From NCBI GenBank assembly GCA_003158295.1, contig PMIP01000098.1:1-33178 (forward strand): 33,178 nucleotides of DNA, in the 5' to 3' direction. The DNA is from Chloroflexota bacterium (GTDB taxonomy: Bacteria; Chloroflexota; Limnocylindria; Limnocylindrales; CSP1-4). The notes beneath the pieces were generated by a model. The model ran no database searches and was not told the DNA's origin. It saw only the letters and a program-made list of their open reading frames with translations. Position numbers and translations under genes: made by a program. Positions 1-33,178 of this stretch are shown here, piece by piece; position 1 is the first letter of the stretch; each line of letters begins with the position of its first letter.

Positions 1-663
1 GATCGCGACTCGATCGCACAGCCGCTCCGCCTCCTCCAGGCGGTGTGTCGTGAGGAAGATCGTCACGCCTTGCTTGCGCAGCCCCTCGATCAGCTCGTAT
101 ACCTCGCGGGCCGCGACGGGATCCAGCCCGGCCGTAGGCTCGTCGAGGAAGAGGACCTCCGGATCGCTGAGGAGCGCGCGAGCCAGAGCGACACGCTGGC
201 GCAAGCCTTTCGACAACGTCCCGCACGTGTCGTGCCTTCGATCGGCGATGTTTGCCGCCGTAAGCGCGGCCGCGATTCGATCACCCGGATCGGGGACTTC
301 GTACAGGTCCGCGAAACACTCGAGGTTCTCGACAACGGTCAGCTTCAGGTAGAGACCCGGAGCCTCGGGCATGATCGCGATTCGGCGCCGAATCTCGACG
401 GCGTTCTCGGGAGCCAGCGGGAGCCCCGCCACTGTCGCCGAACCCGATGTCGGCGTGAGCAGCGTCCCAAGCGTCCGGACGGTCGTCGTCTTGCCGGCGC
501 CATTCGGGCCGAGAAAGCCGAAGACCTCGCCGCGGCCGATCTCGAAGGAGAGGTCCTGGAACGCCACTCGATCGCCGAACCGTTTGCTCAGACCTCGGAC
601 GGCCAGTGCGGGACCGGGTCGTCCCGCGGGCCCCGCTTCGAGTGCGCTCACTTGATCGAGCAC
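1..663 (-). CDS. ABC transporter ATP-binding protein (C-terminus truncated by left edge of window)
   Basis: Manual minus-strand translation from GTG at 663: ...LAVRGLSKRFGDRVAFQDLSFEIGRGEVFGFLGPNGAGKTTTVRTLGTLLTPTSG...GTLSKGLRQRVALARALLSDPEVLFLDEPTAGLDPVAAREVYELIEGLRKQGVTIFLTTHRLEEAERLCDRVAI. Walker A, signature, Walker B and H-loop are present. Absent from the ORF track because it runs off the edge. Confidence 0.95.
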   Translation of the reverse strand, partial: MLDQVSALEAGPAGRPGPALAVRGLSKRFGDRVAFQDLSFEIGRGEVFGFLGPNGAGKTTTVRTLGTLLTPTSGSATVAGLPLAPENAVEIRRRIAIMPEAPGLYLKLTVVENLECFADLYEVPDPGDRIAAALTAANIADRRHDTCGTLSKGLRQRVALARALLSDPEVLFLDEPTAGLDPVAAREVYELIEGLRKQGVTIFLTTHRLEEAERLCDRVAI

Positions 664-1129
664 CGACGCCTCCGTCCACCCACGGCTTCCACCGAGCCGT
701 TCTCTTCGCGGCAATATAAGCACGATGGGTTGGTCGGTGGAGCGCCGAGATGGGGCATTGCGATTCGCTCGTATGGACCTCGGTCGCCCGAGACGCGCAC
801 CGGCATCGCGGGCGCAGGCCCTGCCTCACCCCCGTCGATGGATGTGCGCTCGACCCCCGCCGCCCGACCTGAATGTCACGATTCGGCTCGTCAGCCCCCG
901 TTTGGTCGGCTCGTCATGAGCGACAGGATGGACCGGCCGAATCCCTGTACCGGGATCCTACGTATCCTCGTCGTTGAGGTCGCGGCTTCGCGACTGGAGC
1001 CGCGCGGCGCGTATTCGATGACCCGGGAGCGAATCCAGGATGGCCGCATATCGCCTCAGTCGCTACGTCCGGCTGCCTGAACTGCGGCCCGATCTCCGGT
1101 AGACCTGGACGTACAGAGAGGTGAGCACG

Positions 1130-1474
1130 ATGAGCAACGAACAGGCGGCACCTGAGACGAAGGGTGTCACGGTCAAGTTGCTAGCAACGGTCGACCTTGG
1201 CCCGGAGATCGAGGGCATGGAACGGCGCCAATTTCGAATGCGAATGGTGACCATCGAGCCGGGAGGCATGATCGGCCCGATTCACGACCACAAAGACAGA
1301 CCGGGCATCGTTTACATCTTGCAGGGAACGATCACCGACCATCGGGACGGGGTCGACACGGACTACGGGCCGGGAGTGGGCTGGCCCGAGGACCGGCACA
1401 CGAACCACTGGATCGAGAACAGGGGGACCATTCCGGCGCTGGAGATCTCGGTCGATATCGTCAGGCAAGAGTGA
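1130..1474 (+). CDS. cupin-domain protein
   Basis: Translation contains the cupin pattern GGMIGPIHDHKDRPGIVYILQGTITDHRDG...HWIENRGTIPALEISVDIV. ATG at 1130 is preceded by AGAGAGGTGAG; a GTG at 1121 is the alternative start. Confidence 0.85.
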   Translation: MSNEQAAPETKGVTVKLLATVDLGPEIEGMERRQFRMRMVTIEPGGMIGPIHDHKDRPGIVYILQGTITDHRDGVDTDYGPGVGWPEDRHTNHWIENRGTIPALEISVDIVRQE

Positions 1475-1653
1475 CTCGAGGCACTCCTGCCGGGTGTTAC
1501 GGGTGACCCGCCATATGCCGGTCCTCCTTGATCGTGGACGGTTCGTAGGGTTGACTCAGCGCCGGCGTCACTCCCGGACAGTACCGAAGGTCGCGCGGCC
1601 GGCCGGCCGATAGGTCAGCAGCGTCACGCCGGAGGGTCGCGCCGGTGCCGAGA

Positions 1654-2115
1654 TCAGTGCTCGCCCTTGATTACGAAGTACGAACCGCGGATGGTTCCGG
1701 CCAGCTTGGACTTCTGCCTTGCGAACTTGAACTTCCCGAGCTCGGCGGGAACCTCCATCCCGTCCGCGAGCTTGAACCCCACCGCGCGCTTGCCGGGGTC
1801 GTCGAGCTCGTACAGGACGTTGATCGACAGGCCGCTCTCATAGAAGACGTAGGCCCACTTGATGTTTTCGACCTGAAAGACCGTAGCCTCGAGCGGGCGA
1901 GATGAGATGACGAGGGCGCGCTCTTCCTGGAGGATGCGGTGGACCCAGTCGATGGTCTCCTTGGCCTCGCTCGCCGGCTGGACCGTGAAGTCGTGGCCGT
2001 ACTTGTTCTTGAAGTAGCGGGCCTCATTCGCCCGCAGGCCGGCGAGCGCGGGCGCCACGGGCGAGGACTCCAGCCCGATGGTCGAGACGTTGGTGAAATC
2101 TACGACGTAGGACAT
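1654..2115 (-). CDS. conserved hypothetical protein (153 aa)
   Basis: Complete ORF with balanced composition and ATG start (MSYVVDFTNVSTIG...). No family recognised. Confidence 0.7.
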   Translation of the reverse strand: MSYVVDFTNVSTIGLESSPVAPALAGLRANEARYFKNKYGHDFTVQPASEAKETIDWVHRILQEERALVISSRPLEATVFQVENIKWAYVFYESGLSINVLYELDDPGKRAVGFKLADGMEVPAELGKFKFARQKSKLAGTIRGSYFVIKGEH

Positions 2116-2347
2116 GACTCGCTCCTTGCGCCTCTGGGAGGTCTCCGGCGTCGGGCACCGGTCGCGCGCTCACCGTGGTGATCGCGTGGACCGTCGTCAT
2201 TCCAGGTCCCGACGAGGGACCGCCGCATTGCGTGGAATGTACCGGTTGTCGCTGACAGGCGCCTCTCGATCCAGGCCCGGAGACGGAGGCCGCAACACTT
2301 CGGCCTCCGCGTGGGGCACGCCCTCGAATCGGCGGCTCAGGCGGCCT

Positions 2348-3853
2348 CTAGCTGATCGTCCGTAACCCCGGCCAGAGCGTAGTCCAGGGCGCTCGCAGGC
2401 CGGTACAGACGGTGACGGCCGTTCCCTGTTCTCCATTGGGGATGCCAAGCCCGTTGTCGATGTGGGCGACGTCATGGCAGCCGACGAAGAACTGGTTCGG
2501 GTCGGCGGGTCTCCAGTCGCCCACATGCACGACGACCGTCAGGTCGGGCGGCGGCGGTCCCCAGCTCCAGTACGAGTTGTGGCCAGAGTAGACCGGGGGC
2601 AACCCGGTCCCGAGCAAGATGAGCGGGCTCGCCTCGCTGTAGTCGTTGGTCAGGATCACGGCGTGGGCTCGCTCGTCGGCCGGTAGCGCCGCGACAACCC
2701 CCTCGACCGTGGCGACGTACTGCGGCCATCCGACCGTGTTCGCGACGTCGGGGACCGTCGCGGGCAACGTCGTCTTGGCATACGTCGCGAGCGGCAGGAT
2801 CGGCAGGGTCAGATACGCAATGAGAGCGCCTGAAAGCACCGCAGCCGTCGCGAACGTGACGCCTTTCACGCGCGTGTGGCCGCGGGCCAGCCAGCGGTCC
2901 AGGAGTATCGCCCCGGCCGCCATGAACATGGAGATGGTGCCGATCGCGTAGTAGGCCTTGCCGCCGCTGACAAGGACCAAGCCGAGTCCAACAAGAGCGG
3001 CGATCCCGATGGCCCGCCAGGGCGCCGCCGTCTTCGACCTCAGGACCCAGATCAGGCCCGCCGCGGTCACCGGGAAGAGGAAGGGGCCGCTGAACAACCA
3101 GAGCAGCGGCACGATCTGGCCACGATTGTCATCCGCGTATTGGGAGATCGCGTGCGCCATCGTGAGCTGCGGCCAGCCGTTCGCCGCCTGCCAGGCAAGG
3201 TTCGGCACCCACATCAGCAGCGCGATACCGATCGCCGCCCAGGCCCAGGGCGAGCGAACGACATCCCAGCGTCGAGTCAGGACGAGTCCGGCCGCCAACC
3301 CCGCGCCCAGGAACACGAGCGTGTCCTTGTTCTCCAGGCCGATCCCCGCCGTGACTCCGATTGCCAGCCAGAGGCGCCGATCGCCGCCCGCGAGCAGCTT
3401 CACCAGAAGCCACAGGATGATTGCCCAGGCGAGCAGGTCCGGCTCGGTCGTGGTGTCGAGATGCCCGGCTCCGAGATAGCCGGACAAGGCCGCCGTGATC
3501 GCCGCCAGGACCTGTGCCCGGCGCGATCCGCCCAGGTCGCCCGCGATCAGCGCGATGAGGACCACGATGAGCGACATCTCGAGCGCGGGCAGCAGCCGGA
3601 CGGCCGTGGGCGAGGTCCCAAACAAAGCCACCGAGGCGGCCGAGAGAAGTGGGGTCAGTGGCGGCTGGTCTACGTAGCCGAAAGCGGGATGCTGGCCCGC
3701 CACGACGAAGTACATCTCATCGCCGTGGAAGCCATATGCGCCCGCCACCGCCATCAGGCCAACGAACATCAGGCCCGCGATCAAGAGCCCGGGCCACGGA
3801 ACGGCCACCCAGGAGAAACGCTGTCTGACTGAGCCGGCGGTTGGGGCAGTCAT
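2348..3853 (-). CDS. membrane glycosyltransferase, GT39/ArnT-PMT-like family
   Basis: 501 aa, multiple TM helices, N-terminal [32 protein letters not shown] motif typical of GT39-like proteins. Confidence 0.88.
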   Translation of the reverse strand: [501 protein letters not shown]

Positions 3854-4419
3854 GGTTCAGTTTCCATGCGGATGTATTCGAGCAGCAGGCGTAGAGGCCG
3901 CGGGAGCCTGGATGGATCGATCGTCTCGATGATCGCCCGAATGTATCGGCTGTTGCGGCCCGACTGGCTCCGGATGAAGCGGCGAAATTGATGCTCTACC
4001 GGGCGGCCCTGCCACGCGTGCTGCTTGCGGAACGTGTCCCACGGCTGGGCGTCGCCCTCCAGCTCGATCAGCCTTGAAACGACGGTCACCCCGGCGGCCC
4101 GAACCAGCTCGTCCTCCAGGTCGGCGCTGCAGGCAAAGAATCCCGCCCTTTCCAACCCGCTGTGATCAAGGCTTGGACCGTACCCAGCCCGCTCCAGCGC
4201 TGCTCGGATGACCTCCTCTTCGCCCACGTCATAGAGTCCGGCCAGATTCGCTAGCGGTTCCTCGGCGGCCAGCCGCAGCAAGAACCGGCTGATCGCGTGG
4301 ACGCCATTGAGCGGAACGACGGACACGCCTTCGGCCTCGAGATCGCGTCCCGATCGCCGGGCGGCCAGCGTCAGAGCGAGCTCGTCGGTCGCACCTTCAA
4401 CCAGGACGATCGTGCGCAC
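3850..4419 (-). CDS. stand-alone OLD-type TOPRIM domain protein
   Basis: VRTIVLVEGATDELALTLAARRSGRDLEAEGVSVVPLNGVHAISRFL...LAGLYDVGEEE...FFACSADLEDELVRA resembles the TOPRIM part of OLD-family nucleases. Probable GTG start at 4419 (ORF track gives 4533). 4-bp ATGA overlap with the downstream GT39 gene. Confidence 0.75.
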   Translation of the reverse strand: MRTIVLVEGATDELALTLAARRSGRDLEAEGVSVVPLNGVHAISRFLLRLAAEEPLANLAGLYDVGEEEVIRAALERAGYGPSLDHSGLERAGFFACSADLEDELVRAAGVTVVSRLIELEGDAQPWDTFRKQHAWQGRPVEHQFRRFIRSQSGRNSRYIRAIIETIDPSRLPRPLRLLLEYIRMETEP

Positions 4420-4593
4420 AGTGGAATACTGCCCTCGTCGATACGAACTCCACAACCCTGGTATCGGTGGTGTCGCCCGAGGCGGCCAGATCAACACTCC
4501 GGCTCGTGCCTCGCTAGTCGACATGGTCGCCAACTTCAGCTAGGGCGCCATCCGATTCGGCGGTGAACCCTTCTGTGCGGTCGCTCGTCTAGC

Positions 4594-5178
4594 ATGGAGA
4601 GAGGGGTCCACGCTTTGGACAGCGAGCCTGCGGCGGAAGGGACGATGGAGATCGACGAACCCATCGAGCGGCTCGAGACCGAGCGCGACTCCTTCGACCG
4701 TCTGCTGAGGCCGGAGCTCGCAGGTGCCTACCGCCTGGCGGGTTACATGCTCTGCGATGCCAGCGCTGCCGAAGACGCGGCCCAGGAAGCGGTTCTGCGA
4801 GCCTGGCGGGCCTACCCGAGACTCCGGGACCACAGCCAGTTCGGGCCGTGGCTCCAGCGGATCGTGGCCAACGTCTGCCGCGACCAGCGGCGTCGCCGGC
4901 GCCTGGTCAGGTTCGTGCCACTCGACGGCGCAGCCGAGGAGCCCCAGCCTGGCGACCCGTTCCGCACTGCCCTGGATCGCGTGGCCATCGGTCGAGCCAT
5001 CGCCCAGCTCTCAGGCGAGCACCGCGAAGTCGTCGTCCTGCGCTACATGCTCGACCTCACCAACGAAGACATCGGCGAGCGGCTCGGAATCCCGGTCGGG
5101 ACGGTCAAGTCGCGCCTTCACTACGCCTTCACTGAGCTCAGGCGGGGCCTGGACCAAGACCCAGAGGTGGCTCGATGA
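4594..5178 (+). CDS. ECF-type RNA polymerase sigma factor
   Basis: Sigma-70 region 2 (AEDAAQEAVLRAWRAYPRLRDHSQFGPWLQRIVANVCRDQRRRRR) and region 4 (LSGEHREVVVLRYMLDLTNEDIGERLGIPVGTVKSRLHYAFTELRRGL). A later ATG at 4645 is possible. Confidence 0.93.
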   Translation: MERGVHALDSEPAAEGTMEIDEPIERLETERDSFDRLLRPELAGAYRLAGYMLCDASAAEDAAQEAVLRAWRAYPRLRDHSQFGPWLQRIVANVCRDQRRRRRLVRFVPLDGAAEEPQPGDPFRTALDRVAIGRAIAQLSGEHREVVVLRYMLDLTNEDIGERLGIPVGTVKSRLHYAFTELRRGLDQDPEVAR

Positions 5179-6611
5179 GAAGCGACATGACTGGCTTCGA
5201 CCGCGACCTCGAGCCCGGGCTCGAACGGGACCTGGAGGCCCAGCTGCGGCTCTTCTTCCACCAGGCCGCTCGACCGGCCGTCCCTCCGGCTCTGGAGCTG
5301 GCGACCGAACGGCTGCCTGACCGCCTGTTCCGGGATCGGATCGGGCTTCCCGGAAGCCGGCTGTTTGTTCGACCCATGAAAGCTGCGCTCGTCGCCTTGT
5401 CCGTGGTCCTCGCGGTCGCGACCACCGTGGGCCTGCTGGAACTGCGGGGCGGACTGCAATCGGCGCCCGCGGGGCACGTGACACCGACGCGGATCCTCCT
5501 GGATCCCGTCTCGCGCAATCCGGCGATCGTGGCCATGGGTCGCTTCGACTCGAACACCGGCTGGGTGGAGATCAGCGCCCTGGACGCCGATGACACGGGC
5601 CACGCCTCTTCGTATCTGAGGTGGACGGAGGATGGCGGCAAGACCTGGTCGGAGCCGCGGCCGGTGCCGCTTCCGCTGACGGACATGGGAACGGGCAGGG
5701 TCCAGTTCGTCGACACGAGGCACGGCTGGACGACCACCTACGGGCCCCAAGGAAGTCCCACGCAGAGGGCCACCCTGTGGCGGACGTCCGATGGTGGCCT
5801 TACGTGGCAGACCTCGACCATCCCCTCTGACTCGGTGCCGAGTTCGGGCTTCTTCGGGGATACCGTCCAATTCCGAGACTCACTGAATGGCGAGGCGTTC
5901 GAGTTCCGCGCGGCCGGCTCCGGCTCGGACGCGGCAGCGGGCGCCACGTATTCAGATTGGGTCTGCAAGCAGTTCTCCACCTCAGACGGCGGCGTGACCT
6001 GGTCCGCGCCCAAGGCAATCCCCTGCATGAGCGGCGTCACGTTCGCGGACAACCTGCTCGGGTATTCCTACGACTCGCCTGGGCTGTACGTGACTCTGGA
6101 CGGAGGGCAGACCTGGACGGCCGGGACGCTGCCAGCCGAGGCCCAGGGGTCCAAATACCAGATCCCGATGCTGCTGGAGCGCCGTTCCGATGGAACCCTT
6201 CGCGCCTTCGTTTACTGGGTGAAGGACGACGGAACGAGCGTCAACGCGATCGTAGAAAGCAGAGACGCGGGCCAGACCTGGAGCGTCGCGGGGACGCCCT
6301 CCGCTGACGATACGACGACCAGGGATTACGGCCTGCCCTTCGGTATGCCGATGGCCGTCCGTGACGAAGACCACTGGCTGACCGCTCCCATCAAGCAAGG
6401 CAACAAGCCGGACCCGTGGTTCGGCACAAGCGATGGCGGCTTGACCTGGACGCAGGTCACCTACGCCGGCCTGACCGGCGACATCAAGGACTTCGACTTC
6501 CTGAGCGCGTCCGATGGCTGGGCAGCGACGGACACGTATGACACCGTCGCCGCCCTCTGGGCCACGACGGATGGCGGCGCTACCTGGACCCGCATCCTGT
6601 CGACGCCATAG
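5175..6611 (+). CDS. membrane-anchored BNR/sialidase-like beta-propeller protein, candidate anti-sigma or sensor partner
   Basis: ATGA overlap with the ECF sigma gene; short N-terminal cytoplasmic segment, one TM (KAALVALSVVLAVATTVGLLEL), then repeated S-x-DGG-x-TW motifs. Confidence 0.85.
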   Translation: MRSDMTGFDRDLEPGLERDLEAQLRLFFHQAARPAVPPALELATERLPDRLFRDRIGLPGSRLFVRPMKAALVALSVVLAVATTVGLLELRGGLQSAPAGHVTPTRILLDPVSRNPAIVAMGRFDSNTGWVEISALDADDTGHASSYLRWTEDGGKTWSEPRPVPLPLTDMGTGRVQFVDTRHGWTTTYGPQGSPTQRATLWRTSDGGLTWQTSTIPSDSVPSSGFFGDTVQFRDSLNGEAFEFRAAGSGSDAAAGATYSDWVCKQFSTSDGGVTWSAPKAIPCMSGVTFADNLLGYSYDSPGLYVTLDGGQTWTAGTLPAEAQGSKYQIPMLLERRSDGTLRAFVYWVKDDGTSVNAIVESRDAGQTWSVAGTPSADDTTTRDYGLPFGMPMAVRDEDHWLTAPIKQGNKPDPWFGTSDGGLTWTQVTYAGLTGDIKDFDFLSASDGWAATDTYDTVAALWATTDGGATWTRILSTP

Positions 6612-6682
6612 CGGCAGCTGAGACCGGCGCCCTCAGGCCACGTCAAGCCGAGAGAGGTTGCCCGCATCCGGTCAACCCCGGA

Positions 6683-7390
6683 TCAGCCTGCGCTCTGCAT
6701 GAACGCCGCCGGCCCGCGACCAAAGAGCCCTCGGACCTGGCCCAGGTTCAGGTATGAAAGCACGCCCAATTGCACGACGATCCCGAGCAGGGCAAAGGGG
6801 TCGAGGCCCCACAGGACCACCGCCAGGAGCCCGAGACCGATCAGCGAGAAGCTCACGCGAACCGCCACCGGCCACGTCCAGGCTCGCATGGACCAGAGTC
6901 CCCTGATGATGGAGAAGCCGGTCAGCGAGGCGGAGGCGTAGGCCAGGGCGATGGCGCCGTCCACGAGGCCCCAGAACGACTCGTCATATGAGAAACGCCA
7001 GTTGGCCCAGTAGGCATAGTCAAGCGCCACGTACAACCCGATCACCGCGACGACGATCTCGACGATCACCAGGAAGGCGACGCCGGCGGGCCGGGCAGCC
7101 ATCGCCCCGGATCCGCCGATGGCGTTGCCGCCGGCCGGCGGGGAGCTATACGACCCGGCACCGCCGACCTGCGGCGCGCCCGGGACGCCCGACGGCGGAT
7201 ATGGCGCGGGAATCCGCCCCGGCAGTGCGGCGGCCTGCCCGGCCGGCACCAGCATCAGACCGCAGGCGGGACAGAACTGCGCACCATTCGGTGACCGGGT
7301 GCCGCAGCCCAAACACGCTCGTACGTCGGTCAACGAAGCGGCTCCCTTCCAATCTGATGTAGGCCTTGAATCAGTGCGCCTGCCGTCCAC
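6683..7390 (-). CDS. zinc-ribbon plus multi-TM membrane protein
   Basis: N-terminal ACLGCGTRSPNGAQFCPACGLML zinc ribbon, Pro/Gly linker, 4 predicted TM helices. Start may be internal. Confidence 0.8.
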   Translation of the reverse strand: MDGRRTDSRPTSDWKGAASLTDVRACLGCGTRSPNGAQFCPACGLMLVPAGQAAALPGRIPAPYPPSGVPGAPQVGGAGSYSSPPAGGNAIGGSGAMAARPAGVAFLVIVEIVVAVIGLYVALDYAYWANWRFSYDESFWGLVDGAIALAYASASLTGFSIIRGLWSMRAWTWPVAVRVSFSLIGLGLLAVVLWGLDPFALLGIVVQLGVLSYLNLGQVRGLFGRGPAAFMQSAG

Positions 7391-7720
7391 GCCCCTCGCC
7401 TTCCCTGTGCCGGCGACCCCGGCTGCGAGTGGACGGCGTGAGGAGCTTCACCGATCCGGGCTTGAAGGCGACCGTACCCGCCAGAAGATGGCTGCCTCGA
7501 ATCCTAGCAGTCCGGAAATGCCCGGCTCACGCGGATCCGCCGTTGCGGCGTGGGACTCGCCCGGCCGGACGCGGCACTCGGCCATCCCCGCTCAGCGGCG
7601 CCCGGCGGAGCGCCCGGCGGGCCGCCGTCTGGCGGGCCTATACTCGGTCCGCCGGCTGCGTCCCGCCAACGCCGAGCTTCGTCGTGTCGCTCGGCCGTCG
7701 GCATAGGAGGAGGAGAGCAG

Positions 7721-8083
7721 GTGGCGACAAGGACCGTCCGTGACTTCCAGGTTGGATTCGACGTCGCGCCGATCGTTGATGCGTGGGCGCAGTCCAATCA
7801 CTACGGCTTCCGCGGCGTTGGGCCGGACGGCTCCCGCGCCTACCAGCGCGGGAACGGAATCGTAACCGGTGCCATGCCGCTCACGATCCGTCAGAACGGT
7901 CCATCGGTTCACCTGGAAGCCTGGATCCATGCCACACTCGTGGCGCGGCTCTGTGCCCTCTTCCTGATTCCAACCGACATGAGCATCGAGTCGGGCGGCG
8001 TCAAGGGCGTCCTCCCGCGGACGATGGCTCGCAACGCCGTCAACAACCTGCTCGCGCAGCTCGGCCAGCCGCCCATCGGGTAG
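7721..8083 (+). CDS. hypothetical protein (120 aa)
   Basis: GTG at 7721 preceded by AGGAGGAGGAGAG; translation VATRTVRDFQVGFDVAPIVDAWAQSNHYGFRGVGPDGSRAYQRGNG... Confidence 0.75.
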   Translation: MATRTVRDFQVGFDVAPIVDAWAQSNHYGFRGVGPDGSRAYQRGNGIVTGAMPLTIRQNGPSVHLEAWIHATLVARLCALFLIPTDMSIESGGVKGVLPRTMARNAVNNLLAQLGQPPIG

Positions 8084-8184
8084 TTGCCGTCCATCGGAGC
8101 AGCTCCAGGGCCTGCTGGTTTCTACCCGCATCTCCGCCTGGCCTGGCAGCCTGGCGACATTCACTACGCCCAGCAAGGTGAGCA

Positions 8185-9702
8185 TTGATCCAGGTAACGG
8201 TGGCGGTCGATCGCGACCAGGCGATCGGTAGGATCGACCGGCGGCTTTTCGGCTCGTTCGTCGAGCATCTCGGCCGGTGCGTGTACGGAGGCATCTACGC
8301 GCCCGGTAGCCCGCTCTCGGACTCGAGCGGGTTCCGCGAGGACGTCGCGACGCTCATCCGCGATCTCGGCGTGACCACCGTCCGGTACCCGGGCGGCAAC
8401 TTCGTCTCCGGCTACCGCTGGGAAGACGGCGTGGGGCCACGAGAGGCCCGACCGAGCCGGCTCAACCTCGCCTGGCACCAGACCGACCCGAACAGCTTCG
8501 GCCTCCACGAGTTCGTCGACTGGAGCCGGAAGCTGGGCGTCGAGCCCATGCTGGCGGTCAACCTGGGCACGCGCGGCATCGCGGAGGCGCTCGACCTGCT
8601 CGAGTACTCGAACCATCCCGGCGGTACGACGCTTTCGGACCAGCGGATCGCGCACGGCGCCGCGAGCCCGTTCGGCGTGCGGATGTGGTGCCTGGGGAAT
8701 GAGCCCGACGGCCCCTGGCAGCTCGGCCACAAGACCGCGCTCGAGTATGGCCGGCTCGCGGCCGAAACGGCCCGCGGGTTCCGCCAGTTCGACCCGAAGC
8801 TGGAGCTGGTCGTCGCTGGTCAGACGGCGCCGTGGCTCCCGAGCTCGGTCGACTGGGACCGGATCGTGCTCGAGGAGACCGCCGAGTTCGCCGACTACGT
8901 CGCGGTCCACATCTACGTCGAGGAGCTCGAGCGCGACATCCAGACGTTCCTCGCCTCCGGTGTAGACCTCGACGGGGAGATCGAGCGGGCGATCGCGGCC
9001 GCGGACGCGGCGGCGGAGAAGCGTGGCGTAGGCCGCAAACTCGCGGTATCGGTCGACGAATGGGGCATCTGGCGCGGCCGCGACCCGAACCCATCCACTC
9101 CCGAGGATTGGCCGGTCGAGAGGCGGATCGGCGAGTCCGTCTACACGGCCGGCGACGCCGTCGTGACGGGAGCCCTCATCGTCTCGTTGCTCAACCACGC
9201 CGACCGAGTCACATGCGCCTGCCAGTCGCTGCTCGTCAACGCCGGTGCTCCGATCCGCGCGGAGGCGGACGGGGTGTGGCGCCAGTCGACCTACCACCCG
9301 TTCCAGCTGGCCGCGCGCCATGCCCGGGGAACGGCCCTCCGAGCGACCATCGAGGCGCCGGAGATGGATACCGGGAAGTACGGCCGCGTCTCCGCGATCG
9401 ACGTGGCCGCAACCCTCGACGAGGAAGGCGGCCAGCTCGTGCTGTTCCTGGTCAACCGCAGTGCCTCGGAGGTGGCGCGGACGAGCGTCCGCCTGGGATC
9501 CTGGCCGGACGCGCGGGTCGCGGAGGCGCTCGTCATCGGTGGGGGTGACCCGTGGGAGACGAACACGCGCGAGCACCCCGATCGCGTAATCCCACGAACG
9601 CTCTCCGAGGTTGCGCTCGAAGGCGACTCGCTGGAGGCGATCCTGCCCGCGGCCTCGTGGAGCGTCGTTCGGTTGGCCACCCCCTCGAGGCGACAGCCAT
9701 AG
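8185..9702 (+). CDS. alpha-N-arabinofuranosidase (GH51 family)
   Basis: 505 aa with FGSFVEHLGRCVYGGIY, TTVRYPGGNFVSGYRWEDGVGP, WCLGNEPDGPWQLGHKTALEYG (GNE acid/base region), VDEWGIW (nucleophile region), LLNHADRVTCACQSLLVN. TTG start at 8185. Confidence 0.93.
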   Translation: MIQVTVAVDRDQAIGRIDRRLFGSFVEHLGRCVYGGIYAPGSPLSDSSGFREDVATLIRDLGVTTVRYPGGNFVSGYRWEDGVGPREARPSRLNLAWHQTDPNSFGLHEFVDWSRKLGVEPMLAVNLGTRGIAEALDLLEYSNHPGGTTLSDQRIAHGAASPFGVRMWCLGNEPDGPWQLGHKTALEYGRLAAETARGFRQFDPKLELVVAGQTAPWLPSSVDWDRIVLEETAEFADYVAVHIYVEELERDIQTFLASGVDLDGEIERAIAAADAAAEKRGVGRKLAVSVDEWGIWRGRDPNPSTPEDWPVERRIGESVYTAGDAVVTGALIVSLLNHADRVTCACQSLLVNAGAPIRAEADGVWRQSTYHPFQLAARHARGTALRATIEAPEMDTGKYGRVSAIDVAATLDEEGGQLVLFLVNRSASEVARTSVRLGSWPDARVAEALVIGGGDPWETNTREHPDRVIPRTLSEVALEGDSLEAILPAASWSVVRLATPSRRQP

Positions 9703-9896
9703 CGGTCGAGGCTTTGCCGGGCCTCGAACGGTCGCGTCCGTCACTGGCTCGTTGGCCCCAGAGGTTCCGGTCCTCGCCCCGGCCAACCCTCGGAGGGATC
9801 GCGGTTGATCTCGACGTGTTCGCCGGACGCACCGAGGTCTTCCTGGCTACGATGCACTCCTGGCAGGTCCAGGGATAGTTGCGAAGGGGGTTAGGA

Positions 9897-11339
9897 GTGG
9901 CTCAGCCGGATCAAGCGCCGGGCTCTGCCTGTGGTCTGCTCTCGAGGCGCGAGATCCTGAGACGGGGCGTGCTGGGCGCCGCCGGGTTGGCCGTTGGTCC
10001 GGCAGCGCTGGCCGCGCTGCCGGCGGTTCTCGCGGCCTGCGGTGAGAACACATCGACGCTCACCCCTCCGCCACTCGTGATCCCGAGTCTCGTCCCTGGT
10101 CTCACCGGTCAGCTGCGCGTCGGCGATCAGATCGACGTCCTCGGCACTCACTCGCTGGACATCGCGGCCGGCCTGCATGACGTAGATACTGCCTTCGCCG
10201 CCAAGACGGGGCTGGCTGTCACCGCGAACGACAAACCCGCGTACGACCCCCGGCAGTACCTGTCTTCCGAGCCGGACGACGTCAGCACGTCCACCTACTT
10301 CCACGGCTACCGGCTGAGGCTCTATGGCCCAGCGGGATTGCTCGCCCCGCTCGACGACGTCTGGGAAGGAGTGAAGGACAACTTCAGCGCGTGCGTGGCG
10401 GAGGCGGTCACCGGCCCCGACGGCCACGTCTACGGCATCCCGTTCGACTCCTCTCCGTGGGTCTTCTTCTATCGAAAGAGCCTCTGGGCATCGAAGGGCT
10501 ACGAGGTGCCGACCACCTGGACCGAGCTGCTCGCCCTGTGCGGACGGATGCAATCCGACAACGACATTCTGTCGACACCGATCGCCATGGGCGCCCGGGA
10601 CGGCTGGCCGCCCATGGGCACCTTCGACATGTTGAACCTGCGACTGAATGGCTACGACTTTCACATCGGCCTGCTGACCGGCAAGGAGAAGTGGACCGAC
10701 CAGCGGGTGATCGCCGTCTTCGAGGCCTGGCGCAAGCTGATCCCGTACTACAACCAACGCGGCGCTATTGGCGCGATACCCAACCAGACCTGGCTGGACG
10801 CCGCCGGCACCATGGAAGGTGGCACGGCCGGCATGTTCTACTCCAGCCTCTCTTTGACCGGGGAATTCGGCGGCCTCGACACGGCCATCGTCGACGACAT
10901 CGACTTCTTCGAGTTCCCCTACTTCGGCAACCAGTGGGACGCGGAGAGGGTGGTTGAAGCTCCCATCGACCTCTGGGTCATGCCCTCGAAGTCGCCGACT
11001 CTGCAGGCGAACCGAGCCAATGCGAAGGCCTATCTGGACTTCTGGGCGAGGGGCTCGACCCAGCTCCTCATGCACGGGCAGAGGCCGGGCTTCATCCCGA
11101 CGGCTCGCGACATCGACACCGCCCAACTGGATCGGCTGAGCAAGAAGGCCCTGGAGCTGGTGGGTGGTGCCCACCACCTCACCCAGGCATTCGATGGCGA
11201 CACACGGCCCGACTTCCCCGGCGCCGGCGGCATGCAGGGGTTCCTGCAGACCTTCCTCCACGACCCGACACGGGACCTGGCCGCCTTCACGCAACAAGTC
11301 CAGGACTTCTGGGATGCGTTGCCGCCCTTCGATGGTTGA
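9897..11339 (+). CDS. extracellular solute-binding protein, Tat-targeted lipoprotein
   Basis: N-terminal SRREILRRGVLGAAGLAVGPAALAALPAVLAAC (twin-arginine plus lipobox), followed by a sugar ABC SBP-like domain. GTG at 9897 with GAAGGGGG upstream; TTG at 9879 is the alternative start. Confidence 0.88.
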   Translation: MAQPDQAPGSACGLLSRREILRRGVLGAAGLAVGPAALAALPAVLAACGENTSTLTPPPLVIPSLVPGLTGQLRVGDQIDVLGTHSLDIAAGLHDVDTAFAAKTGLAVTANDKPAYDPRQYLSSEPDDVSTSTYFHGYRLRLYGPAGLLAPLDDVWEGVKDNFSACVAEAVTGPDGHVYGIPFDSSPWVFFYRKSLWASKGYEVPTTWTELLALCGRMQSDNDILSTPIAMGARDGWPPMGTFDMLNLRLNGYDFHIGLLTGKEKWTDQRVIAVFEAWRKLIPYYNQRGAIGAIPNQTWLDAAGTMEGGTAGMFYSSLSLTGEFGGLDTAIVDDIDFFEFPYFGNQWDAERVVEAPIDLWVMPSKSPTLQANRANAKAYLDFWARGSTQLLMHGQRPGFIPTARDIDTAQLDRLSKKALELVGGAHHLTQAFDGDTRPDFPGAGGMQGFLQTFLHDPTRDLAAFTQQVQDFWDALPPFDG

Positions 11340-11359
11340 GGAGCTGACCCGCCTTCCCG

Positions 11360-11411
11360 CTACGGCACGAAGAAGCCCGTGACCTCGAAGATGGCGTGGG
11401 CGGTGGGACCC
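11360..11411 (-). pseudogene. remnant of the C-terminus of an ARILDTR/VTGYF-type surface protein
   Basis: Minus strand encodes GPTAHAIFEVTGFFVP-stop, compared with GPTAQVIFDVTGYFAP-stop at 32771-32822. Hand alignment gives 43 of 52 nt identical. Confidence 0.65.
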
Positions 11412-11796
11412 GAGCCCTCTCTCCGCTCCCCCACGCCCCGCCCAGGTTGGCGAAACCGACCCCTGACAGCCCCCGATCTTCGGCCAAATCTGGGTCGTCC
11501 GCTCGTGTCGGCTTGCCAGAGTCTGCCACTATGTCACGGGCAGGATAGGGGGTCCGTCCGATACCTGATCTGGACCCCACCTTCACCCGCGGACCTGGGT
11601 AACTGCCACGAACACTGATCGAGCCTCCGCTCTCTCGGGTGCCGGCGAACCGGATCGGCCCGCGCCTAACACCCATCGTTTCGGACGCCTCCGCAGCCTC
11701 GGCCGCATCGGACGCATCGGACGCCTCGGCCGCATCGAGTCGCCTCTCGCCGCGTCGATCCTGTCCTGCCTGCTGCCCGGGCTCGGTCAGCTGGCC

Positions 11797-13131
11797 ATGG
11801 GTCGCGGCCGCTGGGCGCTGCTCTTCCTGGTGCCATCAGCGCTCGGCCTGGGCTGGATCGCCGTCCAGCTCAGCCAGGGTCTGGCCTGGTTCGGGCTCAG
11901 CCTCCTCGACGAGACCTTCGTCGCGCCGCTGATCGCGATCGTGGCCCTCCTGGCCGTCTTGCGGGTCCTCGCGGTCGGCCAAGCGTTCCTTACGGCACCC
12001 GGCCGGCGCCGCTGGCCCAGGCTCGAGCGGGCCATAGTGGCGACGCTGGTGATCGCCATCACGGCCACCCATGTCGTCGCGATCGCGGGAGCCTGGTCTG
12101 TCTATCGGACCGGTGTCGCGATCAACAGCAACAACATGCTGAGCGACAGCTCCCTGGCGGGCGGATCTCCTTCCGCCACCTCAGCCGCACCCAGCCAGTC
12201 CGCGACTCCTACGGCGACGCCTGAGGCATTTTCGTCTCTGCCGCCGTGGGCCTTCGCCTGGTCCACTGCCACGCCGGCGCCCACGTACCCGTCCAACCCT
12301 GACCGGATCACCTTCCTGCTGATCGGCGTTGACCTCATGACGGGCCGCTCTCACACCCTGACCGACTCCATGATCCTGGCCACCCTGGACGTTCGCACCA
12401 ACCAGGCAACCCTCATCAGCGTGCCCCGCGACACCGGGAGTTTCGATCTCTACTACGGCGGCGCGGTCACGGGAGGCTTCAAGCTGAATGAGCTGATGGA
12501 GGCGGCCTCTTCGCCGAGCTTCGGCTCGCCCGACTCGGGCGTCGAAACCCTCACCAAGGAGATTGGGTTCCTGGTGGGGCTGCCAATCGACTACTACGCC
12601 GCGGTGGACCTCGAAGGGTTCGTCAAGATGGTCCAGGCGATGGGCGGCGTCGATGTCAACGTCACGACCGCGGTCAACGACGCCTTCACGGGCACCTTCG
12701 TGCCGACCGGGCTGATCCACATGGACGGCCACCTCGCCCTCAAGTACGCCCGGTCTCGCATGAGCAGCAGCGACTACGCCCGCGCGAGCCGCCAGCAGGA
12801 CGTCCTCGTCGCCCTTGCTCGCAAGGTCGTCACGCCCGAGGTCGTCCCCCAGCTGCCGGACTTGCTCACGCTCGCCGGGACGACCATCGCCACCGACTTT
12901 CCAATGAAGAACGCCCGCAACTTCGTGACTGCCTTCAGGCGAGTCGACGCGCCGACCGAGTGCGTCCTGGGGCCGCCGTACAGCGTTCACCCCGACACAT
13001 CGACCACCGGGGGCACGTGGATCAGCCGTCTGGACATCGACCGCGTGGCCGGCCTCTCGGTCTACCTCTTCGGTCGTGAGAGCCTCTACTTCGACAGGCC
13101 GGGGGTGGTCCCCGCCCCCTGCCAGTCCTAG
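11797..13131 (+). CDS. LytR-CpsA-Psr (LCP) family protein
   Basis: ITFLLIGVDLMTGRSHTLTDSMILATLDVRTNQATLISVPRDTG...INYY-like IDYYAAVDLEGFVKMVQAMGGVDVNV...DGHLALKYARSRMSSSDYARASRQQDVL. N-terminus probably begins upstream of this ATG (see findings). Confidence 0.92.
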   Translation: MGRGRWALLFLVPSALGLGWIAVQLSQGLAWFGLSLLDETFVAPLIAIVALLAVLRVLAVGQAFLTAPGRRRWPRLERAIVATLVIAITATHVVAIAGAWSVYRTGVAINSNNMLSDSSLAGGSPSATSAAPSQSATPTATPEAFSSLPPWAFAWSTATPAPTYPSNPDRITFLLIGVDLMTGRSHTLTDSMILATLDVRTNQATLISVPRDTGSFDLYYGGAVTGGFKLNELMEAASSPSFGSPDSGVETLTKEIGFLVGLPIDYYAAVDLEGFVKMVQAMGGVDVNVTTAVNDAFTGTFVPTGLIHMDGHLALKYARSRMSSSDYARASRQQDVLVALARKVVTPEVVPQLPDLLTLAGTTIATDFPMKNARNFVTAFRRVDAPTECVLGPPYSVHPDTSTTGGTWISRLDIDRVAGLSVYLFGRESLYFDRPGVVPAPCQS

Positions 13132-13312
13132 CCTCCGCAACCGCAATACGGCTGCAGCGTCGACTCGCCGCCCGTTACTTCCGTGAGATGGCGCCCACTC
13201 TACGGTCGCCGTGCCCGCTGCGGCGACGACTTGTGGGTAGCACGGCCTACTAGGACGCCTCCGCGGCGCAACGAACCCAACCCAAGGACCGGATCGCTGG
13301 AGGGACAACCAG

Positions 13313-13879
13313 ATGCAGGTCGCAGTTCGCCCCGCCACCACTTCGCCCGCCGTAGACACCAGGGTCCTGGCGGCGGGCTTCTTCGGACTCCAGTTCTTCG
13401 TCGGCTACGAATGGGTCATGTCGGGCCTGTCCAAGGCGCTCAGCGGCAACTTCGCGAGCAGCCTGGCCGGGACGCTGGCCGACATGACGAAGGATCAATC
13501 CGGCCTGTACAAGTCGTTCATAGACAGCGTCGCCATCCCGAACGGGACGCTGTTCGGATACCTCGTGATGGCCGGCGAACTGTCGGTGGGTGCGGTCCTG
13601 CTGACGACGTCGCTCGTCGCCCTCGTCAGGTGGCCGGTCCTCGGACTGAAGAGCCGCTACGCCGTGCTGGGCTTCGTCGCTGCCGCCGCGCTGATCGGCA
13701 CCTTCATGAGTCTGAACTTCCACATGGCCATGGGAGCGACGGCGCCCTGGGCGATCTCGCCCGACCCCAACGACCAGGGTGTCGATCTCGACAGCCTCAT
13801 GATGATCATGCAGCTCGTCCTGGTTTCGGTCAGCGTGGGCGCCATCTGGTGGCTTCGCCGAGACGCACGCACATCCTGA
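13313..13879 (+). CDS. DoxX/DoxD-like membrane protein
   Basis: 188 aa, about 4 TM helices; FFGLQFFVGYEWVMSGLSKALSGNF... and a conserved NFHMAMG-like segment. Confidence 0.65.
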   Translation: MQVAVRPATTSPAVDTRVLAAGFFGLQFFVGYEWVMSGLSKALSGNFASSLAGTLADMTKDQSGLYKSFIDSVAIPNGTLFGYLVMAGELSVGAVLLTTSLVALVRWPVLGLKSRYAVLGFVAAAALIGTFMSLNFHMAMGATAPWAISPDPNDQGVDLDSLMMIMQLVLVSVSVGAIWWLRRDARTS

Positions 13880-14014
13880 GGACATCACAGTTGCTCGGGT
13901 GACCGCCCGCGGAAGTTCGGCCTCCGGAGAATGCTAGGATCTGGCGGCGTCGTCACGCGCCGGCGGGATGCGTCCTGCTGAACGCTCGAACCGTGTTGGA
14001 ACGGAGGGTTCACG

Positions 14015-14455
14015 TTGGTCGCTCCGCAGGTCGGTCCGCAGATCGCTCCGCCGGTCGCCGCGCGCGTCCGGCCCACCGGGATCACGCTCCTGGCCATCTT
14101 CGAGGTCGTCATCGCTGTGGCCGGGCTCCTGGTGGCCCTGGAAGCGGCTTACTGGGCCAACGACGACTTCTCCAATGCCAATCCGGGCTGGGGCGTCGTG
14201 GAAGTGGCCCTGGGGACGGCCTACCTTCTCACGGCGACAACCGGCTTCCTGGTTGCCTCTCGGCTGTGGTCCCTGCGACCTTCGGCGTGGTCGGCTGCCA
14301 TCGTCCTGTGTGGGGCATTGATGAGCCTCAATCTCCTGTCGGCGGCCATATGGGGCCTCACCGCTGCAGACCTCATCGGCGTCGTCCTGGAGTTGAGCCT
14401 GATCTGGTACTTGAATCGGGAACACGTCCGAGAGCTCTTCCTGGGTGTCCGCTGA
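14015..14455 (+). CDS. multi-TM membrane protein, paralog of the TM part of 6683-7390
   Basis: TTG start at 14015 with GGAGGG upstream. PTGITLLAIFEVVIAVAGLLVALEAAYWAND...LIWYLNREHVRELFLG aligns along its length with the 6683-7390 TM domain. Confidence 0.8.
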   Translation: MVAPQVGPQIAPPVAARVRPTGITLLAIFEVVIAVAGLLVALEAAYWANDDFSNANPGWGVVEVALGTAYLLTATTGFLVASRLWSLRPSAWSAAIVLCGALMSLNLLSAAIWGLTAADLIGVVLELSLIWYLNREHVRELFLGVR

Positions 14456-15341
14456 TACGCCCATGCAGCCCGACAGGCCGATCTCCGAGCTATTCGCCCA
14501 GCAGCGTCCCCTGCGCTCGCTGGAGTTCTTCCCGCCCAAGGACGAGGCCGGCGTCGAGGCGTTGCGGGAGACCGCCGCGGCGCTGCGTCGGATAGCGCCG
14601 GACTTCGTGTCGGTGACCTACGGTGCGGGGGGCAGCACGCGGGAACGCACCGCCCAGGTGTCTTCCTTGCTCAAGGACGACTTCGGCTTCACGGTCATGC
14701 CTCACCTGACCGCGGTCAACCACACCCGAGCGGAGCTTGCGGCCACCGCACAGGCGCACTACGCGAGGGGCATCCGCAACATCATGGCCCTGCGTGGCGA
14801 TCTCCCCAGCGGCTTGCTCGCGGCCACGGCGTTCAAGGACGACCTCCGCTTCGGCTGCGACGTCGTAGCACTGCTGAAGGAGCTCCATCCCGATCTATGC
14901 CTCGGCGTGGCCGGGTATCCCGAGAAACACCTCGAGGCGCCCACGTTCGAAGCCGATCTCGCCAACCTGAAGCGCAAGGTCGATGCCGGGGCATCCTTCA
15001 TCACCACGCAGCTCTTCTTCGACAACGTGGCCTACTACCGCTTCGTGGATCGATGCCGGGCGGCCGGCATCGGCGTGCCCATCGTCCCGGGCATCATGCC
15101 CATGCTCTCGCTCAGGCAGGTCACACGGATCACGAACCTGTGTGGCGCCTCGCTGCCGGACCGGCTGATCAGGCGAGTCGAGGCGGCCGGCGACCAGCCC
15201 GAGATCGTCGAAGCCCTGGGCATCGATTGGGCGCTCGCCCAGATCCGCGACCTGCTCGCTTCCGGAGCGCCCGGCTATCACCTCTACATCCTGAACCGGG
15301 CCCGGAGCGCCCTCACCCTGGCGGCCGGTCTGGCGGCCTGA
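14445..15341 (+). CDS. metF: methylenetetrahydrofolate reductase
   Basis: SLEFFPPKDEAG...FVSVTYGAGGSTRERT...MPHLTAVNHTRAEL...RNIMALRGDLP...VAGYPEKHLEAPTFEADLANLKRKVDAGASFITTQLFFD. ATG at 14463 is the alternative start. Confidence 0.96.
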   Translation: MSADTPMQPDRPISELFAQQRPLRSLEFFPPKDEAGVEALRETAAALRRIAPDFVSVTYGAGGSTRERTAQVSSLLKDDFGFTVMPHLTAVNHTRAELAATAQAHYARGIRNIMALRGDLPSGLLAATAFKDDLRFGCDVVALLKELHPDLCLGVAGYPEKHLEAPTFEADLANLKRKVDAGASFITTQLFFDNVAYYRFVDRCRAAGIGVPIVPGIMPMLSLRQVTRITNLCGASLPDRLIRRVEAAGDQPEIVEALGIDWALAQIRDLLASGAPGYHLYILNRARSALTLAAGLAA

Positions 15342-15344
15342 GCC

Positions 15345-17663
15345 CTACAAGGCCGGGCCGTCGAGCGGGATAGCGTGGGGGTCATCGACGCGCGGGCCCG
15401 AGGCAGGCGCGTCGACCCCGAGTTTGGTCGGCCACCAGTTCCAGCGGCCGAGCAGCACGACCACCGACGGCACGAGCAGCGAGCGAACGAAGAACGTGTC
15501 CATCAGCACGCCGGCCGCGATGCCGTACCCGATCTGCTGGATCTGGGAGGCGCCGGCCGTGCCGCCGACCGAGATGGCGAGAACCCCGAAGCTTCCGCCG
15601 AGGATCACGCCCGCGGTCGTGACCGTGCTGCCCGTCTTGCCGATGGCTTTGGCCACCGCGTCGCGCAAGGGCAGGTGATGAGCCTCCTCTCGGATGCGAC
15701 TCATGACCAGGATGTTGTAGTCGGAGCCCAGCGCCATCAGGAAGACGAACATCAAGAAGGGCAGGACGAAGTTGAGACCGGCCTGGCCCCCGAGCCGCAC
15801 GAAGATGATCCCGGTCAGGCCGAGCGCACCCAGATAGGAGATGACCACGCTCGCCACGAGATACAGGGGCGCAACCATGCTCCGCATGACCGCGGCGAGC
15901 AAGATCGCGATCAGGATCGCCACGATCGGGATGATCCGCTCCAGGTCCGACGCCGAGATCTGGCGGATGTCGTACGAGAACTCGACGTTTCCGAGCAACC
16001 CGATTGAGGTTGCGCCGGCAGCGGCACCCACCCGGTTTACCTCGGCACGCAGGCCGGGGACGGCGTCCAGCGCGGCCGGGCTGGACAGATCTCCGCTTCC
16101 GACCTCGGCCGAGTACTCGACCGTGAGGCCGTCCGGGCTGATGAGCTGTCCTTCGGCCCGGTAGGCGTTGTACAGCTCGACGGGCACCGCCGAAGTGGCC
16201 GGCACGGGCGGCAGCTGACGCGGGGCGCCGAGAGTCGCGTGGAGCTGAGTCAGCTGGTCGGGCGTGAGAGGGATGCCGTTCGGGTTGAGGGGCCCGACGA
16301 CGCTCTTGAACTCGGGCAGCGCCGAGAGTCCGGTCTGGGCCGTCGCCAGTGGCGTCGCGTCCTGCCACACCGGGCGACCGAACTGGAGCAGTACCAGCGT
16401 CCGGACGATCTTGGAGGATGGGAAGTGGGCGTCTATGGCGGCGGCCCCGGCCGCGGAATCGGAGCCGGCGGTGGTGCTACTCGAGTCGCCGAAGCCGGCG
16501 ACGCCGGTTGTAAGCAGCGTCACTGCCATTCCGCCGAACAGGATTGCCCCGAAGAGCAGGGTTGCGGCCGGACGCCGGGTGACGATGACACCGACGCGGT
16601 CCCAGAACCCGGCTCGTTCCACTTCCTTGTGGCGGATGTCACTCGGCCAGAAGACCGCCCGACCGAAGATGGCCAGCAGGGCCGGCAGAAGCGTCAGGCC
16701 CGCGGCCAGCATGATGGCGATGCCGATGGCAAGCGCGGGACCCATGCTCTGGTACAGCCCGAACTCGGCCAGGGCCACGCTGGACAGGGCGGCGATCACG
16801 GTAAACGCGGAGAAGGTGATCGACTCGCCGACCCGCGTCACGGCGCGCTTGACGGCGTCCGCTCCGGAGAGGCCGCCGCGCAGTTCTTCGCGGACACGGA
16901 ACACCAGGAAGACCCCGTAGTCCGTCCCGGCGCCCAGGATCAGGACGATGAGCATGAACTGGGTGATCGAGGAAACCTGGATTCCCGCGCTGGCCGCCTG
17001 GGCGATGACCGGTCCGGAGACGGTGAGGACGATCACGGCCGGAATGAGAGTCAGGAAAGGTGCGAGCAGAGCCCGGTACGCGAGCACGAGCAAGGCGAGT
17101 ATGAAGAGCAGCGAGAAGATCTGGGTTCGATCCTGTGAGGATCCGGACGCCTTGGCGTTGTCTACGAGGTCGGGGATCTCACCGGCGAGATGAACCTGGA
17201 GCCCTACCGGCGCAGCCGTGGCAGCGGCTCTTCGGATGGTGTCAACCAGTGTTTGGGCTCCGCTGACGTCGGTGAACGAAACGACCGCCGCCTCCACGAG
17301 AACCTGCCTGGCCGCACCGTCGCCGGATATGCCGAGGTCCGCCACGACCTTGACCGTATCGATCCCCTTGATCGTCGTTTCGAGGCCGTCTATGGCGGCG
17401 TTGTCCGCGGCGGTCAGGCCGCCGTCTCGGACCGCCACCAGGTTGGCTGTGGCGAGGTTGACGTCGACGAAGGGCGACGCCATGTTCGAAGCCTTGATGC
17501 TCGCCACATTGGCCGGAAGGAACCCGCTCGTCGTGTTCTTGGCGACGCTGCCCAGCGTTGGCAGGGACCGAACCGTTACGACGGTGATGACGATCCAAGC
17601 GAGGACGATCAAGTATCGGAAGCGAACGCTCGCGGCGCCGATCAGGGCGAAGATGCGGTTCAT
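15345..17663 (-). CDS. MMPL/RND-family transporter
   Basis: Two repeats of RND TM domains (LILGAGTDYGVFLVFRVREEL and MALGSDYNILVMSRIREEA). ATG at 17663 (MNRIFALIGAASVRFRYLIVLAW) preferred over the track start at 17786. Confidence 0.94.
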   Translation of the reverse strand: MNRIFALIGAASVRFRYLIVLAWIVITVVTVRSLPTLGSVAKNTTSGFLPANVASIKASNMASPFVDVNLATANLVAVRDGGLTAADNAAIDGLETTIKGIDTVKVVADLGISGDGAARQVLVEAAVVSFTDVSGAQTLVDTIRRAAATAAPVGLQVHLAGEIPDLVDNAKASGSSQDRTQIFSLLFILALLVLAYRALLAPFLTLIPAVIVLTVSGPVIAQAASAGIQVSSITQFMLIVLILGAGTDYGVFLVFRVREELRGGLSGADAVKRAVTRVGESITFSAFTVIAALSSVALAEFGLYQSMGPALAIGIAIMLAAGLTLLPALLAIFGRAVFWPSDIRHKEVERAGFWDRVGVIVTRRPAATLLFGAILFGGMAVTLLTTGVAGFGDSSSTTAGSDSAAGAAAIDAHFPSSKIVRTLVLLQFGRPVWQDATPLATAQTGLSALPEFKSVVGPLNPNGIPLTPDQLTQLHATLGAPRQLPPVPATSAVPVELYNAYRAEGQLISPDGLTVEYSAEVGSGDLSSPAALDAVPGLRAEVNRVGAAAGATSIGLLGNVEFSYDIRQISASDLERIIPIVAILIAILLAAVMRSMVAPLYLVASVVISYLGALGLTGIIFVRLGGQAGLNFVLPFLMFVFLMALGSDYNILVMSRIREEAHHLPLRDAVAKAIGKTGSTVTTAGVILGGSFGVLAISVGGTAGASQIQQIGYGIAAGVLMDTFFVRSLLVPSVVVLLGRWNWWPTKLGVDAPASGPRVDDPHAIPLDGPAL

Positions 17664-17991
17664 GGGTCTCTCGTACGTCCAAGGATGATCAGGGTTGAGA
17701 GCGTGAGGATCACACTCGGGGCAGAAGTGCCCGTGATTTCGCGAAGCCGATTGCGCTCTGCGAGCCGCGGGCCGCGTCCGAGCCACCGGCCGATCAACTG
17801 GCCCAGGTCGACAGAGCGGCGCGTTCCGAGCTGCGGCACGCTCCGAGACGAGCCTGCCGATTCGGGGAGTGCCAACGACTCTTCAACTAGACTCACGCAG
17901 CTTCTTCATCGGGTCGGGCCGGCTGCCCAGGTCGAGACTCCCCAGGCCGGGTCGCCTCGTAGTGGAGAGCGACGCATCGGAGCAAGGGCAC

Positions 17992-18630
17992 ATGGCCAAG
18001 CACGCCCGGAACAGCCGGAGGCTGAGCCCTCGACCGGCAACGAAGCCGCAGACGACCGAACGCGATCGACGCTTCTGGCTGATCGTCGCCGGTCTCGCTA
18101 CGGTTCTGTCCGTCGTTGCCGTGGCCACGATCTTCGCCGTCACGGGCGCCTTCGCGACCGGCGGCTCGGGCTCGCTGCCGCCCGGCACCCAATCGTTCGC
18201 CGAGACCGACCATTCCCACGTCACGACAACCGTCACCTACGACCATGTCCCGCCGGCCGGCGGCGCCCACAACCCGACCCAGCTGAACTGCGGCGTCTAC
18301 GCCCAGCCGGTGCAGAATGAGAACGCGGTCCATTCACTCGAGCATGGGGCGGTGTGGATCACTTACCTGCCCACCCTCTCGGCCGACCAGGTCGGAGCCC
18401 TCCAGCGCCTGGTCACCTCCAGCTACGTTGGGACCGAGCGGTACCTGATCCTGAGCCCCTACGTCGGCCTGCCTTCGCCGATCGTGGCGAGTGCGTGGGG
18501 CTATCAGCTCCGCGTCGACCAGGCTTCGGACTCCCGCCTCTCCGACTTCATCCACCAATTCGCCGGGGGCGGGCAGGGCGGCGAGCAGGGCGGTCCCTGC
18601 ACCGGAGGCGTAGGCAGCCCCATCGAGTGA
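17992..18630 (+). CDS. DUF3105 family protein with one TM helix
   Basis: TYDHVPPAGGAHNPTQLNCGVYAQPVQNENAVHSLEHGAVWITYLP is characteristic of DUF3105. ATG at 17992 preferred. Confidence 0.88.
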   Translation: MAKHARNSRRLSPRPATKPQTTERDRRFWLIVAGLATVLSVVAVATIFAVTGAFATGGSGSLPPGTQSFAETDHSHVTTTVTYDHVPPAGGAHNPTQLNCGVYAQPVQNENAVHSLEHGAVWITYLPTLSADQVGALQRLVTSSYVGTERYLILSPYVGLPSPIVASAWGYQLRVDQASDSRLSDFIHQFAGGGQGGEQGGPCTGGVGSPIE

Positions 18631-18781
18631 GGCTGGCTGGTTCGCCTGCCACCCAGCCGCAGCCCCGCCGCTGAGAGAACCGATCCGGCAGGTCGCCTGG
18701 ACCGTATGACTGGTGGGCGCTGCCGCACAGGCAACCTGAGCCGGCCGGGCGGCGGAGAAGGGGTCCGTGGGTCGACTTCAG

Positions 18782-18880
18782 GTGACGCTGCACGTCGATC
18801 GGCCCTTCCTCTTTGCCCTGCGGGACACCAGGACCGGCGCGATCCTATTCCTGGGCCGGGTGGTCGACCCCTCCGCGTAG
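18782..18880 (+). pseudogene. serpin C-terminal fragment
   Basis: In-frame translation VTLHVDRPFLFALRDTRTGAILFLGRVVDPSA-stop matches the serpin signature region and C-terminal strand (DRPF.F.I.....G.ILF.GRV.DP). An upstream in-frame stop lies at about 18.74 kb and no other serpin sequence was seen. Confidence 0.75.
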
Positions 18881-18888
18881 GGGATCCG

Positions 18889-19326
18889 CTACTCCATCGG
18901 GTCGAGCACGAAGACCGGGATCTGGCGATCGGTCTTCTTCTGGTAGTTCGCGTAGTCGGGCCAGGTTTCTACCGCACGCTCCCACCACAGGGCCTTCTCG
19001 TCGCCCGTGACCTCGCGGGCCAGGTAGTCGCGCTTGATCGCGCCGTCCTGCAGCTCGACGTGCGGGTTCTTCTTGAGGTTGTAGTACCAGACCGGATGCT
19101 TCGGGGCGCCGCCGAGTGAGGCGACGACCGCGTAGACGCCCTCGTGTTCGACGCGCATGAGGGCGATCTTGCGGAGCTTGCCCGTCTTCGCCCCAACCGA
19201 AGTCAGCACGATCACGGGTCGGCCGCGGAGGTCGCCGGCCTTCTCGCCGTTGGTCGCCTCGTATAGCTCGACCTGCTGGCGGGACCAGGTGGACGTACCG
19301 GGCTCGTATTCTCCGATCAGTGGCAT
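18889..19326 (-). CDS. deazaflavin (F420)-dependent nitroreductase-family protein
   Basis: 145 aa: [61 protein letters not shown] is typical of the Ddn-like family. Confidence 0.93.
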
Positions 19327-19467
19327 GAGCCTATTCTCTCGCTTCTGGCCTGAAAGCTCCTGGTTTCCCCAGGTGAGCGCGCCGCCGGTCCGGCGTGGCG
19401 CCATCGGCTCCCCTCAGGATCTTGCGAACTGCTGAGATAATGCGGTCGTTTGCTGCGAGGGTGAGTC

Positions 19468-20250
19468 GTGACGGAAGATCTGGCGAAAGCACTGCCGGTG
19501 GAAGCTCACCGCGCCCTGGTGCTCCACGATCGTCGGCTCGTCGTGGACCTGATCGAGCTGACGCTCAATCACGGACTGTTCGTCGTTCGGGCCGCGCGCA
19601 ACCTCTCAGAAGCAGAGGCCATCCTGGCCGAGTGGCAGCCCCACATCACCGTTGTCGACATGGACCACGACGACAGCACCGCCTTGCTCCAGCTGCTCGG
19701 CGCGTCGAACACGCTGACGCGGAGCGTGACGCCGGTCCTGGGCCTGACTCAGCGCGGCGACCTGCAAACGAAGCTCAAGGCTTTCGACCTCGGGGTCGAC
19801 GACATTCTGACCGTGCCCTTCTCGCCCGAAGAGCTGCTGGCGCGCTCGATCGTAATCACACGGCGGGCGACAGGCGCCGATCGACCGATCGTGCCCACGA
19901 TCAGTCTCGGCGAGATCGAGATCGACATTCTCAACCGCCAGGTGCGGGCGGGCCAGTCGGTCGTGCACCTGAGCGGCATCGAGCAGAGCCTCTTGTATCT
20001 GCTCGCCAGTCGGTGCGGGCGGGTCGTCAACAGAGACGAGATCCTCGACGCCATCTGGGGCACCGACTTCGTGGCCGAAAGCAACATCGTGGATCGCCAC
20101 ATCCGGAGCCTGCGCATCAAGCTGCAGAACGGCTATCGACATCCGCGCTTCATAGCCACCGTCCCCGGCAAGGGCTATCGATTCATCCCCACGTTCTCGA
20201 ATCGGGGATGGGACGACGAGCCGGATCGGGACGAATCCTCCACGCGCTGA
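19468..20250 (+). CDS. OmpR/PhoB-type response regulator with atypical receiver domain
   Basis: N-terminal REC-like domain (HITVVDMDHDDSTALL...TPVLGLTQRGDLQTKLKAFDLGVDDILTVPFSPEELLAR) and C-terminal winged helix (VNRDEILDAIWGTDFVAESNIVDRHIRSLRIKLQ...IATVPGKGYRFIP). Confidence 0.9.
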   Translation: MTEDLAKALPVEAHRALVLHDRRLVVDLIELTLNHGLFVVRAARNLSEAEAILAEWQPHITVVDMDHDDSTALLQLLGASNTLTRSVTPVLGLTQRGDLQTKLKAFDLGVDDILTVPFSPEELLARSIVITRRATGADRPIVPTISLGEIEIDILNRQVRAGQSVVHLSGIEQSLLYLLASRCGRVVNRDEILDAIWGTDFVAESNIVDRHIRSLRIKLQNGYRHPRFIATVPGKGYRFIPTFSNRGWDDEPDRDESSTR

Positions 20251-20409
20251 GAGTCGCCCAACCCGACGCCGGATCGGCTTCTCCTGCCGGCCGCGGCCGC
20301 GGAAGCCCCGTATTACGGAGCGTCATGACGCGAGGACGCTCCAGGCCCAGAGTTGCCGGCGCAAGCACGAGTGGCTTCATGGAGGAATGAAGTCCAGAGG
20401 AGGACGCCG

Positions 20410-20763
20410 ATGGCCGGTAGCAGAGCGGTGCAACCGTATGCTCGCACGTGGGTCTGGGGCCTGGAAAGTGATCGCGGGGCCCGCGCCGGGCTCAGGCTGA
20501 TCAGTTCTGACCGGAAGTTCGTGTTGCGCTGCTATCCAAGGGATGACGCGCAGTTCGAGGCTGATGTACGGAGGGTAGTCGCGGAGCTGCAGCAGGTGGC
20601 CTGGGGCTGGAGGACATTCCTGGAGCAGGCCAGGAACCGGGTGAAGCGACTCTATCCCGACGTCACGATCCAGCCACGCGATCGCCTTGCGGCGGGCGAT
20701 GCCCCGGATGAGCTGTGGTATTGCTACCGCGACGGCGGATTCCTGGGCGCGCGCTCAACCTAG
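20410..20763 (+). CDS. hypothetical protein (117 aa)
   Basis: ATG at 20410 preceded by GAGGAGGACGCC; MAGSRAVQPYARTWVWGLESDRGARAGLRLISSDRKFVLRCYPRD... Confidence 0.6.
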   Translation: MAGSRAVQPYARTWVWGLESDRGARAGLRLISSDRKFVLRCYPRDDAQFEADVRRVVAELQQVAWGWRTFLEQARNRVKRLYPDVTIQPRDRLAAGDAPDELWYCYRDGGFLGARST

Positions 20764-20919
20764 CCCGGCACGCGACCGCGCGCTGCAGGCCGGATCCTCG
20801 CGGATTCTTGCGGCGATCAAGCCAAACGGGGGATTGACCGCGCGACAAGAGTACCTACCCTAATGGCGCCCATCGGGCCCGGCCCCGTCATCGACCGCCC
20901 GAGGCGAAAGGGAGATCCC

Positions 20920-21162
20920 GTGAGCCCGCTCGACCTGATCCTATGGTCGCTGGCTGGGGCTGGCGCGATCGTGGCCATCGGCCTCGCCTTAGCCGTGGCC
21001 ACCGTAGCTCTGGCCAGAGCCCTGGCCATTGTTCGCTCAGCGCTCCAGTCGAGCCCGCACAACGAGATGGGGCAGAGTCTGGCGGCACTGGCCGAGAACC
21101 TCAGCCAGGGCGCCGCCGGGGCAAGCCGCAGCTTGATCAACCGGCTGGATTCCGCACCCTAG
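20920..21162 (+). CDS. small single-TM protein (80 aa), first of a tandem pair
   Basis: GTG at 20920 with AAAGGGAGA upstream; VSPLDLILWSLAGAGAIVAIGLALAVATVALARALAIVRSALQSSPHNEMG... Confidence 0.7.
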   Translation: MSPLDLILWSLAGAGAIVAIGLALAVATVALARALAIVRSALQSSPHNEMGQSLAALAENLSQGAAGASRSLINRLDSAP

Positions 21163-21220
21163 AGGCACGCACCGGGCTCGGTCTCGAGTCAAGGGACCGC
21201 CCAGAACGAAGGGAGACCCC

Positions 21221-21400
21221 GTGAACCCGCTCGATCTGATCCTTTGGTCGCTCGCCAGCGGAGGCGCGATCGTGGTGGTCGCGATCGCCCTCTCCATCGC
21301 CCTCGTCGCTCTCGCCATGGCGACCATCGTCGTCCGCTCGGCGTTCGGCAGCGAGTCCAAGAGAGCTCTCGGTAGCGACTGGATCGCCTCGCCGAAGTAG
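21221..21400 (+). CDS. small single-TM protein (59 aa), second of a tandem pair
   Basis: Manual translation VNPLDLILWSLASGGAIVVVAIALSIALVALAMATIVVRSAFGSESKRALGSDWIASPK-stop. Homologous to 20920-21162, with a similar upstream RBS region (GAAGGGAGACCCC). Not on the ORF track. Confidence 0.7.
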   Translation: MNPLDLILWSLASGGAIVVVAIALSIALVALAMATIVVRSAFGSESKRALGSDWIASPK

Positions 21401-21624
21401 GCGGGAATCCATCGAGAGCCGCGAGTCAAGCCAGACAGCGGCGTAGTAGCCCAAGGGGGCGCCCGCAGCCGGCCCAGTTTCGCTGCGGGCCCGAGACATG
21501 TACTCGGATCAGTGGGACTACCGCACTTGCCCGGCGGAGCCCGAGCGCGTCGATTCGTCCGGGCCGTCCCGTCACCGGTTCCGCGTGCCAGAATGACGTT
21601 TTCCGGACCGTGGTGGAGGGTTCC

Positions 21625-22128
21625 GTGAGGATGAGCCTGTCTATTCGAAAGTCAGCTGCCCTTCTCTGCGCCGTGCCGCTGTTGCTGGCAGGCTGCTCGT
21701 CGTCGAGCGCTACGCTGCCACCCCTCGCGCCCGCCTCGGGATCCGTGCCCACCTCGGGATCCGTCACGGCACAGGCGCCGGCGGCGCCGACCGATTTCAC
21801 TGCCCTGGTGGAGAACGGAACGGTTCCATGCCCGAGCCCCGATCCCAGCTTCCCCGACGTCCCCTGCAAGCAGACCAACCTCGCATGGACGTACGGCTCC
21901 GCGCCGGGAACCCGGTTTCGCATCTACCGGGTCTGGATAGGCGAAGATCCAAACGCCACATGCGCGACCTCCGACGCTCAGGCATCGGTGGTGCTCGAAA
22001 CGGAGCCCGGTATCACGAGCGGCCACCTCTTCGACGAAGTCTCCGTGGGCGGAGGACCTCTGTGTTTGTGGGTCACGGCCGTGAACGCGGCGGGTGAGTC
22101 TCAGAAGGTCCCAGCCCAGGGCCAATAG
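21625..22128 (+). CDS. secreted lipoprotein, possible Ig/FnIII-like fold
   Basis: Lipoprotein signal KSAALLCAVPLLLAGCSSSS; C-terminal TNLAWTYGSAPGTRFRIYRVWIG...LWVTAVNAAGESQ resembles a fibronectin-type domain. Confidence 0.75.
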   Translation: MRMSLSIRKSAALLCAVPLLLAGCSSSSATLPPLAPASGSVPTSGSVTAQAPAAPTDFTALVENGTVPCPSPDPSFPDVPCKQTNLAWTYGSAPGTRFRIYRVWIGEDPNATCATSDAQASVVLETEPGITSGHLFDEVSVGGGPLCLWVTAVNAAGESQKVPAQGQ

Positions 22129-22150
22129 ACCGCCTCGTCGCCTCGCGCAG

Positions 22151-22846
22151 CTACAGCCGCAGCCTTCCGAAGAACGGGCGCCGGCGCACCTGACCATCCC
22201 CGAAGCCTCCGGCGCCGACGAGTGGCACGAAGACGCACGCCCCGGCCGGGGACTCCTCGAAATCTGCTCCGTGGCGGACAACGAGCACCATCTCCTGCAG
22301 CTCGGGCGTCCCGACCGGGACCACGAGGCGGCCGCCCTCGGCCAGCTGTTCCCGCAGAGCGACGGGCACGGCCGGCGCGGCGGCGGTGACCACGATGGCC
22401 TCGAACGGGGCCTCGTCGGGGCGGCCCAGGCTGCCGTCCCCCACCTCGACTCGGACGAGATCCAGAAGGTCCAGCTGCGCCAGCCTGGCCACGGCGGTGG
22501 CCGCCAGTTCGGCATGGCGCTCGATGGTGATTACGCGGCAGCCGATCGCGGCCAGGACGGCGGCCTGGTAGCCGGAGCCCGTCCCCACCTCCAGGACGCG
22601 CATCCCCGGCCGGGGCTCCAGCATCTCGGTCATCTGGGCCACGATGTACGGCTGGCTGATCGCTTGTCCGACCTCGATCGGCAGGGCCTCGTCGCCGTAG
22701 GCGTGCCTGGAGAGATCGCTCGGAACGAACAGCTCGCGCGGCACCGCGGCCATCGCCGCCAGAACGGCCTCGTCGCGAATGCCGCGGCCGCGGAGCTGGC
22801 GCTCGACCATCTCCGCCCGGAGCCGTGCGGCCGTATCCGAATCCAC
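22151..22846 (-). CDS. pcm: protein-L-isoaspartate O-methyltransferase
   Basis: RDEAVLAAMAAVPRELFVPSDLSRHAYGDEALPIEVGQAISQPYIVAQMTEML...VLEVGTGSGYQAAVLAAIG...EGGRLVVPVG. Confidence 0.95.
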   Translation of the reverse strand: MDSDTAARLRAEMVERQLRGRGIRDEAVLAAMAAVPRELFVPSDLSRHAYGDEALPIEVGQAISQPYIVAQMTEMLEPRPGMRVLEVGTGSGYQAAVLAAIGCRVITIERHAELAATAVARLAQLDLLDLVRVEVGDGSLGRPDEAPFEAIVVTAAAPAVPVALREQLAEGGRLVVPVGTPELQEMVLVVRHGADFEESPAGACVFVPLVGAGGFGDGQVRRRPFFGRLRL

Positions 22847-23014
22847 GCGTGGAAGATACGCCTGCGTGGAGACGAGAGGAGCGACGAGCGGTGGTGCGGA
22901 GACGCCGATGGCGGAATCTGGGCGAGATCACCGCTCGCCGCCCCCGTCCGTCAGTAGACTGTCGCTGCGACGTCGGAGCCGAGGGCGCAGAACCACTCGC
23001 CGGGGGACCGAGCC

Positions 23015-24370
23015 ATGGACGCCATCGCCTCTCACCACCGAGCATGGGCGGGACGGCTCAGAGGCCCGATAGCCGTACTCGCGGTCGGATGTCTGGTAGC
23101 CGGGTGCACCGCGGCTGCGGCCTCGCCTTCGCCAACCACCACACCTGAGTTCTCTCCTGCAGCGAGCGCATCGGCCCAGCTCACAATCGGCCCGACTTCG
23201 AATCCAACCCCGACGACGCTCCCGAGCGTTGGCACGGCTCCGGCGGGCAGATGGACCGGTATCCGATGGATCGCCGCCGGCCCGGTCTTCCCGCAAACCC
23301 CGGTCCCGGACGCCGGCGAAGGATCATCCGTCCAGATCAGTGTGTTCGGCTGGAGCCGAGGTTATGTAGGTTTCCGGACCGCGGTTTCCACGATCTCCTC
23401 AATGACGGAACCGCTCGCCGAGAAATGGGCCATGGTCTCAACCGCGTCGGCAGATGGACTTCGCTGGACGCCGGGCAAGGCCCTAGACGCCGGGGACGTG
23501 ATGAACTCCTGGGTCTACATGAGCGAGGTCGCGGAGGGTCCGGCCGGGCTGCTGGCCGTGGGCCGAAATCCGGCGGCAATGTGCGGCGGGCCTCCCACGG
23601 TGAAGGCCCTGTGGACCTCACCCGACGGGCAGACCTGGACTCGCGTCCAGCTACCGGCCGACTTCGCTTCGGCTCGCGTCTACACGGTGGACGCCGGCTC
23701 CGCCGGCTACATCGCCACGGGGACCCTCAAGGACGAGGTGACGCCCGCGGTGTGGGTCTCGGCAGACGGCAGGTCGTGGCACCGGGCCGCTCTCCCCAAG
23801 CCATCTACCGGCGTGATCGTGGATGGAGCCACCGCCTTTGCCGGCGGGTACGTGATCTCGGGCGCTCATCCTTTCGAGGCCGGCTGCGGTGAGTCCGAGT
23901 ACGTTCCCTCGCTGTGGTGGTCCGCCGACGGCAACAGCTGGACGCAGACCAAGCCGCCCGGAGCCATGCCTGCGGACTCCGTCTCCGTGACCGTCAACCG
24001 GATCAGCGACCGCGCCCTGGTAGCCATCGCGCAGCAGTGGAACGCGACCAGCCTGGTCACTTCGCAGCAAGTCTGGGTCAGCGGCGACGGTCGCACCTGG
24101 AACTCGATCAAGTCGCCCTCGAGCCTGCTCAGCGACCGCATCCTCACTAACGGGCAGCGTGGCGTCGTGGTCGTCCAGGCTGCCGGCGGCGGTCCCCCGA
24201 CCATCGCGACCGTCGATGACGACCTTACGGTGACGACGCTCGGCCAGTCAGGTCAGGGCCCGGTCGACTCGGACACGTCCACTGAATGGACGTCCGCGCT
24301 CGGGCCTACCGGAGTCTTGGTCGTGAGCGTCGACGGCCTCAACCTGTGGCTGGGCGTGCCGACGGGCTAG
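23015..24370 (+). CDS. secreted lipoprotein with BNR-like repeats
   Basis: Signal/lipobox (IAVLAVGCLVAGCTAAAASPSP) and repeated WxSxDGxxW motifs (TSPDGQTWTRV, SADGRSWHRA, SADGNSWTQT, SGDGRTWNSI). Confidence 0.85.
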   Translation: MDAIASHHRAWAGRLRGPIAVLAVGCLVAGCTAAAASPSPTTTPEFSPAASASAQLTIGPTSNPTPTTLPSVGTAPAGRWTGIRWIAAGPVFPQTPVPDAGEGSSVQISVFGWSRGYVGFRTAVSTISSMTEPLAEKWAMVSTASADGLRWTPGKALDAGDVMNSWVYMSEVAEGPAGLLAVGRNPAAMCGGPPTVKALWTSPDGQTWTRVQLPADFASARVYTVDAGSAGYIATGTLKDEVTPAVWVSADGRSWHRAALPKPSTGVIVDGATAFAGGYVISGAHPFEAGCGESEYVPSLWWSADGNSWTQTKPPGAMPADSVSVTVNRISDRALVAIAQQWNATSLVTSQQVWVSGDGRTWNSIKSPSSLLSDRILTNGQRGVVVVQAAGGGPPTIATVDDDLTVTTLGQSGQGPVDSDTSTEWTSALGPTGVLVVSVDGLNLWLGVPTG

Positions 24371-24879
24371 CTCGCGCTGGGAGACGCGACCGGAGACGGA
24401 GTCGGGGCGGGTGTCGGCGTTGCCACAGGCGACGCGGACGGCGCGACCGAGACGGACGGTCCCGCACTCGGCGGAAGAGTACCGTTGAAGGTCGGCACGA
24501 CGAGCGGCGGAGCCGTGGGGACGGCCGGCTGCGGAACGTAGTTCCCGGCCAGGGCAATGGCCAGGACGCCGATCAGGACGACGGCGGCGAGCAGGGCGTA
24601 GATGGCCGAGGCTCGATCGTCGATGTGGACTCGCTCATGAGATTCGCGGACCGATCCCGTCACCCGATGGCCGGTATCCTCGGTCTGCCCGCCGCGGCCA
24701 AGGCCGAACCGGCGACCCGATGGCGCGCCGACCGGGGGGCGACCCTCGTCCTCGTCCGACTCTTCTGGCTCGCCTTCGCCCTCGAAACCCTCTTCGGGGC
24801 TCTCTTCGAACTCGTCTTCGCCCGGCACCAGCCCGTTGGGCGAAAGCTCCTCTTCTGTGTCCTTATCGCGGTCCGACAT
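24367..24879 (-). CDS. single-TM protein with acidic N-terminus and Pro/Ser/Ala-rich extracytoplasmic tail
   Basis: MSDRDKDTEEELSPNGLVPGEDEFEESPEEGFEGEGEPEESDEDEG..., one TM (AIYALLAAVVLIGVLAIALAGNYV), then a low-complexity tail. Confidence 0.75.
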   Translation of the reverse strand: MSDRDKDTEEELSPNGLVPGEDEFEESPEEGFEGEGEPEESDEDEGRPPVGAPSGRRFGLGRGGQTEDTGHRVTGSVRESHERVHIDDRASAIYALLAAVVLIGVLAIALAGNYVPQPAVPTAPPLVVPTFNGTLPPSAGPSVSVAPSASPVATPTPAPTPSPVASPSAS

Positions 24880-25079
24880 GCCCTCGCGTCACTCCTGTGC
24901 TGGCGGCCGCCGAGTCCGGCCCACCCGGGATGGGCACCGCTGGTGCCTTGAATGCGTCGTTGGCCGGTGCGAGTTGCCCGCCGGTGTTGGCGGACTTGGA
25001 CGCACCGCTGTTCGGCAGTTTAGCCGACGTGTTCCGTTGCCGCGCGCCGCAGGCACCGGACCCCATCCCCTTCGAGGGG

Positions 25080-27089
25080 TTACGCGCGGCGGATCGGGCG
25101 GACCAACAGCCCGGCGAGACCGGCGGCAGCCGTCAGGATCCCGCAAATGGCGATGACGGGACGGAAGCCAACGAGCTGGGCGAGCGCTCCGCTGCTGACC
25201 ATGGCCACGGCCAGGACTCCGTTGACGACGGCCAGGCGGATCGCGACAACGCGCCCGAGCATCTCGTCCGGGGTGCGCTGCTGGAAGAGGGTCTGGCTCG
25301 GGATCACGAACGTGACGTTCGCCAGGCCGATCGCCAGCGCCAGGATCAGGGCGAGTGGCAGGTTCTGGGTCGCGGCCAGGGCCGTCATCGCCACGCCCAG
25401 CGCCGTGAACGCGGCGATGATGCTCGGCCCCTTGGGGATGCGCGTGGCCAGGCCGCCCAGGACGATGCCGCCGCCGAGCAGGCCCACGCCCATCGACATC
25501 TCGAAGAGGCCGTATGCGGTGGGCGCATCCGTACCGGCGAGCGCCAGAGAGGCGATGAGGAGCGGCGCGAGCGCGTCCAGGGCGCCTGTCCCTAACTCGG
25601 CCACGGCGGCCTGGACGGTGGTGGCGAAGAGCACGGTCTCGGAGCGAAGGAAGCGCCAGCCGGCCAGGAGGTCCGCGAGGATGGAGGCCGGCACGGACGT
25701 GGCCTCGCGGGCCAAGGCGGCGCCCGCCCCCGCGGCGGCCGACTCCCCCGCTCCCGCCGCGGCCGACTCCCTCGCGGCACCTTCCCGCCCGGCCCCTTCC
25801 CGCGCCCCCACGCCGCTCCGAACGAATGGCGGTATCGCAATGGCCGCGACCAGCGCCGCCGACGCCAGGTAGCTCGCCCCGTCCAGCCAGAACGCCAGCG
25901 CCAGCGAGGAGCCCAGGAACGCCACGAAGAGCCCGCCCAGGCCGTAGCCCACCAGGTCCGTGGCCGTATCCGCGACCCACATGGCCGAGTTGGCGGTCAG
26001 CAGATCCTCAGCCGGAACCACCCGCGGCAGCGCCGCCGCCCGGGCCGGCCGGAAGAACGACGAGACGGCCGCGAGCAGGAAGACCAGCGCCACCACCAGG
26101 CCCACGTGCACGCCGGACGCCACGGGGATGATCCCCACGATCGCCGCCCGCAGCAGGTCAGAACCCACCATCACGTGCTTGCGGTCCCAGCGATCCACCA
26201 GGGCCCCGGCCACCGGACCAACCAGGAAGCTCGGGACCGTCATCGCGGCGAAGACCAGGCCCAGCGCCAGCGGTGACGAGTCCGTGGCCCGTGCCACCAG
26301 GAAGACCAGCGCGACCTGGTGGATCCGATCCCCCAGCGAGCTGACCACCTGGCTCAGCCACATGGCGGAGAAGGCGCCGTTGCCGGCAAGCCGCACGTAC
26401 GGATGGCCGAGCGGCCCACGCACCGCCGCCTTCGCGGCCACTTCCGCCTCCGCGACCACTCCCGCGGACGGATACGTGGGCGCGTACGAAAGCGCGCTCG
26501 CCGGCGAGATGCGCTCCACGAGCTGCGCCGGGTAGAGGGCCGGGGATCGAACCGCGGCGGCGAAGACGAAGAAGGCCAGGCCGGCCCCCAGGAGCAGGTC
26601 ACCGAAGGAGGCGACCGACTGGATCATCGGGATCGGGATCGGAATCGGGATGATGTCGACGAGCGGTCCGCCGTGGGCGAAGAAGGCGGTGTCCACCGGT
26701 CCGGTCAGCAGCGTGTGGAAGCTCGAATGCACCGCGGTCGAGTCCAGTCCGGCGGCCCGCAGGCTGGGCTGCCAGACCGGCATCCAGCCTCCGTTGGCCA
26801 CGATGGCGATGCCGTTTGCCGCGGTCCCCAACGCGGCCGCGGCCATGCCGGGCAGGCTCCGGTTCGTCAGGAACATCGCGGTGAGCAGCACGTAGATAAC
26901 CAGGACGAACCACATCCGCAGGACATCCGGGATGTCGCCGGCGGCGAGCAAGCCGTCCAGCGCAAAGCGCGCAACCACGGCCGTAACCAGGGCGGGCAGG
27001 TAGCGGAGTCGAACGTCCGCGAAGTTGTCTATGCGCCCGCCGGCGAGCAAGCCCAGCCCAAGCCCCAGGAAGATGCCGAGGGTGGGCAC
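25080..27089 (-). CDS. DUF5317-like N-terminal domain fused to an MFS transporter
   Basis: Residues 1 to about 190 resemble DUF5317 (GLGLGLLAGGRIDNFADVRLRYLPALV...FLTNRSLPGMAAAALGTAANGIAIVANGGWMPV). The rest is MFS (FSAMWLSQVVSSLGDRIHQVALVFLV...GPVAGALVDRWDRKHVMVGSDLLRA). Confidence 0.88.
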   Translation of the reverse strand: MPTLGIFLGLGLGLLAGGRIDNFADVRLRYLPALVTAVVARFALDGLLAAGDIPDVLRMWFVLVIYVLLTAMFLTNRSLPGMAAAALGTAANGIAIVANGGWMPVWQPSLRAAGLDSTAVHSSFHTLLTGPVDTAFFAHGGPLVDIIPIPIPIPMIQSVASFGDLLLGAGLAFFVFAAAVRSPALYPAQLVERISPASALSYAPTYPSAGVVAEAEVAAKAAVRGPLGHPYVRLAGNGAFSAMWLSQVVSSLGDRIHQVALVFLVARATDSSPLALGLVFAAMTVPSFLVGPVAGALVDRWDRKHVMVGSDLLRAAIVGIIPVASGVHVGLVVALVFLLAAVSSFFRPARAAALPRVVPAEDLLTANSAMWVADTATDLVGYGLGGLFVAFLGSSLALAFWLDGASYLASAALVAAIAIPPFVRSGVGAREGAGREGAARESAAAGAGESAAAGAGAALAREATSVPASILADLLAGWRFLRSETVLFATTVQAAVAELGTGALDALAPLLIASLALAGTDAPTAYGLFEMSMGVGLLGGGIVLGGLATRIPKGPSIIAAFTALGVAMTALAATQNLPLALILALAIGLANVTFVIPSQTLFQQRTPDEMLGRVVAIRLAVVNGVLAVAMVSSGALAQLVGFRPVIAICGILTAAAGLAGLLVRPIRRA

Positions 27090-27092
27090 GGT

Positions 27093-28448
27093 TTAGGCGG
27101 CGCCCGGATTCCGGCCAGGCCCGGTCAGCGACCCCGCCTTCTGGCCTATCAGCGGCACGTCACGAACCTCATCGCCCCCCGAATCGGAGAGAGGTTGCGC
27201 CCATTTGGTCTTGAAGAAGGCGTCCACCACGTCCGGATCGAACTGGACCCCGCCGAACTTGCGCAGCTCAGCCAGGGCCTGTTCGGTCGTGAGGGGAATC
27301 ATGCGGTACGGGCGTGCCGCCGTCATCGCTTCAAAGGCGTCGGCCACGTGGAGGATGCGGGCCAGCAACGGGATCTCGTCCCCCACCATGCGGTCCGGAT
27401 AGCCCGATCCGTTGAACCACTCGTGGTGGTGGCGGATGATCGGCAGCTCCGCGGCCAGGTGCAGGACCGGAGCGACGATCTCCGCGCCCAGGGCCGGGTG
27501 CGAGTTCATGATCGCCCGCTCCTCGCGCGTGAGCCGCTCCTGCTTGAGCAGGACCGAGTCCGGCACGCCGATCTTGCCGATGTCATGGAGGAGGCCGCCC
27601 CACTCCAGGGCCTCCAGGTCGCTGTCGCTGACCTTCATGACCCGCCCGATGTCCATGGCGATGGACTGGACCCGGTGACTGTGGCCGCTGGTGAACGTGT
27701 CGCGCTTGTCAACCGCCTCCGCCAGGCTGCGCACGGTTTCGGTGAACATCTCTCGGACTTCCACGAACCGGCTGTACGCCAGGCGCGTCGTGTACAGCGG
27801 CACGGCGAAGAGCAGTACAGCCCACCAGCCGGCGACGATGTAGATCTGCGCCATCAGCCACGCCACGGGCGCCAGGGCGATGAGGCTGACATAGGCACCC
27901 GCGTCGGCTCGCAGGGGTGTCCAGAGGCGCTCTCCGGTTCGCAGCGACGTGAACACTGCGGACACCAGCGTGTTGAGAGAGAAGCAGACGACGGCGGCAA
28001 GGACTGTCGCGGCGAAGTCTACGGCCGCGTGAGACCGGAAGGGGATGCTCTGCAGGATAACGGCAGCCAGGATGGCCGGGCCGGCGATCACACAGTGGTT
28101 GGCGATCACTCCGTACCAGGGAACCTGCCCTTTTATCTCCCTCGCTTGGGTACTGCCGATGATGCCTACCCATGCAGCTGCCGCCGGGCCTCCCAGGCTC
28201 AGGGCCGCGACCAGCGGGGCGAACCCAACGTCGACCACGCCGCCGTCGAACATGCGAACGGCCAGAGAAGAGCCTACGAGCGAGATCCCGATCCAGAACA
28301 GCACACCCGCCGGGATTCCGGCGGGTGCGAGCCTGTCTACCGAGATCGGGGTCTGCAGAGGGCACAGCAAGACAGCGCCGACGAACAGTACCGCAGTCGC
28401 CAGCGCGACGAACGCGACCACTAGCCCCAACCGGCGGTTCATCGCCAC
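27093..28448 (-). CDS. membrane-anchored HD-GYP domain protein (putative c-di-GMP phosphodiesterase)
   Basis: TSGHSHRVQSIAMDIGR...LLHDIGKIGVPDSVL...RHHHEWFNGSGYPD...LLARILHVADAFEAMTAARPYR, preceded by multi-TM N-terminus. Confidence 0.95.
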   Translation of the reverse strand: MAMNRRLGLVVAFVALATAVLFVGAVLLCPLQTPISVDRLAPAGIPAGVLFWIGISLVGSSLAVRMFDGGVVDVGFAPLVAALSLGGPAAAAWVGIIGSTQAREIKGQVPWYGVIANHCVIAGPAILAAVILQSIPFRSHAAVDFAATVLAAVVCFSLNTLVSAVFTSLRTGERLWTPLRADAGAYVSLIALAPVAWLMAQIYIVAGWWAVLLFAVPLYTTRLAYSRFVEVREMFTETVRSLAEAVDKRDTFTSGHSHRVQSIAMDIGRVMKVSDSDLEALEWGGLLHDIGKIGVPDSVLLKQERLTREERAIMNSHPALGAEIVAPVLHLAAELPIIRHHHEWFNGSGYPDRMVGDEIPLLARILHVADAFEAMTAARPYRMIPLTTEQALAELRKFGGVQFDPDVVDAFFKTKWAQPLSDSGGDEVRDVPLIGQKAGSLTGPGRNPGAA

Positions 28449-28802
28449 TCCTCGCTCAGGCGCGGGAATCTAGCCGGAGAGAGAACCGCCCGGCTATGGG
28501 GCAGAGGTACCTAGAACGCCCTGTAGCTCGCACCGCCGCCGATGGCGGCCAGGAGTGCGGCGCTCAGGACAATCATCATTGAGCGGACTCGATGGGCCAC
28601 GGTGATCACCAGGGTCGGACGTTGGATTCGGGGGACACGGGAGCCCTCCTCAAGAAACGACAGGCAACGCACGGCGGGTTGCACCGGTGGCTTGGTACCA
28701 GCTCAAGTGCCCGAATTCGGCTGGGCCCGCAAAGCATCCGAGCGTTCTCGTCCGGAGGTGTGACGTGTAGTAGGCTCCGAACATAGGGACCCTATTGGCC
28801 CG

Positions 28803-28845
28803 AAAGTACCGCGGTCAATACGGTACCTGGCCTACCGCGGACTTT
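28803..28845. repeat. imperfect inverted repeat with 11-12 nt arms
   Basis: AAAGTACCGCGG (28803-28814) ... CCGCGGACTTT (28835-28845); arms are complementary except for one missing T. TACCGCGG also occurs as a direct repeat at 28807 and 28833. Confidence 0.6.
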
Positions 28846-28960
28846 GGAACTCGGCGGGTCACCCTCGATCGCTGACCGGCAGTGCTTCCGGAAGTCGAAC
28901 ACTATCGCTGGATCGCGACAGCCAATTCAGCGAAGCCATGAGCGACGCACTGCCGAGCGG

Positions 28961-29716
28961 TTACCCTCCCACCCACTCGTCACCGTCGAAGCGAGGATCC
29001 GACGGTGTCCTGCCCTTCAGGCAATCCCCAAGTTGTCGACGGACGTAGGCCATGCCAGAGACTTCGACCATCACTCTCGTGAGGTAGGCGTACCGGGCCG
29101 TCTCCGTCAGGACTTCCCTATGCGCGCGCCTTCGGTGCCCTCGGTCCCTCCGACGCAGCTCGCCTTTCGCCAACGCCTCGACGTACTCGTGTTGCTCTTC
29201 CTTCTCATCATAGGGCTCAGACCTCCCCTCAACTGCCGCGTGCGTAGCGGCAACCAAGTCCGCCAGAGTCTTGTATCTACAGCGAACAGCAGGTAAGAGG
29301 TCGTCGTAGATCGCGTTGATGGCCGCATCCATCTCGCGCCTGAACAGCTTCGCATACACCTCATGGAGGAAGGTGAGTTCAAAGGAGAGGCTACCCAGGT
29401 CGGGTGTATCCCATTGCCCATCGTTCATAGCCCGCCCAAGACTGAATCGGCTCTGGGTCAGCGCTGGCAGACCGAACGCCCATAAGGGCCCAGCAGACCA
29501 CGAGGGCGCCGGTGACAATCTCCAGTAGGCTGTCAGAGCAACTGCCGCGATCGTCAAGTTGATGACGTAGAGACCGTAGGTCGCGGGGACCTTGTGTATC
29601 TCAACTTCAAGTCCTTGGTACGTCCGAACGACCTGACTCAGGGTCAGGACCACGGTGACCGTGACGAGGAGCGCTAATGCGAGCGAGTACGGGAAGTACT
29701 CCGACAGGTCAGGCAC
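28961..29716 (-). CDS. membrane protein of unknown function (251 aa)
   Basis: Two predicted TM helices (SLALALLVTVTVVLTL and YGLYVINLTIAAVALTAYW) and a charged cytoplasmic C-terminal region. Overlaps the upstream gene end by 8 bp. Confidence 0.75.
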   Translation of the reverse strand: MPDLSEYFPYSLALALLVTVTVVLTLSQVVRTYQGLEVEIHKVPATYGLYVINLTIAAVALTAYWRLSPAPSWSAGPLWAFGLPALTQSRFSLGRAMNDGQWDTPDLGSLSFELTFLHEVYAKLFRREMDAAINAIYDDLLPAVRCRYKTLADLVAATHAAVEGRSEPYDEKEEQHEYVEALAKGELRRRDRGHRRRAHREVLTETARYAYLTRVMVEVSGMAYVRRQLGDCLKGRTPSDPRFDGDEWVGG

Positions 29717-30326
29717 CCGTCGGCATTTCCCGATTCGCTCGAGATGCCGTTCTAGACTCAGCAGAGAGCCATTCGCTGGCGGCGCGGACCCCCTCTGCCG
29801 TCGGCGAATAGAAGACTTGGCGACGCTGAGAATAGCGCCTAGCCCGTTTGGTCCTCGACAAGTGCGTCAGAAGAAGCGAGATGGAGAGACCCAACGCTAC
29901 CGCCGCCACGCTGTCCGCAACAACAGTGACAATCAAGACAACGTTGGCGTCCCAGTCGCGGGCCCACCCGTAGAAGAGCAGCCCCAGGAACGCAAGCGCG
30001 AGCATGGAGAACACGCCCGCCAAGGCCATGGCCAGCTCCTTCTGCCTGCGTCGATCGCGAAGCTGCTCGTTGAGTGACTCGAATTGCGGCGTCCCCTTGC
30101 GCACGTAGCCCCGCTCCTGTAGCCGCGCCAGTGCAGATCGTGCGTCTCCAGGAAGGAGCATCGCTTGGACCGAGACGCTCGCGAGGGTTTCCTGCTGCGA
30201 GGTCCACAGCGCCCGCAACACCCTGAGCTCATCGTTGCTAATCGCGGCGGAAGGAGAAGAGCCATCCGCGGGATGTTGCAGGATCATCGTTTCCCCCAAC
30301 CGAAGCCAATTGGCCGATCGCGGCAA
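29709..30326 (-). CDS. winged-helix-like protein containing a transmembrane hairpin
   Basis: ISNDELRVLRALWTSQQETLASVSVQAMLLPGDARSALARLQERGYVRKGTP resembles a wHTH; two TM helices follow; then RRQVFYSPTAEGVRAASEWLSAE resembles a wing and C-terminal helix. An internal start at ATG 30287 is possible. Confidence 0.75.
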   Translation of the reverse strand: MPRSANWLRLGETMILQHPADGSSPSAAISNDELRVLRALWTSQQETLASVSVQAMLLPGDARSALARLQERGYVRKGTPQFESLNEQLRDRRRQKELAMALAGVFSMLALAFLGLLFYGWARDWDANVVLIVTVVADSVAAVALGLSISLLLTHLSRTKRARRYSQRRQVFYSPTAEGVRAASEWLSAESRTASRANREMPTGA

Positions 30327-30556
30327 GATTACCGCTTTTGCGGCCGCGCGCGTGTGGCATCGGAGCCATTCTTCGCTTCCTGATCGACCATGCCGGCTCC
30401 CGATCTGCTCATCGCGTTTGTCCGAGGCCGCGAGCGGCAGTCGCCGATTCCCCGCTTCTTGCGCCTTGGCATGGTCGGTGATTGCACGACCCTTCTAAGC
30501 TTCAGGACAGTGGCGACACGTTTCTTTGAGCGCCGCTTCTAGGGGGAGTCGCTCCA

Positions 30557-32275
30557 ATGCCCGACTCGTACATGGATGCCCGCACGCAAGGCATAGGTGA
30601 GCTCATCGAACAGCGTCAGCTGTTCAGGGTGCCCGACCATCAACGGGACTTCGCGTGGGATCACGACGACGAGGTGGCGACGTTCCTAGACGATGTCGAA
30701 CGAGCCCTGCACGATGGCGCGCCTGAGTACTTCCTCGGCCTGATCGTTCTTGTGAAACCTCGGGAATCCAACCCATGGGAAGTGCTGGACGGTCAACAGA
30801 GGCTCGCCACAACGACCATGGTCTACGCCGGCATTCGGGAGTGGCTGCATGCCGCCGGGTTGTCCAGCGAAGGGATCAAGGTGCAGGATCGCTTCATTGG
30901 CATGAGCGCGCTTGGCGAACGGGAAGACCGTGCCCGACTCACTCTCAACGTCAACGACCGAAAGGCCTTTCACGACCTCGTCGTCAACCGCTGCAACGAG
31001 GAGACTCTCAGGCTGCGCCGGGACGCGGCGGGCCGCAACTCTTCGGTTCGACGGCTGATTGAGGCGGCGCTGACCTGTCGGGAGAAGGTGGCCAAGTTCG
31101 CTGCCGACGCGGGGCCCGAGCCGCCCCAGCAGGCACAGTCTCTCTACGCACTCGCCAACTACCTGCGAGACAAGACGACCGTTGTCGTGATGAACGTTGC
31201 GTCAACTGCTAACGCCTACGTGATATTCGAATCGCTCAACGACCGAGGTCTCGATCTGTCGGTGCTCGATCTAGTGAAGAACCATCTGTTTGGTCGGGCA
31301 GGCGGCCACCTCGCCGAGGTTCAAGCGAACTGGATGAGAATGGCCGCCAACCTTGGCGACAGACCCGCAGACGACTTCTTGAAGGTTTTCTGGACGTCGA
31401 AGTACGGGCGAATTCAGCGCGGGCGGCTATTCGAGGAGTGGCGTCTCAAGTACGGCACAACTGACGTGGTTGCCTTGTCAGACGAGCTGGCCACGAGCGC
31501 CGACCTATTCTCAGCGCTCGACGTCCCTGACCACGAGATCTGGTCCGGGCACTCCAACCAAACCAGGCGGTTAGTGAGGGCGTTGGGTCTCCTCGGCAAT
31601 CAGCAGGTCCGCCCGGTGATGCTAGCGGCCGTCCGTTCGTACACCCCCGAACGAATGGAACGCCTGCTGGAGCATTTGGCGACGCTGACCGTTCGCTATC
31701 AGACTGTGGGAAAGGGGCGGACGGGGCTCTTGGAAATCGCATGCGCCAGGCTTGCTCGCGGAATCGCAGACGGCAGTCTGAAGTCCCCCGAGCGAGTGTG
31801 GTCTGAGATTTCTCCTCTCGTCCAGGGCGACGACGAATTCCGACAGGCCTTCCGTCGCTACACGGAGAGCAATGCATCCAGGGCCCGCTACATCTTGACT
31901 GAGCTTGAGCGCACGGCTTACCGCGTCGCCAATGGCAGTGACCGCGACGTGGCCCCAACTGAGGACCTCAGCCTTGAACACATCCTGCCGCGCAACCCAG
32001 GCTCTGAATGGTCAGCGGAGATGCAAGCCGACCGGGACCTTCGCGAGTTAGCTTCGAGGATCGGCAACATGTGTCTCCTCGGAGAAGACACGAACCGACA
32101 ACTGGGCAGCAAGGGTTTTGCCTCCAAGCGCGAGAGGCTCAAGGCTTCTGGCGAGCTTGTGCTCACGGCAGAAGTAGCTGCCTTTCAGCAGTGGGATCGA
32201 ACAGCGATCGAAACCAGACAGGAGCGCATGGCCGATTTGGCGGTCAAGACCTGGCCTCTGCCATCACGCAGCTGA
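30557..32275 (+). CDS. GmrSD-like DUF262/DUF1524 (HNH) restriction-type protein
   Basis: DUF262: FRVPDHQRDFAWDHDDEVATFLDDVERAL...YFLGLIVLV...WEVLDGQQRLATTTM...FESLNDRGLDLSVLDLVKNHLF. DUF1524: LSLEHILPRNPGSEW...RIGNMCLLGEDTNRQLGSKGFASKRERLKAS. Confidence 0.93.
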   Translation: MPDSYMDARTQGIGELIEQRQLFRVPDHQRDFAWDHDDEVATFLDDVERALHDGAPEYFLGLIVLVKPRESNPWEVLDGQQRLATTTMVYAGIREWLHAAGLSSEGIKVQDRFIGMSALGEREDRARLTLNVNDRKAFHDLVVNRCNEETLRLRRDAAGRNSSVRRLIEAALTCREKVAKFAADAGPEPPQQAQSLYALANYLRDKTTVVVMNVASTANAYVIFESLNDRGLDLSVLDLVKNHLFGRAGGHLAEVQANWMRMAANLGDRPADDFLKVFWTSKYGRIQRGRLFEEWRLKYGTTDVVALSDELATSADLFSALDVPDHEIWSGHSNQTRRLVRALGLLGNQQVRPVMLAAVRSYTPERMERLLEHLATLTVRYQTVGKGRTGLLEIACARLARGIADGSLKSPERVWSEISPLVQGDDEFRQAFRRYTESNASRARYILTELERTAYRVANGSDRDVAPTEDLSLEHILPRNPGSEWSAEMQADRDLRELASRIGNMCLLGEDTNRQLGSKGFASKRERLKASGELVLTAEVAAFQQWDRTAIETRQERMADLAVKTWPLPSRS

Positions 32276-32381
32276 CGAGGACGTTTGCGATCCGCCGGGT
32301 GCGGTCGTGGCGTGTCCAGGCACTACGCTCCCGCGGACCTACTCGGGCTAACTTCAGATCAGACGCTGGGCCCGAATCCCC

Positions 32382-32585
32382 CTACGCCTCGTACTCGAAG
32401 CTCAGCTTCATCTGGACCCGGTACTCCACGATCTCGTCGTTCTCGACTCGGGCCGTGGACTGGACCACCTCTATGGTGCGGATGTTCCGCACCGTCTTGG
32501 AGGCGATCGCGACGGCCTGGCGGGCCGCGTCGCTCCACGAGTGCTGGCTGGTTCCGACCATCTCCCGGACGATTAGCACGCCCAT
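32382..32585 (-). CDS. dodecin family flavin-binding protein
   Basis: 67 aa: VREMVGTSQHSWSDAARQAVAIASKTVRNIRTIEVVQSTARVENDEIVEYRVQMKLSFEYE matches the dodecin pattern along its length. Confidence 0.95.
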   Translation of the reverse strand: MGVLIVREMVGTSQHSWSDAARQAVAIASKTVRNIRTIEVVQSTARVENDEIVEYRVQMKLSFEYEA

Positions 32586-32770
32586 CTGACTCCTCCCTTG
32601 GCGGGCGGGGGTATGCCGCCCGATCGAACGAAGTCTAGACGGCCTCGGCGTAACGCTCGGCGGCGGCGAGCGCGACGAAGCGGATCCGGCTCTTCTCGAA
32701 CCGGAGCTCTAGATAGGCGGCGGGGCCGTTGCGGTGCCCGGCCGGGTGCGGGCCGGCCCGGCCATTCGCT

Positions 32771-33178
32771 CTACGGCGCGAAGTAGCCGGTCACGTCGAA
32801 GATCACCTGGGCGGTCGGACCCAGGGTCGCGGCGGCATAGGTGACCGATAGCGTCCCTCCGGTACCGAGAGCCACCGTGACCGCGTTGGCTCGGTCGTCG
32901 GCGAGTGGGAAGTTGAGAGTCGAGCTGGTCGGGTTGTTAGCCGCCACAGGACCAACGGAGAGGAACCCGGCGCTGGATTGCTGAGTGACCGTGAGGTTGC
33001 CGGTTACTGCAGTGGCGCCGGAGGCGACTCCACCATGCCCCGTCACCGCGAAGCTCTGGGCCACATGGGAGCCAAAGATGCCTAGGCCACCGGTGTGATC
33101 GCGAGTGTCGAGGATGCGGGCCGGAGTGAGTGGTACGTATGCGGCGCCGGTCAGATCGGGCGTGAAGTAGCCGGTGAC
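32771..33178 (-). CDS. modular secreted/surface protein with ARILDTR...VIFDVTGYF repeats (N-terminus beyond right edge)
   Basis: The open frame runs to the window edge: VTGYFTPDLTGAAYVPLTPARILDTRDHTGGLG...PTAQVIFDVTGYFAP-stop. One full module plus the end of the preceding one. Confidence 0.85.
   Translation of the reverse strand, partial: VTGYFTPDLTGAAYVPLTPARILDTRDHTGGLGIFGSHVAQSFAVTGHGGVASGATAVTGNLTVTQQSSAGFLSVGPVAANNPTSSTLNFPLADDRANAVTVALGTGGTLSVTYAAATLGPTAQVIFDVTGYFAP

What the first reader, a model, noticed from the sequence alone, without database searches (positions are those of the whole stretch)
28961..32275. Candidate undescribed defence-like module: GmrSD-like nuclease divergent from a two-gene membrane operon
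A fused DUF262/DUF1524 protein (30557-32275, intact DGQQR and HNH-like EHILP...N motifs) is transcribed divergently from an operon (29709-30326 and 28961-29716, 8-bp overlap) encoding a wHTH/TM protein and a second TM protein. By eye the block is less GC-rich than its neighbours and interrupts housekeeping genes. GmrSD-type proteins are established modification-dependent restriction enzymes; their association with a membrane regulator pair is inference and is not a standard partnership I recognise. About 230 bp separates the divergent starts, enough for shared regulation.
Basis: partly seen in the sequence, partly recalled or inferred. Interest (0 to 1): 0.7.

Follow-up and report, generated by a model that had tools for sequence, protein, structure and literature searches.

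The report
GmrSD-like restriction enzyme beside orphan genes
A bacterium from an uncultured lineage carries, exactly where its relatives keep a large regulatory gene, a known type of single-protein phage-defence enzyme next to two unrecognised membrane-protein genes; nothing shows that these three genes form a new defence system.

Summary
The three ORFs are real and lie where stated. The + strand protein is a complete GmrSD-like enzyme: DUF262 + DUF1524, all catalytic motifs intact. Its best PADLOC match is HEC-06 (E = 2.4e-160), a single-gene defence type that the literature reports to act alone. So the nuclease is not undescribed. The two divergent membrane genes (P2, P3) match no curated family and have no detected relative in 60 relatives, 400 phylum genomes, plasmids, phages or viral contigs. 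None lies beside about 100 fetched GmrSD relatives, and a crude scan of 82 of these found no comparable membrane pair.

Two further results. (1) The block (28847-32374) is a clean gene replacement: 18 of 20 genus-mates carry a 1,148-aa BTAD/P-loop regulator, in nine of them shown intact at this site. This genome lacks it; flanks are 91-94% identical up to both edges. (2) P2 looks like a winged-helix DNA-binding protein with a transmembrane hairpin inserted in the wing. Removing the hairpin in silico restores winged-helix matches that eight shuffled controls lack, but this rests on one sequence.

Most likely: a horizontally acquired modification-dependent restriction enzyme plus an independent or regulatory membrane pair.

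The parts
30557..32275 (+). GmrSD-like (DUF262 + DUF1524) restriction enzyme, HEC-06 type, 572 aa
   Evidence: PF03235 2.5e-30, PF07510 9.4e-23; PADLOC HEC-06 2.4e-160; QR 29-30, DGQQR 78-82, F224xxxN228, H475, N504, N513 intact; GGGGGAG upstream of the ATG
29709..30326 (-). P2: predicted membrane-anchored winged-helix protein (likely start ATG 30287, 192 aa); two TM helices (about residues 96-158) appear inserted in the wing
   Evidence: Hydropathy; wHTH matches appear on excising residues 81-167 and are lost with shuffled C-termini; single-sequence AF2 mean pLDDT 66; no homologue found
28961..29716 (-). P3: orphan membrane protein, two N-terminal TM segments and a cytosolic helical, charged tail; start overlaps the stop of P2 (GTGCCTGA), implying translational coupling
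   Evidence: no homologue in any collection searched; AF2 uninformative (pLDDT 41)
30327..30556 (.). Divergent intergenic region; no consensus sigma-70 promoter and no palindrome beyond chance
28847..32374 (.). Acquired block that replaces a 1,148-aa BTAD/P-loop regulator gene conserved in the genus; no integrase, tRNA or terminal repeats
   Evidence: Flanks 91% (left) and 94% (right) identical to G012 up to the edges, nothing shared between them; no such block in 106 other family genomes; repeats and tRNA scans
27093..28448 (-). Left conserved flank: HD-GYP-type (HD_5) protein
32382..32585 (-). Right conserved flank: dodecin

Best explanation
The block is a horizontally acquired cargo of one complete defence gene plus a separate two-gene membrane operon, swapped in for a resident regulator gene. 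The GmrSD-like protein most likely acts alone. Its DUF262 domain senses a modified base in incoming DNA and hydrolyses NTP through DGQQR, which releases the C-terminal His-Me/HNH domain to cut that DNA (inferred from HEC-06, BrxU and GmrSD). P2 is most likely a membrane-anchored winged-helix regulator of its own operon and possibly of the divergent nuclease promoter; P3 is its translationally coupled membrane partner (inferred). Shown here: domains, motifs, gene order, gene replacement, absence of recurrent linkage. Not shown: nuclease activity, phage protection, DNA binding by P2, any interaction.
For: HEC-06 profile E = 2.4e-160 over residues 6-568, ahead of Orf5 (3e-116), SspE (1e-18) and mREase_IV (7e-20). 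Both Pfam domains well above cut-off. Motifs whose mutation abolishes TgvAB defence are intact. HEC-06 reported to act independently and to be antiviral (PMC11411939; PMC12988326). Relatives sit in varied contexts, mostly without membrane neighbours. P2/P3 absent from all searched genomes; P3 also absent from 50 carriers of HEC-06-like genes. Block absent from 106 other family genomes, replacing a gene kept by 18 of 20 genus-mates.
Against: Divergent arrangement with a DNA-binding protein next to a nuclease is typical of local regulation, so P2 could belong to the system. All three genes sit in one block with similar G+C and arrived or were kept together. P2/P3 may have relatives in metagenomes, which were not searchable here, and searches began from single sequences, so remote relatives could be missed.
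Confidence: 0.75

Rival explanations
1. A true three-gene module: P2/P3 at the membrane sense infection (for example DNA entry or membrane stress) and de-repress or license the GmrSD-like nuclease.
For: Divergent arrangement over 230 bp, translational coupling of P2-P3, apparent wHTH in P2 with TM anchor; all in one replaced block.
Against: No second instance in any collection; the closest nuclease relatives lack the pair; HEC-06 proteins are reported to act without partners; no palindrome beyond chance in the intergenic region.
Confidence: 0.15
2. A phosphorothioate-dependent nuclease like DndI or SspE, licensed by dnd/ssp modification genes elsewhere in the genome.
For: The best solved relative of the profile is DndI (9JFL, E = 1.8e-52) and the domain order is the same.
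Against: The PT-sensing tyrosine (Y25 of DndI) is histidine (H28) here and in the nearest relative L039 and in L012. No modification genes in or beside the block. SspE profiles score far lower than HEC-06.
Confidence: 0.05
3. Assembly artefact: a foreign fragment joined into the contig of what looks like a metagenome-assembled genome.
For: The genome is a fragmented assembly (101 contigs, about 85% complete); the block is unique to it and has lower G+C.
Against: Both flanks continue at 91-94% identity to G012 right up to the edges, and the native gene is missing from the whole assembly; a chimera would need two precise joins replacing one gene.
Confidence: 0.04

Closest known systems
HEC-06 (Hma-embedded candidate; single-gene GmrSD-like defence protein)
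   Same: Full-length profile match (E = 2.4e-160, 563 of 572 residues), domain order and motifs
   Different: Not embedded in an Hma cluster here; placed divergently from two orphan membrane genes
GmrSD / Eco94GmrSD and BrxU (type IV restriction enzymes)
   Same: DUF262 + DUF1524 in one chain; QR, DGQQR, FxxxN and His-Me residues
   Different: Low sequence similarity; the only possible BrxU structure match (7p9k, a DUF262 protein) is reached at E = 0.007 with the profile; substrate unknown
DndI and SspE (phosphorothioate-sensing DUF262/DUF1524 nickases)
   Same: Domain order; DndI is the closest solved relative (9JFL)
   Different: PT-sensing tyrosine replaced by His28; no modification genes alongside
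Membrane-bound one-component regulators (ToxR, CadC)
   Same: For P2: a winged-helix domain on a membrane-anchored protein, by analogy only
   Different: P2's TM helices appear inserted inside the wing, not C-terminal; no sequence relation shown

Membership tests
HEC-06 | Full-length match to the PADLOC HEC-06 profiles, ahead of other DUF262/DUF1524 types | tested here: met
   PDLC04155 E = 2.4e-160; next non-HEC-06 type Orf5 3.2e-116
HEC-06 | Antiphage activity as a single gene | not testable with these tools
   Reported for other HEC-06 members; not tested for this protein
GmrSD family | DUF262 (GmrSD_N) and DUF1524 (GmrSD_C) domains above curated cut-offs | tested here: met
   106.5 and 81.1 bits against cut-offs of 33.2 and 23
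GmrSD family | QR, DGQQR and FxxxN motifs; His-Me residues H, N, N | tested here: met
   Q29 R30, 78-82, F224/N228, H475, N504, N513, conserved in about 100 relatives
GmrSD family | Modification-dependent DNA cleavage | not testable with these tools
   Needs biochemistry
DndI/SspE phosphorothioate-sensing nucleases | PT-sensing tyrosine in the P-x-Y-Q-R patch | tested here: not met
   PDHQR: His28 at the DndI Y25 position
DndI/SspE phosphorothioate-sensing nucleases | Linked dnd or ssp modification genes | tested here: inconclusive
   None in the block or among the neighbouring genes examined; rest of the genome not searched
Winged-helix regulator (P2) | Significant match to a curated wHTH family | tested here: inconclusive
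   Whole P2 below all cut-offs; hairpin-excised sequence HTH_27 22.0 against a cut-off of 22.2, not seen in 8 shuffled controls
Recurrent three-gene module | Co-occurrence of the nuclease with P2/P3 in other genomes | tested here: not met

The most novel reading that the evidence does not exclude
P2 is a new kind of membrane-embedded transcription factor, with a transmembrane hairpin inserted in the wing of a winged helix. With P3 it senses a membrane event during infection and controls a HEC-06 nuclease, making a membrane-gated type IV restriction system.
Probability: 0.1. Interest if true: 0.6.

Novelty: new member of a known kind. Interest (0 to 1): 0.27.

Why it matters
As it stands it adds a divergent HEC-06 member in a poorly studied uncultured lineage, and a clean case of a defence gene replacing a conserved regulator gene between two fixed core genes. 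If P2's architecture were real and recurrent, it would be an unusual way to couple membrane state to DNA binding, next to a restriction enzyme whose control is unknown.

Tried and rejected
P3 hits in the phylum: the best two are frames antisense to a gene that reads as a membrane pyrophosphatase, the rest are compositionally biased frames; rejected as chance. P2 hits: AsnC/Lrp-like wHTH segments or unrelated TM stretches; rejected as homologues. AF2 of P3 (pLDDT 41) and a fold search with the P2 model (no match at E below 1) gave nothing. Intergenic palindromes: best one equalled in 197 of 500 shuffles. Terminal repeats at the block edges: none convincing. A genome-collection scan and a viral scan with P3, and a viral scan with P2, found no relative. 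Phosphorothioate-type function rejected mainly on His28.

Full report
Observation. The three ORFs, their strands, the 8-bp overlap and the 230-bp divergent spacer are as reported. In 500 mononucleotide shuffles of the block no set of frames was as long. Codon-position GC is typical of coding sequence in all three (0.64-0.66, 0.45-0.52, 0.71-0.73). The nuclease ATG is preceded by GGGGGAG. P2 probably starts at ATG 30287, which has GGGGG upstream, not at the TTG at 30326. P3's GTG overlaps the P2 stop as GTGCCTGA, so the two are probably translationally coupled. G+C drops to 60-63% from 64-72% in neighbours.

The nuclease. Pfam GmrSD_N and GmrSD_C both score far above cut-off. The best PADLOC profile is HEC-06, E = 2.4e-160 over residues 6-568; Orf5 profiles follow at 3e-116, while SspE and mREase_IV are near 1e-19. 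Q29-R30, D78GQQR82, F224xxxN228, H475, N504 and N513 are all present and nearly invariant among about 100 relatives. In TgvAB, mutations designed to disrupt the NTPase (DUF262) or nuclease (His, Asn) functions remove phage defence (PMC11411939). [quoted passage not shown] PMC12988326 says HEC-06 has shown antiviral activity. The nearest solved relative is DndI, 9JFL, a phosphorothioate-sensing nickase (PMC11662687). Its sensing residue Y25 aligns with His28 here; His is also found in the nearest relative L039 and in L012, and the position is Phe or Tyr in most others. Phosphorothioate sensing is therefore unlikely, though not excluded.

The membrane genes. P2 and P3 match nothing above cut-off in Pfam, PADLOC, PHROGs or NCBIfam. 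No convincing homologue was found in 60 relatives, 400 phylum genomes, plasmids, phages or viral contigs, nor for P3 in the 84,980-species collection (a single-sequence scan that reaches only close relatives). The weak hits were checked and are antisense or compositionally biased frames, or generic wHTH/TM stretches.

P2 architecture. Residues 28-77 resemble a helix-turn-helix domain (IclR-type, sub-threshold). Two TM helices follow (about 96-158), then RRQVFYSPTAEGVRAASEWL, which reads like the second wing strand and following helix of MarR/BlaI-type proteins. When the stretch between is removed in silico, HTH_27 (E = 2e-4) and Penicillinase_R (8e-4) match across the joint; with eight shuffled C-terminal segments neither appears. 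This supports a winged helix with a TM hairpin inserted in its wing. It remains one sequence, just under the curated cut-offs. The single-sequence AF2 model shows two long helices flanked by shorter ones at moderate confidence and does not resolve a wing.

Linkage. Profiles and tblastn fetched about 100 loci with HEC-06-like genes from many phyla. No ORF in them resembles P2 or P3. In 83 loci with enough upstream DNA, the window itself included, only the window has a divergent TM gene followed by another TM gene (a crude gene caller, so this is an indication). P3 is absent from 50 of the carrier genomes (the search had no positive control among those genomes). The closest nuclease relative, L039 at 43% identity, has unrelated neighbours.

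The site. In genus-mates the HD-GYP-type gene and dodecin gene flank a 1,148-aa gene with BTAD, Trans_reg_C-like and P-loop (AAA) segments. It is present in 18 of 20 genus-mates; of the other two, one gave no match in a fragmented assembly and the other has only distant paralogues. In nine the order HD-GYP, regulator, dodecin is seen on one contig. It is absent from this genome (G012 in the latter is the positive control). Homology to G012 runs at 91% up to window 28846, about 10 bp past the regulator's stop, and resumes at 32375 at 94%. Nothing between is shared. The 3.5-kb block therefore replaced the regulator gene cleanly. No such block occurs in 106 other family genomes. No integrase, tRNA or flanking repeat marks the edges, so recombination through the conserved flanks is the simplest route (inference). 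The native regulator itself has third-position GC of 0.725, so low G+C alone is weak evidence of import; the replacement is the strong evidence.

Judgement. The nuclease is a new member of a described single-gene defence type. The membrane pair is real but orphan, and its link to the nuclease is not supported by comparative evidence. Local regulation by P2 is plausible from its position and apparent wHTH, but untested. Interest is modest: a good gene-replacement example and one curious protein architecture that needs relatives before it can be believed.

Noticed in passing
window 28847-32374 versus L130-L138: The site between the HD-GYP-type gene and dodecin varies in the genus: the regulator is replaced here, and G003 (L134) and G017 (L137) have longer intervals between it and dodecin; L134 holds a sigma-factor-like gene pair and a larger secreted-type protein there.
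   Followed up: partly
window 29709-30326: P2 appears to be a winged helix with a transmembrane hairpin inserted in the wing; no relative found.
   Followed up: partly
window 32771-33178 and beyond the window (L141): End of a long protein made of repeats of about 400 bp ending in VTGYFxP, with several copies also in G012 (L130 8805-9565).
   Followed up: no
window 25080-27089: Fusion of a DUF5317 membrane domain with an MFS_3 transporter domain in one 669-aa protein.
   Followed up: no
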